The position numbers and the translations under genes were made by a program. The notes under the pieces were generated by a model. That model saw only the letters and a list, made by a program, of their open reading frames with translations, was not told the DNA's origin and searched no databases. From contig NZ_CP049885.1 of the NCBI RefSeq assembly GCF_011303755.1, positions 770,001 to 834,000 of the forward strand: a stretch of 64,000 nucleotides of DNA, given 5' to 3'. This DNA comes from Acidovorax sp. HDW3 (GTDB taxonomy: Bacteria; Pseudomonadota; Gammaproteobacteria; Burkholderiales; Burkholderiaceae_C). Below, in pieces: positions 1 through 64,000 of the stretch. Positions within the stretch are counted from its first letter, which is position 1. The number at the start of each line of letters is the position of its first letter.

Positions 1-2
1 TC

Positions 3-398
3 AACCACAAAGACTTTGCCAGCCGCGAAGATTTTGACGCGGCGCTGGCGCAGGTGATCGACCGCTACCAGCCGGCGCTGGTGGTGCTGGCGGGCTTCAT
101 GCGCATCCTCACACCGGGTTTTGTGGCGCACTACGCTGGACGCATCATCAACATCCACCCTTCGCTGCTGCCGGCCTTCACCGGCCTGCACACGCACCAG
201 CGCGCGATTGATGCCGGCTGCAAATTTGCCGGTGCCACCGTGCACCAGGTGACGGCTGAGCTGGATGTGGGCCCCATCCTGGAGCAGGCCGTGGTGCCGG
301 TGCTGCCCGGCGACACGGCCGACACCCTGGCCGCGCGGGTGCTGACGCAAGAGCACGTGATCTACCCGCGCGCGGTGGCGGCTTTGTTGCGGGGCTGA
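3..398 (+). CDS. purN: Phosphoribosylglycinamide formyltransferase PurN, 3' part
   Basis: This is the C-terminal part of GAR transformylase, which transfers a formyl group from 10-formyltetrahydrofolate to GAR in purine synthesis in the cytoplasm. The reading frame is open from base 3, so the start lies left of the window. About 131 residues are present. The family's catalytic region is visible: NIHPSLLPAF (with the catalytic Asn and His), then GATVHQV and ELDVGPIL with the catalytic Asp, ending at a normal PurN C-terminus. It is followed 78 bp later by an RsmB-type methyltransferase gene on the same strand. Nothing looks broken apart from truncation by the window edge. Confidence 0.93.
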   Translation, partial: NHKDFASREDFDAALAQVIDRYQPALVVLAGFMRILTPGFVAHYAGRIINIHPSLLPAFTGLHTHQRAIDAGCKFAGATVHQVTAELDVGPILEQAVVPVLPGDTADTLAARVLTQEHVIYPRAVAALLRG

Positions 399-463
399 GG
401 GGCGCATCCAGCAGGGGCCGGTACCGGGTATCCGGGCGCCGTGGGAGGGTGGCGGGTAAATGG

Positions 464-469
464 GACAAT
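464..469 (+). promoter_or_regulatory. -10-like hexamer 7 bp before the rsmB-type start (possible leaderless promoter)
   Basis: GACAAT is separated from the ATG at 477 by exactly seven bases (CGCCCCC) and no Shine-Dalgarno sequence is visible. The same layout occurs before trmJ and lysE. Transcription starting about 7 bp after the hexamer would give a leaderless mRNA. No good -35 was found, so this is inference. Confidence 0.35.
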
Positions 470-476
470 CGCCCCC

Positions 477-1748
477 ATGCATCCCAAAGCCCTTTTAGAC
501 GCCTGCGCTGAACTCGTCAGGCTGACCCTTTCTTTTGAACACCCGGCCGACGCCGTGGTGTCGCGTTTTTTCCGTGACCATCGCAACCTGGGGCAGCGCG
601 AGCGCGCCACCCTGGCCGAGACCACGTACGCCGTGCTGCGCCAGAAAATCCTGTTCGAGCAGCTCGCGCGCTCAGGATCGGGGCCGAAGGAGCGGCGCCT
701 GGCCATTCTGGGCTTTTATGGCCCGCGCGACTTTCTCAAAAGCGCCCTGAACGAGCAGGAAAAAGCCTGGATCGACGCCTGCGACAGCGTGCGCCCCGAT
801 GAACTGCTCGAACCCCAGCGCCACAACCTGCCGCAGTGGCTGGCCGAGCCGCTCAAAGCCCAGCTGGGCGCGGGCTTTTGGCCGCTGGCCGAGAGCCTGC
901 AGCAGCAGGCGCCGCTCGATCTGCGCGTCAACGCTTTACAAGAAAAACGCGAGCAAGTGCAGAAGGAGCTTGCGCAAGCAGCTATCAAATCAGAAGCAAC
1001 GCCGTACTCCCCCTGGGGCCTGCGGGTGCAGGGCAAGCCGGCGCTGAACAAGCTCGACGCCTTCACGCGCGGCGCGCTCGAGGTGCAGGACGAAGGCTCA
1101 CAGCTGCTGGCACTGCTGCTCGATGCCAAGCGTGGCGAGATGGTGGTGGATTTTTGTGCCGGTGCTGGCGGCAAGACCCTGGCGATTGGTGCGCAGATGC
1201 GCAACACCGGGCGGCTGTATGCGTTCGACGTCTCGGGCCACCGGCTCGATGCGCTCAAGCCGCGCCTGGCGCGCTCGGGCCTGTCGAACGTGCACCCGGC
1301 GGCGATTGCGCACGAGCGCGATGAGCGCGTCAAGCGCCTGGCCGGCAAGATCGACCGCGTGCTGGTCGATGCACCGTGCTCGGGCCTGGGCACGCTGCGG
1401 CGCAACCCCGATTTGAAATGGCGCCAAAGCCCGCAGGCCGTGGCCGAATTGACGGTCAAGCAGGCGGCGATTCTGGCCAGCGCTGCGCGCCTGGTGAAAA
1501 GCGGCGGGCGCCTGGTGTACGCCACCTGCAGCGTGCTGCCCGAGGAGAACGAGGCCATTGCCGAAGCCTTTGGCGCTGCGCACCCCGACTTTGCGCCGCT
1601 GGCGGCCGGCGAGCTGCTGGCGCAATTGAAGGTGGAGGGCACCGCCAGCCTGTGCAGCGGCGGCGACGATGGCCAGCGCTACCTGCGCCTGTGGCCGCAC
1701 CTGCACCAGACGGATGGCTTTTTTGCCGCTGTGTGGCAGAGGAACTAA
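477..1748 (+). CDS. rsmB: RsmB/NOP-type 16S rRNA (cytosine-C5) methyltransferase
   Basis: Predicted SAM-dependent enzyme that methylates a cytosine C5 in 16S rRNA (position 967 for true RsmB). The 423-residue protein has an N-terminal helical NusB-like part (residues about 1-130) and a Rossmann methyltransferase domain with FCAGAGGKT (SAM loop). Both family cysteines are present: PCSG with C301 and ATCS with C351, the pair used for catalysis and product release. The start at 477 is the first ATG fitting the family N-terminus and has no clear ribosome-binding site. Around residues 150-180 a linker includes an in-frame copy of the dispersed repeat (bases about 966-993, reverse orientation), giving extra residues between the RNA-binding part and the catalytic domain. 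The family is certain; the exact target cytosine is inferred. Confidence 0.88.
   Translation: MHPKALLDACAELVRLTLSFEHPADAVVSRFFRDHRNLGQRERATLAETTYAVLRQKILFEQLARSGSGPKERRLAILGFYGPRDFLKSALNEQEKAWIDACDSVRPDELLEPQRHNLPQWLAEPLKAQLGAGFWPLAESLQQQAPLDLRVNALQEKREQVQKELAQAAIKSEATPYSPWGLRVQGKPALNKLDAFTRGALEVQDEGSQLLALLLDAKRGEMVVDFCAGAGGKTLAIGAQMRNTGRLYAFDVSGHRLDALKPRLARSGLSNVHPAAIAHERDERVKRLAGKIDRVLVDAPCSGLGTLRRNPDLKWRQSPQAVAELTVKQAAILASAARLVKSGGRLVYATCSVLPEENEAIAEAFGAAHPDFAPLAAGELLAQLKVEGTASLCSGGDDGQRYLRLWPHLHQTDGFFAAVWQRN
966..993 (-). repeat. Dispersed Comamonadaceae-type repeat, diverged copy inside rsmB
   Basis: Read on the minus strand it contains GATAGCTGCTTGCGCAAGC, which matches the core of the dispersed repeat seen in full at 50825. 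It lies in frame in the rsmB linker and does not disturb conserved motifs. Only the core is recognisable, so confidence is moderate. Confidence 0.5.
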
Positions 1749-1774
1749 GCCCCCATCCCAGCCTTCCCCCAGAG

Positions 1775-2001
1775 GGCTTATGTATGCACACATCTTTTTT
1801 TGATAGCGCACAACGCTTGTTTGGCGCTGGTTTGCACTCCCTCTCCCCTTGCGGGAGAGGGTTGGGGAGAGGGGTGAATAGGCAAGGTGCTGCCAGCGCC
1901 CCCTCTCCCCCGGCCCCTCCCCCGCGAGGGGGGAGGGGAGCAAAAACCGCCCTTTGACCAGGCGGATGGGAGCCGTCAAAAGATGTGTGCATACACAAGC
2001 C
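1775..2001 (+). mobile_element. Miniature inverted-repeat element (MITE-like), copy 1, 227 bp
   Basis: A non-coding element bounded by 24-bp inverted ends beginning GGCTTGTGTATGCACACATC and continuing TTTT; the left end here has one change (GGCTTATG). It is flanked by the direct repeat CAGAG at 1770-1774 and 2002-2006, a good candidate 5-bp target-site duplication. The interior holds two internal palindromes of C-run/G-run type, around 1841-1865 and 1908-1940, able to form strong hairpins. A second copy in reverse orientation lies at 6760-6985, differing by one base and one length change in a T-run. There is no room for a transposase, so movement would depend on an enzyme encoded elsewhere. 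It sits in the convergent gap between the rsmB-type gene and rpmG. Confidence 0.85.
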
Positions 2002-2025
2002 CAGAGGGGGAAGGGGCCCAAAAAC

Positions 2026-2062
2026 AAAAAACCGCCAAGGCTTGCGCCGTGGCGGTTTTTTG
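2026..2062 (-). terminator. Rho-independent terminator after rpmBG
   Basis: A stem of ACCGCCA (2031-2037) with TGGCGGT (2050-2056) is followed, on the minus strand, by a T-run (complement of the A-run at 2021-2030). It lies 17 bp beyond the rpmG stop codon. A T-run also exists on the plus strand, so it could work in both directions. Confidence 0.8.
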
Positions 2063-2078
2063 GGAGGGCGGGGCCGAA

Positions 2079-2249
2079 TTACTTCAGCTTCGCTTCCTTG
2101 TACTCGACGTGCTTGCGCGCCTTGGGGTCGAACTTCATGATCGACATCTTTTCAGGCATCGTCTTCTTGTTCTTGGTGGTGGTGTAGAAGTGACCGGTGC
2201 TCGCCGTGGAGACCAGCTTGATCTTTTCGCGTCCGCCTTTAGTAGCCAT
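2079..2249 (-). CDS. rpmG: 50S ribosomal protein L33
   Basis: A 56-residue basic protein of the large ribosomal subunit. Translation gives [20 protein letters not shown] at the start, followed by FYTTTKNKK and [19 protein letters not shown] at the end, the standard L33 pattern. It lacks the zinc-binding cysteine pairs of the other L33 type, so it is the zinc-independent form usual in proteobacteria. It starts 20 bp after the rpmB stop and forms the rpmB-rpmG operon, with a terminator just downstream. GGAGAAAC about 6 bp upstream is a strong ribosome-binding site. Confidence 0.97.
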
Positions 2250-2269
2250 GGTGTTTCTCCTTCAGGAAA

Positions 2270-2503
2270 TTAAGCTTGGCCACGGGCACGCATGTCTGCG
2301 AGCACGGAGTCGATACCGTTCTTGTCGATCAGGCGCAGGGCGGCGCTGGAGACGCGCAGGCGCACCCAACGGTTTTCGCTCTCCACCCAGAAACGGCGGT
2401 ACTGCAGGTTGGGCAGGAAACGGCGCTTGGTTTTGATGTTCGAGTGGGAGACGTTGTGTCCCACCATGGGCTTCTTGCCCGTTACTTCACATACGCGTGC
2501 CAT
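2270..2503 (-). CDS. rpmB: 50S ribosomal protein L28
   Basis: A 77-residue large-subunit ribosomal protein. [20 protein letters not shown] is the typical L28 N-terminus, followed by [16 protein letters not shown] and a C-terminus with [17 protein letters not shown]. The ATG at 2503 was chosen because the family begins exactly there; the frame stays open upstream but without similarity. First gene of the rpmB-rpmG operon, with a TATAAT-like -10 about 125 bp upstream. Confidence 0.97.
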
Positions 2504-2626
2504 GAGGACACTCCGATAGTTGCACGGCTGCAAGCCCTGAAACACGGCCTGCAACCTCACCTCGCCAGAATAGGGGTGGCGGTAACCCCGCTGCTCTGGG
2601 TTGGGGCCAAAGCAGCAAAGCCCGCG

Positions 2627-2632
2627 ATTATA
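2627..2632 (-). promoter_or_regulatory. -10 element of the probable rpmBG promoter
   Basis: A perfect TATAAT on the minus strand in the trxB-rpmB gap. The -35 region overlaps the end of trxB and is weak. It would give a 5' leader of about 115 bases before rpmB, rich in G+C and able to fold, which could hold post-transcriptional control. Confidence 0.5.
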
Positions 2633-2647
2633 GCGCGGTGCGCGGAT

Positions 2648-6041
<3,394 letters not shown>

Positions 6042-6045
<4 letters not shown>

Positions 6046-6683
6046 CCATGAAACTCAAGATTGCTATCGTTTTACTAGCTGCTAGCGCGCACTGCGCCTG
6101 GGCTGACGGCCTCAAAAGCCTCGAAACCTTCATGCGCGACGTACGCAGCGGCCGTGCCAGCTTCACGCAAACCGTCACCCCCCCGCCCAAAGACGGGCAG
6201 ACCGCGCGCAGCAAGCAGTCCAGCGGCGACTTCGCCTTTGCGCGCCCGGGGCGCTTTCGCTTTGACTACACCAAGCCCTTTGCCCAAACCATCGTCGCCG
6301 ACGGCAAGACGCTGTGGCTCTACGACCCCGACCTGAACCAGGTCACCCAGCGCGTGCAAGACCAGGCCCTGGGCAGCACGCCGGCGGCGCTGCTGACCTC
6401 CGCCACCGACCTGGCGGCGCTGCGCGCCGAATTCGTGCTTGAAAACGCCCCCGACCAGGACGGCCTGCAGTGGGTGCTGGCGCGCCCCAAAGCCCTGGGC
6501 GGCCAGCTGCAAAGCGTGCGCGTGGGCTTTGCCGGCGCGCAGCTGGCGGTGCTGGAGATTGAAGACAGCTTCGGCCAACGCTCGCACATTCGGTTTACGG
6601 GCCTGCAAACCAACCCCAGCCTGCCGGCAGCCACCTTCCACTTCCAGGTGCCGGCGGGCGCCGACGTGCAAAAGCTCAATTAA
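6042..6683 (+). CDS. lolA: Outer-membrane lipoprotein carrier LolA
   Basis: Periplasmic chaperone that ferries lipoproteins from LolCDE to LolB. 213 residues with a signal peptide (basic MTMKLK, hydrophobic core IAIVLLAAS, cleavage after CAWA). The mature part shows the LolA pattern: [32 protein letters not shown] and a C-terminal beta strand region. It overlaps ftsK by 4 bp. The hydrophobic core of the signal peptide is encoded by a copy of the dispersed repeat found throughout this window (6061-6092), which contains the exact 13-base core TAGCTGCTAGCGC. MKLK at 6048 is an alternative start. Downstream lies only the mobile-element gap. Confidence 0.93.
6061..6092 (+). repeat. Dispersed repeat copy encoding the LolA signal-peptide core
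   Basis: TTGCTAT, six bases, then A-TAGCTGCTAGCGC aligns with the full repeat at 50825. It is translated as the hydrophobic stretch of the LolA signal peptide. The exact 13-base core is shared with the copies at 50825 and 52341. Confidence 0.7.
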
Positions 6684-6701
6684 AAAACGGGAACGGCCCT
6701 C

Positions 6702-7029
6702 ACTTTTTGATAGCGCGTTGCGCTGATGGGGCGCGGGTTTTGCTCCCTCTCCCCTTGCGGGCTTGTGTATGCACACATCTTTTGACGGCTCCCATCCGCC
6801 TGGTCAAAGGGCGGTTTTTGCTCCCCTCCCCCCTCGCGGGGGAGGGGCCGGGGGAGAGGGGGCGCTGGCAGCACCTTGCCTATTCACCCCTCTCCCCAAC
6901 CCTCTCCCGCAAGGGGAGAGGGAGTGCAAACCAGCGCCAAACAAGCGTTGTGCGCTATCAAAAAAGATGTGTGCATACACAAGCCCTCGCGGGGGAGGGG
7001 AGTTACAGCCGTCACGCGCCATCAAAAAG
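6702..7029. mobile_element. Older, interrupted relative of the miniature element
   Basis: Sequence outside the intact copy at 6760-6985 is itself related to that element. The left flank (6702-6759) carries TTTTTGATAGCGC, then a diverged stretch, then TCCCTCTCCCCTTGCGG, in the same order as inside the intact element. The right flank (6986-7029) continues with GCGGGGGAGGGGAG and ends with GCGCCATCAAAAAG, the inverse of the left end. The intact copy therefore seems to have jumped into an ancestral copy, splitting its central palindrome. The unit fills the lolA-ribD convergent gap; no gene was seen in it. Confidence 0.65.
6760..6985 (-). mobile_element. Miniature inverted-repeat element, copy 2, 226 bp, inverted
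   Basis: Reverse complement of the element at 1775-2001 with one base change and one fewer T in a homopolymer. Both ends carry the same perfect 24-bp inverted repeat starting GGCTTGTGTATGCACACATC. The flanks TTGCG (6755-6759) and CTCGC (6986-6990) do not form a clean duplication, perhaps because the target was itself palindromic. It contains no gene of useful length. Confidence 0.85.
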
Positions 7030-7051
7030 CCCGCGCGCAGCGGGAGCGTTG

Positions 7052-8164
7052 TTATGGCTTGCGCAGCACCAGCCGCACATCCTCGCCCACCCGCTCCATG
7101 CTGTGCCAGGCCAGCGGCGCCGCGGCTGCCAGGTGGCTCGGACCGCTCCAGTCGGCCAGGCCGCGCCCGGCGCCGAGCAGCCGGGGGGCGAGGTACAGCA
7201 GGTACTCATCGACCAGGTTGGCTTGCACCAGGGCGCCGTTCAGGCGTGCGCCGGCTTCCACGTGCAGCTCGTTGATGCCGTGCGCGCCCAGGTTGCGCAG
7301 CAGCGCCCGCAGATCGACCCGGCCATCGGCGCCGGGCAGGTGGATGACGCGCGCGCCGCGTGCCTGCAGGGCCGCGCGGCGGGCCTCTATTTCAGGGCTT
7401 AAAGGGGCTGCAAAGTAGATCAGGCAAGCGCGAGGTGCTATAAAAATTGCAGCATCCGGGGGCGTGCGCAGGGCGCTGTCGAGCAGCACCAGCTGCGGCT
7501 GGCGCGGCGTGGCCAGGGCGCGCACGTCCAGGCGCGGGTTGTCGGCCAGCACCGTGCCGACGCCGGTGAGCACGGCGCAGGCACGGGCGCGCCAAATCTG
7601 GCCGTCGGCCCGGGCGGCGGCGGCGGTGATCCACTGGCTCTCGCCGCTGGGCAGGGCGGTGAAGCCGTCGAGCGAGCCCGCCGCTTTCATCCGCACCCAG
7701 GGCAGGCCGTGCTCCATGCGGCGGAAAAAACCGATGTTGAGCGCGTGCGCCGCCTCGGCGCCCGGGCCCACGTCCACCGCCACGCCGGCGGCGCGCAGGC
7801 GCGCAAAGCCCTGGCCGCCGACCAGCGGGTTCGGGTCGCCCAGGCTGGCCACCACGCGGGCGATGCCGGCGGCCACCAGCGCGTCGCAGCAGGGCCCGGT
7901 GCGGCCCTGGTGGGCGCAGGGTTCGAGCGTGACGTAGGCCGTGGCGCCGCGCACGCTGTGCCCGCGCGCGGCGGCGTCGCGCAGCGCCATGACCTCGGCG
8001 TGCGCGCCGCCGGCCTGCTGCGTAAAGCCCTGGCCGAGCACCTGGCCGTCGGCGCTGGTGATGACGCAGCCCACGCGCGGGTTGGGGCTGGACAGGAGCA
8101 ATGCCTGCTCGGCCTGCGCCAGTGCCTGGGCCATGAAAAATTCGTCCATCTGCGGGTGTGTCAT
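7052..8164 (-). CDS. ribD: Bifunctional riboflavin biosynthesis deaminase/reductase RibD
   Basis: Catalyses the deamination and then the NADPH-dependent reduction of the pyrimidine intermediate in riboflavin synthesis. The 370-residue protein has an N-terminal zinc deaminase domain (HAE at H55/E57; PCAHQGRTGPCC with zinc ligands C83 and C92) and a C-terminal reductase domain (MKAAGSLDG; LTGVGTVLADNP; ELHVEAG). The start overlaps the stop of the upstream hydrolase by 4 bp (ATGA). Between the reductase motifs a stretch near residues 240-255 is encoded by a diverged copy of the dispersed repeat. No other riboflavin gene is beside it. Confidence 0.94.
   Translation of the reverse strand: MTHPQMDEFFMAQALAQAEQALLLSSPNPRVGCVITSADGQVLGQGFTQQAGGAHAEVMALRDAAARGHSVRGATAYVTLEPCAHQGRTGPCCDALVAAGIARVVASLGDPNPLVGGQGFARLRAAGVAVDVGPGAEAAHALNIGFFRRMEHGLPWVRMKAAGSLDGFTALPSGESQWITAAAARADGQIWRARACAVLTGVGTVLADNPRLDVRALATPRQPQLVLLDSALRTPPDAAIFIAPRACLIYFAAPLSPEIEARRAALQARGARVIHLPGADGRVDLRALLRNLGAHGINELHVEAGARLNGALVQANLVDEYLLYLAPRLLGAGRGLADWSGPSHLAAAAPLAWHSMERVGEDVRLVLRKP
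7408..7450 (-). repeat. Dispersed repeat, diverged copy inside ribD
   Basis: On the minus strand the stretch reads ATAGCACCTCGCGCTTGCCT, then GATC and later TTTGCAGCC, closest to the intergenic copy at 35160 (TCGCGCTTGCTGGAT...TTGCAGCC). It is in frame within ribD. Confidence 0.5.
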
Positions 8165-8988
8165 GGGGTGCTCGTGGGCTGCTCGTGGGGGGGGAGGGCG
8201 GCCAGGGCGGCGGCGATGGCCGCCGCCGTGCCCTGGGGGTCTTCCATGGGGAAAAGGTGGCTGCCGTCAAGCAAGCTCATACGCCCCTGGGTGACACGCC
8301 GCGTCAGCCCCAGGCCCACCTGGCGCAGCTCGTTGGAGTGGCGCCCGCCGATGAAGGCCACCGGGCAGCGCAGCGGGTGCTGGCGCAGCAGCTGCGCCAG
8401 GTTGTGCGGCAGGGTGTTGTAGATCTGCGTCTCCACCATGCGGTCAAAGGCCAGCACGCGCTGGCCGTCGGCGTCGTGCAGGCCGTGCGTGACGTAGTCC
8501 TGCAGCACCTGCGCATCCCAGCGGGCAAAGCTTTTTTTCTGCTGGAAATGCGCCAGCGCCGCCTCGGTGCTGGGCCACTGGTGGCGCCGGCGGCGGCTGA
8601 TGCGCCCGGGCGTGACCGAGGGCGCCAGGCCGGTGTGCTTGGCCAGCGCCAGGGCGTGCGCGCGCCAGCCGCCAATCAGCGGTGAGTCGAGCAGCAGCAC
8701 GCCGCGCGCGAGCTCCGGGTGCTGCGCCGCCACCATGGCGCTCAAAAAACCGCCGAGCGAATGGCCGACGAGAAACGCCGGCTGGCCGTTGCGCTCTTGC
8801 TCGCGGCGGGCAAAGTCGGCCAGCTGCGCCACCAGGTGCGGCCAGTTGTTGGTGACGGGGTAGCGCGCGTCGTGCCCCAGGCGCTCGATGGCGTTGACGG
8901 CAAAGCCGCGCGCGCGCAGCTGCGCGAACAGCACGCGGTAGGTGCTGGCGGGAAAACTGTTGGCGTGGGCGAAAACGATGGGGGTCAT
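8161..8988 (-). CDS. Alpha/beta-fold hydrolase
   Basis: A 275-residue alpha/beta hydrolase of unknown substrate. The nucleophile elbow GHSLGG is at residues 75-80 (S77), preceded by the oxyanion-type FAHANSFP near the N-terminus; a C-terminal DGSHLFPME supplies the likely catalytic His, and VAFIGGRHSNEL precedes it. No signal peptide is seen, so it is probably cytoplasmic. The ATG at 8988 was preferred to an upstream in-frame codon because the domain begins at MTPIVFAHA. It lies 24 bp after the restriction enzyme gene and overlaps ribD by 4 bp, so these may be co-transcribed. An esterase role is only a class-level guess. Confidence 0.85.
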   Translation of the reverse strand: MTPIVFAHANSFPASTYRVLFAQLRARGFAVNAIERLGHDARYPVTNNWPHLVAQLADFARREQERNGQPAFLVGHSLGGFLSAMVAAQHPELARGVLLLDSPLIGGWRAHALALAKHTGLAPSVTPGRISRRRRHQWPSTEAALAHFQQKKSFARWDAQVLQDYVTHGLHDADGQRVLAFDRMVETQIYNTLPHNLAQLLRQHPLRCPVAFIGGRHSNELRQVGLGLTRRVTQGRMSLLDGSHLFPMEDPQGTAAAIAAALAALPPHEQPTSTP

Positions 8989-9012
8989 GGGGTGGGGTGG
9001 TGGCAAAGGCGT

Positions 9013-11997
9013 TCAGGCGCTGTGTGCCAGGTTCAGCGCCAGGTTCAGCGCCAGCAGGCGGCGCAGGAGCTCGTCGTCCTTCATGTCGGGCTGGTAGTCC
9101 GCCCAGCCGTAGGCGGCGGCAACGGCGGCGTCGAGCTGCTGGTGCGCCGCCGCCAGCCAGGCCGGGCGCTGGTTGTAGAGCTTGGTCAGGGTGCGCTGGG
9201 CCAGCTCTTTTTCAAAACCGGGCTTGGCCACCGTGCGGTCGGGGTAGGGCGAGGCGGCCAGGCCCAGCGGCACCACCTCGGGCACGGTGTCGGTCCACTC
9301 GGGCGGGTTGAGCCAGCGCTGGCGCAGCTGGTGCAGGCGCTGGGCGGCCTGGGCGATGTCGGTTGCTATTATTTTGGTAGCTGGTAGCGCTTGCTGGTCG
9401 GGCGCTGCAGCCGTTTTTTGCTCTGAAAGATCGGCCGGGATGACGGCGCCGCAGGCCAGGGTTTCGGTGCGCTGGTGGGCGGTGTCGGCCGGCGTCAGGC
9501 CGGTGGGGAAGGGGAAGGTTTCAAAGCAGGTGGTGGGGGTGTAGCGGGGGCGGTCTTCCAGCGAGGTGCCCAGGCGCAAGGCCCAGAGTTCGTGGAAGCG
9601 GCTGTGCAGGATGCCGAAGGTGGTGTCGTCGGCGCGGGCGATGACGACGACTTGGGAATCGGGAATGACAGCGGAGGGTTGCCACACAAACAATCGATAT
9701 TTGGCAACTCTGGCCGTCGCAATGAAACGTTCAAGAGGCTGCAAAGCGGCTTTCATTTCGGGTCGCGTCCGTTGTAACTTCCACCATTGCTCCCCTGTGC
9801 GACCTTCGCGGTTATTGAGTCGTGATGTCTTGACATGGTTTTCGCAATGGAGCCAAGGCGCTTCAAACATCACAGCGTGGTCTGCGGACAAATCGTTGAA
9901 ATCCACAATCCATAACCCGTTGGGCCTACGGGTGATGTCCAGCCCATTGATCCATGGAGCGAGAACCGTTGCATTTGATTGGCCATGCGGGTTGGGCTGA
10001 CGAAGCCACGCACGGGCGATTTCACCTGAGATATCGAATGCGCCACCTTTTTGGGTACCAATGAAAGTGGTTCCGGGGGCGTTTAGAGCGACTGCTCGCG
10101 AAAGATCGAGCAATGTGTCGTGGTCGTTTCCCCCGGTCAGATCTGAATAAATCGCGCCCATAGCGATGCCGTCGAGCGCTGCTGCTTGGTCACTTTTGCC
10201 AAACGCCACCAGAGACACCCGCACTGCAGCACCGTTGTTCACCCACGGCTCGTCGCTCCAGGCCTCAAAGATGCGCGTGGCGTCGGTGATGGCGTCGAGC
10301 ACTTTGCGGTTGGCGCCGCCGCGTATGGAGTTGGTGGTGACCAGCCCGGCGCGCTGCAGTTGACCGGCGTTGATGTGCGTGCGGGCACGCTCGAACCAGT
10401 AGCACACCAGGTCGGCGCCGCCGGGCACGCGGCCGGCGTAGGTCTGGCGCAGTGCGGTGGTGTAGGCGTCGCCCAGTTCGGCGCGCATTTTCTTGTCGCC
10501 CAAAAACGGCGGGTTGCCCACCACCACGTCGGCGCGCGGCCAGGCGGCTTGGCCCTGGCCTTCGGGCGCCAGCAGCGCGTCGCGGCATTCGATGTGCTGC
10601 AGGGTGTCGAGCACGGGGTTGGTCTTGAAGGGGTAGCCGTGCGCCAGGCGCCATTGCAGCTCGCCGATCCAGACGGTGACGCGGGCGAGTTCGGCGGCGT
10701 ATTCGTTGAGCTCGATGCCGAGCACGTTGTGTGGGCCGGTGACCAGGTCTTGCTCGCGCTCCAGGCCCAGTTCGGCGGCCTGCAGGTGGCTGTGCAGCTC
10801 CACGTCTTTGAGGCAGCGCAGCGCCAGGTACAAAAAGTTGCCGCTGCCGCAGGCGGGGTCGAGCGCGCGATAGTCCTTGAGCGTTTGCAGCCAGCCGATG
10901 AACAGCTGGTGCGCGGCGCGGTAGTGTTTGTCGCCTTTTTTGGTAATTTTGGCCGCCAGCGCTTGTATTTGCTGCGCGACCAGCTCCCATTTTTGTAGCA
11001 ACGGGCGGCGGATGACGGGTGCGAGCAGGCGCTCGATGGTGTCCGGGTCGGTGTAGTGCGCGCCCAGCTGGCTGCGCTTGGCGGGGTCCAGGCCGCGCTC
11101 GAACAGGGTGCCGAAGATGCTGGGGTCGATGGCGCTCCAGTCCAGCTCGGCGGCGCGGCGCAGCTCGGCCAGGTCGGGGGCGGCCAGGGGCGGCACGGCA
11201 ATGCTCTGGAACAGGCCGCCGTTGAACCAGGGGATGTCGTCCACGCCGAACAGGCCGCCTTGCTGCATGGCGCCAAAGAGCTGCGCCAGGCCCTGCGTCA
11301 GGCGCTCGGGCGTGCTGTGGGCGTGGCCCACCAGGCGCTCGAACATGCGCGCGGGCAGCAGGCCCACGTCTTCGGCAAAGAAGCAGAACAGGCATTGGGT
11401 GAGGAAGTGCGCCGCCTGCTGGGCGTGCACGGCCGGGGGCGTGCCCGTGGGGCAGCGTGCGCGCAGGCTCTCGGCCAGGGTGGCAAAGCTGCGTGCGGCG
11501 GCTTCGGTGATGTCGCGGTTGGTCTGGCGCGGCTTGAAGCTCTCGGGTTCGGTCCAGATGCGGCGCAGCAGGGCGCGTTTGTCGGGCTGCTCGAGCTCGT
11601 CGATGCGCAGCGCGTGCGTGGTGCTGGGGTGGCCGGTGAACTGGGTGTGGATGCGGAGGGTGAGCCGGTCGCACACCACCAGGATGGGCGGGTTGGACAG
11701 TGCCAGGCTGTAGCTGAGCAGCTGCTTGAGTGCGCTGTCGAGGTTTTTGCCGGGGGCTTTGTTTTCCCAGGCGAAAACGCCTTGCATGAAGACGTCGGCG
11801 TAGCCGGTCTTGCCGCCGACGATGGCGCTTTTTTCTTCAAAGCGGTAGCCGGCGCGGCTGCCGGGTTTGGGCACATCGAGCAGCGCGCACAGGTCCAGGA
11901 AGTGGCTTTGCGCGCCTTGCTCCTCGTTCAGGTGGTAGCCGGGGCCGGGTACGCCGCCGGGGGCGCCCCATTGGGCGATGAAGTCTTGCGGGGTCAT
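9013..11997 (-). CDS. MmeI-like (type IIL) fused restriction endonuclease-methyltransferase
   Basis: A single 994-residue protein expected both to cut foreign DNA and to protect host DNA by adenine methylation. Residues D68-x9-E78-x-K80 (YADVF...FAWENK) match the nuclease motif of MmeI in spacing. A helical connector follows, then an N6-adenine methyltransferase domain with DPACGSGNF (near residue 377) and NPPF (near 495). The target-recognition segment should follow, about residues 600-780; its DNA (9661-10200) is only about 52-57% G+C by hand count, against 67-75% in flanking lines, suggesting exchange of specificity by recombination. A dispersed-repeat copy encodes a short insert near the C-terminus. 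The ATG at 11997 lies 13 bp after the toxin stop codon. No separate methyltransferase or specificity gene is needed in this family. The target sequence cannot be predicted here. Confidence 0.88.
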   Translation of the reverse strand: MTPQDFIAQWGAPGGVPGPGYHLNEEQGAQSHFLDLCALLDVPKPGSRAGYRFEEKSAIVGGKTGYADVFMQGVFAWENKAPGKNLDSALKQLLSYSLALSNPPILVVCDRLTLRIHTQFTGHPSTTHALRIDELEQPDKRALLRRIWTEPESFKPRQTNRDITEAAARSFATLAESLRARCPTGTPPAVHAQQAAHFLTQCLFCFFAEDVGLLPARMFERLVGHAHSTPERLTQGLAQLFGAMQQGGLFGVDDIPWFNGGLFQSIAVPPLAAPDLAELRRAAELDWSAIDPSIFGTLFERGLDPAKRSQLGAHYTDPDTIERLLAPVIRRPLLQKWELVAQQIQALAAKITKKGDKHYRAAHQLFIGWLQTLKDYRALDPACGSGNFLYLALRCLKDVELHSHLQAAELGLEREQDLVTGPHNVLGIELNEYAAELARVTVWIGELQWRLAHGYPFKTNPVLDTLQHIECRDALLAPEGQGQAAWPRADVVVGNPPFLGDKKMRAELGDAYTTALRQTYAGRVPGGADLVCYWFERARTHINAGQLQRAGLVTTNSIRGGANRKVLDAITDATRIFEAWSDEPWVNNGAAVRVSLVAFGKSDQAAALDGIAMGAIYSDLTGGNDHDTLLDLSRAVALNAPGTTFIGTQKGGAFDISGEIARAWLRQPNPHGQSNATVLAPWINGLDITRRPNGLWIVDFNDLSADHAVMFEAPWLHCENHVKTSRLNNREGRTGEQWWKLQRTRPEMKAALQPLERFIATARVAKYRLFVWQPSAVIPDSQVVVIARADDTTFGILHSRFHELWALRLGTSLEDRPRYTPTTCFETFPFPTGLTPADTAHQRTETLACGAVIPADLSEQKTAAAPDQQALPATKIIATDIAQAAQRLHQLRQRWLNPPEWTDTVPEVVPLGLAASPYPDRTVAKPGFEKELAQRTLTKLYNQRPAWLAAAHQQLDAAVAAAYGWADYQPDMKDDELLRRLLALNLALNLAHSA
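9362..9421 (+). repeat. Dispersed repeat copy inside the restriction enzyme gene
   Basis: TTGCTATTATTTTGGTAGCT followed by GGTAGCGCTTGCTGG and GCGCTGCAGCC matches the full repeat along almost its whole length. It is antisense to the gene and in frame, giving an Ala/Gln-rich insert of about 20 residues in the C-terminal region. Confidence 0.75.
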
Positions 11998-12010
11998 GGG
12001 CGGGGGTGGG

Positions 12011-12322
12011 TCAGTAGCCGTGCAGGGCGTAGTCGAGTGCGTCCCAGATGGCCTGGGCATCCTGGCCAAGATTGGTCAGCGGGCTACGGAGTTCGCCAGG
12101 TTCAAAGGAGCCGATGGCCAGTGTTTCCAGCACGAAGGCCTGCCCTGCCACCTTTAGCAGGGGGTTGAGCACGGAGGCGTGTTGCGGGTTGTTCAGGGGG
12201 GCGAGTGGAACGACCATGACGGCCACAGGGCGCTGGAGGAAATGGCTTTGCACTTGCACCACGTAGGGGTGGGTGGCGCGCAACTCCTCCAGCGGGTGGG
12301 GGTAGACGTCAAACTGCGCCAT
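12011..12322 (-). CDS. ccdB: CcdB-family toxin (gyrase poison)
   Basis: A 103-residue protein with the length and layout of CcdB, which poisons DNA gyrase. Compared with F-plasmid CcdB (recalled, not searched), it shares the start (QFDVY against QFKVY), VQVQS against VDVQS, VVPLA against VIPLA, and a final DAQAIWDALDYALHGY helix aligned with NDIKNAINLMFWGI. The last three residues of CcdB (Trp-Gly-Ile) are important for gyrase poisoning; here they are His-Gly-Tyr, so potency or target may differ. The ATG at 12322 is chosen because CcdB starts there; it overlaps the antitoxin gene by 14 bp, typical of toxin-antitoxin pairs. The restriction gene follows after 13 bp. Confidence 0.83.
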   Translation of the reverse strand: MAQFDVYPHPLEELRATHPYVVQVQSHFLQRPVAVMVVPLAPLNNPQHASVLNPLLKVAGQAFVLETLAIGSFEPGELRSPLTNLGQDAQAIWDALDYALHGY

Positions 12323-12725
12323 CAGCTGCCGCCGCTGGCTGCGCCTTGGTCTTGCGCCAATCATGGATGCGTCGTGCCATGGAGCCGATCCTGGACATGC
12401 GCTGGTTCATGGCCTCGATGGCTTCCTTGTTTTCTTCTTCCCACTGGGCGTGTGCGGCGTTCGCTTCAGCCGGGCTGCGTGCGGCTGCTGCGGCGCGCCG
12501 GGCCAGGCGCTCGGGCGTGCGCCAGCCATCACCAGCGTCACTACCGCCAGCGGCGCTGGGGTTGGCGTAGCTGGCGCGTTCTTCCTGCACGGCCAGCGGC
12601 GCGGGCACGACTTGCATGGGCTGCAGCACGATGGTGCCGTCGGCCCGGGTTTGCAGGTCAAAGAGCTGACCGGCGTATTTTTTGCCCAGCGAGATTTGGC
12701 CGCTGGCGCCGACTTCCTTGAGCAT
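12309..12725 (-). CDS. Hybrid antitoxin: AbrB-like N-terminus with CcdA-like tail
   Basis: A 138-residue protein immediately upstream of the CcdB-type toxin and overlapping it. Residues 1-40 (VGASGQISLGKKYAGQ, then DGTIVLQPM) resemble the swapped-hairpin AbrB/MazE DNA-binding fold rather than the ribbon-helix-helix of F-plasmid CcdA. Residues 41-90 are an Ala/Pro-rich linker. Residues 94-123 align without gaps to the last 30 residues of CcdA as I recall it: W95, E98, E99 or N, E101, then GSMA and the final DW match the conserved pattern. This suggests a toxin-binding tail attached to a different DNA-binding module. A perfect inverted repeat just upstream (12750-12770) could be its operator. 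The function is inferred from position and these two regions. Confidence 0.72.
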   Translation of the reverse strand: MLKEVGASGQISLGKKYAGQLFDLQTRADGTIVLQPMQVVPAPLAVQEERASYANPSAAGGSDAGDGWRTPERLARRAAAAARSPAEANAAHAQWEEENKEAIEAMNQRMSRIGSMARRIHDWRKTKAQPAAAADGAV

Positions 12726-12749
12726 GGCGGGTGTCCTGGGGGCGGGGTG

Positions 12750-12770
12750 TCATGCCATCATGCGGCATGA
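12750..12770. promoter_or_regulatory. Inverted repeat upstream of the antitoxin gene, candidate autoregulatory operator
   Basis: TCATGCC and GGCATGA form perfect 7-bp arms separated by 7 bp, in the 46-bp gap between the mutS stop and the antitoxin ATG. Toxin-antitoxin operons are commonly repressed by the antitoxin at such sites. There is no T-run on the mutS-sense strand, so it does not look like a terminator. Confidence 0.45.
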
Positions 12771-12771
12771 A

Positions 12772-15393
12772 TCAGGGCTTGGCAAGCTGGGCCTTGAGCT
12801 GGTAGAGCGCATCGAGCGCTTCGCGCGGGGTGAGCTGGTCGGGGTTGATTTGCGCCAGCAGGGTTTCGACGGCGCTGCCGGGCGCGGCGGGCGGCGCGGG
12901 CGGCGGGGCGAACAGATCGACCTGCGCCTGCCCGGCGGCGGCGCGCTCTTCGAGTGCGGCCAGGGCGTGGCGGGCGTGGCTGAGCACGGCGGCGGGCATT
13001 CCGGCGAGCTGGGCCACCTGCACGCCGTAGCTGCGGCTGGCGGGGCCGGCCTGGATTTCGTGCAGGAAGACGATGTCGTGCCCGCTCTCGGCGGCGCTCA
13101 CATGCATGTTGACGGCGTGGCGCGCCTGGGTGGGCAGCTCGGTCAGTTCAAAGTAATGCGTGGCAAAGAGGGTGAAGGCGCGGTTTTTGTCGTGCAGGTG
13201 GCGCGCGATGCTGCCGGCCAGGGCCAGGCCGTCGAAGGTGCTGGTGCCCCGGCCAATTTCGTCCATCAGCACCAGGCTGTGGGGGGTGGCGGCGTGCAAA
13301 ATTTGCGCCGCTTCCACCATTTCCAGCATGAAGGTGGATTGCGCGTTCGCCAGGTCGTCGGCGGCGCCGATGCGGGTGTGGATGGCGTCGATCGGGCCCA
13401 GGCGGCAGCTCGCGGCGGGCACGTGGCTGCCGATGCTGGCGAGCAGCACGATCAGCGCCACCTGGCGCATATAGGTCGATTTGCCGCCCATGTTGGGGCC
13501 GGTGATGATCTGCATCCGCGCCTGCGCCGACAGGCGCGTGTGGTTGGCGATGAAGGCGCCGGCCGAGGTTTCGGCCAGGCGCGCTTCGACCACCGGGTGG
13601 CGCCCGGCCTCGATCTCGATGCAGGGCTCGGGCACGAACTGCGGCGCGCACCAGCCCAGGGTCAGGGCGCGTTCGGCAAAGCAGCACAGCACGTCGAGCT
13701 GCGCCAGCGCCTGCGCCAGCCGTGTGAGCAGCGGCACGTGCGCCTGCAGGTCTTCGAGCAGCTGCTCGTACAGCCATTTCTCGCGCTGCAGCGCGCGTTC
13801 CTGCGCCGACAGGGCCTTGTCCTCGAAGGCTTTGAGCTCGGGCGTGATGAAGCGCTCGGCGTTCTTCAGCGTCTGGCGGCGGCGGTAGTCCGGCGGCACC
13901 TTGTCGAGGTGGCTGACGGTGACCTCGATGTAAAAGCCGTGCACGCGGTTGAACTGCACGCGCAAATTGGGGATGGCGGTGCGCTCTTTCTCGCGCGCTT
14001 CCAGGTCGAGCAGAAAACTGTCGCAGTTGTTCTGGATGGCGCGCAGCTCGTCGAGCTCGGCGTCAAAGCCGCTGGCGATGACGCCGCCGTCGCGCACCAG
14101 CGCGGCGGGCTCGGGGGCGATGGCGCGCAGCAGCAGCGCCTGGCAGCCCGGGGGCGGCTGCAGGTGGCTGAAAATTTGGGCCAAATACGGCTCTGGGGCT
14201 TGTCCATGCTGCGCGAGCAGCTGCGTTTTTTGTAGCGTCAGGGCCAGTGCCAGCAGCTCGCGCGGGCGCACCTGGCGCAGCGCCAGGCGGGCGCTGATGC
14301 GCTCGACGTCGGCCATGCCCTTGAGCGCTTCGCGCAGCAGCTGCCAGGGCCCGCCGCTGCCGCTGCCGCACAGGGCGCGGCTGGCGTCCAGGCGCTGCTG
14401 CGCGGCCTGGCGCTGGCGCGCGGGCGTGAGCAGCCAGTGGCGCAGCAGGCGGCTGCCCATGCCGGTGATGCAGGTGTCGAGCTGTGACAGCAGTGTGGGC
14501 GCGTCTTCGCCGCGCAGGGTTTGCGTCAGCTCCAGGTTGCGGCAGGTGCTCGCCGGCAGGGCGATGAGCTCGTCGCCGCGCTGCACCTGCAGGGCGTGGA
14601 TGTGCGTGAGCGCGCGCCCCTGGGTGTGCTCGGCGTACTGCAGCAGGGCGGCGCAGGCGGCGTGGGCCTCGGCCAGCTCCTGCGCTTGCCAGGCGGCGAG
14701 GGTGGCGGCGCCGAGCTGTTCGAGCAGCTTGCGCTGGCCCAGGGCGCTGTCGAATTGCCAGTCGGGGCGCGGCGCCATCGGGCAGCTGCAGGCGCCGCTG
14801 TGGCGCAGCTGCTGCAGCTGCTGTTCAAAGCGCTGCGTGACGCCTGCGCTGTAGATCAGCTCGCTGGGCGCCAGGCGCGCGAGCCAGGCGCCAAGCTCGC
14901 CCTGGCTGCATTCGGCCAGAAACACCCGCCCCTGCGTGACCGAGAGCCACGCCAGGCCGCAGCGCGCGCGCTTGCCCTGGTGCACGGCCAGCAGCAGCGC
15001 CTCGCTCTTGTCGGCCAGCAGCGCGCTGTCGGTGAGGGTGCCGGGGGTGACCACGCGCACCACCTTGCGCTCGACCGGGCCCTTGGCCGTGGCCACGTCG
15101 CCCACCTGCTCGGCAATGGCCACCGATTCGCCCAGCTTGATGAGGCGCGCCAGGTAGCTCTCGAGCGCATGAAACGGCACGCCCGCCATGGGGATGGGCT
15201 GGCCGGCGGACTGGCCCCGGTGCGTGAGGGTGATGTCGAGCAACCGCGCCGCCTTGTGCGCATCGTCGTAGAACAGCTCGTAGAAGTCGCCCATGCGGTA
15301 CAGCAGCAGGGTCTCGGGGTAGCCGGCCTTGAGGGCCAGGTACTGGGCCATCATGGGGGTGTGCTGTTCGGAGGGCGTGGGCATGGCGGGCAT
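12772..15393 (-). CDS. mutS: DNA mismatch repair protein MutS
   Basis: Recognises mismatches and small loops and starts MutL-dependent repair. The 873-residue protein has the mismatch-binding domain with [11 protein letters not shown] (Phe-x-Glu motif), connector and lever domains, and the ABC-type ATPase with GPNMGGKST (near residue 631) and [12 protein letters not shown]. The C-terminal dimerisation part is shorter but present ([17 protein letters not shown]). The start is uncertain: ATGs at 15393 and 15384 both precede [14 protein letters not shown]; in-frame sequence further upstream has no family similarity. It diverges from the cyclic-di-GMP operon across about 170 bp. Confidence 0.96.
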
Positions 15394-15546
15394 GGGCGGC
15401 AAACCGGCAAAGGCGCAGACTGTAACAGTTGCACTGTCGGGTATGTCCCAGGGGGTAGCATGTAACAAATGTTTCAAACGCAGCTGCGGGTTTGCGATAC
15501 TGCGGCGCTGGTGCTTTGTGCTGTTTTTCTTTGGCTGACTGACCAT

Positions 15547-15560
15547 CCCCAGTGCTGGGG
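15547..15560. promoter_or_regulatory. Perfect 14-bp palindrome upstream of the GGDEF-EAL gene
   Basis: CCCCAGTGCTGGGG lies directly before the start of the signalling operon in the mutS divergent gap. It may be a regulator site or a small hairpin over the translation start. No regulator is assigned. Confidence 0.35.
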
Positions 15561-15574
15561 TGTGTGGATCCCTT

Positions 15575-18121
15575 GTGAAACCAACTGAACTGCTGTCTGC
15601 CCTGCTGGCTCCCGCCGGCGATTCGCAACTGCCGCACGCGGCCTATGTCGGGTTGCAGGCTTTGCTCGATGCCGTGCCCATCGCCTTGATGGAGTTTTGC
15701 CTGAGCGGCTCGGATTTGATTTTGCTCGCGGCCAATGCGGCTGCGCGGCGTATGCCCGGCCTGGGGGCGGTGCGCGAGAGCGGGGCCGATGCGGCCGTGG
15801 TGTTTGACCAGCTGGCCGATACCGCGCTCGTTGAGCAGCTGCGCGGCGTGGCGCAGCTGGGCGTGCCGCTGGATGTGCGTCATGTGCGCCGCGAAGGCCC
15901 ACGCCTGCAGCTGGCCTGGGACGTGGCCGCGCGCAGCCTGGCCGAGGGCTGCGTGCTGGTGGCCATTGCGGATGCGAGCGAGGCCGAGGAGCTGCGCTAC
16001 CAGCTGCGCGCGAGCGAGGCGGCGCTGGCCGAGGCGCGGCGCGACCTGCGCGAGCAGACCGAGGTTTTTGACACCATGGAGACGCTGGCGCGCGCGGGCC
16101 ACTGGCGGCGCATCAAAGACCCGGCGGAGACGGTGCTGCTGTGGTCGCCCGGGCTGTGCGACATCGCCGGCTTTGAGCGCCAGGAGTGGGTCGATCCCGA
16201 GCACGCTGTCAGCGGCATCCTGCCCGATGACCGTGCACGCTACGAAACCGCCAGCCGTGCCTACGACGGCGCCGACGTCGAATACCGCTGGCGCCGCCCC
16301 GATGGCCAGGTGCGCTGGATGCGCTCGCGTGTGCAGCGGGTGCGAATGCGTGACGGCGTGGCGGTGCAAATGGGCGTGGTGCAGGACGTGACGCAAGAGC
16401 ACCAGGCGGCCGAGCAGCTGCGTGAGCAGCTGCTGTTCATCCAGCGCATTGCCAGCCGGGTGCCGGGCTTTATCTACCAGTACCGACTCGGGCGCGGTGG
16501 CGATGGCGCGCATGTGCAGTACGTGAGCGATGCCGTGCGTGAGTTTTTGGGTGTCGAGCCCGCCGCCGTGCTGCGCGACCACGACATGCTGCTGCAGCGC
16601 GTGCTGCCCGAGGATGTGCCGCAGCTGCGCCGCGCCATGTTGCTGTCGGTGCGTCGGCTCTCGCCCTGGCAGAGCGAATACCGCGTGCGGATGCCCGACG
16701 GCAGCGTGCGCTGGCACATGACCAGCGCCGTGCCTTACCGCGAGGGCGATGGCGCGGTGGTGGCGCATGGCTTCACCATGGACATCACCGACCGCAAGCG
16801 CGCCGAGCAGCAGATCGAGCGCCTGGCCTTCTATGACGTACTCACCGGCCTGCCCAACCGGCGCCTGCTGCTCGACCGCCTGCAGCGCGCCACCATGCTG
16901 AGCCAGCGCACGCAGCAGCAGGGGGCGCTGTTGTTCATCGACCTGGACAATTTCAAGGTACTCAACGACACCCTCGGGCACGACATGGGCGACCAGCTCC
17001 TGATCGAAGTCGCCAACCGCCTGAGCGAGACCGTGCGCGAGAGCGATACCGTGGCGCGTTTGGGCGGCGACGAGTTCGTCGTCATGCTCGACAGCCTGGC
17101 TGCCAATGCCGATGAAGCCGCCTTGCAGGCCGAGGCGGTGGCGGAAAAACTGCTGTTGCACGTGAACGAGCCCATCGTCCTTGCCGGGCGCCAGCACTAC
17201 AGCTCGCCGAGCATCGGCATCGCCCTGTTTGGCCCCGAACGGGTGCCGGTGCACGAGCTGCTCAAGCGCGCCGACCTGGCCATGTACGAGGCCAAAGGCG
17301 CGGGGCGCAACACGCTGCGGTTTTTTGATCCCGAGATGCAAGCGAGCGTCAACGCCCGCCTGCACCTGGAGGCCGACATGCGCCAGGGCCTGGAGCGCGG
17401 CGAATTCAGCGTGCACTACCAGCCCATCGTCGATGAGCGTGCGCGCCTGGTGGGCGCCGAGGTGCTGCTGCGCTGGCAGCACCCCACGCGTGGCATGGTC
17501 AGCCCGGCGGAATTCATTCCGCTGGCCGAGCAAACCGGGCTCATCCTGCCGCTGGGACGCTTTGTACTGCAGCAGGCGTGCGCGCAGCTGGTGCGCTGGG
17601 CGCAGGATGAGCGCACGGCGCGGCTGGGGCTGTCGGTGAACGTGAGTGCGCGCCAGTTCCGTCATGCCGATTTTGTCGATGAGGTGCTGGACGTGCTGCA
17701 AGCGAGCGGCGCCAATGCCCAGCGCCTGACGCTGGAGCTGACCGAGAGCATGTTGCTCGGCAAGGTGGAGGAGGCGATCGCACGGATGCAGCAACTGCAA
17801 AAGCAGGGCATAGGCTTTGCGCTCGACGATTTCGGCACCGGCTACTCCAGCCTGAGCTTCTTGAAGCGCCTGCCGCTGCAGCAGATCAAGATCGACCAGG
17901 GCTTTGTGCGCGACCTGCTCGAAGACCCGAACGACGCCGCCATCGTGCGCACCATCTTGGCGCTGGCGCAGAGCCTGGACTTGCATGTGGTGGCCGAGGG
18001 TGTGGAAACCGCCGGCCAGCTGGGCTTTTTGCGCCTGCACGGCTGCCCAGGTTTTCAGGGCTATTTGTTTGGCCGCCCGGCACCGCTGGCGGCCTGGGAT
18101 GAACTGCTGTTCAAGGTATGA
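15575..18121 (+). CDS. PAS-GGDEF-EAL cyclic-di-GMP signalling protein
   Basis: About 848 residues, predicted cytoplasmic with no membrane helix. Several PAS-like sensor segments occupy roughly residues 1-410, including [10 protein letters not shown] and [10 protein letters not shown] ends. A GGDEF domain (diguanylate cyclase) has intact GGDEF near residue 497 and an upstream RESD inhibitory-site motif. The C-terminal EAL domain (phosphodiesterase) keeps [27 protein letters not shown] and VVAEGVET, while the signature is EVL instead of EAL, a change found in active members too. Both activities are therefore possible. The start codon is unclear: GTG at 15575 follows a weak GGA, and GTG at 15560 is the alternative. 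Its stop overlaps the hybrid kinase start by 4 bp (ATGA). Confidence 0.9.
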
Positions 18122-21100
18122 ACCAGCTGCTCGACAAACTCTTTGCCCGCCGCCAGCGCTGGCTGCCCGGCATGGCGCTGGTGCTGCTGCTGGCGCTGCT
18201 GGGTGCCTGGCTGGCGGTGCAGACGGTGGAGGCGCTGCTGCAGGCGCAGCGCGGGCAGGAGCGTACCCGCCTCGTCAACCAGACGGCGCAGGAGTTGCTG
18301 GGTAAAACCAGCGCCGGGCCGCTGCTGGCGGCGGCGGTGCAGCTGGGCCTGGACGAGCCCTTGCTCAAGGGCTTGGCGCTGGGCCACTTGCCGCCCGATG
18401 CCCCCGATGCCCTCTCGCGCCTGGCGCTGGCGCGCGTGCGCTCAGGCGCGGTCGATGTGTACGTTCTCGACCAGGCTGGCACGGTGGTGGCGCACGACAC
18501 CGAGGGTGAGCACGCCACGGGTTTTAACCTGTTCTCGCGCCCCTATCTGCAGCAGGCGCTGCATGGGCGCGCCAACGTGTACGCGGCGCAGGGGCGCAGC
18601 ACCCATGTGCGCGGGCTGTATTTCACGGCGCCGCTGTATGAGGGCGAAGACAGCAGTGGCGCAGTGATTGGCGCCGTGGTGCTCAAGACCAGCTTTGTCC
18701 CCATCGATACGCTGCTGCTGCGCAGCGGCATGACCATGCTGCTGCTCTCGCCCGAGGGCGTGGCCTTTGCCGCCACGCGGCCCGAATGGCAGTACGCCAT
18801 GCGCGCGCCGCTGTCGCAAGAGCGCATCGACGCCGTGCGCGCCCTGGGCCAGTTTGGCAACCACTTTGACAACAACCAGGCGCAGGCCCTGCCGTTCACC
18901 CAGGAGGCAACGCAGGCCTTGATTGGCGGCAAGCCCTACGCCATTGCCCGCCAGGACATCGTCTGGAACGACCCTGGCGGCCCCTGGCGTCTGGTAGCGC
19001 TCGACGACGTCAGCGCCCTGGTGCCGGCGGCGCTGCGCTGGCAGGTGGGGGTGGCGGCTTTTTTGCTGCTGTGCGTGTTTGGCAGCCTGGTGTTCGTCAT
19101 GCTGCGCAGCCGCGCGCGCATGGCGGCGGTGCTCGAACGCTTCCGGGTGCTGGGCGCAGCGCTCGAGAGCAGTCCGGTGGGCGTGGTCATCACCGACCCC
19201 CAGGGCCGCATTGAATGGGTCAACCCGCATTACGAGCACAACACCGGCTACCGCCTGCGCGAGGTGCAGGGGCAAAAGCCCAGCGTGGTCGCCAGCGGGC
19301 AAACGCCGACGCACCACTACCGCGCCATGTGGAAGGCGCTGCTGGCGGGCCAGCCCTGGAGCGGGCGCTTCGTCAACCGCCGCCGCGATGGCAGCCTGTA
19401 CCACGACGAGGCCACGCTCTCGCCCGTTGTTGACAAGCGAGGTCAGTGCATCGCCATCGTCGGCCTGCACCAGGACGTGACCGCGCGCATCGAGGCGCAG
19501 CAGGCACTCGAATGCCAGCAGCAGGAGCTGAGCGAACTGCTGGACCAGCACACGGCCATTTTTGACAACGCCCCGCCCATCTTGCTGGTGTGCGATGGCG
19601 CCTACCGCCAGGTCAACCCGGCCTTTGCCGAGCTCATGGGTGGCCAGGCACAGGACATGGTGGGCACCCCCATTGCCCGCCTGTTTGGCAGCGAGGACAG
19701 CTACCAGGCTTTCAATACCATGGTCGTGCAGGGCTTGGCACAGCGCCAGGCGGTGCAGCAGGTGTGGCCGCTGCAGCGCCTCGATGGCACGCAGTTCCAG
19801 GCGCGGCTGTCGGGGCGCATGGTCAAGCTCACGGGCTGTTCGCGCGGCTCGATCTGGGTGATTGAAAACGTTACCGAGGCGCTGCGCGCCGAAGAAGCTT
19901 TGCACCAGGCGAAAGAAGCGGCAGACGCCGCCAACCGCGCCAAGAGTGATTTTTTGGCCAACATGAGCCACGAGATTCGCACGCCCATGAACGCCATCAT
20001 TGGCATGTCGCACCTGGCGCTCAAATCGGGGCTGGACGCGCGCCAGCATGGCTACGTCAGCAAAATCCAGCAGGCCGGTCAGCATCTGCTGGGGGTCATC
20101 AACGACATTTTGGATTTTTCCAAGATCGAGGCCGGCAAGCTGCAGCTCGACGCCCAGCCGTTTGCGCTCGACCGCCTGCTCGCCGGCGTGGTCGATGTGG
20201 TCGGCTACAAGGCCGGCGCCAAGGGGCTGGAGCTGGTGCTCGACGTGGCGCCCGATGTGCCGCAAAACCTGGTGGGTGATGCGCTGCGCATCGGCCAGGT
20301 GCTGATCAACTTTGCCAACAACGCCGTCAAGTTCACCGAGCGCGGTGAAATCACCCTGCTCGTGCGCCGGCAGGACAGCAGCGCGCCGGGCCAGGTGCTG
20401 CTGCGCTTTGAGGTGCAAGACAGCGGCATTGGCATCGCTGCCGAGCAGATGGGGCGCTTGTTCCAGAGTTTTGAGCAGGCCGACAGCTCCACCACCCGGC
20501 GCTACGGCGGCACGGGCCTGGGGCTGGCCATTTGTCGCAAGCTCGCTGAGCTCATGGGCGGCAGCGTGGGCGCCGACAGCACGCCCGGCCAGGGCTCGCG
20601 CTTTTGGGCTGATTTGCCGCTGGCGCTGGGCGTTCCAGCCCCGCGCCGCGAGCTGCCGGCGGGCTGCTTGCAATCTGGGCGTGTGCTGGTGGTGGATGAC
20701 AACGAGGCCGCCGCCCATGTGCTGTGCGACATGCTGCAGTCCCTGGGGTTGCAGACGCAGACGGTGCATTCCGGTGCCGAGGCCCTGATCGCCGTGCGCC
20801 AGGCGATGGATGCGGGGGCACCGCACAGCTTGCTGCTGCTCGATTGGCAGATGCCGGGCATGGACGGCATCGAGCTGGCGCGGCGCATTCGCGCGCTCAA
20901 CATCGGCCCGGTGCCGCAGATGCTGATGGTCACCGCCTATGGCCGCGAGGAGGTTTTGCAGGCCGCGCGCCAGCAGGGCATAGACACGGTGCTCATCAAG
21001 CCCGTCAGCGCCTCGGTGCTGTTTGAAACCCTGGTGCAGCCCCTGGCCGCCATTGAGCCCCAGGCCGGCCACCGGGCCAGCCTGCAAGACCCGGCGCAGC

Positions 21101-22152
21101 AGGCGCTGCTCGAGCCGCTGCGCGGCGCGCGTGTGCTGCTGGTCGAAGACAACGACCTGAACCAGCTGGTGGCGCAGGAGCTGCTGCGCGATGCGGGCTT
21201 GCAGGTCGATCTGGCGGCCGACGGCCAGCAGGCCCTCGACGCCCTGGCGCAGCAAGACTACGACGTGGTGCTGATGGACATGCAAATGCCCGTGATGGAC
21301 GGCGAAACCGCCACCCGCCGCTTGCGCCAGAACCCGCGCTGGGCCGATTTGCCCGTGATCGCCATGACCGCCAACGCCATGGACAGCGACCGCCAGCGCT
21401 GCCTGGCCGCCGGCATGAACGACCACGTCGCCAAGCCGATAGCGCCCGAGCAATTGTGGGCTGCGCTGCGGCGTTGGCTGCGTCCGGCGGCCCCGGTGGC
21501 GCCCATCCCAACGCCCGCTCCACCGCCAGCCCCCGCACCGATGGCCGCCGGCGCCGTCGATGCCTTGCTGCCCGCGCACCTGCCGGGCGTGGACATGCGC
21601 CAGGGCCTGCAGCGTGCGCTGGGGCGCCCGGCGCTGTATGCCGACATGCTGCGCCGCTTTGCACAGGGCCAGGCCCTGTGGGCGCACGATTTTGCAGCGG
21701 CCATGCAGGCGGGCGATGCGCGCCTGGCCGAGCGCCTGGCGCACACCCTGCGCTCGGTGGCCGGCAATATTGGCGCGCAGCCGCTGGCGCAGTACGCGCA
21801 GCAGCTCGAAAGCCTGCTGCGTGCTGCGGCCCCGGCGCCCCAGGTGGTGGAGGTGCAGGCCGAGCTGCAAACCTTGCTCGCCGAGCTGCAGCAGGCGCTG
21901 CGCCAATGGCAGCCAGCCCTGGCACCCGCGCCCGCAGCCGCCGCTGAGGTGGCGCAGGCCGCGCCGCTGGTGACCGAGCTGCGCCGCCTGCTGTGCGCCG
22001 ATGATCCGGCCGCCGTTGCATACTTGGAGCGCCACAGTGCCCTGTTCCAGGCGCTGTGGGGCGAGCATTTCCAGCGGGTGCGGGGCAAAACCCAGGCATT
22101 CGAATTTGAACAGGCGCTGCAAAGCATGGACGCGGCAGGTACCCCGCCGTAA
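18118..22152 (+). CDS. Cache-PAS hybrid sensor histidine kinase with two receiver domains and HPt
   Basis: A 1344-residue membrane phosphorelay kinase. A membrane helix at about residues 17-37 and a second near 303-327 enclose a periplasmic Cache-like sensor. Two PAS domains follow ([21 protein letters not shown], split here by residue type, near 360-380; second near 490-580). The kinase core has [10 protein letters not shown] (H about 617) and HATPase boxes ([19 protein letters not shown]). Receiver 1 has VVDDNE and LLDWQMPG (Asp near 908), receiver 2 has LVEDND and LMDMQMPV (Asp near 1052). The C-terminal HPt carries [12 protein letters not shown] (His near 1208). All phosphorelay residues are present. 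It is coupled to the upstream GGDEF-EAL gene and lies 36 bp before an HD-GYP response regulator, its likely partner. The signal sensed is unknown. Confidence 0.92.
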
Positions 22153-22188
22153 CCCCAGGCGCAGCGCCACCACCACAGCAGGAAGACC

Positions 22189-23319
22189 ATGGACTACGCC
22201 CCCTTCTTGAGCCCATCATCGGTGTTGGTTGACAAGCCCATTGCCACGGTGCTGGTGGTGGACGATACGCCCGAAAACCTGTCGCTCATGGGCGCGCTGC
22301 TGCGCGACCATTACCACGTCAAGGTGGCGAATCAGGGGGAGAAGGCGCTCAAGATCGCCCAGGCGGAGGCGCCGCCCGACCTGATCTTGCTCGACATCAT
22401 GATGCCGGGCATCGACGGCTACGAGGTCTGTCGCCAGCTCAAGGCGCGGACGCAGACACGCGACATTCCGGTGATTTTTCTCACCGCCCGCGCCGAGATC
22501 GAGGACGAGCGCCTGGGGCTGGCGCTGGGGGCGGTGGACTACATCACCAAGCCCATCAGCCCGCCGATTTTGCTCGCGCGCGTGGCCACGCACCTGGCGC
22601 TCAAGGCATCGAACGATTTTCTGCGCGACAAAAGTGCCTACCTGGAGCGCGAGGTGGCGCTGCGCACGCTGGAGGTGCAGGCCATTCAGGATGTGACCAT
22701 CATGGCCATGACCAGCCTGGCCGAGACGCGCGACAACGAAACCGGCAACCACATCCGGCGCACGCAGCTCTACGTCAAGGCCCTGGCCGAGCGCTTGCGC
22801 GAGCACCCGCGCTTTGCCCATGTGCTGACCGATCGCATGATCGACCTGCTGTACAAGTCGGCGCCGCTGCACGACATCGGCAAGATTGGTATTCCCGACG
22901 CCATCTTGCTCAAGCCGGGCAAGCTCACGGTGCAGGAGTTTGAGGTCATGAAAACCCACACCACCCTTGGGCGCCGGGCCATCGAGGAGGCTGAGCGGCG
23001 CCTGGGGATGCGCGTGGCCTTCTTGAGCGTGGCCAAGGAAATAGCCTACAGCCACCAGGAAAAGTGGGACGGCAGCGGCTACCCCGAAGGGCTCAAGGGC
23101 GATGCGATTCCGATTTCCGCGCGCCTGATGGCGCTGGCCGACGTGTACGACGCGCTTATCAGCCGCCGCGTGTACAAGCCGGCGTTCTCGCACGAGCAGG
23201 CGTGCGTCATCATCGTCAAGGGCCGGGGCAGCCATTTTGACCCCGACATTGCCGATGCGTTTGTCGAGCTGGCCGGGGATTTTTTGCGCATCTCACAGCG
23301 CTATCCCGACCCGGATTGA
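22189..23319 (+). CDS. Response regulator with HD-GYP phosphodiesterase output
   Basis: A 376-residue RpfG-like regulator. The receiver domain has VVDDTPEN and LLDIMMPG with the phosphorylation site at D69, and lysine in TKPISP. The HD-GYP domain follows, with HDIGKIGIPD (H228, D229) and GSGYPEG near residue 297, the metal and substrate residues for hydrolysing cyclic-di-GMP. The family usually needs phosphorylation for activity. It sits 36 bp after the hybrid kinase with the HPt domain, so phosphate probably flows from that HPt to D69. This makes a three-gene operon that both produces and degrades cyclic-di-GMP. Confidence 0.93.
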   Translation: MDYAPFLSPSSVLVDKPIATVLVVDDTPENLSLMGALLRDHYHVKVANQGEKALKIAQAEAPPDLILLDIMMPGIDGYEVCRQLKARTQTRDIPVIFLTARAEIEDERLGLALGAVDYITKPISPPILLARVATHLALKASNDFLRDKSAYLEREVALRTLEVQAIQDVTIMAMTSLAETRDNETGNHIRRTQLYVKALAERLREHPRFAHVLTDRMIDLLYKSAPLHDIGKIGIPDAILLKPGKLTVQEFEVMKTHTTLGRRAIEEAERRLGMRVAFLSVAKEIAYSHQEKWDGSGYPEGLKGDAIPISARLMALADVYDALISRRVYKPAFSHEQACVIIVKGRGSHFDPDIADAFVELAGDFLRISQRYPDPD

Positions 23320-23347
23320 GAGCCGGGAGGGGGCTGCGCGCGTGGGC

Positions 23348-24208
23348 TTATTCGCCAGCGCTGGGCGCGTCTTGGCGCAGCGTGGCCTTTTCCCCGGCGC
23401 TGGCGAATTTGCTGTACTTGGAGAGCAGGGGCACCAGCTGGCCGTAAATGCGTGGCGCGGCGGCCAGGCATTCTTTTTGTTCCAGAAAATCGGCTTCGCC
23501 GGTGTAGTTGCCGATCAAGCCGCCGGCCTCGGTTACCAGCAGCGAGCCGGCCGCCACGTCCCAGATCGACAGGCCGGTTTCAAAAAAACCGTCGCTGAAA
23601 CCTGCCGCCACGTAGGCCAGGTCGAGCGCGGCCGAGCCCGGGCGGCGCAGGCCCGCCGTGCGCGGCATGATGTCGGCCATGATGGCCATGTAGTTCTTGA
23701 AATGGTCGCCAGGGCGGAAGGGAAAGCCGGTGGAGATCAGGCAGTCCTTGAGCTGGGTGCGCTTGGAGACGCGGATGCGCCGCTCGTTCATGAAGGCGCC
23801 GCGCCCGCGCGTGGCGGTGAACAGGTCGTTGCGCGTGGGGTCGTAGATGACGGCGTGCTCGATCTTGTCCTGGTACGCCAGGGCAATGCTCACGCAGTAC
23901 ACCGGAAAGCCGTGGATGAAGTTGGTCGTGCCGTCGAGCGGGTCGATGATCCAGCAGTAGTCCGAATGCTTGGCACCGCGTTCGCTGCCGCTTTCTTCGG
24001 CCAAGATGGCGTGGCCGGGGTAGGCGGTGAGCAGGGTGTCGATGATGACCTGTTCGGCGGCGTGATCGACCTCGGTCACAAAGTCGTTGACCTGCTTTTG
24101 CGAAATACGCACCGCTTCCACGTCGAGCGCAGCGCGGTTGATGATGGCGCCGGCGGCGCGTGCGGCCTTGATGGCCACGTTGAGCATGGGGTGCAGGTTG
24201 GACGACAT
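23348..24208 (-). CDS. suhB: Inositol-1-monophosphatase family protein SuhB
   Basis: Magnesium-dependent phosphatase; in E. coli SuhB also joins the rRNA antitermination complex. The 286-residue protein shows the metal-binding sets: EES near residue 67, DPLDGTTNF and the later [15 protein letters not shown]. The ATG at 24208 (MSSNLHPML) matches the family start. It is transcribed divergently from trmJ across 125 bp and converges on the HD-GYP gene. The C-terminus is about 15 residues longer than in E. coli and polar. Confidence 0.93.
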
Positions 24209-24320
24209 AGCTTGTGACGAAGGTGCGAGGGGCGGCTGGTGGCCGAAAGCGGGCCCGGCGATGCGAGCGCGCAAAGGAGGCATTCTAGCTGTGCTGCCCC
24301 GCATTTGCCCAGCCGGCTGC

Positions 24321-24326
24321 GACAAT
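24321..24326 (+). promoter_or_regulatory. -10-like hexamer 7 bp before trmJ
   Basis: GACAAT is followed by seven bases (CCCCCCT) and the trmJ ATG, with no ribosome-binding site. It is the same arrangement as before the rsmB-type gene, consistent with a leaderless mRNA. No convincing -35 was found. Confidence 0.35.
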
Positions 24327-24333
24327 CCCCCCT

Positions 24334-25110
24334 ATGCACACGCGTTTTATCCTGATTGAAACCAGCCACGCCGGCAATGTGGGCGCTGCCGCCCGCGCCT
24401 TGAAAACCATGGGTTTTGACGACCTGGTGCTGGTGCGCCCGCGCTGGCCGAATGTGCTGCGCAAAGAAGAAACCATCCAGCGTGCCAGCGGCGCCCTGGA
24501 CGTGCTGGAGAAGGCGCGCATCGTCGCCAGCCTGGACGAGGCGCTCGACGGCGTGAGCCACCTGTGCGCCACGGCGATGACGCCGCGCGACTTCGGCCCG
24601 CCCACGCGCGCGCCCCGGCAGCATTTTGAAATGCTATTAAAACAGGAGCTGCTCGCGCGCTCTGGTAAAGCGTTAGAGGCTGATTTTGCTCCCAATGCAG
24701 GCATTGCCTTCTTGTTTGGCTGCGAGCGCTTTGGCATGGCCAACGAAGATGTGTACCGCTGCCATGCGGCGCTGTCGATACCGACCAATCCCCAGTTTGG
24801 CTCGCTCAACCTCGGGGCGGCGGTGCAGCTCATTGCCTATGAATGGCGCCAGGCGCTGGGCAGTTTTGCCCTGCCCGATGCGCGGGCGCCGGCGCTGCAG
24901 GCCGATGCGCAGCAGGTGGCGGGCATGTTGGCGCATTGGGAGCAGGCGCTGACGGCGGTGGGTTTTTTGGACCCGGCGGCGCCGAAAAAGCTCATGCCGC
25001 GCCTGAACCATCTTTTCAACCGTGCGCAGCTGACGCCGGAAGAAATCCACATTCTGCGCGGCATTGCCAAAGCCATGCTGCAGACGGCTGCGGGTAAGCC
25101 GCTAGACTGA
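24334..25110 (+). CDS. trmJ: tRNA (cytidine/uridine-2'-O)-methyltransferase TrmJ
   Basis: SPOUT-fold SAM-dependent enzyme that 2'-O-methylates position 32 of tRNAs. The 258-residue protein begins with IETSHAGNVGAAARALKTMG (the SPOUT N-terminal motif) and has the knot residues FLFGCERFGM, then SIPTNPQFGSLNLGAAVQL. The C-terminal helical extension is typical of TrmJ and distinguishes it from TrmL. Residues about 100-120 (LLKQELLARSGKALEADF) are encoded by a copy of the dispersed repeat and look like an inserted linker. It is 28 bp upstream of cysE. Confidence 0.93.
   Translation: MHTRFILIETSHAGNVGAAARALKTMGFDDLVLVRPRWPNVLRKEETIQRASGALDVLEKARIVASLDEALDGVSHLCATAMTPRDFGPPTRAPRQHFEMLLKQELLARSGKALEADFAPNAGIAFLFGCERFGMANEDVYRCHAALSIPTNPQFGSLNLGAAVQLIAYEWRQALGSFALPDARAPALQADAQQVAGMLAHWEQALTAVGFLDPAAPKKLMPRLNHLFNRAQLTPEEIHILRGIAKAMLQTAAGKPLD
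24631..24690 (+). repeat. Dispersed repeat copy inside trmJ
   Basis: TGCTATTAAAACAGGAGCTG, CTCGCGCG, then AAAGCGTTAGAGGCTGATTTT follows the full repeat along its length, including the AGAGGC end. It is sense and in frame with trmJ. Confidence 0.75.
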
Positions 25111-25138
25111 GCGGCCCTTGCTTTTGCACAACAACAAT

Positions 25139-25909
25139 ATGTTTGCCCGCCTGCGTTCCGACATCCAGTGCATTCTTGACCGCGACCCGGCGGCGCGCTC
25201 GCGCTTTGAGGTCGTGACCTGCTACCCCGGCCTGCACGCCATCTGGCTGCAGCGCCCGGCGCACTGGTGCTGGAACCATGGCCTCAAGTGGCTCGGGCGC
25301 TTCATCTCGCACTTTGCGCGCTGGTGTACGGGGATTGAGATCCACCCCGGTGCCGTCATCGGTGAGCGCGTTTTCATCGACCACGGCATGGGCGTGGTGA
25401 TTGGCGAGACGGCGGTGGTGGGCGATGGCTGCACCATCTACCACGGCGTCACGCTGGGCGGCACCTCGCTCTACAAGGGCGCCAAGCGCCACCCGACGCT
25501 CGGGCGCGACGTGGTGGTGGCTGCTGGCGCCAAGGTGCTCGGCGGTTTTGAGGTGGGTGACGGGGCCAAAATCGGCAGCAATGCCGTGGTCATCAAGCCC
25601 GTGCCGGCGGGCGCTACGGCGGTGGGCATTCCGGCGCGCATCATCCCCTCCAAGGAAGGCCACAGCGCCGACGTGACCGAGGCGCCGCGCCCGCGTTTTA
25701 CCGCCTACGGTGTGACGCAGGAGGACGATCCGCTGTCGCAGGCGCTGCACGGCATCATCAACAACGCCTCGGCGCAGGAGCACCAGATTGCGCTGCTCTG
25801 GCGTGCCCTGGAGCAGCTCGCCCAGGGGCAGCGCGAATGCGTGCCCGGCGAGGCGGCGCGCGAGGAGCATTTCGAGGCCGGCAAGTTCAACGACATGGTG
25901 GGTAAATAA
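25139..25909 (+). CDS. cysE: Serine O-acetyltransferase CysE
   Basis: First step of cysteine synthesis: acetyl-CoA plus serine gives O-acetylserine. The 256-residue protein has a short N-terminal helical part (MFARLRSDIQCILDRDPAAR) and the left-handed beta-helix with hexapeptide repeats (IEIHPGAVIGERVFIDHG, HGVTLGGTSL, KIGSNAVVIKPVP). It is the shorter type without the long E. coli N-terminal domain. A C-terminal extension of about 60 residues follows the helix. ATG at 25139 chosen by the family start. The 3' end abuts a hairpin that works best as a terminator for the opposite gene. Confidence 0.93.
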   Translation: MFARLRSDIQCILDRDPAARSRFEVVTCYPGLHAIWLQRPAHWCWNHGLKWLGRFISHFARWCTGIEIHPGAVIGERVFIDHGMGVVIGETAVVGDGCTIYHGVTLGGTSLYKGAKRHPTLGRDVVVAAGAKVLGGFEVGDGAKIGSNAVVIKPVPAGATAVGIPARIIPSKEGHSADVTEAPRPRFTAYGVTQEDDPLSQALHGIINNASAQEHQIALLWRALEQLAQGQRECVPGEAAREEHFEAGKFNDMVGK

Positions 25910-25934
25910 AAACGGCGCCCGTGCAGGGCGCCGT
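25903..25934 (-). terminator. Rho-independent terminator after ric
   Basis: ACGGCGCCC (25912-25920) pairs with GGGCGCCGT (25926-25934) over a 5-base loop. On the minus strand it is followed by TTTTATTT, so it fits termination of the leftward ric transcript. It overlaps the cysE stop region and may also end that transcript weakly. Confidence 0.75.
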
Positions 25935-25962
25935 CAAGCCTTCTCGTGTTGCTGCCGGGTTC

Positions 25963-25992
25963 AGCGTTCAGCGTTTAGCGTTTAGCGTTTAG
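25963..25992. repeat. Tandem heptamer AGCGTTT, four units
   Basis: Four head-to-tail copies of AGCGTTT (the first with a final C) run up to and include the stop codon of ric. Such short tandem tracts can change length by slippage; here that could alter the ric C-terminus by moving the stop codon. Confidence 0.8.
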
Positions 25993-26708
25993 CTGCAGCC
26001 GCAGGTGCCACCGCCGCAGCCGCCTTGTGCCGCTGCCTTTTCAAATTGCGGGAACAGCACGTTGTTTTCCAGGTGGATGTGGTTGATGAGATCGTCGCGC
26101 AGCTGCGCCATGCCGGAGTAGAGCGCACGCCAGGTGTTGCACGCACCCGGGGGCGGGGTGATGTCGTTGGTCAGGCGGGCGATGTGCTCCAGGGCCTCGC
26201 CGTGGTCGTTGTGCTCGTGGCGCATCATGGCGATGGGCTGGGGCACAAAGCTGTTGCCACCGGCGCGCAGCATGGGGAACAGCACGGCCTCTTCCTTGTG
26301 CATGTGCGTGGTCAGCTCGCGCTCCATGGCTTCGAGGGTGTCGGCCAGGCCGTGCGGGGTGTGGGGGTTGTCGCGGTGCACGGCCTCGACGCGGCGCGCC
26401 ATGCGCACCAGCTCGGGCAGCTGGGCGCGGTGCACTTCGTGGTAACGCGCCAGGATGTGGTCGATCAGCTCGTTGGGCGTGCCGGTGTCGGGCAGCTCGG
26501 TCGGGCGTTGCAGGCTGGCGAGCTCATCGACCACGGCCTGCAGCTCCAGGCCACGACCGGCGCAGGACTGGCGCAGGCTGACCTGGCCGCCACAGCAAAA
26601 ATCGAGTTTCAGACGGCGAAAAACCGCTGTCGCGCCGGGTAATTCGACGGCGATCTGGCCAATCGCTTGTTCGACGTCTATCGGGGTCTGGGGCAGACGG
26701 GCGTTCAT
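25989..26708 (-). CDS. ric: Iron-sulfur cluster repair di-iron protein RIC (YtfE/ScdA)
   Basis: Cytoplasmic hemerythrin-like di-iron protein that repairs iron-sulfur clusters damaged by nitric oxide or oxidants. The 239-residue protein has the N-terminal ScdA_N segment with LDFCCGGQVSL and the hemerythrin-like part with histidines and glutamates HEVHRAQLPEL, HMHKEEAVLFPML, MRHEHNDHGE and HIHLENNVLFPQFE. A Cys-rich tail (GGCGGGTCGCS) ends it. The start at 26708 has AAGGA about 9 bp upstream; two in-frame ATGs further up would overlap the proposed operator. It is divergent from the NsrR-type regulator, which probably represses it. Confidence 0.93.
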   Translation of the reverse strand: MNARLPQTPIDVEQAIGQIAVELPGATAVFRRLKLDFCCGGQVSLRQSCAGRGLELQAVVDELASLQRPTELPDTGTPNELIDHILARYHEVHRAQLPELVRMARRVEAVHRDNPHTPHGLADTLEAMERELTTHMHKEEAVLFPMLRAGGNSFVPQPIAMMRHEHNDHGEALEHIARLTNDITPPPGACNTWRALYSGMAQLRDDLINHIHLENNVLFPQFEKAAAQGGCGGGTCGCS

Positions 26709-26742
26709 GGTGGACTGTCCTTGTAAAGATTCATTCGACATG

Positions 26743-26766
26743 TGCATTTTATCGAAATAAAATTCA
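26743..26766. promoter_or_regulatory. Candidate NsrR operator between ric and nsrR
   Basis: TGCATTTTAT and ATAAAATTCA form a 10-bp inverted repeat with one mismatch and a 4-bp spacer. The arm sequence resembles the known NsrR site (ATGCATTT followed by its inverse). It lies in the 97-bp gap between the divergent genes, at the right place to repress both. Confidence 0.6.
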
Positions 26767-26805
26767 TCCTGTATGACTCTTTTCTTGACCTAAGGCAATT
26801 CCTCC

Positions 26806-27288
26806 ATGCGCCTGACCCAATGGACCGACTACGCCCTGCGCGTGCTGATGTACTGCGCCGGCCAGCAGGAGCGCGAGCAGCCGGTGACGATCAGCGAGGT
26901 GGCGCAATCGCACGACATCTCGCGCAGTCACCTGACCAAGATCGTGCAGGAGCTGGCGGCCCAGGGCCTGCTGGAGACCACGCGCGGGCGCGGCGGCGGT
27001 ATGCGCCTGATGCGCCCGGCCAAGGAGATCAGCGTCGGTGCCGTGGTGCGGGTGATGGAGTCGGACTTTGAAATGGTCGAATGCTTCAACCTGGAGAACA
27101 ACACCTGCCGCCTGAGCAGCCACTGCGTGCTCAAGGGCGTACTCGGCAGCGCCACCCAGGCGTATCTGGCCGTGCTCGACCGCCTGACGCTGGCCGACCT
27201 GGTGCCGCAGCCGCCGGAGCCTATCTCTTTACCGGCACCCGGCGCCGCGCCCGCGCAGCCGGTGCATATGCTGCGCCTGGTGCGGTAG
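26806..27288 (+). CDS. nsrR: Nitric-oxide-sensing repressor NsrR (Rrf2 family)
   Basis: A 160-residue Rrf2 regulator carrying a nitric-oxide-sensitive iron-sulfur cluster. The N-terminal winged helix begins MRLTQWTDYALRVLMY and contains SRSHLTKIVQEL. Cysteines C93, C101 and C107 (ECFNLENNTC and SSHC) have the NsrR spacing and bind the cluster. Divergent from ric with an NsrR-like operator between them, which supports the assignment over IscR. A Pro-rich tail of about 25 residues is extra. The 3' end converges closely with an argP-like gene. Confidence 0.92.
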   Translation: MRLTQWTDYALRVLMYCAGQQEREQPVTISEVAQSHDISRSHLTKIVQELAAQGLLETTRGRGGGMRLMRPAKEISVGAVVRVMESDFEMVECFNLENNTCRLSSHCVLKGVLGSATQAYLAVLDRLTLADLVPQPPEPISLPAPGAAPAQPVHMLRLVR

Positions 27289-27298
27289 GGTAAGTAGG

Positions 27299-28195
27299 TT
27301 AGTGCAAGCTCTCGTGCGCAGCCGCCAGCACGCAGTCTGTCAGGCGCTGCAGCGCGGCCCGGGCGCTGCGCGGGTGGGCCCAGAACAGCGGTACGTCGAT
27401 GCGGGCCTCGGGCCGTAGCTCCACCAGGCGGCCCTGGGCCAGTTCCTCTTGCACCATGGCCATGGGGTGCATTCCCCAGCCCATGCCAATTTCACAAGCG
27501 CGCACATAGCCACCGGCTGAGGGCAGGAAATGCCGGGGCGGCGCTTCGCTCGGGGTCAGGCCCTGGGTTTGCAGCCATTGTTCTTGCAGGCGGTCGTTGC
27601 GGTCGTACACCATCATGGGTGCACGCGCCAGGGCCTGCGCCGTCACGCCCTGGGCAAAGTGGCGGTGCATGAAGGCCGGGCTGGTGGCGGCGATGTAGCG
27701 CATGGTGCCCAGGGGCCAGCTGTCGCAGCCGGCCATCGGTGCGGCGCTGGTGGTCACGGCGGCCAGCACCTCGCCTTCGCGCAGGCGCAGGCCGGTGTGC
27801 TCCTGGTCGTCAATGCGCAGATCGAGCAGCTCCGTGCCGCCCGCAGTAAAGGCCGCCACCGCCTGCATGAACCAGGTGGCGAGCGAGTCGGCATTGACCG
27901 CCAGTTTGAGCGTGGGCGTGTGCTCCGCCATGGCCGGCAGCAGCGCCGGGTGGCGGCTGCGCAGCTGGTGTTCGAGCAGCGCCACCTGCTCCAGGTGCAG
28001 GCACAGGTGGCGCCCGGCCTCGGTGCCGGTGCAGGGGCTGCCGCGCTGCACCAGCACCTGGCCGGCGCGTTCTTCCAATTGTTTGATGCGCTGCGAGACG
28101 GCAGAGGGCGTGACGTGCAGGCGCTGCGCTGCGCGTTCAAAACTGCCTTCGCGCAGCACGGCGGCCAGGGCCTGGAGGGCGGCGTAGTCCAGCAT
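27299..28195 (-). CDS. argP: LysR-family regulator, ArgP/LysG type
   Basis: A 298-residue LysR regulator. The N-terminal helix-turn-helix (SFERAAQRLHVTPSAVSQRIKQLEE) is typical of ArgP/LysG/IciA, followed by a substrate-binding effector domain. It is divergent from a LysE-type exporter across 70 bp, the classic arrangement in which lysine or arginine binding activates export. The 70-bp gap is AT-rich compared with its surroundings, with the repeated ATGCATTA/AATGCAT stretch near 28211-28243 as a possible site. The effector is inferred. Confidence 0.88.
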   Translation of the reverse strand: MLDYAALQALAAVLREGSFERAAQRLHVTPSAVSQRIKQLEERAGQVLVQRGSPCTGTEAGRHLCLHLEQVALLEHQLRSRHPALLPAMAEHTPTLKLAVNADSLATWFMQAVAAFTAGGTELLDLRIDDQEHTGLRLREGEVLAAVTTSAAPMAGCDSWPLGTMRYIAATSPAFMHRHFAQGVTAQALARAPMMVYDRNDRLQEQWLQTQGLTPSEAPPRHFLPSAGGYVRACEIGMGWGMHPMAMVQEELAQGRLVELRPEARIDVPLFWAHPRSARAALQRLTDCVLAAAHESLH

Positions 28196-28252
28196 GAAGT
28201 TTTGCTAAATATGCATTAGAAATTTGAAGTGTACTTAAATGCATGGTGTGCT

Positions 28253-28258
28253 TAGCAT
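28253..28258 (+). promoter_or_regulatory. -10-like hexamer 7 bp before lysE
   Basis: TAGCAT is followed by seven bases (CGGCGCC) and the ATG at 28266, and no ribosome-binding site is seen, as for the rsmB-type gene and trmJ. This suggests a leaderless transcript. Confidence 0.35.
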
Positions 28259-28265
28259 CGGCGCC

Positions 28266-28910
28266 ATGTTCTCTCTTGCTGCTGCTTCTCCCTGGTCTGC
28301 CGCCTGGCTCGCGGGCTTTGGCGTGTGCCTGTCGCTGATTGCTTCCATTGGCGCGCAAAACCTGTACGTGCTGCGCCAGGCCGTGCGGGGCGAGCATGTG
28401 CGTGCCTGCGTGGCGCTGTGTGTGGCTTGCGATGCGTTGCTGGTGGCCCTGGGGGTGGCGGGCATGGCGCAGCTGCTGGGGTCTTCGCCCGTGCTGGCGC
28501 AATGGCTGCAGTGGGGCGGGGCGCTGTTTTTACTGGCCTACGGCCTGTTTGCCTGGCAGCGGGCGCTGTTTGCGCCGGATGCGAACCAGGCCGCAACCGG
28601 GGGCGATCGCGTGGCGCGCGGCGTGCTGGGCGTGCTCGCAGGGTTGGCCGTGATTACCTTGCTCAACCCGCACGTGTACCTTGATACCGTGCTTTTGATC
28701 GGCTCCATCGGCGCGCGCCAGCCGGGGGCGCTGAAGGCGGTGTTCGTGCTGGGTGCGACCTGCGCCAGCCTGAGCTGGTTCGTCGCCCTGGCGGTGACGG
28801 GGCGGCGCTTGCAGCACTGGTTTGCCCAGCCCCGGGCCTGGCGTGTGCTCGATGCGTTCACCGGCAGCACCATGCTGGTGCTCGCCTGGTGGGTGGCGCG
28901 CAGTGCGTGA
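28266..28910 (+). CDS. lysE: LysE/ArgO-family basic amino acid exporter
   Basis: A 214-residue inner-membrane exporter with six predicted helices. The family motif LIASIGAQNLYVLRQA is in the first helix and GLAVITLLNPHVYLDTVLLIG in the middle, both hallmarks of LysE/ArgO. Divergent from an ArgP-type regulator that likely controls it. It probably exports excess lysine or arginine. The ATG at 28266 was chosen over an upstream in-frame ATG at 28239 because the first helix starts there. Confidence 0.92.
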   Translation: MFSLAAASPWSAAWLAGFGVCLSLIASIGAQNLYVLRQAVRGEHVRACVALCVACDALLVALGVAGMAQLLGSSPVLAQWLQWGGALFLLAYGLFAWQRALFAPDANQAATGGDRVARGVLGVLAGLAVITLLNPHVYLDTVLLIGSIGARQPGALKAVFVLGATCASLSWFVALAVTGRRLQHWFAQPRAWRVLDAFTGSTMLVLAWWVARSA

Positions 28911-28932
28911 GCGTTTGGTTCAAGACCCCAGC

Positions 28933-29748
28933 TCAATACACCAGCCGCTCGGGCCGCACCTCTTGCAAGATGGTGGTGGCGATTTCCTCGATGCTTTTGG
29001 TCGTGGTCGAGAGCCATCGGATGCCGGCGCGGCGCATCATGGCCTCGGACTCGCTGACTTCGTAGCGGCAGTTGACGATGTCGGCGTAGCGTGAGTTCGG
29101 GCGGCGCTCGTTGCGGATCTCGGAAAGGCGCTCGGGCTGGATGGTCAGGCCGAAGATTTTCTTGCGGTGCGGCAGCAGCGCGGGCGGCAGCTGGCGGCGC
29201 TCGAAGTCTTCGGGAATCAGCGGGTAGTTGGCCACCTTCAGGCCGCACTGCATCGCCAGGTACAGGCTGGTGGGCGTCTTGCCGCTTCTGGAGACGCCGA
29301 TCAGGATGACGTCGGCGCCCTCCAGGTCGCGGTGGCTTTGGCCGTCGTCGTGGTCGAGGCTGAAGTTGATGGCCTCGATGCGGTCGATGTACTCCTTGGA
29401 GCGCGTCACGTCCGAAAAGCGCCCGACGCGGTGCAGCGACTTGATGCCCAGCTCCTGCTCCAGCGGCCGCACAAAGGTGCCGAACATGTCCATCAACATG
29501 CCTTTGCAGCCTTCCTGGATGACCTTGAGCACCTCCATGTTCACCAGCGTGGTGAAGACGATGGGCTTCTTGCCCTCGAGCTCCGCCTGGTGGTTGATCT
29601 GGCGTACGGCCTGGTGGGCCTTGTCCACGGTGTCGATGAAGGGCAGGCGAACGTGGCGCGATTTGACTTCAAACTGCGCCAAGATGGCATTGCCAAAGGT
29701 TTCGGCGGTGATGCCGGTGCCGTCAGAGATGAAAAAAACAGTGCGCAT
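28933..29748 (-). CDS. ppsR: PEP synthetase regulatory protein (kinase/pyrophosphorylase) PpsR
   Basis: Bifunctional enzyme that inactivates PpsA by ADP-dependent phosphorylation and reactivates it by phosphate-dependent removal. The 271-residue protein begins MRTVFFISDGTGITAET and has the P-loop GVSRSGKT at residues 151-158, then the conserved YPLIPEDFE and NERRPNSRYA. The ATG at 29748 is the family start. It is divergent from ppsA, its substrate, across 193 bp; the regulator and target sit head to head. Confidence 0.95.
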   Translation of the reverse strand: MRTVFFISDGTGITAETFGNAILAQFEVKSRHVRLPFIDTVDKAHQAVRQINHQAELEGKKPIVFTTLVNMEVLKVIQEGCKGMLMDMFGTFVRPLEQELGIKSLHRVGRFSDVTRSKEYIDRIEAINFSLDHDDGQSHRDLEGADVILIGVSRSGKTPTSLYLAMQCGLKVANYPLIPEDFERRQLPPALLPHRKKIFGLTIQPERLSEIRNERRPNSRYADIVNCRYEVSESEAMMRRAGIRWLSTTTKSIEEIATTILQEVRPERLVY

Positions 29749-29941
29749 GGGAGAAAGGGCTGAGAGGGGAAGCCATAGGCTGCAGGGCTTGGGGGCTGCG
29801 GCATAGAATCGCGCCCATTGTCCCAAATTCACGCCATGCGCAGCCGCAGCCCACAACCCCAAATACAACGCGCGCCCTTGCCCATGGCCGCCTGCGCCCT
29901 GCTGGCGCGGGCCACCGGTTTTTAACTTCTGGAGTCTTCCC

Positions 29942-32332
29942 ATGTCTGCACGTTTTGAGGCGACCGCCCTGGTCGTACCGTTTGAACAACTGAGAATGAG
30001 CGACGTCGAGGTCGTTGGCGGCAAGAACGCCAGCCTGGGCGAAATGATCTCGCAGCTGCCCCAGGGCGTGCGCGTGCCCACCGGCTTTGCCACCACGGCG
30101 CACGCCTTCCGCGAGTTTTTGAAGTACGAGGGCCTGCACGAGCGCATCAGCGCGCGCCTGGCGGCGCTCGATGTCGAAGACGTGCGCGCCCTGGCCGCAG
30201 CCGGGGCTGAAATCCGTGGCTGGGTGGAGAACCAGCCCTTCCCTGCCGACCTGGAACAAGCCGTGCGCGCCGCCTTCGCCACCCTGAGTGCAAGCAATGC
30301 CCAGGCCAGTTTTGCCGTGCGCAGCTCGGCCACGGCAGAAGACCTGCCCGACGCATCCTTTGCCGGCCAGCAAGAAACCTTTTTGAACGTCGTCGGCATC
30401 GAAGATGTGCTGCACAAGATGAAAGAGGTGTTTGCCAGCCTCTACAACGACCGCGCCATCTCCTACCGCGTGCACAAGGGCTTTGCGCACGACGTGGTGG
30501 CGCTGTCGGCGGGCGTGCAGCGCATGGTGCGCTCGGACCTGGGCGCGGCGGGCGTGATGTTCACCATCGACACCGAAAGCGGCTTTGAAGAAGTCGTCTT
30601 CATCACCAGCAGCTACGGCCTGGGCGAGACGGTGGTGCAAGGCGCCGTCAACCCCGACGAATTCTACGTCCACAAGCCCATGCTGCGCGCCGGCAACAAG
30701 GCCGTGATCCGCCGCAACCTGGGCTCCAAGCTGATCCAGATGGTGTTTGCCAGCGCGGAAGAAAAGGCCGCCACGGGCAAGCTCGTCAAGACCACCGATG
30801 TGGCCACCGAGCTGCGCAACCGCTACAGCCTGAGCGACGATGAGGTGCAGCAATTGGCGCAGTACGCGCTGGTGATCGAGCAGCACTATGGCCGCCCCAT
30901 GGACATCGAGTGGGGCAAGGACGGCCAGGACGGCCAGCTCTACATCCTGCAGGCGCGCCCCGAGACGGTGAAAAGCCAGGCCAAGGGCCAGGCCGAACTG
31001 CGCTACAAGTTGAAGGGCCACGGCCAGGTGCTGGCCGAGGGCCGTGCCATTGGCCAGAAGATCGGCACCGGCCCGGTGCGCCTGGTGCACGACATCCGCG
31101 AGATGGACAAGGTGCAGGCCGGCGACGTGCTCGTCACCGACATGACCGACCCGAACTGGGAGCCGGTGATGAAGCGCGCCAGCGCCATCGTCACCAACCG
31201 GGGCGGGCGCACCTGCCACGCCGCCATCATCGCGCGCGAGCTGGGCATTCCCGCCGTGGTGGGCTGCGGCAACGCCACCGACAAGCTGAGCGACGGCACG
31301 CTGGTGACGGTGAGCTGCGCCGAGGGCGATACCGGCCACATCTACGACGGCCTGCTGGAGACCGAAGTGACCGAGGTGCAGCGTGGCGAGATGTCCGCCA
31401 TCAAGACCAAGATCATGATGAACGTCGGCAACCCGCAGCTGGCCTTTGACTTTGCCCAGTTGCCCAACGAAGGCGTGGGCCTGGCGCGGCTGGAATTCAT
31501 CATCAACAACAACATCGGCGTGCACCCCAAGGCCATCCTGGACTACCCCGCCGTCGATGCCGACCTGAAGAAGGCCGTGGAGAGCGTGGCCCGTGGCCAT
31601 GCCAGCCCGCGCGCCTTCTACGTGGACAAGGTGGCCGAGGGCGTGGCGACGATTGCGGCGGCGTTTTGGCCCAAGCCCGTCATCGTGCGCCTGTCGGACT
31701 TCAAGAGCAACGAGTACCGCAAGCTCATCGGCGGCAGCCGCTACGAGCCCGAGGAAGAAAACCCGATGCTGGGCTTCCGGGGCGCGGCGCGCTACATCAG
31801 CGCCGATTTTGGCGAGGCTTTTGCCATGGAATGCGAGGCCATCCGCCGCGTGCGCGGCGACATGGGCCTGACCAACGTGCAGGTGATGGTGCCGTTTGTG
31901 CGCACCCTGGGCCAGGCCGACCGCGTCACCCGCCTGCTCGCCGAGCACGGCCTGCAGCGCGGGCAGAACGACCTCAAGGTCATCATGATGTGCGAGGTGC
32001 CCAGCAACGCCGTGCTGGCCGACGAGTTCCTGCAGTACTTCGATGGCTTCTCCATTGGCTCCAACGACCTGACCCAGCTCACCCTGGGCCTGGACCGCGA
32101 CAGCGGCCTGGAGCTGCTGGCGCAGGATTTTGACGAGCGCGACCCGGCCGTGCGCGCGCTGCTGTCGCGTGCCATCGCTGCCTGCAAGGCACAAGGCAAG
32201 TACGTGGGCATCTGCGGCCAGGGCCCCAGCGACCACCCCGACTTTGCGCAGTGGCTGGCAGATGAGGGCATCTCCTCGATCTCGCTCAACCCCGACAGCG
32301 TGATCGACACCTGGCAGCAGCTCGCGGGCTGA
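29942..32332 (+). CDS. ppsA: Phosphoenolpyruvate synthase
   Basis: Converts pyruvate and ATP to PEP, AMP and phosphate for gluconeogenesis. The 796-residue protein has the ATP-grasp domain ([17 protein letters not shown]), the phosphohistidine domain [15 protein letters not shown] with catalytic H426, and the C-terminal PEP/pyruvate domain ending with [11 protein letters not shown] containing the catalytic Cys. GGAG lies 9 bp before the ATG. It is divergent from ppsR and followed 13 bp later by the symporter pair, so it may be co-transcribed with uptake of a carboxylate. Confidence 0.96.
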
Positions 32333-32345
32333 GGCCGCAGACACC

Positions 32346-32663
32346 ATGCCACCGGCGATTGAGCCCACAGCCGAGCACAGTGGCATGACCACGGGCGTGC
32401 CGTTTGCGCCCGATTTGCACGATGCGCGTCACCTGTGGCTCAAAGCCGTTTTGCTGCTGCTGTGGCTGCTGGTGACTTTTGTCACCAGCTTTTTTGCCCG
32501 CGACCTGAGTCTGCCGTTTGGTGGCTGGACGTTTGGCTACTGGATGGCAGCGCAGGGCGCGGTGCTGGTGTTCATCGTCCTCACCATCGTGTACTGCGGG
32601 GCCATGGATCGCTTTGAACGCGCAGATGCCGATGCAGCGGCGCCGCCCCCGCGCCATGGCTGA
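32346..32663 (+). CDS. DUF4212 small membrane subunit of a sodium:solute symporter
   Basis: A 105-residue protein with two membrane helices (about residues 32-50 and 63-84) and the DUF4212 pattern VTFVTSFFARDL, FGGWTFGYWMAAQG. Such proteins are encoded just before large SSS-family symporters and are thought to be their small subunits. It overlaps the symporter gene by 8 bp. Translation may start at MPPAIE (32346) or at a downstream ATG (32385). Substrate unknown. Confidence 0.85.
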   Translation: MPPAIEPTAEHSGMTTGVPFAPDLHDARHLWLKAVLLLLWLLVTFVTSFFARDLSLPFGGWTFGYWMAAQGAVLVFIVLTIVYCGAMDRFERADADAAAPPPRHG

Positions 32664-34758
32664 AGGGGTGCAGGGCGAGCGCGCCTACCTGCGGCGCCTG
32701 CACCGCACCCTGGCGCTGTACGTGGCCGGGGTGTTGGGTTTTCTCGGCCTCATGGCCTGGGCCGAGCAGCGGGGGCTGTCGCGCCACTGGATCGGGCCCA
32801 TTTTTCTTTTCTTCACGGTGATGGTGTACGCCGCCATCGGCGTCTGGGGGCGCACCACCGACCCTGAGGAGTACTACGTTGCCGGGCGGCGCATCCCGCC
32901 CATGTACAACGGCATGGCGGCGGCGGCCGACTGGATGAGCGCCGCCTCCTTCATCAGCCTGGCGGGCGCCCTGTACCTGCAGGGCTTTGCCGGCCAGCCC
33001 GGCCAGCCCGGGGGCCTGGCGTATTTGCTGGGCTGGACGGGGGGCTTTGTGCTGGTGGCGCTTCTCATTGCGCCGCACCTGCGCGCCATGAATCTCTACA
33101 CCATCCCGGATTTTTTTCAGCAGCGCTTTGGCGGGCGCTGGCCGCGCATCATTGCCGCGCTGGCGGCGGTGCTGTGCTCGTTCACCTATGTGGTGGCGCA
33201 GATTTATGGCGTCGGCCTGATTGCCTCGCGCCTGACGGGGGTGCAGTTCGAGATCGGCATCATGCTCGGCCTGGGCGGGGTGCTGCTGTGCTCGTTCCTC
33301 GGGGGGATGCGCGCCATCACCTGGACGCAGGTGGCGCAGTACGTGGTCGTGCTGCTGGCGTTTTTGATCCCGGTGTCGTGGCTGGCCTACCAGCAGCTGG
33401 GCACGCCGCTGGCGACCTTGGTGTACGGCCAGCAGGTGGCGCGGGTGGCCGAGCTGGAGCAGCAGCTGCTCGATGACCCGGCCGAGCGCGCCGTGGTGCA
33501 GGCTTATTTGCAGCGTGCGCGCAACTACGAACAGCGCCTGCACAACGTGGGCGTGGCCCTGGAGCGCGAGCGCGAGGCGGCGCGTGCCCATGTGCGCGAA
33601 TTGCGTGCGCGCAATGCCGATGTAGGTCAGATCGTTGCTGCCAGTCGCGAGCTGGCGGCGCTGCCGCGCGATGAGGCGCAGGCGCGGGCGCAGTGGACGC
33701 GTGAGATGTACACCTATTACGAGCGTGCCCGTCCCCTGGGCGGCCTGCCGCGCCACAGCCAGGCTTTTGCCGGCAACCCCGACGGCACGCCGCAGGAGCG
33801 CGCCGATTACCAGGACACGCGGCGCAACTTTCTGGCGCTGATGTTCTGCCTCATGGTCGGCACGGCGGGCCTGCCGCACCTGCTCACGCGCTACTACACC
33901 GCCAGTTCAGTCGCGGGGGCGCGCGCCTCGGTGGCCTGGTCGGTGTTCTTCATTGCCCTTTTGTACCTGAGCGCCCCGGCGCTGGCGGTGCTGGTCAAGT
34001 TTGAGGTCATGCACAACCTGGTGGGCAGCAGCTTTGGCGAGCTGCCCAACTGGATTGCGCAGTGGGCGCGGGTCGATCCGGCGCTGCTGTCGGTGGAGGA
34101 CGTCAACGGCGACGGCATCGTGCAGTTTGGCGAGATTCACCTCGGCGCCGACCTCATCATGCTGGCCACGCCCGAGCTCGGCGGCCTGCCGTACGTGATC
34201 TCGGGGCTGGTGGCCGCTGGGGGCCTGGCAGCGGCGCTGTCCACCGCCGATGGCTTGCTGCTGACCATCAGCAACGCCCTGGTGCGCGACCTGTACTACC
34301 AGGGTCGCAGCGGGCGGCGCCATAGCTCGGCTGAGCAGCGGGTGATTTTGACCAAGTTTGCCCTCATGGCGGTGGCGCTGGCGGCGGCTTTTGTGGCCTC
34401 GCTCAAGCCGTCGGACATCTTGCCCATGGTCTCGGCCTCGTTCTCGCTGGCGGCCTCGGCCTTCGTGCCGGCCATGGTGCTGGGTATTTTTTGGCGCGGC
34501 ACCACGCGCGCGGGCGCCGTCTGGGGCATGTTGGCGGGGCTGGGGGTGGCGCTGTACTACATCGTGTCGCATCTGCCGGTGGTGCAGATGCTCACGCCCA
34601 GCTGGCTCGCCTGGCTCTGGGTGCAGGGCCTGTGGTGGGAGATTCAACCGATCTCCGCCGGCGTCTTTGGCGTGCCGGCGGGGCTGGCGGTGACGCTGCT
34701 GGTCAGCCGCATCACGCGCCCGCCGCCGCCGCTGCCGCGCATCCGGCTGGAGATGTGA
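32656..34758 (+). CDS. Sodium:solute symporter (SSS family, VC_2705-like)
   Basis: A 700-residue inner-membrane symporter that probably takes up a small carboxylate, paired with the DUF4212 subunit upstream. The SSS core motif region EEYYVAGRRIPPMYNGMA and DWMSAASFISLAGALY is near the N-terminus. Two features are unusual. First, a charged, coiled-coil-like insert of about 140 residues (roughly 255-400, rich in Arg/Glu/Ala). Second, a complete EF-hand calcium loop, DVNGDGIVQFGE, at residues 482-493, in a loop between helices. GLAAALSTADGLLLTI and the final helices are normal. ATG at 32656 is chosen as it follows the DUF4212 overlap. Role with ppsA (acetate or pyruvate use) is inference. Confidence 0.88.
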   Translation: MAEGVQGERAYLRRLHRTLALYVAGVLGFLGLMAWAEQRGLSRHWIGPIFLFFTVMVYAAIGVWGRTTDPEEYYVAGRRIPPMYNGMAAAADWMSAASFISLAGALYLQGFAGQPGQPGGLAYLLGWTGGFVLVALLIAPHLRAMNLYTIPDFFQQRFGGRWPRIIAALAAVLCSFTYVVAQIYGVGLIASRLTGVQFEIGIMLGLGGVLLCSFLGGMRAITWTQVAQYVVVLLAFLIPVSWLAYQQLGTPLATLVYGQQVARVAELEQQLLDDPAERAVVQAYLQRARNYEQRLHNVGVALEREREAARAHVRELRARNADVGQIVAASRELAALPRDEAQARAQWTREMYTYYERARPLGGLPRHSQAFAGNPDGTPQERADYQDTRRNFLALMFCLMVGTAGLPHLLTRYYTASSVAGARASVAWSVFFIALLYLSAPALAVLVKFEVMHNLVGSSFGELPNWIAQWARVDPALLSVEDVNGDGIVQFGEIHLGADLIMLATPELGGLPYVISGLVAAGGLAAALSTADGLLLTISNALVRDLYYQGRSGRRHSSAEQRVILTKFALMAVALAAAFVASLKPSDILPMVSASFSLAASAFVPAMVLGIFWRGTTRAGAVWGMLAGLGVALYYIVSHLPVVQMLTPSWLAWLWVQGLWWEIQPISAGVFGVPAGLAVTLLVSRITRPPPPLPRIRLEM

Positions 34759-34794
34759 ACGCTCTGGGCCGGTGCGCGGGCTGCCCGATGGCGG

Positions 34795-35148
34795 TTAAAC
34801 CGCCAGCAGTTCGACGTCGAACTTGAGCGTGGCGTGCGGCGGAATGACGCCGCCCGCGCCGCGTGCACCGTAGCCCAGGCTGGCGGGGATGATGAGGGTG
34901 CGCTGGCCACCGACTTGCATTCCCTGCACGCCTTCGTCCCAGCCCTTGATGACCATGCCGGCGCCCAGCAGGAAGGCAAACGGATCGCCCCGGTCGCGGC
35001 TGGAGTCGAACTTGGCGCCTTGCTGGCCGTCGTTGTAGAGCCAGCCGGTGTAGTGCACGCGCACCTGGGCGCCGGCCTGGGCGCTGGCGCCGCTGCCTTG
35101 CACGGTGTCTTCGTACTGCAGGCCCGAGGCGGTGGTGGTGAAAGCCAT
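34795..35148 (-). CDS. FKBP-type peptidyl-prolyl cis-trans isomerase
   Basis: A 117-residue single-domain FKBP that isomerises Xaa-Pro bonds. It shows VRVHYTGWL, KFDSSRDRGDPFAF, VIKGWDEGVQGM, RTLIIPASLGYGARG and VIPPHATLKFDVEL, all FKBP fold and active-site elements. No signal peptide, so cytoplasmic. A dispersed repeat lies immediately upstream, between its start and the HxlR gene's terminator. Confidence 0.93.
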   Translation of the reverse strand: MAFTTTASGLQYEDTVQGSGASAQAGAQVRVHYTGWLYNDGQQGAKFDSSRDRGDPFAFLLGAGMVIKGWDEGVQGMQVGGQRTLIIPASLGYGARGAGGVIPPHATLKFDVELLAV

Positions 35149-35159
35149 GGTGAAAATCC

Positions 35160-35216
35160 TTTTGCTATCAAAATAATAGCTGCTCGCGCTTGCTGGATAA
35201 GCGTTGCAGCCCAAAA
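35160..35216 (+). repeat. Dispersed repeat, intergenic copy between fkbP and hxlR
   Basis: TTTGCTATCAAAATAATAGC, then TGCTCGCGCTTGCTGGATAA and GCGTTGCAGCC; nearly full-length. It lies within the 125-bp gap upstream of the FKBP gene. Confidence 0.8.
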
Positions 35217-35243
35217 AGCCAAAAACCCGCGCAGGGCGCGGGT
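35211..35243 (-). terminator. Rho-independent terminator after the HxlR-type gene
   Basis: ACCCGCGC (35225-35232) pairs with GCGCGGGT (35236-35243). On the minus strand it is followed by TTTTTGGCTTTTTGG. It lies 31 bp beyond the HxlR gene stop. Confidence 0.75.
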
Positions 35244-35273
35244 GTCTGGCGAGAACAAGGGGCCGGGGCCGCT

Positions 35274-35579
35274 TTACTTCTTGGCGCGGCCGGCGGCCCA
35301 GCGGGTGGCAAAAGCCTGCAGATCCGACAGGCGCTTGAGCAAGTCCTGGCCGCTGGCGGTGACGGTGTAGCCCTCGCTGCCGTGGTCGAGCAGGCCCGCT
35401 TCGCGCAGCTCTTTGATGCGGGTGTTGAGCGTGTTGGGCGTGATGCCGCCGACGCTGTCTTGCAGCAGGCGGAAGGTTTGCGGGTGGCCGTCGCGCAGCG
35501 CCCAGAGCACGCGCAGCGCATAACGGCATTCGAGCTTTTCAAACAGCTGGTGGATGGCGGCGTTTTCTTTGGCGCTCAT
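35274..35579 (-). CDS. HxlR-family transcriptional regulator
   Basis: A 101-residue winged-helix regulator. LFEKLECRYALRVLWALRDG, FRLLQDSVGGITPNTLNTRI and LREAGLLDHGSEGYTVTASG are the HxlR pattern. It lacks the usual cysteine at the very N-terminus found in redox-sensing members; its one cysteine is in LECRY. Single-gene unit with its own terminator; target unknown. Confidence 0.88.
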   Translation of the reverse strand: MSAKENAAIHQLFEKLECRYALRVLWALRDGHPQTFRLLQDSVGGITPNTLNTRIKELREAGLLDHGSEGYTVTASGQDLLKRLSDLQAFATRWAAGRAKK

Positions 35580-35787
35580 GAACGCTTCTCCTGGGGCAAT
35601 GGGTGGGCGATGGGGCAGGGCGGGCCTGCCAAGGTGGGCCGGACTATAGCCGGGATTCGATTTTGCTACAAGTTTAATAGCTCCAAAGTGCCGGTGGGTA
35701 TGCGCTACCCTGCAAAAACGGGGTAAATACCGAGTGCCCCTCCAGGGGCGGGCTTATGCTGTAGCCCCCTGTTTTTTGCTTCCCGCC

Positions 35788-36987
35788 ATGTCCTCTCGCA
35801 CTTCCTCCCTTCCCCTGGCCGGCCTGCGCGTGGTCGAATTCACGCACATGGTCATGGGCCCGACCTGCGGCATGGTGCTGGCCGACCTGGGGGCCGAGGT
35901 CATCAAGGTCGAGCCCATCGAGGGCGACCGCACGCGCCACCTGCTGGGCGCGGGCGCGGGCTTTTTCCCCATGTTCAACCGCAACAAGAAAAGCATCGCC
36001 ATCGACCTGCGCCAGAGCGAAGGCCAGGCCGTGGCGCGCAAGCTCGCGCTGTCGGCGGACGTGGTGCTGCAAAACTTCAAGCCCGGTACCCTGGCCAAGT
36101 ACGGGCTCGATTACGCCGCCCTGAGCGCCGAGAACCCGCGCCTGATCTACGTGAACCACACGGGGTTTTTGCCCGGCCCCTACGAGCACCGCACGGCGCT
36201 CGACGAGGTGGTGCAGATGATGGGCGGCCTGGCCTACATGACGGGCCGCCCCGGCGACCCGCTGCGCGCGGGTACCAGCGTGAACGACATCATGGGCGGC
36301 ATGTTCGGCGCCATTGGCGCCATGGCGGCGCTGCTGCAGCGCGGCATCAGCGGGCGCGGGCAGGAGGTGGATTCGGCGCTGTTCGAGAACAATGTCTTTC
36401 TGGTCGGCCAGCACATGCTGCAGTACGCCATCACCGGCGAGGCGGCGGCGCCCATGCCCGCGCGCATCTCGCCCTGGGGTGTGTACGACGTGTTCACGGT
36501 GCAGGGTGGCGAGCAGATTTTTCTCTCTGCCGTGAGCGATGTGCAGTGGCAAACCCTGTGCCGTATTCTGGATTGGGCCGATCTTGCTGCCGACCCGCAG
36601 CTCGCCAGCAACAACGACCGCGTGCGCGCCCGCCCGACGCTGCTGCCACAGCTGCGCCAGCGCCTGGCCGAGCGCAGCGCAACCGAGCTGGCGCAGCTGT
36701 GCGAGGCCCATGGCCTGCCCTACGCCCCCATTGGCCGCCCCGAGCAGCTCTACGACGACCCGCACCTCAACGCCAGCGGCGCCCTGGCCGACATCACCCT
36801 GCCCGACGGCGAGCGCGCCGGCCAGACGGTGCGCACACCCTTGTTCCCGCTGCGCCTGGCCGGCGCGCACCTGCCCGTGCGCATGGACCCACCGGCCAAG
36901 GGTGCGCACACCGACGCGCTGCTGCAGGGCCTGGGTTACGACGCCGCGCAAATCGAGGCCCTGCGCACGGCTGCCGCCGTGGCTTGA
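35788..36987 (+). CDS. CaiB/BaiF-family (class III) CoA-transferase
   Basis: A 399-residue formyl-CoA-transferase-type enzyme that moves CoA between acids. The N-terminus GLRVVEFTHMVMGPTCGMVL and KVEPIEGD match the family, and the catalytic Asp is probably D167 in SVNDIMGGM, followed by GRGQEVDSALFE. The C-terminal PYAPIGRPEQLYDDPH is also typical. The ATG at 35788 fits the family start. The 208-bp region before it holds only a weak dispersed-repeat remnant near 35662-35687. The substrate cannot be told from sequence alone. Confidence 0.9.
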   Translation: MSSRTSSLPLAGLRVVEFTHMVMGPTCGMVLADLGAEVIKVEPIEGDRTRHLLGAGAGFFPMFNRNKKSIAIDLRQSEGQAVARKLALSADVVLQNFKPGTLAKYGLDYAALSAENPRLIYVNHTGFLPGPYEHRTALDEVVQMMGGLAYMTGRPGDPLRAGTSVNDIMGGMFGAIGAMAALLQRGISGRGQEVDSALFENNVFLVGQHMLQYAITGEAAAPMPARISPWGVYDVFTVQGGEQIFLSAVSDVQWQTLCRILDWADLAADPQLASNNDRVRARPTLLPQLRQRLAERSATELAQLCEAHGLPYAPIGRPEQLYDDPHLNASGALADITLPDGERAGQTVRTPLFPLRLAGAHLPVRMDPPAKGAHTDALLQGLGYDAAQIEALRTAAAVA

Positions 36988-37000
36988 AATTGGAGTGTTT

Positions 37001-37052
37001 TTGGCCTCTAGTCCTTGCTAATCAAGCGCTAGTAGCTATCAATTTAATAGTT
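37001..37052 (-). repeat. Dispersed repeat copy supplying the stop codon of the panE-like gene
   Basis: On the minus strand: CTATTAAATTGATAGCTACT, AGCGCTTGATTAGCAAGGAC, then TAGAGGC. It is full-length. The panE-like frame reads into it and stops at the TGA inside the repeat (37041-37039). Confidence 0.8.
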
Positions 37053-37965
37053 TCTGGCGTGCTTGCAGCATCCGCACCAGTACCAATAGGGCCTGGTTTG
37101 CCGGCGCCGTCAGGCCATGGGCGGCGGCGCGGCGCACAACGTAGCCATTGAGGTGCTCGATCTCGCTCTCGCGCCCGCGCGCCAGGTCTTGCGCGGTGGA
37201 CGATTTTTGCGCCGGCATGGTCTGCGCAATCGCCTGCACGCGCGCAGGCAGGTCGGCGGGCAGCGGCACGCCCTCGGCCTGGGCCACGGCCTGGCATTCG
37301 GCCACCAGCTGCGCCAGCAGCGCCGGTGCGCCGTCTTGCTGCAGGAGCCAGCCATAGGGCTGCTGCACGATGGCCGAGAGCGCGTTGTAGGCGCAGTTGA
37401 CCACCAGCTTGGCCCAAAGCGTGCCCGCCACCTGGTCGGACAACGCCACGGCAATCCCCGCCTGCTGCAGCCAGGGGGCGATGGCGGCGCAGGCGCTGGC
37501 GTCGGGCAGCACCAGTTCGCAGCGGCCCAAATGCTGTACATGGCCGGGCCCGGCCATGGCCGTGGCGACGTACACCACCGCCGGCCAGACCGGGTGTGCC
37601 GGCCCCAGCACGGCGCGCACGCGCTCGGCGTTATCGACGCCGTTTTGCAGGCACAGCACCACGGCGCCGGGGCGCAGGTGCGGCGCCAGCTGCTGCGCAG
37701 CTGATTCGGTGTCGGTGGCCTTGACGCACAGCAGCACCACATCGGCCTGGGCGGCGGCGCGCGCCTCGGTGCTGGCGGCCAGGGGGATGTGCACATCCTC
37801 GGTCGCCGTTTGCAGGCGCAGGCCGTGCGTGGCAATCGCCTGCACGTGGGCGGCGCGGCCAATGAGCTGCAGCGGGTAGCCGGCGCGCGCCAACAGGGCG
37901 CCAAAGTAGCAGCCGACGGCGCCGGCGCCGAAGACGGCAAAGAAAGGGGGGTGGGAGCGATGCAT
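37039..37965 (-). CDS. Ketopantoate reductase family protein (PanE/ApbA-like)
   Basis: A 308-residue NADPH-dependent 2-oxoacid reductase. The N-terminal GAGAVGCYFGALLARAG is the nucleotide-binding loop, LCLQNGVDNAERV follows, and LWAKLVVNCAYNALSAI carries the conserved Lys/Asn of PanE. The C-terminal domain has SSTAQDLARGRESEIEHLNGY, matching the ketopantoate reductase signature. It may make pantoate for CoA synthesis or act on another 2-oxoacid; several paralogues are common in this group. The last residues and stop codon lie in a dispersed repeat. Confidence 0.87.
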   Translation of the reverse strand: MHRSHPPFFAVFGAGAVGCYFGALLARAGYPLQLIGRAAHVQAIATHGLRLQTATEDVHIPLAASTEARAAAQADVVLLCVKATDTESAAQQLAPHLRPGAVVLCLQNGVDNAERVRAVLGPAHPVWPAVVYVATAMAGPGHVQHLGRCELVLPDASACAAIAPWLQQAGIAVALSDQVAGTLWAKLVVNCAYNALSAIVQQPYGWLLQQDGAPALLAQLVAECQAVAQAEGVPLPADLPARVQAIAQTMPAQKSSTAQDLARGRESEIEHLNGYVVRRAAAHGLTAPANQALLVLVRMLQARQKLLN

Positions 37966-38062
37966 GGGCGGTGATTGTCCCAGTCCGCCGGCCCTTGTGC
38001 AGCCCGGGGGCGGGGCGGAAAATCCAGGCGCCGGCGCCGTTGCCGCCGATTGGAGATTGACC

Positions 38063-38650
38063 ATGCGTACCCCGCTCTTCCTGTCCTCGTTTTCCGCCCC
38101 GGCCCCGCTCCTGGCTTTGCCCCTGGTTGTGCTCCTGGCGCTGGGCAGCAGCGTTCAGGCGCAAACCTTGCAGCCGGGGCTGTGGGAGTTTCAGCACCAA
38201 AACCCAAGTGCGCAGCAGTCCGGCGGCAACGCCATGGCCGAGCGCATGGCGCAGATGCGCGAGCAGCTCAAAAACATGCCACCCGAATCGCGCAAGATGA
38301 TGGAGCAGCAAATGGCGGCCCAGGGCGTAGCGCTCGACGGCAACGGTGGCCTGCGCGTGTGCATCAGCCCCGAGCAGGCGCAGCAGGCCCCCATCCGCGA
38401 GGGCCAGCGCGAAGGCCAGTGCACCTACAGCCAGGTGCGCCACAGCGGCAATACCTGGAAGGGCCATGTGCGCTGCCAGGAGCCGGCGAGCGAGGGCGAT
38501 TTCACCACCACCCTCTACGGCCCCGAGCACTTCGTCACCGAGGCGGTGGTGACGAGCAAGGAGCATGGCCGCATGGCGATGAAGACCGAGGCACGCCGGC
38601 TCGGCAGCGACTGCGGGGCGTTGAGCAAAAAGCCGGCGGCCGGGCAGTGA
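38063..38650 (+). CDS. DUF3617 periplasmic protein
   Basis: A 195-residue protein of unknown function. It has a signal peptide (hydrophobic LLALPLVVLLALGSSVQA, cleavage near AQA) and then the DUF3617 pattern: LQPGLWEFQ, a Met-rich helix with PPESRKMMEQQMAA, and VCISPEQA, ... CTYSQVRHSGN, VRCQ. Four cysteines could form two disulfides in the periplasm. GGAG lies upstream of the ATG at 38063. It diverges from the panE-like gene across about 97 bp. Confidence 0.85.
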   Translation: MRTPLFLSSFSAPAPLLALPLVVLLALGSSVQAQTLQPGLWEFQHQNPSAQQSGGNAMAERMAQMREQLKNMPPESRKMMEQQMAAQGVALDGNGGLRVCISPEQAQQAPIREGQREGQCTYSQVRHSGNTWKGHVRCQEPASEGDFTTTLYGPEHFVTEAVVTSKEHGRMAMKTEARRLGSDCGALSKKPAAGQ

Positions 38651-38712
38651 GGGCGCTTGTCCGTCGTCGGCGCGCCGAACACCTGGGCGCACACCGTGCG
38701 CAGCAAAGGGTA

Positions 38713-39159
38713 CTAACTGCGCCGGCGAGTCCAGGGCGTCGGGGTGCCTTCGGCCCCTGCCAGTTGCATCTCTGACAACCAACGCCGGGCGTTGGCGGCG
38801 CAATCCATGTCCTCGGGCTTGGCTTCGATCTGCGCCATCAGTTCGACCAGGTGGGCCTTGCTTTGTGCGAGCTGTGCTTGCAGCGCCTCGATGTCCTGCA
38901 CTTTGCGGCGCAGCGTCTGGAGCAGGGTGCCGTGCTCCCAGCTGGCGAGGTCGCTGGGCAGCAGCGTGCGCAGTTCCTCCAGGCTGAAGCCCGCGTTCTG
39001 CCCAGCTGCGATCAGCTTGAGCACCAGAACCGCATCGTCGGGATAGCTGCGGTAGCCATTGGCCTGGCGTTCAACCGCCTTGAGCAGGCCGATCCGCTCA
39101 TAGAAGCGAATGCGCGAGGGCGCCAGGCCAGTGCGCTCCGCCAGTTCTCCAATTTTCAT
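38713..39159 (-). CDS. MerR-family transcriptional regulator
   Basis: A 148-residue MerR regulator: MKIGELAERTGLAPSRIRFY and ERIGLL form the winged helix, followed by a coiled-coil dimer helix (LQTLRRKVQDIEALQAQLAQ). The short C-terminus (DMDCAANARRWLSEM) has only one cysteine, so it is unlikely to be a metal sensor of the usual type. It is divergent from an SDR-type gene across a gap with a palindrome in a long promoter spacer. A nearly identical promoter lies before the saccharopine-dehydrogenase-like gene, so it may control both. Confidence 0.88.
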   Translation of the reverse strand: MKIGELAERTGLAPSRIRFYERIGLLKAVERQANGYRSYPDDAVLVLKLIAAGQNAGFSLEELRTLLPSDLASWEHGTLLQTLRRKVQDIEALQAQLAQSKAHLVELMAQIEAKPEDMDCAANARRWLSEMQLAGAEGTPTPWTRRRS

Positions 39160-39187
39160 TTCACGGTGCTCCGAATGGGCGCGTAGT

Positions 39188-39219
39188 TTGACATTGAACT
39201 TTGCTTCAAGGTTAACCTT
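39188..39219 (+). promoter_or_regulatory. Probable MerR-type promoter of the SDR gene
   Basis: TTGACA (39188-39193) is followed by TTGAACTTTGCTTCAAGG and a perfect 12-bp palindrome AAGGTTAACCTT (39208-39219) that overlaps the expected -10 (TTAACC or TAACCT, 18-19 bp spacer). Long spacers with a palindrome are typical of MerR-activated promoters. Confidence 0.55.
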
Positions 39220-39251
39220 ACGGCCATTACCACAAGATTCAGTTCACCGAG

Positions 39252-40193
39252 ATGCGCGCAATGCAGACGATATTGGGGGCCAACGGCCAGATCGCCACAG
39301 AGCTGGCGAGGGAGCTCAAGCGTAGATACACCGACGAGGTGCGGCTGGTGAGCCGCACGCCGCGCAAGGTCAACGCTGCCGACAGCCTGGTGTCTGCCAA
39401 CCTGCTCGATGTGCAGCAGACCTTGGAGGCAGTCAAGGGCAGCCGCATCGTCTACTTCACCGCTGGCCTGCCGCCGGACACGGAACTGTGGGAGATGCAG
39501 TTCCCGACGATGCTCAAGAACGCCCTCGATGCGGCCCGCGCCACAGGTGCGCGCTTTGCGTATTTCGACAACACGTACATGTACCCGCAGGATGCGCGGC
39601 TGCAGACGGAGGAGGCGCCCTTCGCTCCGGTCGGCCGCAAGGGCAAGGTGCGTGCCGCGATGGCGTCCATGGTGCTCGATGAAATGGCGCGGGGCGAGAT
39701 TCCCGTGCTCATCGGCCGTGCCCCCGAGTTCTACGGCCCGGGCAAGACGCAGAGCTTTACCAACGCGCTGGTGATCGAAAAGCTCCAGGCCGGTAAGAAG
39801 CCGCTGGTGCCGGTGCGCGACGACACGCGGCGCACGCTGATCTGGACGCCGGACGCGAGCCGCGCGCTGGCGGCACTGGGCAATGCGCCCGATGCGTTCG
39901 GGCAGACCTGGCACCTGCCGTGCTGCGACGAGCGCCTGACGTACCGGGAATTCGTCGCCATGGCCAGCGAGATAGGGGAGCGGGAGTTCGCCTACAAGGT
40001 CATTGGCCAGTGGGCACTGACCGCCGCCGGGCTGTTCCGGAAAGAGGCGCGCGAGATCCGCGAGCTGCTGCCCCGCTACCGGCAGGACAACCTGTTCGAC
40101 TCCACGAAGTTCAAGCGCCGGTTTCCAGAATTCGGGGTAACCACGTACCGGCAGGGCCTGGAGCTGATCTGGCGGGGCGCAGCGGGCACATAG
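39252..40193 (+). CDS. NAD(P)-dependent epimerase/dehydratase-like (atypical SDR) protein
   Basis: A 313-residue extended/atypical short-chain dehydrogenase. The nucleotide-binding loop is ILGANGQIATELAREL; VSRTPRKVNA suggests NADP(H) preference. Later motifs FDNTYMYPQ (in place of the usual YxxxK) and IGRAPEFYGPGK follow the family. It is divergent from the MerR gene, which probably controls it. Substrate unknown. Confidence 0.83.
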   Translation: MRAMQTILGANGQIATELARELKRRYTDEVRLVSRTPRKVNAADSLVSANLLDVQQTLEAVKGSRIVYFTAGLPPDTELWEMQFPTMLKNALDAARATGARFAYFDNTYMYPQDARLQTEEAPFAPVGRKGKVRAAMASMVLDEMARGEIPVLIGRAPEFYGPGKTQSFTNALVIEKLQAGKKPLVPVRDDTRRTLIWTPDASRALAALGNAPDAFGQTWHLPCCDERLTYREFVAMASEIGEREFAYKVIGQWALTAAGLFRKEAREIRELLPRYRQDNLFDSTKFKRRFPEFGVTTYRQGLELIWRGAAGT

Positions 40194-40209
40194 ATAGCCT
40201 CGCCGCCGC

Positions 40210-41286
40210 CTACGCTATCTGTAGCGGCCCCGATCCTGGCAGGCGCGCCACCAGGTCGGCCCCCACCAGCCGGGACGGCGTGTAGGCGCCACCTGCGGGC
40301 CGGGCCGCCATCAGGTGCTCCACCACGGCCAGTGCGCCGGTGATGGTCAGGCTATAGCCATTGGCGGTGCGGATGCGTGCAGTCTTCTTCTCCCCGCGCG
40401 CATTGCGGGCCTCGCCCCAGACGAAGGTGGGCATCTGTGCGCGCTGTTCCTCGCTGGGGCCCTTCACCGTTTGGGCGATGCGTGCCTTGATGAGCTTTTG
40501 CACCCACGGCCACCCCAGCAGCGGCCGGATGTAGTTGGCACGCCGGGCGTTGGCGATCATGCTGGGCGCGCCAGGAATGAACACCCGTACGTTCGGAATG
40601 CCGGTGCTGTAGAAGGCGGTGGAGACATCGCCCCAGGGGATGCTCATGGCCTCCTTCTCGCCATCGCCGAAGTCGATGCGGCGCACCTCGTGGGCCAGCG
40701 GCACGGTGATGATCTTGCCGTCTTGGCGCACCTTGCCGCCCTGGGCCAGGCCCTCGACCGAGGTCTTGGCCGTGCCGGGCGAGAAGCCCGAACGCGAATC
40801 GAAGCCCAGCGCGAGATGCGTGGCATCGGGCAGCGCTTCCTTGAGTGCCGCAGCCACGCAGTCGGTGGGGATGACATCGAAGCCCACGCCGGGGCACAGC
40901 ACCACGCCCGCGTCGCGCGCGCGTGCATCGAGCGACTGCGCCAACTCGAAGACGGCGATCTCGCCGGTGATGTCCAGGTAGTGCGCACCGGCGCGCAGGC
41001 AGGCCGCCATCATCGGCGCGGCGGTGGCGGAAAACGGGCCGGCGCAGTTCAGCACCAGCGCGTGGTCACGCAGCTGTGCCGCCAGCACCGTGGCGTCGTC
41101 GAGGCCGAAGGCTTGCGCCTCCAGCCCGAGGGTGCGTGCCAGCGGTTCGATGCTTTCGCGCCGGCGGCCCGCCAGCACCGGCGTGAGCCCGCGCCGCACT
41201 GCTTCGCGGGCGATGAGTTCCCCGGTGTAGCCGTTGGCGCCATAGATCATCCAGCGCAGGGGCTGGGTGTTTTTTGTGATTACCAT
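40210..41286 (-). CDS. Saccharopine-dehydrogenase-like NAD(P)-binding protein
   Basis: A 358-residue protein with the N-terminal NADP-binding fold YGANGYTGELIAREAVRRG and AGRRRESIEPLA, then LNCAGPFSATAAPMMAAC and GAHYLDITGE, as in saccharopine dehydrogenase/trans-acting enoyl reductase families. The C-terminal half is the usual partner domain. Its promoter has the same TTGACATT-AACTT sequence as that of the SDR gene, so both may respond to the MerR regulator next door. It converges on the SDR gene with 16 bp between stops. Function is not known. Confidence 0.83.
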   Translation of the reverse strand: MVITKNTQPLRWMIYGANGYTGELIAREAVRRGLTPVLAGRRRESIEPLARTLGLEAQAFGLDDATVLAAQLRDHALVLNCAGPFSATAAPMMAACLRAGAHYLDITGEIAVFELAQSLDARARDAGVVLCPGVGFDVIPTDCVAAALKEALPDATHLALGFDSRSGFSPGTAKTSVEGLAQGGKVRQDGKIITVPLAHEVRRIDFGDGEKEAMSIPWGDVSTAFYSTGIPNVRVFIPGAPSMIANARRANYIRPLLGWPWVQKLIKARIAQTVKGPSEEQRAQMPTFVWGEARNARGEKKTARIRTANGYSLTITGALAVVEHLMAARPAGGAYTPSRLVGADLVARLPGSGPLQIA

Positions 41287-41362
41287 GATGACGATGCCTT
41301 GGTTTTGCCCCGCGTGAATGGGAATTCACGGATGGCCTTGGAGTGGAGGAGCGATGGCGTGA

Positions 41363-41392
41363 ATCTAAGGTTTAAGTTAAGTTGAATGTCAA
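41363..41392 (-). promoter_or_regulatory. Probable promoter of the saccharopine-dehydrogenase-like gene, twin of the MerR promoter
   Basis: Minus strand: TTGACA (41392-41387), 18-bp spacer TTCAACTTAACTTAAACC, TTAGAT (41368-41363). The first 19 bases match the SDR promoter except at three positions. The remaining part of the 326-bp gap between this gene and rpoD holds no gene I could recognise apart from the rpoD terminator. Confidence 0.5.
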
Positions 41393-41555
41393 GGGATTGT
41401 TCGGGCCCATGGCGGATCGGTGCGCTGCGATGGGCGCCGGGCCTCGCGCAGTAGGGCTGGAGGCGAACAGGCAAGCGGTGGTCAGCGATGGACGAACCGG
41501 CTGTATCGGGCGGCGGCGCAGTCCAGCAGAATTGGGTGCTGGCGCGATGTGGAAA

Positions 41556-41593
41556 TGAAAAAACCCGCCCCCACGCTGTGCGTCGGGGCGGGT
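41556..41593 (-). terminator. Rho-independent terminator after rpoD
   Basis: CCCGCCCC (41564-41571) pairs with GGGGCGGG (41585-41592); on the minus strand the stem is followed by TTTTTTCATTT. It lies about 20 bp beyond the rpoD stop. Confidence 0.85.
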
Positions 41594-41612
41594 GTGCCGG
41601 GTGGATGCAGGC

Positions 41613-44063
<2,451 letters not shown>

Positions 44064-44309
44064 CAACTACCTCAGGGTCAAAAACGGGCACACAAAGAAA
44101 ACGCAAGCGCCACCGCCATGGTGCGCGCAAATAACGGCCCGGGCGCAGCGCCTGGGCGGCCGAGGGCAAGCCTCGGGGGCAAGATGTCTGGGCGAACATT
44201 TGGAGTGCAGTCCTTGCGAGAGAGTGGGCCTTGCACTGGCTGCAAGTGGCGTGGATTCACGCTGGCCCGGGTCGGAGGTGCTGCTGTCGCTCTTGCCGAA
44301 AAGCCGTGG

Positions 44310-44315
44310 ATTATA
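44310..44315 (-). promoter_or_regulatory. -10 element of the probable rpoD promoter
   Basis: A perfect TATAAT on the minus strand in the dnaG-rpoD gap, 35 bp after the dnaG stop. No strong -35 at 17-18 bp. It would give a leader of about 240 bases. The gap (44064-44349) shows no other gene; it contains several short inverted repeats. Confidence 0.5.
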
Positions 44316-44349
44316 CCGTTGCCTAAATGTCGGGAGAAAATTCAAAAAG

Positions 44350-46320
44350 TCAAGGGGGCGGGGCGGCCGGCGTTTCGAGTACCTTGCGCTGCGCCTGCAG
44401 CGTGCGCAGGCGCAGCGCGGCCTGCGGGTCGCTGCCCAGGGCGTGGATGGCTTCGTTTTCCTGCTGTTTGATGTGGTCGATGCGCAGGCGGTTGAGCACG
44501 CCGCGCAGCTCGCGCTGGATTTCCGCCAACTCACCCTCGGGTTGGGCGTGGGGGCTGTTCATTAGGCGCAGCGCCAGGTCTTCGCTGCCTTGGCTGCGCA
44601 GGCCCTCGCGCAGCACGGCCCAGGGCTGGGGGCCGTGTTCGTGCCACTGCGCCTCCAGCCAGGCAAACAGAGGGCCGTGTGGCGCGGGTTGCTGCGCCAG
44701 CGCGGCCCAGTCGTCGTGGTCCATGTGCTCAAGAAAATCCATGTGCGACAGCAGCAGGCGCGCGGCCTGGTCGGCGCGGCTGACGGGTGTCGGGCGCGGG
44801 CCCTGGTAGGGCGGCGCGGCATCTTGCCAGGGGCCGCGTTTTTTCCACGTGCCTTTGCTGCGGTAGGCGCCGGCGCCTGTGTGCGCTGGCGCGGGCCAGC
44901 TGCCCCGGTTGCCCTGGCCAGCGTCGCCGGCCTGGGCGTGGGGCGGGGCAAAGTCGCCCTCCCAGGGGGGGGCGCTGCTGCCGCCCGGTGCGGGCGGGCG
45001 GGCGTTGCTGGTGGGTTTGCTGTGGTGCCACAGGTCCCACAGTTCGCTGCTGTCGAGCTGGCCGCGCTGCGCCAGCTCGGCCAGCAGCTGGCGTTTGAGG
45101 GCGCCGTCGGGCAGGGCGCCCCACAGTGGCTGGGCATTGCTCAGCATGTGGGCACGGCCTTCGGTCTGGCCCAGGTCGCAGCCCTCGGCGGCGGCTTCGA
45201 GCACGAAGCGGCTCAGCGGCAGGGCGGCGCCGACGTGGCGCGCAAAGGCTTCCGGGCCGTGGGCGCGGATGAAGCTGTCGGGGTCGTGCTCGGCGGGTAG
45301 AAACAAAAATTTGATGCTGCGCGTGTCGCTGGCGTAGGGTAGGGCGGCGAGCAGCGCCTTGTGCGCCGCGCGCCGGCCAGCGTTGTCGCCGTCAAAGCTG
45401 AACACCACCTGCTCCGTAAAGCGAAACAGCTTGTGCACATGCTCGGCAGTGCAGGCCGTGCCCAGGGTGGCGACGGCATTGGCAAAACCCAGCTGCGCCA
45501 GCGCCACCACGTCCATATAGCCTTCGGTGACGAGGGCGTAGCCCTGGTCGCGGATGGCCTGGCGGGCCTCGTACAGGCCGTATAGTTCCTGGCCCTTGTG
45601 AAAGACGGGGGTTTCGGGCGAGTTGAGGTATTTGGGCTTGGCATCGCCCAGCACGCGCCCGCCAAAGCCGATGCACTCGCCCTTGACGTTGCGGATTGGG
45701 AACATGATGCGGTCGCGAAAACGGTCGTAGCGCTTGCCGTCCTCCTCGCCGACGATGACCAGGCCCGACTCTTGTAGCAGCGGATCGTCGTAGGCCGGAA
45801 AGACACTGGCCAGGCTGCGCCAGCCCTCGGGCGCGTAGCCCAGGCCGTAGCGCTTGGCGACGATGCCACTGACGCCGCGCTGCTTGAGATAGGCGATGGC
45901 GTGGGGCGCTGTCTTGAGCTGCTGGCAGTAGGCGGTGCCGGCGCGTTCGAGCACCTCGCTCAGGGTGTGCTGCTTCTCGCGCGCAGCGGCTGCCTGCTGG
46001 CGCTGGTGTGCCGGGGTGTCGTCCTGCGGCACGGCCAGGCCCACGCCCTGGGCCAAATCTTGCACGGCTTCCACAAAACCCATACCGGCGTGTTCCATGA
46101 GAAACCCTATGGCATTTCCATTTTTGCCGCAGCCGAAACAGTGGTAGAACTGTTTGGAGGGGCTGACGCTGAACGAGGGGGATTTCTCGCCATGGAAGGG
46201 GCACAGGCCCATGAAATTGGCGCCGCCTTTTTTCAGCTGCACATAGCGGCCCACGACCTCGACCACATCGACGCGGGCGAGGAGTTCCTGGATGAATGAC
46301 TGGGGAATGCTCACAGCCAT
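44350..46320 (-). CDS. dnaG: DNA primase DnaG
   Basis: Makes RNA primers for replication. 656 residues: N-terminal zinc ribbon with C40, H43, C61, C64 (CPFHGEKSPSF, HCFGC); the TOPRIM core with TEGYMDVVAL and SFDGDNAGRRAA; and a C-terminal DnaB-interacting helical domain. A Pro/Gly-rich linker (about residues 440-520) is longer than in E. coli. The start ATG at 46320 fits MAVSIPQSF. The order dnaG-rpoD is kept from the macromolecular synthesis operon, but rpsU is not upstream. It overlaps nothing but lies only 19 bp from the divergent PotD-like gene. Confidence 0.96.
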   Translation of the reverse strand: MAVSIPQSFIQELLARVDVVEVVGRYVQLKKGGANFMGLCPFHGEKSPSFSVSPSKQFYHCFGCGKNGNAIGFLMEHAGMGFVEAVQDLAQGVGLAVPQDDTPAHQRQQAAAAREKQHTLSEVLERAGTAYCQQLKTAPHAIAYLKQRGVSGIVAKRYGLGYAPEGWRSLASVFPAYDDPLLQESGLVIVGEEDGKRYDRFRDRIMFPIRNVKGECIGFGGRVLGDAKPKYLNSPETPVFHKGQELYGLYEARQAIRDQGYALVTEGYMDVVALAQLGFANAVATLGTACTAEHVHKLFRFTEQVVFSFDGDNAGRRAAHKALLAALPYASDTRSIKFLFLPAEHDPDSFIRAHGPEAFARHVGAALPLSRFVLEAAAEGCDLGQTEGRAHMLSNAQPLWGALPDGALKRQLLAELAQRGQLDSSELWDLWHHSKPTSNARPPAPGGSSAPPWEGDFAPPHAQAGDAGQGNRGSWPAPAHTGAGAYRSKGTWKKRGPWQDAAPPYQGPRPTPVSRADQAARLLLSHMDFLEHMDHDDWAALAQQPAPHGPLFAWLEAQWHEHGPQPWAVLREGLRSQGSEDLALRLMNSPHAQPEGELAEIQRELRGVLNRLRIDHIKQQENEAIHALGSDPQAALRLRTLQAQRKVLETPAAPPP

Positions 46321-46339
46321 GATTGTCCGTGCAAACACA

Positions 46340-47401
46340 ATGGCCGCGCTGCCCAGGCAGTGGCGCCGCCGTAATTGGCTGCTGGCAGCAACAGCGGCGT
46401 CAGCCGCACTGGTGGGCTGCCAGGCGCGTGCGCGCCAGTCGGTGCTGCGGGTGCTGGCTTGGCCGGGCTACGCCGATCTGGACTGGATACAGGCGTTTGA
46501 GCAGCGCCATGGCGTACGCGTGGAGTTCACCATCATTGGCAGCGATGACATGCTGCGCGCCAACCTCAGCCGCCCGGCCCATGGCGGCTTTGACGTGGTG
46601 GCGGCGAACACCGTCGAGCTCGCTGCGCTGCTGGCGCAGGGGCGTCTGCTGGCGCTCGATCCGGGGCTGCTGCCGCTGCGCGCTGGGCAGCTGCCGCGTT
46701 TTCAGCAGCCCATTGCCGGCACGGCGGCGCAGGGGCGGCTGTACGCCGTACCGTTTACCTATTCCGAGATGGGCTTGATTTACGACCGGCGTCAGTTTGA
46801 GCAGCCGCCGTCGCTGGGCACTTTGTGGGATCGGCGCTGGCAGGGGCGGGTGTTGTTTTTTGATGGCAGCGCGCACGCGTTTTCACTTGCGGCGCAGGCG
46901 CGTGGCTGGGCGCCTTTTGCACTGCAGCCGGCGCAGTTTCCCGTCCTGGCGCGTGACCTGGTGCAGCTGCGGCGCAACCTGCTGGTGTTGTACCGCCTGC
47001 CCGAGGAGCCGGTCGAGCTGTGGGTGCGCCATTCGGTGGCGTTGATGCACGCCAATTACGGCCAGCAGCAGCTCAAGATGTTGCGCGACGCAGGCCTTGA
47101 CGTGGGTTATGTCGTGCCGCGCGAGGGCGCCCTGGCCTGGCTCGATGCCTGGGCGGTGCTGCAAAGCACCCAGCAGCCGCAGCTGGCGCAGCAGTGGATC
47201 AACCACATGCTCGATCCTGCCATTTGCGCTGAGTTTTCCCGCCGCCAGGGCCTGGCCAATACCTTGCAGGAGCCCGCTGGCCTTGATGCCGCCAGCCTGC
47301 GCGGCTCTATTGTTTGGCTTGAACCGGTGGAAGATGAAGAGCAACGCCAGCGCTGGTGGCGCCGCATCGTTGCCGGTGACCGGTTGCAGGGGGTGGCCTG
47401 A
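46340..47401 (+). CDS. PotD-like periplasmic solute-binding lipoprotein (NspS-like sensor)
   Basis: A 353-residue bacterial type 2 periplasmic binding protein of the spermidine/putrescine class. It has an N-terminal RRRNWLL stretch and a lipobox ALVGC (C27), so it is probably an anchored lipoprotein. The binding-protein pattern VLAWPGYADLDWIQAFEQRH, GFDVVAANTVELAALLAQG, VPFTYSEMGLIYDRRQF follows. No permease or ATPase genes are near. Instead the stop overlaps the start of a Cache-HAMP-GGDEF gene by one base (TGATG). This is the arrangement of V. cholerae NspS-MbaA, where a PotD-like protein reports polyamines to a cyclic-di-GMP enzyme. ATG at 46322 is an alternative start. Confidence 0.82.
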   Translation: MAALPRQWRRRNWLLAATAASAALVGCQARARQSVLRVLAWPGYADLDWIQAFEQRHGVRVEFTIIGSDDMLRANLSRPAHGGFDVVAANTVELAALLAQGRLLALDPGLLPLRAGQLPRFQQPIAGTAAQGRLYAVPFTYSEMGLIYDRRQFEQPPSLGTLWDRRWQGRVLFFDGSAHAFSLAAQARGWAPFALQPAQFPVLARDLVQLRRNLLVLYRLPEEPVELWVRHSVALMHANYGQQQLKMLRDAGLDVGYVVPREGALAWLDAWAVLQSTQQPQLAQQWINHMLDPAICAEFSRRQGLANTLQEPAGLDAASLRGSIVWLEPVEDEEQRQRWWRRIVAGDRLQGVA

Positions 47402-49080
47402 TGCGCTGGAATATGGGACAGCGTTTGGGGCTGCTGCTGGCGAGTTTTAGTCTGCTGGCCTCGGTGCTGCTGGGCTACCTGGGGTTTAACGCTGGGCGCA
47501 CGCTGCTGGAGCAGCGCGCCAGCCAAGCCTTGCTCGACACCACGCGCATTCTGGCGGCGCATTGGCAGAGCGGAATCGATCAGGTGGGGCAGGATGTGCA
47601 GGCCCTGGCCGAGCTGGCTGCTCGCCTGCCCGCCAGCGCCCCCAGCACAGGCCAACAGCAAAGCCTGGCCGACGCCTTTGCCTCCCTGCTGCACAGCCAC
47701 CCTGACTATTTACAGGCGCGCTGGATTGGCCGTCAGGGGCATGGGCTGGAGCTGGTGCATGTGCGCCAATGGGTCGATGCCCGGATCGAACGGGTCGGTG
47801 GTCCCGCGTTGCAAGAGAAGGGGCATTTGCCTTTTGTGTACGAAACCCTGCAACTGCCGCGTGGTGCGGTGTACGTGAGTGATGTCGGTCTGAACCATGA
47901 AGACGCCCAAGATTGGCGCGACCCGCCGATGTTCTACGTTGCCGTGCCCGTGGTGCCAGCAGCGGGTGCAGCCACTGGGGTGGTGGTGCTGCGCATTGAT
48001 GCGCTGGCTTTTTTGGCGCGTATGCGCAGCGGGTTGCCATCGGACTACCAACTGTTTTTGACCAACCGCTGGGGGGACTTTTTGTTGCACCCGGACAGCG
48101 CCTTGGCATTGGGCTTTGAGCGTGGGCGGCGGGCCCTGGTGCAAGAGCAGTTCCCGGCCACCCAGGCGCTGCTGCAGACGGGTGAGCGCAGCGCCTTGTT
48201 TGCCCATAGTGATGCCCAGGGCAACGTCCAGAGCGTGGCTTTTGTGCGGATGCCGTATGGCGGCGTGGACGATGGCCGATTTTTGCTCCTGGGCCTGGCA
48301 CAGGCCATGGCTGGGGTGCAGGCCGATACCCAGGCTCTGGGCATTGCCACGTTGCGTATGGTGGCGTTGCTGGCTTTGCTCGGTGCATTGCTGGCCGCCT
48401 GGGCCTCGCGCATTTTCATTGGGCCCTTGCGCGCCGTGGTGCAGGCGGCGCAGGCGTTTTCGCTCGGGCGTGCGCATGGCTCGTTGCCGGTGCAGCGCCA
48501 GGACGAACTGGGTGATTTGGCGCGCAGCTTTCAGGACATGGAGGGCATCATTGGCGCGCAGCTGCAGGAGCTCAACCGCAGCCGTGACGCCATGGAGCAC
48601 CTGGCGCACCACGACGCCCTCACCGGCCTGCCCAACCGCCGCATGTTCACGCAATGCCTGCAGCAAGCCATCGAGCGTGCGCGCCGCAGCGGGCGACCGC
48701 TGGCGCTGGTGTTCGTCGATCTCGATGGCTTCAAGGCCATCAACGACAGCCTGGGCCACGCCGTGGGCGATGCCGTGCTGCAGGCCACGGCCCAGGCCAT
48801 CCGGGGTGCCGTGCGCCAGAGCGACATCGTCGCCCGCCTGGCCGGCGATGAATTCACCGTGCTGTGCGAGAACGTCGATACCCCCGAGGCCGCCCAGGCC
48901 CTGCTGCACAAGCTGGCGCAGGCGTTTGCGGCGCCGCTGGCCGTGGGCGAGCGCACCCTGCCGGTGCGTGCCAGCATGGGGCTGAGCCTGTTCCCGCAAG
49001 ATGCAGAGGAGGCAGAGGGCCTGCTGGGCAGCGCTGATGCCGCCATGTACCAGGCCAAAACCGCTGTGTCGCGTACTTGA
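47401..49080 (+). CDS. Cache-HAMP-GGDEF diguanylate cyclase coupled to the PotD-like protein
   Basis: A 559-residue membrane diguanylate cyclase. A helix at about residues 8-30, a periplasmic Cache domain (to about 315; contains PMFYVAVPVVPA), a second helix near 320-340, a HAMP segment (FIGPLRAVVQAAQAFSLGR) and the GGDEF domain. The signature is AGDEF near residues 481-485, a variant seen in active enzymes, with an RQSD inhibitory site upstream. Metal and nucleotide residues (FVDLDGFKAINDSLGH) are intact. It is translationally coupled to the binding-protein gene, so that protein probably controls it through the periplasmic domain. No EAL domain is present, unlike MbaA. Confidence 0.9.
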   Translation: MRWNMGQRLGLLLASFSLLASVLLGYLGFNAGRTLLEQRASQALLDTTRILAAHWQSGIDQVGQDVQALAELAARLPASAPSTGQQQSLADAFASLLHSHPDYLQARWIGRQGHGLELVHVRQWVDARIERVGGPALQEKGHLPFVYETLQLPRGAVYVSDVGLNHEDAQDWRDPPMFYVAVPVVPAAGAATGVVVLRIDALAFLARMRSGLPSDYQLFLTNRWGDFLLHPDSALALGFERGRRALVQEQFPATQALLQTGERSALFAHSDAQGNVQSVAFVRMPYGGVDDGRFLLLGLAQAMAGVQADTQALGIATLRMVALLALLGALLAAWASRIFIGPLRAVVQAAQAFSLGRAHGSLPVQRQDELGDLARSFQDMEGIIGAQLQELNRSRDAMEHLAHHDALTGLPNRRMFTQCLQQAIERARRSGRPLALVFVDLDGFKAINDSLGHAVGDAVLQATAQAIRGAVRQSDIVARLAGDEFTVLCENVDTPEAAQALLHKLAQAFAAPLAVGERTLPVRASMGLSLFPQDAEEAEGLLGSADAAMYQAKTAVSRT

Positions 49081-49177
49081 CAGCTGTTCCCGGGGAATGG
49101 GCGGCGCTATCAGCCAGCTGTCAGATTCAATTGCTGCAATGCAGCATCTTCGTGCCTGAATCATCAAGGAATCCGCT

Positions 49178-50824
49178 GTGACCAGCATCTACGACCAGAA
49201 TCTGCCCCGTACCGAAGCCAACCACGCACCGCTGTCGCCCCTGTCCTTCATCGAGCGCACCGCCCAGGTGTACCCCGAGCGCCTGGCCATCGTGCACGGC
49301 AGCCTGCGCCAGACCTGGGGCCAGACCTACACGCGCTGCCGCCAGCTCGCCAGCAGCCTGCAGCGTGCCGGCATTGGCAAGAACGACACCGTGGCCGTGA
49401 TGCTGCCCAACACCCCGCCCATGGTGGAGGCGCACTTTGGCGTGCCCATGGCCGGGGCGGTGCTCAACACGCTCAACACCCGGCTGGACCCGGAAACCAT
49501 CGCCTTCATGCTCGACCACGGCGAGGCCAAGGCCGTCATCGTGGACCCGGAATTTGCCGCCGTCATGGCCAAGGCCCTGGCGCTGCGCCAGAGCGCTGCG
49601 CCCCTCACGGTGATCGAGGTGCAGGACGCCGAATACGGCCCTGCCGCGCACAGCCTGGGCGGCGTGGACTACGAAAGCTTTCTGGCCCAGGGCGATGCGC
49701 AGTTTGCCTGGCAGCTGCCGGGTGACGAGTGGGATGCGATCGCGCTCAACTACACCAGTGGCACCACCGGCAACCCCAAGGGCGTGGTGTACCACCACCG
49801 GGGCGCGGCCATCAATGCCATCAGCAATGTGCTCGAATGGGACATGCCCAAGCACAGCGTGTACCTGTGGACGCTGCCCATGTTCCACTGCAACGGCTGG
49901 TGCTTTCCGTGGACGGTGGCGGCGCGTGCGGGCGTCAACGTCTGCCTGCGCCGGGTGGACGCCAAGGCCATCTTTGATGCCATTCGCCAGCATGGCGTGA
50001 CCCACTACTGCGGCGCGCCCATCGTGCAGGGCCTGCTGGTCAACGCCCCGGCAGCGCTCAAGGAAGGCGTGCCCGCCGGCGTGAAAACCATGGTGGCCGG
50101 CGCTGCGCCCCCGGCCTCGATGATCGAGGGCATGGAAAAAATCGGTTTTGACCTGACCCACGTCTATGGCTTGACGGAGGTGTACGGCCCGGCCACCGTG
50201 TGCGCGCCGCACGAGGCCTGGGCGCAGCTCGACATTGGCGAGCGCGCGCGCCTGAACGCCCGCCAGGGCGTGCGCTACCACCTGCAGCGCGCCGCCGCCG
50301 TGCTCGACCCTGACACTCTGGAGCCCGTACCGCACGACGGCGAGACCATGGGCGAAATCATGTTCCGGGGCAACATCGCCATGAAGGGCTACCTGAAGAA
50401 CCCGCAGGCGACGCAAGATGCCTTCCGGGGCGGGTGGTTCCACACCGGCGACCTGGCCGTGCAGTACCCCGACGGCTACATCAAGATCAAGGATCGCAGC
50501 AAGGACATCATCATCTCGGGCGGCGAGAACATCTCCTCCATCGAGGTCGAAGATGTGCTCTACCGCCACCCCGACGTGCTTGCCGTCGCCGTCGTCGCCA
50601 AGCCCGACGCCAAGTGGGGCGAGACGCCCTGCGCCTTCGTCGAGCTCAAGGCCGGCGCGCACACCACGGTGGAGGACATCGTGGCGCACTGCAAGCAGCA
50701 CCTGGCCGGCTTCAAGGTGCCGCGCGCGGTGGTGTTTGGCGACCTGCCCAAGACCAGTACCGGCAAGATTCAGAAGTTTGAGCTGCGCCGCCAGGCGGGC
50801 TCGGCGGTGGCCATCAACGTTTAG
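49178..50824 (+). CDS. Acyl-CoA synthetase (AMP-forming, medium/long-chain type)
   Basis: A 548-residue adenylate-forming ligase that activates a fatty or similar acid with CoA. Core motifs are TSGTTGNPKGV (near residues 192-202), GLTEVYGP, WFHTGDLAV, KDRSKDIIISGGENISS and the C-terminal catalytic Lys in PKTSTGKIQK. The start is GTG at 49178. It resembles AlkK-type medium-chain ligases; the exact chain length is not readable. It is followed by a dispersed repeat and a long hairpin terminator. Confidence 0.92.
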   Translation: MTSIYDQNLPRTEANHAPLSPLSFIERTAQVYPERLAIVHGSLRQTWGQTYTRCRQLASSLQRAGIGKNDTVAVMLPNTPPMVEAHFGVPMAGAVLNTLNTRLDPETIAFMLDHGEAKAVIVDPEFAAVMAKALALRQSAAPLTVIEVQDAEYGPAAHSLGGVDYESFLAQGDAQFAWQLPGDEWDAIALNYTSGTTGNPKGVVYHHRGAAINAISNVLEWDMPKHSVYLWTLPMFHCNGWCFPWTVAARAGVNVCLRRVDAKAIFDAIRQHGVTHYCGAPIVQGLLVNAPAALKEGVPAGVKTMVAGAAPPASMIEGMEKIGFDLTHVYGLTEVYGPATVCAPHEAWAQLDIGERARLNARQGVRYHLQRAAAVLDPDTLEPVPHDGETMGEIMFRGNIAMKGYLKNPQATQDAFRGGWFHTGDLAVQYPDGYIKIKDRSKDIIISGGENISSIEVEDVLYRHPDVLAVAVVAKPDAKWGETPCAFVELKAGAHTTVEDIVAHCKQHLAGFKVPRAVVFGDLPKTSTGKIQKFELRRQAGSAVAINV

Positions 50825-50882
50825 TTTTGCTATTAAAACAATAGCTGCTAGCGCTTGCTAGATAAGCGCTAGAGGCAAATTG
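50825..50882 (+). repeat. Full-length copy of the dispersed repeat
   Basis: TTTTGCTATTAAAACAATAG, CTGCTAGCGCTTGCTAGATA, AGCGCTAGAGGCAAATT. It contains nested inverted repeats (TAGCTGCTA; AGCGCT...AGCGCT) and is used here as the reference copy. It lies between the acyl-CoA ligase stop and the terminator. Confidence 0.85.
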
Positions 50883-50886
50883 GAGT

Positions 50887-50947
50887 AAAAATTGGGGTCA
50901 GATTCCAATTTCCTGAGGGAAATTGGAATCTGACCCCAATTTTTTTT
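50887..50947. terminator. Perfect 27-bp hairpin shared by convergent genes
   Basis: Arms at 50887-50913 and 50918-50944 are perfectly complementary over 27 bp with a 4-base loop (TGAG); each arm carries ATTGGGGTCAGATTCCAATT. Both sides have T-runs in the proper sense, so it can terminate both the ligase and the NSS transporter transcripts. The transporter's stop codon lies at its foot. Such GGGGTCAGATTCCAA palindromes are known as repeated sequences in related bacteria; a REP-like mobile origin is possible. Confidence 0.85.
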
Positions 50948-52340
50948 AAAGTCCCTTGAGCATCACCACCAGGATGAGCGCCGGCGTCACCCAGCGCAGC
51001 AGCACGAACAGCACCCCGGCCAGGGCGCCGTTGCGCAGCTGGCCCTGGTTGGACAGCGCCCGGGCAAAGCCCTCGTGCCCCCAGGCCCAGCCCACGCACA
51101 GCGCCAGGCCGATGCCGCCCACGGGCATGAGCAGGTTCGACGAGACGTAGTCTGCCCAGTCGAACACCGTGCGCCCGCCGGGCGTGAACTGTGCCAGCGT
51201 GCTGCCGCTCAGGGCGCTGCCCGCGCCCAGCAGCACCAAAATCACCAGCGTGGCGATGGTGGCGTGGCTGCGGCGCAGGCCCCAGCGCTCGTGCAGGATG
51301 ACCACCGGCACCTCCATGATGGAGAGCATGGCGCCGGTGGCGGCAATCGCCGTGAGGATGAAGAACGCTGCCAGCAGCACCTGCCCGCCGGGCATTTGCG
51401 CAAACACGGCGGGGATGGTGATGAACACCAGCGACGGCCCGGCCGAGGGCGCAAAGCCAAAGCTGAACACCGCCGGAAAAATCGCCATGCCCGCGAGCAG
51501 CGACACCGACAGGTCGGCCAGCATCACCCGCGTGGCCGTGGCCGGGATGTTTTGCTCTGGCGTGAAGTAGCTGCCGTAGGTCATCATCGTGCCCATGCCG
51601 ATGGAGAGCTTGAAGAACGCCAGCCCCATGGCGGTGAGCACCACGGCGGGCGTGATCTTGTGCCACTCGGGCTCGAACAGAAAGCGCAGCGCCGCCCCCG
51701 TGCCCGGCAGCGTCAGGCTGTAGCCGCACAGCAGCAGCAGGAGCAAAAACAGCAGCGGCATGAGCTTTTTCGTCATCGCCTCGATACCCTTGGTCACCCC
51801 CATGAGCAGGATGGCGGCAATGAAGGCCAGCACCAGCCACTGCCACAGCAGCGACTGCACCGGGTCGGCCACCAGGGCGCTGAAGGCGGCTTGCGTGCTC
51901 GCCGGGTCGCTCGAAAGCAGGCGGCCCGAGAGCGCCTTGGCGACGTAGGCAAACACCCAGGCCACGACCTCGGAGTAGAACGACAGGATCAAAAACGCCG
52001 CCACCATGCCCCCGGCGCCAATGAGCCACCAGGGCGCGCCGCCGGGGCTGAGCTGGCGCAGCGCGGTAATGGGGTTGGCCTTGGCCTGGCGGCCTATGCT
52101 GATCTCGGCAATCATCAGCGGCAGGCCGATGAGCAGCGTGGCCAGCAGGTACACCAGCAAAAAGCCCGCGCCGCCGTTGGCGCCGGTGAGGGAGGGAAAC
52201 TTCCAGATATTGCCCAGGCCCACGGCCGAGCCCAGGGTGGCGGCGAGGACGCCAAAGCCAGAGGTAAACCCAGCGCGCGCGGTGGTGTTGGCGGGGGCGC
52301 TGGTAGCGCTGGTGGCGCCGGGGGAGCTTGGTTTGCTCAT
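50946..52340 (-). CDS. Sodium-dependent neurotransmitter-symporter-family (NSS/SNF) transporter
   Basis: A 464-residue inner-membrane transporter with about 12 helices, probably importing an amino acid with sodium. FGVLAATLGSAVGLGNIWKF (helix 1 with substrate and sodium residues), NGGAGFLLVYL, FFKLSIGMGTMMTYGSYFT and VFITIPAVFAQMPGG match the family. The ATG at 52340 starts MSKPSS. Substrate unknown. The upstream 90 bp holds a dispersed repeat copy. Confidence 0.9.
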   Translation of the reverse strand: MSKPSSPGATSATSAPANTTARAGFTSGFGVLAATLGSAVGLGNIWKFPSLTGANGGAGFLLVYLLATLLIGLPLMIAEISIGRQAKANPITALRQLSPGGAPWWLIGAGGMVAAFLILSFYSEVVAWVFAYVAKALSGRLLSSDPASTQAAFSALVADPVQSLLWQWLVLAFIAAILLMGVTKGIEAMTKKLMPLLFLLLLLLCGYSLTLPGTGAALRFLFEPEWHKITPAVVLTAMGLAFFKLSIGMGTMMTYGSYFTPEQNIPATATRVMLADLSVSLLAGMAIFPAVFSFGFAPSAGPSLVFITIPAVFAQMPGGQVLLAAFFILTAIAATGAMLSIMEVPVVILHERWGLRRSHATIATLVILVLLGAGSALSGSTLAQFTPGGRTVFDWADYVSSNLLMPVGGIGLALCVGWAWGHEGFARALSNQGQLRNGALAGVLFVLLRWVTPALILVVMLKGL

Positions 52341-52399
52341 AAATTGATAGCTGCTAGCGCGCATTGGTATTGCGCGGGGGGCGTATTTTGCCTCAAGGA
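52341..52399 (+). repeat. Dispersed repeat copy upstream of the NSS transporter
   Basis: AAATTGATAGCTGCTAGCGC then diverged GCATTGGTATTGCGC and TATTTTGCCTCAAGG. It shares the exact 13-base core with lolA and the reference copy. The rest of the short gap to phoD (52400-52430) shows nothing else. Confidence 0.7.
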
Positions 52400-52430
52400 A
52401 AAGGCCCTGCAGGTGCGGTTCAGTGTTGTC

Positions 52431-53960
52431 TTAGGCGCGCACCGGCCCGGGGTGGCCGTCGGTGACGACGAACTGCGCCAGGGTGTAGGCCGGGCTGCGG
52501 GCGTCGAGCGGGTTGGCCACGGCGCGCAGCGTGGTGCGCCAGGTCTGCGGCGTGATTTCGGCCAGACCGTAGCCGCGCTCCTCGCAGCGCGCGAGCAGCA
52601 CATGCGGGTTGTGGCGGGCGATGGCGTCCACCTTCTCCTGCGCCGTGCCGCTGCGCGAGCTGATCGAGGTGCTGCAGAACTCGCTCGCCAGCAGGGCGGA
52701 GTCGGGCTGTTCGGCCTTGGCGTGCACCTGGCAGACGTAGTTCTGGTGGATGTCGCCGCCCAGGAACACGGTGTTGCGCTGCGGGTGCTGTTGCAAGCTG
52801 GCGAGCAGGCGCGTGCGCGCTGCCGGGTAGCCGTCCCAGTTGTCGGTGCTTTGCAGGCCCGAGGGGTAGTGGCGTGGCGAGAACAGGGTTTGCTGCGCCA
52901 GCACGCTCCAGCGCGCCGGCGCCTGTGCCAGCTGCGCCGCCAGCCACTGCTCTTGCGCCGGGCCGAGCAGGGTGCGCGCCCGGTCGTGCAGGCTCGGGCA
53001 ATCGCTGGCGCGTACGCTGGCGGCGCCGCTGCGGCCGGGCTGGCGGCAGGCTTGCCAGTCGCGGTACTGGCGGTCGTCGAGCAGGTGGATGCGCGCCAGC
53101 TGGCCCCAATCGAGGCTGCGGTACAGCTGCAGGCCGCCTTGCAGCCAGGCCGTGGCGGACAGGGGCATGTGCTCGTAGTACGCCTGGAAGGCGGCAGCGC
53201 GCTGGGGCGCAAAAGCCTGGGCGCCGTCGGGGCCGGCGCTGCCGGCCCAGTCGTTCTCGACCTCGTGGTCGTCCCAGGTCACGGCCCAGGGGCAGGCGGC
53301 GTGCGCGGCCTGCAGCAGCGGGTCGCTTTTGTACAGGGCGTAGCGGTCACGGTAGTCCTGCAGGGTGCGTGCCAGCGGCAGGTCGTGGCTGCGCGCCAGG
53401 GTGCTGCGCTCGCGCGGGCTGGCGTATTCGTAGATGTAGTCGCCCAGGAACAGCACCAGGTCGGGGGCGTCTTGCGCCGCGTGCCACCAGGCGGCGTATT
53501 GCCCGTGCTCCCAGCGCTGGCAGGAGGCGAACACCAGGCGCAGCTGCGCTGGCAGCTCGCCCGCAGCCGGCGCGGTGCGCGTGCGCCCGGTGGCGCTGGT
53601 GGCGCCGCCGCAGTGAAAGCGGTAGAAGTACCAGCGCCCCGGCTGCAGGCCCTGCAGCTGCACGTGTACGCTGTGGCCCCATTCGGGTGCGGCCAGCGCC
53701 TGGCCGCGTTGCACCGGGCGGCGAAACTGCGCGTCGTGCGCCAGCTCCCAGTGCACGGTCTGCGCTGGCAGCTGTGGCGGGGCGCTGGCCAGGCGCGTCC
53801 ACAGCACCAGGCTGTGGGCGCCGGGCTCGCCGCTGGCCACGCCCAGGGCAAAGGGGTCTTGCTGCCAGGGCTGGGGGTTGGCCCAGGCCCAGCGCGGCAG
53901 TTGCATGGCGCAAGCGGCCAGGGCGGCGCGCTGCAGCCACGCGCGCCGCGCGGCGTTCAT
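52431..53960 (-). CDS. phoD: PhoD-family alkaline phosphatase/phosphodiesterase
   Basis: A 509-residue secreted metal phosphatase. The N-terminus has a twin-arginine signal (AARRAWLQRAALAACA, cleavage near AWA). The PhoD N-terminal domain (PFALGVASGEPGAHSLVLWTR) is followed by the metallophosphatase core: LVFASCQRWEHG, LFLGDYIYEY, TWDDHEVENDW, FLGGDIHQN. Calcium/iron-type cofactor is expected from the family. Its start overlaps the stop of the diguanylate cyclase gene by 4 bp (ATGA). No Pho box was identified. Confidence 0.9.
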   Translation of the reverse strand: MNAARRAWLQRAALAACAMQLPRWAWANPQPWQQDPFALGVASGEPGAHSLVLWTRLASAPPQLPAQTVHWELAHDAQFRRPVQRGQALAAPEWGHSVHVQLQGLQPGRWYFYRFHCGGATSATGRTRTAPAAGELPAQLRLVFASCQRWEHGQYAAWWHAAQDAPDLVLFLGDYIYEYASPRERSTLARSHDLPLARTLQDYRDRYALYKSDPLLQAAHAACPWAVTWDDHEVENDWAGSAGPDGAQAFAPQRAAAFQAYYEHMPLSATAWLQGGLQLYRSLDWGQLARIHLLDDRQYRDWQACRQPGRSGAASVRASDCPSLHDRARTLLGPAQEQWLAAQLAQAPARWSVLAQQTLFSPRHYPSGLQSTDNWDGYPAARTRLLASLQQHPQRNTVFLGGDIHQNYVCQVHAKAEQPDSALLASEFCSTSISSRSGTAQEKVDAIARHNPHVLLARCEERGYGLAEITPQTWRTTLRAVANPLDARSPAYTLAQFVVTDGHPGPVRA

Positions 53961-55486
53961 GCCGGCACGACGCGGTTTTTGCCGGCGCGCTTGGCCAGGT
54001 ACATGCCTTGGTCGGCGCGGCGGATGGCGTCGGTGCTGCTTTCGGTTGGGCCCAGCTCGGCCACGCCGGCGCTGAAGGTGATGAGCAGCTTTTCGTTGTT
54101 TTGCAGGAAAAACCGCGTCGTCAGCTCGCGCTGCAGGCGCTGCATGGCCTGCACGCCCTGGGCCTGGGTGGTGTCGGGCAGCACGAGCACGAATTCTTCG
54201 CCGCCGTAGCGCGCCAGCATGTCCTGCGGGCGCATGACGGAGCGCGTGACCTCGGTCAGGTGTTGCAGCGCGGCGTCGCCGCTGGCGTGGCCCAGGCGGT
54301 CGTTGAGGGCCTTGAAGTTGTCAATGTCGAGCAGCGCCACGCACAGCGGTGAGCCCAGGCGGCGCGCGCGGGCGATTTCGCGCTCCATGGCTTCGTCCAG
54401 GCCCTTGCGGTTGAGGGCGCCGGTCAGGGGGTCGTGGCGCGCCAGGGCGCTGGCCTGGTCGAGTTCTTCTTGCAGGCGTGAGATTTCGGCGCGTTTTTCT
54501 TCCGCGCGCTCACGCAGGGTTTGCAGCTCTTCGTGTGCGATGCGGCTGTCGAGCGCCATGGCGCGGGTGGCGTTCATCACCTCTTGCAGCACCGGGGTGA
54601 TGTCTTCGAGCCGGCTGGCCTGGCCGATTTGGTCGGCGCAGCGTTCGAGTGTGAGGTGGAACTGGTCGCTGGTGGAACAAATGCTGGTCAGGCGTTCGAT
54701 GAAGGTGGCGAGCAGCTCCTTCATTTGTTCCTGCGCTTCGTTCGAGCGGGCGCGGGCTTCGGTTTGTTTGAAGATGACGTCTTTGAGGCGCCGCTGCACG
54801 TCGTCGAGGCGGCGCAGGCTCAGCGGCGGGGTGGCTGCGGCCATCAGCGCCTCGGCCTGGCCGCGCAGCCAGTCGTCGTTCGGGCTCAGGGCGGAGATGT
54901 TCTCGAACACCAGGTGCAGCAAGGTCAGCAGCCCGAGGCGGATGGCCTGTAGCTCTTCGGCCGAGAACGACAGGCGGTAGCTGAAGTTGGCCAGCAGCAG
55001 CGTCAGGGTGGAGCTGGGTGGGTGGTTGGTGCGCAGCAGCTGCGTGATCTCCAGCGCCATGTCGTGCACGCGGGCGTCGTCTTCGCTCAGGATGGTGCGC
55101 AGACTGTCGAGCAGGCGGGCGATTTGTTCGGCCAGGTCGTTGGGCAGGACTTGCAGGGGGGCTGGCTCGGGCGGTGGCAGGGCCGTGCCGGCGGCTTGCA
55201 GGCCGAGGTTGGCGTAGCCGACGAGCACGCTTTGCAGCGCCGTCCAGTCCTGGCGGTGCACGGCGGCGCCGAATTGTTCGAGCAGGCGGATCTGCGGGGG
55301 AGTTTGTGCTGGCAGCACGCGCATGATGGCGCGCAGCTGGCCTTCGGGAAAACCCAGGCTGGCAGCGGGCACGCCGGCGATTTCGGCATATACCGCCTGG
55401 TAATGCTCGGGCGTGGGCGCGAGTCGGCGCAGGGCCAGCTGTTTGAGGGTTTCGCGCGCGATATCGGAGGTGGTGCGTTCTGCCAT
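53957..55486 (-). CDS. GGDEF-domain diguanylate cyclase (GGEEF)
   Basis: A 509-residue protein with a helical N-terminal region (about 1-340; LKQLALRRLAPTPEHYQAVY is found at the start of this family), a coiled coil (AHEELQTLRERAEEKRAEIS) and a C-terminal GGDEF domain with GGEEF, an RPQD inhibitory site, and LLDIDNFKALNDRLGH. All catalytic residues are intact. No membrane helix is seen. It is translationally coupled to phoD downstream. The ATG at 55486 starts MAERTTSD. The signal it receives is unknown. Confidence 0.9.
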   Translation of the reverse strand: MAERTTSDIARETLKQLALRRLAPTPEHYQAVYAEIAGVPAASLGFPEGQLRAIMRVLPAQTPPQIRLLEQFGAAVHRQDWTALQSVLVGYANLGLQAAGTALPPPEPAPLQVLPNDLAEQIARLLDSLRTILSEDDARVHDMALEITQLLRTNHPPSSTLTLLLANFSYRLSFSAEELQAIRLGLLTLLHLVFENISALSPNDDWLRGQAEALMAAATPPLSLRRLDDVQRRLKDVIFKQTEARARSNEAQEQMKELLATFIERLTSICSTSDQFHLTLERCADQIGQASRLEDITPVLQEVMNATRAMALDSRIAHEELQTLRERAEEKRAEISRLQEELDQASALARHDPLTGALNRKGLDEAMEREIARARRLGSPLCVALLDIDNFKALNDRLGHASGDAALQHLTEVTRSVMRPQDMLARYGGEEFVLVLPDTTQAQGVQAMQRLQRELTTRFFLQNNEKLLITFSAGVAELGPTESSTDAIRRADQGMYLAKRAGKNRVVPA

Positions 55487-55609
55487 GGGCCATGCCAAGC
55501 GGTAGCGTTGGACGGCTGCGAGTGTGACAGAAGAAGCGGCCCGCTGTGGCCGTGGCTCTTGGGTTGTTGCGTCGGTGGCACGCTTTCGGTGTGCTGTGAA
55601 CGCCCACCC

Positions 55610-55615
55610 TACAAT
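55610..55615 (+). promoter_or_regulatory. -10-like hexamer of the probable surE promoter
   Basis: TACAAT, 23 bp before the surE ATG; the -35 is weak. It stands in the 152-bp divergent gap shared with the diguanylate cyclase gene; nothing else was recognised there. Confidence 0.4.
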
Positions 55616-55638
55616 CGGGCGCACTGCGATGTGACCCT

Positions 55639-56415
55639 ATGAAAATTCTCATTTCCAACGACGACGGTTACCAGGCTCCGGGCATCGTGGCGCTGTACGA
55701 GGCGCTGCGCACGGTGGCCGACGTTGAAGTCGTCGCCCCCGAGCACAACAACAGTGCCAAGTCCAATGCCTTGACGCTCAATGCTCCGCTGTATGTGCAG
55801 CGCGCGGCCAATGGCTTTCGCTACATCAATGGCACGCCGGCCGATTGCGTGCACATCGCCCTCACGGGGCTGCTGGGCTACCGGCCTGATCTGGTGGTTT
55901 CGGGCATCAATAACGGCGCCAACATGGGCGACGACACCTTGTATTCAGGCACGGTGGGTGCGGCTATGGAAGGGTATTTGTTTGGCGTCCCGGCGATTGC
56001 CTTTTCGCAAGTGGACAAGGGCTGGGGCGAACTGGAATCGGCTGCGCTCAAGGCGCGCGATCTGGTGCAGCAGATGCTGGCGCAGCAGCTGGTGGGAGCA
56101 GCCCCCTGGTTGCTCAATGTGAACATTCCCAACATGCCCTACGCAGCGTTGCGCCCGCTCAAGCTCTGCCGCCTGGGGCGGCGTCATGCGGCGCAGCAGG
56201 TGATTACGCAGCAAAGCCCGCGCGGCGAGACCATGTACTGGATCGGTGGCGCCGGCGCTGCCAAGGACGCTGCCGAGGGTACGGATTTTTATGCCACGGC
56301 GCAGGGCCATGTGGCGGTGACGCCGCTGCAGGTCGATCTGACCGATCACGACCACCTGGCCTACTGGGCCCAAACAGCGGCGCGCTTGGCCAGCGGCGCG
56401 GCGCTGGAGGGTTGA
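55639..56415 (+). CDS. surE: 5'/3'-nucleotidase SurE
   Basis: A 258-residue metal-dependent phosphatase acting on nucleoside monophosphates and short polyphosphate. [12 protein letters not shown] at the N-terminus supplies the metal Asp pair, and [20 protein letters not shown] the further active-site residues. Its stop overlaps the pcm start by one base (TGATG). The surE-pcm-nlpD order matches that around rpoS in gammaproteobacteria. Confidence 0.95.
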
Positions 56416-57179
56416 TGCAGCAGCCGCGTCGCCCGGGTTTTCCAGCCCGTCTGCCGCCGCTGCAACCCGGTACGGCGCGTGCACCGGCGGCTGTGCCGCT
56501 GGCGCCAGCGCCCCGACCCCAGGGCGTGGGGCTCGATTCTGCCGCCGTGCGCGCGCGCATGGTGCAGCGCCTGGCGGCGGCGGGCATTCAGGCGCTGCCG
56601 GTGCTGCAAGCCATGCAGGACGTGGAGCGCCATCGGTTTGTCGATACGGCCCTGGTCAACCAGGCATACGAGGACACCAGCCTGCCCATCGGCCTGGGCC
56701 AGACCATCTCCAAGCCCAGCGTGGTGGCGCGCATGGTGCAGTTGTTATTGGGCGCGCCCGTCGCTGTAGCTGGGTTGGGGCGGGTGCTGGAGATCGGCAC
56801 CGGTTGTGGTTACCAGGCTGCCGTGCTCGCGCGCGTGGCGCGCGAGGTGTATTCCATGGAGCGGCTGCGCGGCTTGCACGAGCGCGCCCGCGCCAACCTG
56901 CGGCCACTGCGCCTGGCCAACGTGCACCTGATTTTTGGTGATGGCATGGGGGGCTATGCCCAGGGCGCACCCTACGCCGGCATCATTGCTGCCGCCGGTG
57001 GCGAGGCCGTGCCACCAGCGTGGTACCAGCAGCTGGCGGTGGGCGGGCGTTTGGTGGCCCCCATGGCCGACAGCCGGGGACAGCAGGCCTTGTTGGTGGT
57101 GGATAAAACCGAGCATGGGTTTCAGGAGCGCCTGCTCGAAGCGGTTCATTTTGTCCCCCTAAAATCGGGGGTTGCCTGA
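56415..57179 (+). CDS. pcm: Protein-L-isoaspartate O-methyltransferase
   Basis: Repairs isoaspartyl residues in aged proteins using SAM. 254 residues; after a Pro/Ala-rich N-terminal extension of about 45 residues unusual for the E. coli enzyme comes the catalytic core: YEDTSLPIGLGQTISKP, VLEIGTGCGYQAAVLA (SAM loop), FGDGMGGYA. ATG at 56415 is used; TTG at 56412 is possible. Coupled to surE and 11 bp from nlpD. Confidence 0.93.
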   Translation: MQQPRRPGFPARLPPLQPGTARAPAAVPLAPAPRPQGVGLDSAAVRARMVQRLAAAGIQALPVLQAMQDVERHRFVDTALVNQAYEDTSLPIGLGQTISKPSVVARMVQLLLGAPVAVAGLGRVLEIGTGCGYQAAVLARVAREVYSMERLRGLHERARANLRPLRLANVHLIFGDGMGGYAQGAPYAGIIAAAGGEAVPPAWYQQLAVGGRLVAPMADSRGQQALLVVDKTEHGFQERLLEAVHFVPLKSGVA

Positions 57180-57190
57180 AGGGATTGTTT

Positions 57191-58060
57191 ATGTTGGTTT
57201 CGCGTGCTGGGTGGCTGGGGAGTTCGATCGCATTGGCGGCAGCGTTGCTGTTGGTCGGTTGCGGCACCTCGCTCAACCGGGCTCCGGTGGAAGATCGTGG
57301 TACGGCCGTGGGGGGCGTTAGCGCCAGCCCAGGCCAGGTGGTGGATGCGCCTAAGCTGCTGCCCGGGGCGGAAAACGCCGGCAAGCCCGGCTACTACAGC
57401 GTCAAGCCTGGCGATACGCTGATTCGCATTGGTTTGGAGAACGGCCAGTCGTGGAAAGACATTGCGCGCTGGAACAATCTTGAAAACCCGAACCTGATCG
57501 AAGTCGGCCAGGTGCTGCGCGTGGTATCGCCGGGCGCTGCCGTGGCGGCGGCACCCGTGCCACCAGCGGTGGTGGGTGGCGATACGGGCGTGGTCACGCG
57601 CCCGGTGGGCTCTCCGGCCGTGGCGCCGGCGGCTGGCGCTGCTGCTCCTGTGCCTGCACCTGTGCCAGCACCTGCAGCGGCCAGCACGGAAGATGGCGTG
57701 GCCTTTGTCTGGCCGGCGTCGGGCAGTTTGCTGGCGGGGTTTGATGAGGCGCGCAACAAGGGCTACGACATTGGCGGCAAGGTGGGCGACCCCGTGCTTG
57801 CTGCGGCCGATGGGCGCGTGGTTTACGCCGGTGCCGGGCTGCGCGGTTACGGCAATCTCGTCATCCTCAAGCACAACAATACCTACCTGACCGCTTACGC
57901 GCACAACCAGACGCTGCTGGTCAAGGAAGACCAGAGCGTGCGCAAGGGGCAGAAAATTGCCGAAATGGGCAGTACCGACGCCGATCGCGTCAAGCTGCAC
58001 TTTGAGATCCGCCGCCAGGGCAAGCCGGTCGATCCCTCGCGCTACCTGCCGGCGCGTTGA
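57191..58060 (+). CDS. nlpD: Murein hydrolase activator NlpD
   Basis: Outer-membrane lipoprotein that activates an amidase at the septum. 289 residues; lipobox LLVGC (C24); LysM domain (YYSVKPGDTLIRIGLENGQ to about residue 115), a Pro/Ala-rich linker, and a C-terminal LytM/M23 domain. The LytM metal residues are degenerate (NKGYDIGGKVGDPV lacks the usual His), as expected for activators rather than enzymes. It overlaps rluD by one base. No rpoS follows, unlike in gammaproteobacteria and Burkholderia. Confidence 0.92.
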   Translation: MLVSRAGWLGSSIALAAALLLVGCGTSLNRAPVEDRGTAVGGVSASPGQVVDAPKLLPGAENAGKPGYYSVKPGDTLIRIGLENGQSWKDIARWNNLENPNLIEVGQVLRVVSPGAAVAAAPVPPAVVGGDTGVVTRPVGSPAVAPAAGAAAPVPAPVPAPAAASTEDGVAFVWPASGSLLAGFDEARNKGYDIGGKVGDPVLAAADGRVVYAGAGLRGYGNLVILKHNNTYLTAYAHNQTLLVKEDQSVRKGQKIAEMGSTDADRVKLHFEIRRQGKPVDPSRYLPAR

Positions 58061-59058
58061 TGACCGGTTCGCACAGCGAGCTGCACCTGGAAGAGGGGGA
58101 GGACGCCGCCTGGGATGGGGCGCCGTCCGAGCTGCGCCAGGTGGCGGTCACGCCGGCCCAGCATGGCCTGCGTCTGGACAAGGCCCTGGCCGAACTGGTG
58201 CCCGAGCTTTCGCGCAGTTATCTGCAGCAGCTGCAGGCCCAGGGGCTGGTGCAGGTGGCGGGGGTGGTTGGCCTCAAGCCGGCGCACAAGGTCAAGGCCG
58301 GCGATTTGCTGCAGATCGAAATCCGCCCAACGCAGCAAAGCCAGGCCTTCAAGCCCGAGGCCATGGCGCTGGATGTGGTGTACGAGGATGCGCACCTGCT
58401 GGTGCTGTACAAGCCCGCCGGCCTGGTGGTGCACCCGGCGCCAGGCAATTGGAGCGGCACCTTGCTCAATGGCCTGCTGGCGCGTGATCCGTCGGCGCAG
58501 CTGCTGCCGCGCGCTGGCATCGTGCACCGACTCGACAAAGATACCAGCGGCCTGATGGTGGTGGCGCGCGAGCGCAGCACCATGGACGCTCTGGTGCGTC
58601 TGATCGCCGCACGCGAGGTCAGCCGCCAGTACCTGGCGCTGGCGCACCGCGCCTGGCAGGGCGTGCCCGAGCGCAGCGTGCAGGCCCCGGTCGGGCGCGA
58701 TCCACGCAACCGCCTGCGCATGGCGGTGGTCGATTTGGCGCACCACGCCGGCAAGAGCGCGCGCACCGACATGCAGCTGTGGGCCGGCAACGAGCAGGGT
58801 TGCCTGGTGCATTGCAAACTGCACACGGGGCGCACGCACCAGATTCGGGTGCACATGGCCGCCATTGGTCATCCCTTGCTGGCCGACGTGCTGTACGGCG
58901 GCACGCCGGCAGCTGGAATGCAGCGCCAGGCCCTGCACGCCTACCGCCTGGCGTTTGCCCATCCGGTCGATGGCCGGGCGCTGGCATTCGAGGTGCCGCT
59001 GCCGGCAGATATGCTGCAAGCCATGGGGCAATGGGGGCTGCGCTACAATTTCGGCTGA
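58060..59058 (+). CDS. rluD: 23S rRNA pseudouridine synthase RluD-like (RluA family)
   Basis: A 332-residue pseudouridine synthase for large-subunit rRNA (U1911, U1915, U1917 in E. coli RluD). The N-terminal S4 RNA-binding domain (GLRLDKALAELVPELSRSYL) is followed by the catalytic domain with GIVHRLDKDTSGLMVVA (catalytic Asp) and HTGRTHQIRVHM. The start overlaps the nlpD stop. The end holds a TACAAT (59044-59049) that could be the -10 for the scpB operon. Confidence 0.93.
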   Translation: MTGSHSELHLEEGEDAAWDGAPSELRQVAVTPAQHGLRLDKALAELVPELSRSYLQQLQAQGLVQVAGVVGLKPAHKVKAGDLLQIEIRPTQQSQAFKPEAMALDVVYEDAHLLVLYKPAGLVVHPAPGNWSGTLLNGLLARDPSAQLLPRAGIVHRLDKDTSGLMVVARERSTMDALVRLIAAREVSRQYLALAHRAWQGVPERSVQAPVGRDPRNRLRMAVVDLAHHAGKSARTDMQLWAGNEQGCLVHCKLHTGRTHQIRVHMAAIGHPLLADVLYGGTPAAGMQRQALHAYRLAFAHPVDGRALAFEVPLPADMLQAMGQWGLRYNFG

Positions 59059-59196
59059 CGGCCCATTGGCCGGTTTGTCCTTGATGCCCGGGCCCCTGCC
59101 TTTGCCCGCCGGCTCGTAGCGCAGCGCAGTTTTTGTCCCCTGTGTGGGTTTCTCTTGTGCGCTGGCGTTCGCTTCTCCTACTAAAACCGCTGAACC

Positions 59197-59841
59197 ATGA
59201 ACTCGGTGGATGCCAAACGGGTCCTTGAGACCGCTTTGATTTGTGCCCAGCAGCCGGTGGGCTTGCGTGATTTGCGCTTGCTGTTTGCCGATGAGCTGGG
59301 CGCCGACAGCGTCAAAAGCCTGCTGCAGGAATTGCAGCAGGACTGGGCGCTCAAAGGTGTGGAGCTGGTGTGCGTGGCTTCGGGCTGGCGTTTTCAAAGC
59401 CGTCCGCAGATGCGCGAGTACCTCGATCGCCTGCACCCGGAAAAGCCACCGCGCTACACCCGGGCGGCGCTGGAGACGCTGGCCATCATTGCCTACCGCC
59501 AGCCGGTGACGCGCGGCGATATCGAGGACATTCGCGGCGTCACGGTCAACAGCCTGATCCTGAAACAGCTCGAAGACCGGGGCTGGGTCGAGGTCATAGG
59601 CCACCGTGAAACCGTGGGCCGTCCGGCCTTGTTTGCCACCACGCGCCAGTTTCTGGACGACCTGGGCCTGCAATCGCTCAACCAGCTGCCCATGCTGGAA
59701 GACCCGCGCAGCCAGGCCCACGTGCTGCAGGTGCTGGGCCAGCCCGAGGAGGGCGCTCCGCCTGCCGATCTTTTTACCGCCCTTGTTGAACCCCTGACCG
59801 AGGGGCAAGCCCCCGTTACGGGGGCAGCCACTACACCATGA
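59197..59841 (+). CDS. scpB: Segregation and condensation protein ScpB
   Basis: Winged-helix subunit of the SMC-ScpA-ScpB chromosome-organising complex. 214 residues: tandem winged helices with ALIFCAQQPVG-type start (here [16 protein letters not shown]) and [44 protein letters not shown]. Overlaps rluB by 4 bp, the standard arrangement. scpA is not in the window. The 138-bp gap before it shows no gene. Confidence 0.94.
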
Positions 59842-60992
59842 ACGATACCCTGCCCCCCGATTCCGCCGCCCCTGAGGCCGTCCCCGCTCCCCTGGCACGT
59901 CCCACGCGCAAGCCGCGTGCAGCAGCGCCTGCGGCCGAGGGCTACGCTTTTGCCGACGTCGTCAGCGGCGTGCTCGACGCCGATGAAGAGCGCACCGATC
60001 TGCCCGCGCCCAAGCGCGTGCTTTTGCCGCAGCCAGAAACCCCCAAGCTGCACAAGGTGCTGGCGCAGGCCGGCCTGGGCTCGCGCCTGGAAATGGAGCA
60101 GATGATTCTGGAGGGGCGCATTTCGGTGAACAACGAACCGGCGCACGTTGGCCAGCGCGTGCAGTTTGGTGACCAGGTCAAGGTCAACGGCAAGCCGATC
60201 CGCTTTCGTATCGAGCCGCCGCCGCTGCGCGTCATTGCGTACCACAAGCCCACGGGCGAAGTGGTGACGCACGACGATCCGCAAAACCGCCCGACGGTGT
60301 TTCGCAAGCTGCCGCGCCTGGTGCAGGGCAAGTGGCAGTCGGTCGGGCGCCTGGACTTGAATACCGAAGGTCTGCTGCTGTTCACCAGCTCCGGTGATTT
60401 GGCCAACAAGCTCATGCACCCGCGCTTTGGCCTGCAGCGCGAATACGCCGTGCGCGTGCTGGGCGCCTTGAGCGATGAAGAGCGCCAGCGCTTGCTCGAC
60501 GGCGTGCAGCTCGAAGACGGGCCGGCATCGTTTGGTTCGATCGACGATGGCGGCGGCGAGGGCGCCAACCGCTGGTACCGGGTCACCATTTCCGAGGGCC
60601 GCAACCGCGAAGTGCGCCGCCTGTTCGAGGCCGTGGGTCACGCCGTCAGCCGCTTGATCCGTATCCGCTACGGCGCCATGCTGCTGCCGCGCGGCTTGAA
60701 GCGTGGCGCCTGGATGGAGCTTGACGAGCAGGACATCCGCTCGCTGATGGACGCCGCCGGCATGGAGCCGCCCGTGCGTGCGCCGCAGGCGCCTGCCCCC
60801 GGGCGTGGCGGCCGGCGTGCACCGGCACCGCGCAAGCCTGCGCCGCCGCGCCGCCCTGCGGGCAATGCGCAAGGCGGCGGCCAGCCCGATCCCATGAAAA
60901 CCTCGGTCGGCTACATCGGCGCCGACAGCCTGCAGCGCCAGCGCCTGAACCAGCGCCAGGCCGCCAAGCGTGCGGGCCGCAGTGGGCGGTAA
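59838..60992 (+). CDS. rluB: 23S rRNA pseudouridine(2605) synthase RluB
   Basis: RsuA-family pseudouridine synthase acting on helix 93 region of 23S rRNA. 384 residues: Ala/Pro-rich N-terminal extension (about 70 residues), S4 domain ([20 protein letters not shown]), catalytic core with [19 protein letters not shown] (catalytic Asp) and [12 protein letters not shown], and a basic, low-complexity Pro/Arg tail. Coupled to scpB by a 4-bp overlap. Confidence 0.94.
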
Positions 60993-61050
60993 TACGTGTT
61001 TTTTATGCCCGCCTCACAGGGCTGAAATACCCAACCGCTAGAATTAAAGG

Positions 61051-61068
61051 TTTTGTCTGACGACAAAA
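61051..61068. promoter_or_regulatory. Inverted repeat in the ndk leader
   Basis: TTTTGTC-TGAC-GACAAAA, perfect 7-bp arms, 30 bp before the ndk ATG and just after TAGAAT (61039-61044), a possible -10. It could be a regulator site or a short RNA hairpin. Confidence 0.4.
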
Positions 61069-61098
61069 AATACTGCAACTTTCCCAAGGAAAAACCAA

Positions 61099-61524
61099 AT
61101 GGCTATCGAACGCACCCTCTCCATCATCAAGCCCGACGCCGTCGCCAAGAACGTCATCGGCCAAATCTACGCCCGCTTTGAAGCCGCCGGCCTGAAGGTG
61201 GTTGCTGCCCGCATGGCACACCTGTCGCGCCTGGAAGCCGAGCAGTTCTACGCCGTGCACAAAGAGCGCCCCTTCTTCAAGGACCTGGTGGACTTCATGA
61301 TCTCCGGCCCCGTCATGATCCAGGCGCTCGAAGGCGAGAACGCCATCCTGAAGAACCGTGAACTGATGGGCGCTACCGACCCGAAGAAGGCCGAAGCCGG
61401 CACCATCCGCGCCGACTTTGCCGACAGCATCGACGCCAACGCCGTGCACGGCTCGGACGCCGCTGAAACCGCCGCCGTCGAAGTGGCGTTCTTCTTCCCT
61501 GGTCTGAACATCTACTCGCGTTAA
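61099..61524 (+). CDS. ndk: Nucleoside diphosphate kinase
   Basis: Exchanges phosphate between nucleoside di- and triphosphates. The 141-residue length is typical of the tetrameric bacterial form. Active-site H117 is in NAVHGSD; the N-terminus [18 protein letters not shown] and [16 protein letters not shown] are conserved. AAGGA lies 8 bp upstream of the ATG. Followed by rlmN after 52 bp. Confidence 0.97.
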
Positions 61525-61576
61525 TTTCAGGACCCGCCGGGCCCGCCAGGGCCTGGCGTCAAGGCAGGCTGTGGGC

Positions 61577-62698
61577 ATGACGACAACGAATCTTCTGGAC
61601 TTTGACCTCGATGGCTTGGCTGCGTATTGCGAGCAGCTCGGGGAGAAGCGCTTTCGTGCCACGCAGCTGTTTCGCTGGATTCACCAGCGTGGCGCCCAGG
61701 ATTTTGACCAGATGACGGATCTGGCCAAATCGCTGCGCGAAAAACTCAAAAAACACGCCCATATCAGCGGCCTGACGGTGGCGACCGAGCAGGCTTCGCG
61801 CGACGGCACCATCAAGTGGCTGTTCGACGTCGGCGGCGGCAATGCCGTCGAGGCCGTGTTCATTCCCGAGGACGATAGAGGCACGCTGTGCGTTTCCTCG
61901 CAAGCGGGTTGCGCCGTTGGCTGCCGCTTCTGCTCCACCGGCCACCAGGGTTTCAGCCGCAACCTGACGACGGGCGAGATCATCGCCCAGCTGTGGTTTG
62001 CCGAGCACCACCTGCGCCAGCGCCTGGGCACGAGCGAGCGCGTGATCTCCAACGTCGTCATGATGGGCATGGGCGAGCCGCTGCAGAATTACAACGCCCT
62101 GGTGCCCGCGCTCAAGACCATGCTCGACGACCATGGCTACGGCCTGTCGCGCCGGCGCGTGACTGTCTCCACCTCGGGTGTGGTACCGATGATGGAGCGC
62201 CTGGCACAAGACTGTCCGGTGGCGCTGGCGGTGTCGCTGCACGCGCCCAACGACGTGCTGCGCGAGCACCTGGTGCCTCTGAACCGCAAATATCCTCTGG
62301 CCGAGCTGCTGCAAACCTGCGTGCGCTACCTGGAGCACGCGCCGCGTGATTTCGTCACTTTCGAATACTGCATGTTGGATGGCGTCAACGACCAGGCCGA
62401 ACATGCGCAGCAGCTCATCGACCTGGTGCGCAGCCACGGCAATGGCAAGGCTTGGTGCAAGCTCAACCTGATTCCGTTCAACCCCTTTCCGGCCTCGGGG
62501 CTGCTGCGTTCGCCGCAAGCCCAGGTGCAGCGTTTTGCCCAGCTGCTGAGCGACGCCGGCATCGTCACCACGGTGCGCAAGACGCGCGGTGACGACATCG
62601 ATGCTGCTTGCGGTCAGCTCGCCGGTGATGTGCAAGACCGCACCCGCGCTGCCGAACGCATGGCCAAGCGGCGCACGATCAACATCAATCCGATCTGA
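61577..62698 (+). CDS. rlmN: Dual-specificity rRNA/tRNA (adenine-C2) methyltransferase RlmN
   Basis: Radical-SAM enzyme that methylates C2 of A2503 in 23S rRNA and A37 in certain tRNAs. 373 residues; the cluster-binding cysteines C112, C116, C119 are in [12 protein letters not shown], and [13 protein letters not shown] and the C-terminal methyl-carrying Cys region [12 protein letters not shown] are present. ATG at 61577 preferred to GTG at 61571. Leads the conserved rlmN-pilW-rodZ order. Confidence 0.96.
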
Positions 62699-62737
62699 AT
62701 TCAATCGACCTAAAACGATCACTCAAGGAGGCTGTGC

Positions 62738-63577
62738 ATGATGGAGACGGTTATGGGCGCGTGGTGGCGCCAATCCCGGGCGCTGGGTGCGGCCGGCCTG
62801 GTGTGGGTGGCACTGTCGGGTTTGACGGGCTGTGCCACGCAGCCAGGGGCCCAGGGGCAGGACATGGGCAGCATCAGCAGCGTCAGCGATACGGAAGAAA
62901 CCGAGGTGCACCGCCGCGCTCGCATCCGCCTGGAGCTGGCAGCTAACTACCTGGAGCGTGGCCAGCTGGAAGTGGCGCTCAACGAGCTCAAGCAGGCCCT
63001 GGCGATCGAGCCCAATTACGCCGACGCCTACAACCTGCGTGGCCTGATCTTCATGCGCATGGACGATCCGGGGCTGGCTGAAGATAGCTTCCGCCGCGCC
63101 ATGGCCTTGCGCCCGAACGACCCCGATGTGGCGCACAACTATGGCTGGCTGCTGTGTCAGCAAAAGAAATTTACCCCGGCGCAAGAACAGTTCGAGCGTG
63201 CCCTGGCGGTGCGCAACTACGCTGCGCGCAGCCGCACTTACATGGCGCTGGGGCTGTGCCAGGACGCCTCCGGGCGCAGTGAGACGGCGCTGCAAAACCT
63301 GCTCAAATCCTATGAACTCGATCCTGCCAATCCGGTGGTCGCGTACAACCTGGCCATTCTTCTTCAGCGCCAGGGGGATCTCGAACGTGCGCAGTTCTAC
63401 ATCCGGCGCCTGAACAACAGCGAACTGGCCAATGCCCAATCGCTGTGGCTGGGCATCAAGATCGAGCGGGCGCTGCACAACGAGGTCGCCATGCGCCAGT
63501 TGGGCGAGCAGCTGCACAAGCGCTTCCCTGAATCCAAGGAATTTGGCGCCTACACCCGGGAAGCTTTCAATGACTGA
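62738..63577 (+). CDS. pilW: Type IV pilus biogenesis/stability lipoprotein PilW (PilF)
   Basis: A 279-residue outer-membrane lipoprotein with TPR repeats that helps PilQ secretin assembly. Lipobox GLTGC (C32). TPR units include ANYLERGQLEVALNELKQAL, YADAYNLRGLIFMRMDDPGL and NPVVAYNLAILLQRQGDLER. Its end overlaps the start of the rodZ-like gene by 8 bp. The AAGGAGG 9 bp upstream is a perfect ribosome-binding site. Confidence 0.93.
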   Translation: MMETVMGAWWRQSRALGAAGLVWVALSGLTGCATQPGAQGQDMGSISSVSDTEETEVHRRARIRLELAANYLERGQLEVALNELKQALAIEPNYADAYNLRGLIFMRMDDPGLAEDSFRRAMALRPNDPDVAHNYGWLLCQQKKFTPAQEQFERALAVRNYAARSRTYMALGLCQDASGRSETALQNLLKSYELDPANPVVAYNLAILLQRQGDLERAQFYIRRLNNSELANAQSLWLGIKIERALHNEVAMRQLGEQLHKRFPESKEFGAYTREAFND

Positions 63578-64000
63578 TGCCCTGGTGGTAACGGCGGGCA
63601 CACTTTTGCGCCAGGCACGCGAGGCTGCCGGCATGGATGTGTCGGTGCTGGCCAGCGCCTTGAAAGTCCCGGTGGGCAAGCTGCAAGCGCTCGAAGCCGA
63701 TGATTTCACCGCCTTGCCCGACGCCGTGTTTGCACGTGCGCTCGCTTCGAGTGTGTGCCGGGTGCTCAAGATCGACGCCGCGCCGGTGCTTCAGGGGCTG
63801 CCGCAGGGACAGGCGCCGCGCCTGGTGAGCGATGCGGACGGCATCAACGCCACCTTCAAAGACCCACAGGACAAGCGCCTGCTGCCCTGGAGCCTGCCGG
63901 TCGTGCCACGCGGCGCCAGTCTGGCGGTGCTGGCCCTGCTGATCGCGGCGGCGCTGGTGTACTTTTTGCCCACGGGTATGTTGGAGGTCGAGCTGTCGAA
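63570..64000 (+). CDS. rodZ: RodZ-like helix-turn-helix membrane protein, 5' part
   Basis: The gene runs off the right edge; about 143 residues are visible. The N-terminal Xre-type HTH (LRQAREAAGMDVSVLASALKVPV split by family residues; KLQALEADDFTALPDAVFAR) matches RodZ, and one membrane helix (about residues 113-131) follows. RodZ links MreB to cell shape control. Position after rlmN and pilW is the expected one. It overlaps pilW by 8 bp. Confidence 0.85.
   Translation, partial: MTDALVVTAGTLLRQAREAAGMDVSVLASALKVPVGKLQALEADDFTALPDAVFARALASSVCRVLKIDAAPVLQGLPQGQAPRLVSDADGINATFKDPQDKRLLPWSLPVVPRGASLAVLALLIAAALVYFLPTGMLEVELS

Follow-up and report, generated by a model that had tools for sequence, protein, structure and literature searches.

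The 227-bp element present in two copies in the 64,000-nucleotide stretch of DNA analysed here (the window) is a MITE of a Comamonadaceae chromosome, and its family was recently active. There is good reason to regard it as a non-autonomous DNA transposon with IS4-family, Tn5/IS50-like ends that is moved in trans and targeted to palindromes. In the mechanism proposed, a transposase supplied in trans would bind the 19-bp ends (5'-CTTRTGTATGCACACATCT). This enzyme would presumably belong to the Tn5-like group, of which the 3.15-Mb genome carrying the window (G000) has no detected gene at present. The element would then be moved, probably by cut-and-paste chemistry, and inserted on the axis of a short GC palindrome, in most cases an intergenic REP-like repeat, with duplication of 7 to 9 bp (9 to 11 bp if the element starts at 5'-CTT). 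As the resident interior is itself a REP-like dimer, each insertion would supply two further palindromes like those targeted, leading to nesting.

The preliminary description of this DNA had reported near-identical inverted twins with inverted 24-bp ends and no gene within, and all of this was borne out. The copies were found in inverse orientation at the coordinates given there, 1775 to 2001 (+) and 6760 to 6985 (-), differing in a single base (GGCTTA/GGCTTG) and in one T of a T-run, and their 24-bp ends (GGCTTRTGTATGCACACATCTTTT) are inverted repeats enclosing a gene-free interior. The window contained four matches to the 24-bp end (≤3 mismatches), compared with 0.10 expected. The genome-wide search proposed earlier gave 32 matches in G000, with 0 for the reversed control pattern, so the ends are not confined to the window pair. 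When the same genome was searched with the whole element, 13 near-full copies were found at 93 to 100% identity to the query, along with several partial or truncated ones; at least 11 of the near-full copies lie outside the window and had gone unnoticed. Pairwise identity among the 13 ranged from 94 to 99.6%, with a mean of 97.2%, and the family consensus had zero differences from window copy 1, consistent with the recent movement already suspected. Local gene conversion, offered previously as another source of the near-identity, is not needed, since some unlinked copies match as closely as the twins do.

When genes were called by simple codon composition around the 16 best matches, 14 of these were clear of predicted frames. 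A predicted frame overlapped the element at L011, probably through a start extended into the element, and the truncated copy L015 by 7 bases. No Rfam match was obtained within window positions 1 to 9000. Short, gene-free, bounded by terminal inverted repeats and present in many copies, the element has the make-up of a MITE, and its family also displays target site duplications and empty sites.

Features of the two window copies and their flanks (window coordinates; terminator-like hairpins are predicted from sequence)
Feature	Position	Strand	Remark
MITE copy 1	1775..2001	+	227 bp; 1777-1999 if the start is 5'-CTT as in IS50-subgroup elements
Left terminal inverted repeat GGCTTATGTATGCACACATCTTTT	1775..1798	+	
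Right terminal inverted repeat GGCTTGTGTATGCACACATCTTTT	1978..2001	-	
Internal REP-like palindrome 1 (CCCTCTCCCCTTGCGGGAGAGGG...)	1839..1874	+	
Internal REP-like palindrome 2 (CCCCCTCTCCCCCGG...CGCGAGGGGGGAGGGG)	1898..1951	+	
Terminator-like hairpin CCGCCTGGTCAAAGGGCGG followed by TTTTT, copy 1	1947..1965	-	reads along rpmG transcription
Left arm CCTTCCCCC of interrupted host palindrome	1762..1770	+	
Right arm GGGGGAAGG of interrupted host palindrome	2006..2014	+	
Target duplication CCCAGAGGG, left	1768..1776	+	includes the ambiguous GG
Target duplication CCCAGAGGG, right	2000..2008	+	
MITE copy 2, inverted twin	6760..6985	-	226 bp
Flanking repeat CCCTTGCGGG of copy 2	6752..6761	+	pairs with 6984-6993, 1 mismatch
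Flanking repeat CCCTCGCGGG of copy 2	6984..6993	+	
Terminator-like hairpin as in copy 1, copy 2	6796..6814	+	reads along lolA transcription

The CAGAG noted earlier on both sides of copy 1 is a real direct repeat, but it is the mere core of a longer duplication, which is either CCAGAGG (7 bp) or the 9-bp sequence in the table, depending on which base is taken as the first of the element. Copy 2 is flanked by imperfect 10-bp repeats. Read in the register GCTT...AAGC, exact direct repeats of 7 to 9 bp were present at 13 of 20 copies from G000 and related genomes, and mispaired flanks, used as a control, attained a 7-bp repeat in 13 of 380 trials. In the register CTT...AAG, which corresponds to the start of IS50-subgroup elements, the repeats were 9 to 11 bp long and had the form C...G in nearly all copies. 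At two copies (177481 and 2938912), a non-G base precedes GCTT and recurs on the opposite side; this base is therefore derived from the target, and GCTT is the earliest possible start of the element. The G at the front and the C at the rear may come from either element or target. In the sister genome G003, the sites corresponding to the copies at 82370-82593 and 177481-177705 each hold the target once, and the alignments are gapless across the junction. At both window sites, G003 lacks the element and the host palindrome and has unrelated intergenic DNA, so these are not clean empty sites and are uninformative as to duplication length. The comparison with relatives put forward in the preliminary description did reveal empty sites, at two other copies, but not the 5-bp duplication expected there, which was rejected on the register analysis and the empty sites. 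The target duplication is 7 to 9 bp, or 9 to 11 bp if the ends begin 5'-CTT as in Tn5-like elements.

The palindromic character of the insertion sites had previously been missed. Joined flanks formed short GC palindromes with the duplication at their centre; a perfect stem of at least 5 pairs was found at 11 of 12 sites in G000, compared with 12 to 16% of random positions, and one of at least 8 pairs at 7 of 12, compared with 0.6 to 1.6%. Copy 1, for example, splits the host palindrome CCTTCCCCC-AGA-GGGGGAAGG, and the host palindromes at the two window sites are unlike each other. Most targets were REP-like repeats, and two (82370 and 177481) were plain short palindromes. Some flanks are themselves repetitive. 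The sequence to the right of copy L009 (G000:177706 onward), CGCCAGCACCGTGCTGGCCGCGCCATG..., recurs several times in the relatives G002 and G007 (including L182, L183, L186, L187, and L190), and the left flank of L011 (joined-flank query 1348-1389) belongs to another intergenic repeat, AAAATATAGCTGCTTGCGCTTG..., which is very abundant and was matched many times in each of the four relatives searched.

The search for a transposase gene with the same ends, also advised earlier, failed in all sets searched: G000, the genus, 400 genomes of the family, 398 genomes of the phylum, a large species-level genome collection, and plasmids yielded no autonomous element with exact ends. Viral contigs and phages likewise gave none, with one chance-level match in phages, and no autonomous element adjoined the single-ended sites in G400 and G227. 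The failure to find an insertion sequence (IS) with the exact A-type ends of the window family (CTTGTGTATGCACACATCT) in these sets counts against the proposed explanation.

Insertion sequences with similar ends do exist. A second MITE type in G000 (69797-70090; L215) was reached via a degenerate copy of the window family. It has the right end CATAGGTATCTACACAGC, the left end CATTGGTATCTGCACGGC, and the 9-bp duplication CTGTCAATG, contains the same REP module as the window family, and is a chimera that includes the right part of an A-type element. Plasmids searched with an end of this kind gave four weak matches (E of 1 to 4), all from Acinetobacter, of which three were opened (L226, L227, and L228). 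In L226 and L228, a transposase gene begins or ends approximately 10 to 20 bases inside the end, with both ends seen only in L228, and the proteins match IS4-family NCBIfam models below the curated cut-off. L227 (2503-3838) was discarded as an intact relative, having a single Tn5-like end, no second end, and a broken frame; its end precedes, by approximately 100 bases, a gene with the annotation IS3 family transposase, and this gene has 18 stops when read straight through. Protein searches led to relatives in Citrobacter and Aeromonas plasmids, in Arsenophonus, and in one Comamonadaceae genome (loci L229, L249, L230, and L231, the last being that of Comamonadaceae), and these have ends of this kind too. 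L231 is 1377 to 1379 bp long with identical 19-bp ends. Duplications of 9 bp were observed for L228 and L229, and three of the five insertion sequences had no recognisable duplication. Judged by eye from their flanks, L231 and L230 also seem to lie between palindromic arms. Among viral contigs, a related transposase was found in L250 alone; this contig was set aside, its frame being broken by stops and its ends repeating those of Arsenophonus.

Searched against solved structures, a profile of four of these transposases had Tn5 transposase as its sole significant match (E of 1.1e-5), and phmmer with one transposase found nothing. The inner ACACATCT of the window-family ends is shared with the Tn5 mosaic end. 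The published end consensus of the IS50 subgroup, CW------Y---CA-A--W- (PMC2266710), was matched at 7 of 7 positions in nearly all ends, both those of A-type and those of the second MITE and the insertion sequences (B-type). The closest IS ends, those of L231, are similar only, being identical to A-type ends at 14 of 19 positions, or 15 of 20 counting the leading G; agreement at 15 or more of 20 has a p of ~4e-6, taken as a single comparison and uncorrected for the search behind it. The duplications of 10 to 11 bp seen in the 5'-CTT register exceed the 8 to 9 bp listed for the subgroup (PMC2266710); this excess, if that register holds, weighs against the proposed explanation, as do the IS4-model scores below the cut-off and the insertion sequences devoid of a recognisable duplication. 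What connects A-type with B-type ends is a common signature, duplications that are alike, and the same REP cargo, not a transposase in common. G000 itself had no match to the Tn5-like transposase group. Because insertion sequences with similar ends were found, the profile matched Tn5 transposase, the ends carry the subgroup signature, and G000 has no such gene, the family is read as moved in trans by a Tn5-like transposase.

It is unlikely that the family instead belongs to another DDE transposase family, such as IS256 or ISL3, with a merely coincidental resemblance to Tn5-like ends. Such an origin would be compatible with the missing exact autonomous partner and with the 7- to 9-bp duplication in the GCTT register, which suits other families as well, and the IS3, IS110, IS4, IS256, and IS5 families all include REP-associated insertion sequences (PMC1525189). 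It is opposed by the complete IS50-subgroup signature, by the end matches to the Comamonadaceae IS at the uncorrected p given above, and by the second MITE of G000, which has ends near those of the insertion sequences and carries the same REP cargo.

During these searches, long frames of ~770 to 860 aa in Comamonadaceae genomes (L232 and L236, also L233, L234, and L237 to L239) were seen to match the Tn5-like transposases in their C-terminal region. Of these, L232 and L236 were opened and are FlhF-like proteins. For L236, hhalign gave a probability of 99.7 (E of 7e-26, 358 columns), although most of the catalytic motifs have disappeared, and the NCBIfam FlhF model PRK14723 includes this domain.

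Two REP-like palindromes make up the middle of the element, and G000 also has this pair without the ends. In related genomes the same ends surround a different REP dimer, giving a 238- to 240-bp type, and one metagenome-assembled genome, in which 77 ends were counted (≤3 mismatches), has a 178-bp and a 227-bp type. The palindromes of the 178-bp and 227-bp types resemble GTAG-tagged and CGTC-tagged REPs (PMC3733652). The copy at 998760-998984, which has a duplication of its own, sits inside the palindrome of an outer element (998682-999152) whose ends are identical in type and whose REP interior is different. In an alphaproteobacterial genome, that of Telmatospirillum (G402, L068), a single exact A-type end lies around a CGTC-like palindrome; GCTAGGGCATGCACACAT occurs there separately as an inverted pair, 193 bp apart.

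The spread of REPs is usually credited to RAYT tyrosine transposases. That the element is a REP/BIME or REPIN moved by a RAYT, with the ends forming part of the REP unit, is very improbable. The REP-like dimer would make a suitable interior, and G000 does have two Y1 transposase-domain genes; neither, however, is flanked by the REP module, and a RAYT origin was rejected on this lack of linkage. REP modules also occur without the ends, and the family has target duplications and empty sites, which are unexpected of single-strand movement by a tyrosine transposase. Neither mark of REPIN/RAYT systems, the lack of target duplication and a RAYT gene flanked by the same REPs, was found. With movement by a Tn5-like transposase as the preferred reading, it can tentatively be proposed, as a doubtful but conceivable extension, that a Tn5-like system spreads REP-like palindromes by landing in hairpin repeats, carrying a resident dimer, and adding landing sites. 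If true, this would be a RAYT-independent route for the growth and nesting of REP clusters.

The strong hairpins anticipated from the inner palindromes were confirmed by a folding energy of -165.9 kcal/mol for the element RNA (z of -10.0) and a z of -9.5 for the DNA; this strength comes from pairing within the inverted ends, within the REP pair, and between the arms of the host palindrome. Each copy has one terminator-like hairpin, predicted on one strand, which agrees with the terminator role suggested earlier, and a shuffled region yields approximately half as many by chance. A separate hairpin with a T-run adjoins rpmG at 2030-2062. As a possible side effect, insertion may give genes an additional hairpin or terminator at their 3' ends. 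Both window copies lie between convergent genes, and most other copies lie between tandem genes. The preliminary description had also envisaged that the inverted twins could invert the 4.7-kb segment between them (2002-6759). The order and orientation of the window genes are kept in G003, G006, and G007, so there is no sign of such an inversion, and the proposal was rejected. The least credible reading, that the window copies were locally converted or kept as a functional terminator or inversion pair rather than inserted independently, would suit inverted twins that differ by just one base and one T and both lie between convergent genes, but four of 78 pairs, the twins included, attain this identity, copies that are not linked resemble each other as closely, the two sites have different host palindromes, the majority of other copies lie between tandem genes, and relatives have the same gene order.

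A MITE with Tn5-like ends that both targets and carries REP palindromes, with dimers that vary from genome to genome, ties hairpin targeting to a transposase class that is well understood and points to a second, testable route by which REP clusters could grow in these genomes. It also accounts for a set of recurrent intergenic repeats in Comamonadaceae, which is of use in annotation. Among open-licence papers, none had the string GTATCTACACA together with a transposase, and no recognised description of a MITE of such make-up was found.

Compared with known systems, the family resembles the IS50 (Tn5) subgroup of the IS4 family in its 19-bp ends, which fit the published consensus (PMC2266710), and in that the transposases of insertion sequences with similar ends match Tn5 transposase. 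It differs in that the window element has no transposase, in its duplication of 7 to 9 or 9 to 11 bp compared with the published 8 to 9 bp, and in its clear palindrome targeting. Insertion at the axis of a REP palindrome is shared with ISRm22 of Sinorhizobium meliloti, a REP-targeted member of the IS4 family with all copies at REP axes and 6-bp duplications (PMC1525189, PMC2266710); ISRm22, however, is autonomous, belongs to the IS4Sa subgroup, and has no described REP cargo. IS1397, ISKpn1, IS621, and ISPpu9/10 similarly insert into REP sequences (PMC1525189), but they are autonomous members of the IS3 or IS110 families, with other duplication lengths where given. The pair of REP-like palindromes in the interior recalls REPIN/RAYT elements (PMC3116915) and BIMEs, whereas the window element has long terminal inverted repeats at its borders, flanked by duplications of the target. 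Like NEMIS, RUP, and ERIC (PMC3733652, PMC10969869), the element is short, gene-free, mostly intergenic, and hairpin-forming, with inverted ends; unlike them, it has other ends and targets and a REP dimer cargo that varies among members with the same ends. This kind of MITE is already known, and the combination of palindrome targeting, Tn5-like ends, and REP dimer cargo is, as far as checked, new.

Follow-up and report, generated by a model that had tools for sequence, protein, structure and literature searches.

We investigated what a PotD-like binding protein (SBP) senses when its gene overlaps that of a membrane diguanylate cyclase, as in Acidovorax sp. HDW3 in the window, by which we mean the whole 64-kb stretch of DNA analyzed (64,000 nucleotides). 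A sequence-only reading of this locus had proposed polyamine sensing by cyclic-di-GMP (c-di-GMP). The best explanation, to which we assign a probability of about 0.5, is that the two genes form a periplasmic sensor in which a sugar-type ligand on the SBP sets c-di-GMP synthesis through the dCache domain of the enzyme.

The gene pair and its conservation

The pair is laid out as follows, with predicted domain boundaries:

46340..47401, + strand: SBP gene, 353 aa, PotD fold (SBP_bac_8)
46340..46420, + strand: putative signal peptide with lipobox LVG-C27, from the sequence
47399..47403, + strand: TGATG junction, SBP stop and enzyme start with a 1-nt overlap
47401..49080, + strand: membrane diguanylate cyclase gene, 559 aa, with dCache sensor, HAMP and GGDEF
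47500..48342, + strand: periplasmic dCache sensor domain, residues ~34-314, by fold match to 3lid/3lie/2p7j
48400..48540, + strand: HAMP domain, residues 334-380, by Pfam
48604..49065, + strand: GGDEF domain, residues 402-555, by Pfam
48814..48855, + strand: RQSD (I-site, 48814-48825) and AGDEF (active site, 48841-48855)

Both reading frames are open and intact, and one A serves both the stop codon of the SBP and the start codon of the enzyme (CCTGATGCG), confirming the tight coupling claimed earlier for the two genes. The SBP start is ambiguous (ATG 46340 or the in-frame ATG 46319). Upstream lies the divergent gene dnaG on the opposite strand, and because its start is only ~20 bp from ATG 46319, the pair must be transcribed from a promoter within dnaG; a scan of 46150-49250 returned no promoter-like sites and no sigma-70 consensus, and terminator-like sites did not exceed the shuffled level. 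An acyl-CoA synthetase gene lies downstream of the pair. Queries with eight E. coli Pot proteins detected no Pot transporter genes in the 64-kb window, in agreement with the reported lack of transporter genes nearby, and PotD alone matched, at the SBP itself. Elsewhere in the window, a second GGDEF protein (53957-55624, − strand, 554 aa, GGEEF motif), in which no further Pfam domain was detected, is encoded ~5 kb downstream of the pair, and a PhoD-like phosphatase gene (52431-53960, − strand) adjoins a sodium:neurotransmitter-type symporter gene (50946-52364, − strand).

The SBP matched SBP_bac_8 in Pfam (1.9e-22), and the NCBIfam models PotF, YdcS and PotD all matched far under their cut-offs, so by sequence it ranks as a relative, not an equivalog, of these proteins. 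Its AlphaFold2 model (mean pLDDT 90.7) was closest in the PDB to YdcS (Z 31.4, rmsd 3.5, 307 aligned), with S. pneumoniae PotD (Z 31.1, rmsd 2.9, 306 aligned) and other polyamine SBPs also among the fold matches. The enzyme matched GGDEF (4.7e-47) and HAMP (6.1e-9), and dCache_1 under the Pfam cut-off (24.1 vs 45 bits). No PDB match to the sensor domain was found by sequence; in the predicted structure (mean pLDDT 86.8), which contains a dCache domain and a GGDEF domain, the former aligned with 3lid/3lie/2p7j (Z 24–25; for 3lid and 2p7j, Z ~24.6, rmsd 2.8–3.1, 261–263 aligned), and the modelled sensor domain has a dCache fold despite the sub-cut-off Pfam score. The window enzyme stops after GGDEF, and EAL is absent. 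Its GGDEF-type active site reads AGDEF and is predicted to be active; variants in the first residue of this motif have been called functional (PMC9993111). These results uphold the earlier descriptions of a PotD-like SBP and of a Cache-HAMP-GGDEF partner with a synthesis domain only.

The sequence-only reading had also called the SBP a lipoprotein. In the window strain this is likely, given the LVGC lipobox, but among 116 rows of enzyme-paired SBPs (which are not 116 independent species; some are probably the same assembly twice, e.g. G085 and L229) a credible counterpart was found solely in the nearest relative (L206), with doubtful ones in seven more rows. Lipid anchoring as a family trait was rejected.

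A survey of 200 genomes from the same family gave strong matches to the SBP in 23 (E ≤ 1.7e-72; next genome 9e-18) and to the sensor in 23 (E ≤ 3.3e-108; next genome 4.6e-52). They were the identical 23, and the other 177 held neither at equal strength. The two genes were neighbours in 23/23 genomes, the gap between them in the 22 relatives ranging from −4 to +79 bases, and the co-occurrence (23/23 vs 0/177; Fisher p ~1e-30, relatedness ignored) and adjacency are far beyond chance. In the named loci, which were drawn from a species collection and include Acidovorax, Comamonas, Curvibacter, Rhodoferax, Pseudomonas, Aquitalea, Undibacterium, Thauera, Paraburkholderia and Gallionella, the enzyme was directly downstream in 79 of the 79 with downstream sequence (of 80; L220 ends at a contig edge). 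This count includes L226, L243 and L254, where tblastn found the enzyme directly downstream and which are labelled unpaired in the pocket table and, where sampled, in the tree. Conversely, all seven other PotD-like loci were without a partner enzyme within 1.5 kb. dnaG adjoined the pair in only 4/22 loci; therefore, the pair is kept while its neighbourhood changes. The co-occurrence proposed earlier as a check on the pair thus held, and SBP and enzyme are an obligate unit. Literature on this pair was not found among open-access papers, judged by titles and the starts of abstracts.

RxxD and A/GGDEF were present in 22/22 family-level partners, 20 of which are GGDEF-only, judged by length. The partner in L047 (3976-8139) carries PAS, GAF and EAL, and that in L048 (3973-8136) is of equal length, from which alone its extra domains were judged. 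From wider scans, the partners in L120 and L143 (2511-5591) also have EAL, the output in L143 being GAF-GGDEF-EAL. As a separate observation, the SBP-sensor unit is stable and its output exchanged in L047, L048 and L143 (long PAS/GAF-GGDEF-EAL or GAF-GGDEF-EAL). Several Pseudomonas partners have an intact GGDEF but lack RxxD. L057, whose SBP is incomplete, was excluded from the SBP alignments, and L047 and L048 from alignment A2.

Phylogenetic position and transporter-linked relatives

A maximum-likelihood tree was built from 110 SBPs (all genome-scan rows, plus the 80 named loci sampled one in three) and rooted at the midpoint, with a long-branch warning for controls, PotD and PotF. Paired SBPs and the orphan SBPs described below formed one group of 76 rows (100/98). 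Its sister comprised eight ABC-linked SBPs (joint branch 100/97), seven of them with a pentose-type cluster, although the grouping of the eight was weak (91/29). Eleven further ABC-linked SBPs followed outward (joint 100/99), and PotD, PotF and the control SBPs fell outside the paired and ABC-linked groups. Identity to the window SBP was ~35% for the pentose-type SBPs and ~20% for PotD/PotF.

The ABC-linked SBPs come from another class of the phylum (order and phylum scans), and their genes are followed by an ABC ATPase gene and two permease genes. When one of these genomes served as the centre of another order-level scan, 17/249 genomes gave a match at 1e-40 or better. Their neighbours encode IlvD/Edd dehydratases, enolase-type dehydratases, aldose epimerases, an SMP-30-type lactonase, an AraD1-type protein, SDRs, RbsD/FucU and aldo/keto reductases, and some loci are on Rhizobium plasmids. 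We scored seven marker types (IlvD/Edd, aldose epimerase, enolase-type dehydratase, SMP-30, FAH-like, UxaA and RbsD/FucU), with seeds drawn from loci other than those scored. At least one type was present in 12/13 non-seed ABC-linked loci (L286-L297, but not L298) vs 0/12 other PotD-like ABC loci of the same phylum (Fisher p 2.7e-6, relatedness ignored), and Pfam counts of the neighbour genes agreed. In the ABC-linked group closest to the paired SBPs, the dehydratase of L287 passed the NCBIfam cut-off for L-arabinonate dehydratase (885.7 vs 882), those of L159 (853.9) and L160 (870.6) falling under it; the FAH-like protein of L159 passed the GguC/AraD1 family cut-off (497 vs 340), and an SDR was nearest to the D-xylose 1-dehydrogenase XylB, under the cut-off (358 vs 400). 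Some of these PotD-like ABC systems in sugar-acid clusters (L290-L297, L165, L166) would be labelled polyamine-type by sequence models. L194-L198 make up another PotD-like ABC group, and control neighbours were recurrently ADP-ribosylglycohydrolase, PfkB kinase and aconitase X genes.

This sugar context is located at the loci of the sister SBPs, away from the paired ones, where specific sugar markers were found in 0/80 named loci. Transporter genes in these 80 loci were limited to a potI/potC-like gene in L284 and an ABC ATPase gene in L250 and L266. The neighbours of the paired loci gave no hint of the ligand, with no recurrence of either sugar or polyamine genes among them. The GguC/AraD1 family is absent from the source strain's own genome, and its co-occurrence with the pair in the bacterial family was not significant (2/23 vs 6/177, p 0.23).

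A sugar-type ligand, in our judgment an even bet, is the best single view of the ligand class suggested by these relationships. The ligand may also be another of those bound by PotD folds, such as an amino acid derivative, a GABA-like amine, a phosphonate or an opine-like sugar conjugate: the fold matches include the GABA SBP (4eq7) and MotA, an SBP for sugar-amino-acid opines (5l9p, 6tg3), and the agropine-permease SBP (6hly) was matched by sequence for the ABC-linked relatives. However, outside the paired and orphan group the nearest SBPs, by identity and in the tree, are those of the sugar clusters, and we regard such a ligand as unlikely.

The ligand pocket and a candidate contact

The pocket residues were assigned to PotF/PotD columns by sequence alignment:

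46460..47146, + strand: span of the putative pocket residues W41 (46460-46462), G43, Y44, D69, N90, T91, E93, H179 (46874-46876), N239, Y240, Q243, Q244, W267 and D269 (47144-47146)
46970..46978, + strand: R211-R212-N213, candidate contact to the partner

Across 250 polyamine SBPs, PotF W37, D247, D278, E185, D39 and R254 are the most conserved positions, the carboxylates D39, D247, E185 and D278 each reaching at least 96% (PMC8666671). In all 116 paired rows, W37 corresponds to W, D39 to G, E185 to H and D278 to D (D269 here). At D247 the usual residues are R, Q, T and S, W244 is N in 114/116 (N239 here) and F276 is W in 115/116. Three of the four amine-binding carboxylates of PotF are replaced, D278 alone being retained. 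The change at D39 alone is not telling, because 11/12 control SBPs, which are other PotD-like SBPs and not proven polyamine binders, share the Gly. Invariant in the 116 paired rows are W41, G43, Y44, D69, N90, H179, G241, Q243, Q244 and D269.

The seven pentose-type SBPs (7/7) and the paired SBPs have D69, N90, T91, H179, N239, Y240, Q243, Q244, W267 and D269 in common, whereas the 11 remaining ABC-linked SBPs have different residues at D69, N90, H179 and Y240. We favour a sugar-type ligand because the paired SBPs are sister to sugar-cluster ABC SBPs that share most of the altered pocket. Paired and pentose-type SBPs differ at E93 (Q in the latter), 142–143, A/C270 and L305, and the ligand may therefore be related, rather than identical, to that of the transporters.

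Polyamine sensing as in NspS-MbaA, where a rearranged acidic pocket would bind a polyamine and switch the cyclase, appears more doubtful still. It would agree with the nearest solved structures, which are polyamine SBPs and YdcS, and with a gene order equal, and an overlap similar, to those of NspS-MbaA (PMC9993111). In the residue check proposed by the sequence-only reading, the aromatics W41, Y44 and W267 are retained along with D269, and this acid with D69, E93 (115/116 paired rows) and, usually, E/D143 could provide an alternative candidate cationic site, but D39 and E185 are replaced in every paired row, D247 mostly by R, Q, T or S, and W244 by N. The replaced carboxylates demoted the polyamine pocket from its place as leading view, and together with the closest transporter relatives, which lie in sugar-acid loci, they speak against the polyamine ligand claimed earlier.

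Nine SBPs from the order and phylum scans (L130, L132-L139) were orphans, with no cyclase or importer genes directly adjoining; in L138, an unrelated PotF-like gene lies ~3 kb away. They formed one group within the paired SBPs (86/84), and the pairing was therefore probably lost there once, in a single event. A partner elsewhere in the genome was considered and rejected: 5/9 orphan genomes encode a large dCache multidomain protein whose match (1e-17 to 1e-24) is weak and seems to reflect dCache homology in general, and 4/9 were without any sensor match elsewhere. R212 is R in 115/116 enzyme-paired SBPs and in 0/9 orphans, marking it as a candidate contact to the partner enzyme, although this contrast may reflect a single event because the orphans form one clade. 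It is very unlikely that the SBP regulates or stabilises the cyclase independently of any ligand, with the dCache domain as the real ligand sensor, as direct ligand binding by dCache in other cyclases (SpdE, PMC8846402) might suggest, because the pocket columns are invariant in the 116 paired rows and nearly all kept in the orphans, which argues for a bound ligand.

Proposed mechanism and comparison with known systems

In our proposal, the PotD-fold SBP, probably lipid-anchored in the source strain, would capture a small ligand and close, and in one of its states would dock on the periplasmic dCache domain of its partner. The change would pass via HAMP and set the rate of c-di-GMP synthesis, which product feedback at the RxxD site would limit. 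Because the window enzyme has no hydrolase domain, the response would be synthesis switched on or off. The ligand would most likely be sugar-type, whether an aldose, a sugar acid or a lactone, and may be a pentose. This preference would descend from the sugar-type SBPs of ABC transporters, one member of that clade having been re-used as a sensor subunit. We infer that SBP and enzyme are in physical contact, as well as the direction of the response and the ligand class; docking of the loaded SBP on dCache is proposed because of the analogy with NspS-MbaA, and stimulation of diguanylate cyclases by SBPs is an accepted mechanism (PMC9602780; PMC8967002).

More tentatively, the pair may stand for a large family of two-gene receptors, not previously described, in which sensing of a sugar or sugar acid, probably pentose-type and from plant matter, drives c-di-GMP synthesis without import or degradation in Comamonadaceae, Pseudomonas, Aquitalea, Rhodoferax and others. 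If the ligand is indeed a plant sugar, plant-derived carbon would bear on whether many soil and water bacteria form biofilms. Few diguanylate cyclases have a known signal. Here a single sensory pair is conserved in many species, and its dedicated binding protein lends itself to ligand screening in vitro. The results also carry a warning: PotD-like SBPs are named "spermidine/putrescine" by default, yet a whole clade of them is encoded with sugar-acid enzymes.

PotF and PotD share with the window SBP the PotD-type fold and the aromatic W37 and Y40 positions; the window SBP differs in the three replaced carboxylates and in having no adjoining ABC transporter genes. Within the sugar-type PotD-fold SBP clade defined here, the paired SBPs group with ABC-linked members, apart from PotD/PotF, but specific sugar catabolic markers, which lie near the transporter members, were found in 0/80 paired loci. 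In LuxP-LuxQ, an SBP likewise acts on a dCache-type periplasmic sensor, but the output is a histidine kinase, the ligand is autoinducer-2 and the SBP family is another. ArtI is part of an arginine transporter, whereas the window SBP is a dedicated neighbour gene of its cyclase. ArtI-STM1987 of Salmonella resembles the window pair in joining an SBP to a dCache diguanylate cyclase, both of which are required for the response to arginine (PMC8846402).

The closest parallel in gene arrangement is NspS-MbaA of Vibrio cholerae and Sinorhizobium meliloti, where, as in the window, a PotD-like SBP gene lies upstream of and overlaps the gene for an inner-membrane sensor-HAMP-GGDEF enzyme. In S. meliloti, the neighbours of nspS-mbaA are described as unrelated to polyamines or c-di-GMP (PMC9993111; PMC8967002). 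In NspS-MbaA, it is the closed form of the SBP that binds the sensor, which promotes cyclase activity (PMC8967002). MbaA is a GGDEF-EAL protein with SGDEF and no RxxD, whereas the window enzyme has GGDEF only, with AGDEF and RxxD (RQSD). The pockets also differ: the contact residues of NspS are W41, D70, D90, F131, Y233, D236, W261 and D263 (PMC9993111), and in the corresponding columns, which were inferred through PotF and not from the NspS sequence, the window SBP appears to keep both W and the last D, the positions of D90, Y233 and D236 being replaced. The window genes are a real, conserved sensor pair and a widespread variant of the SBP-plus-diguanylate-cyclase systems of the NspS-MbaA type.
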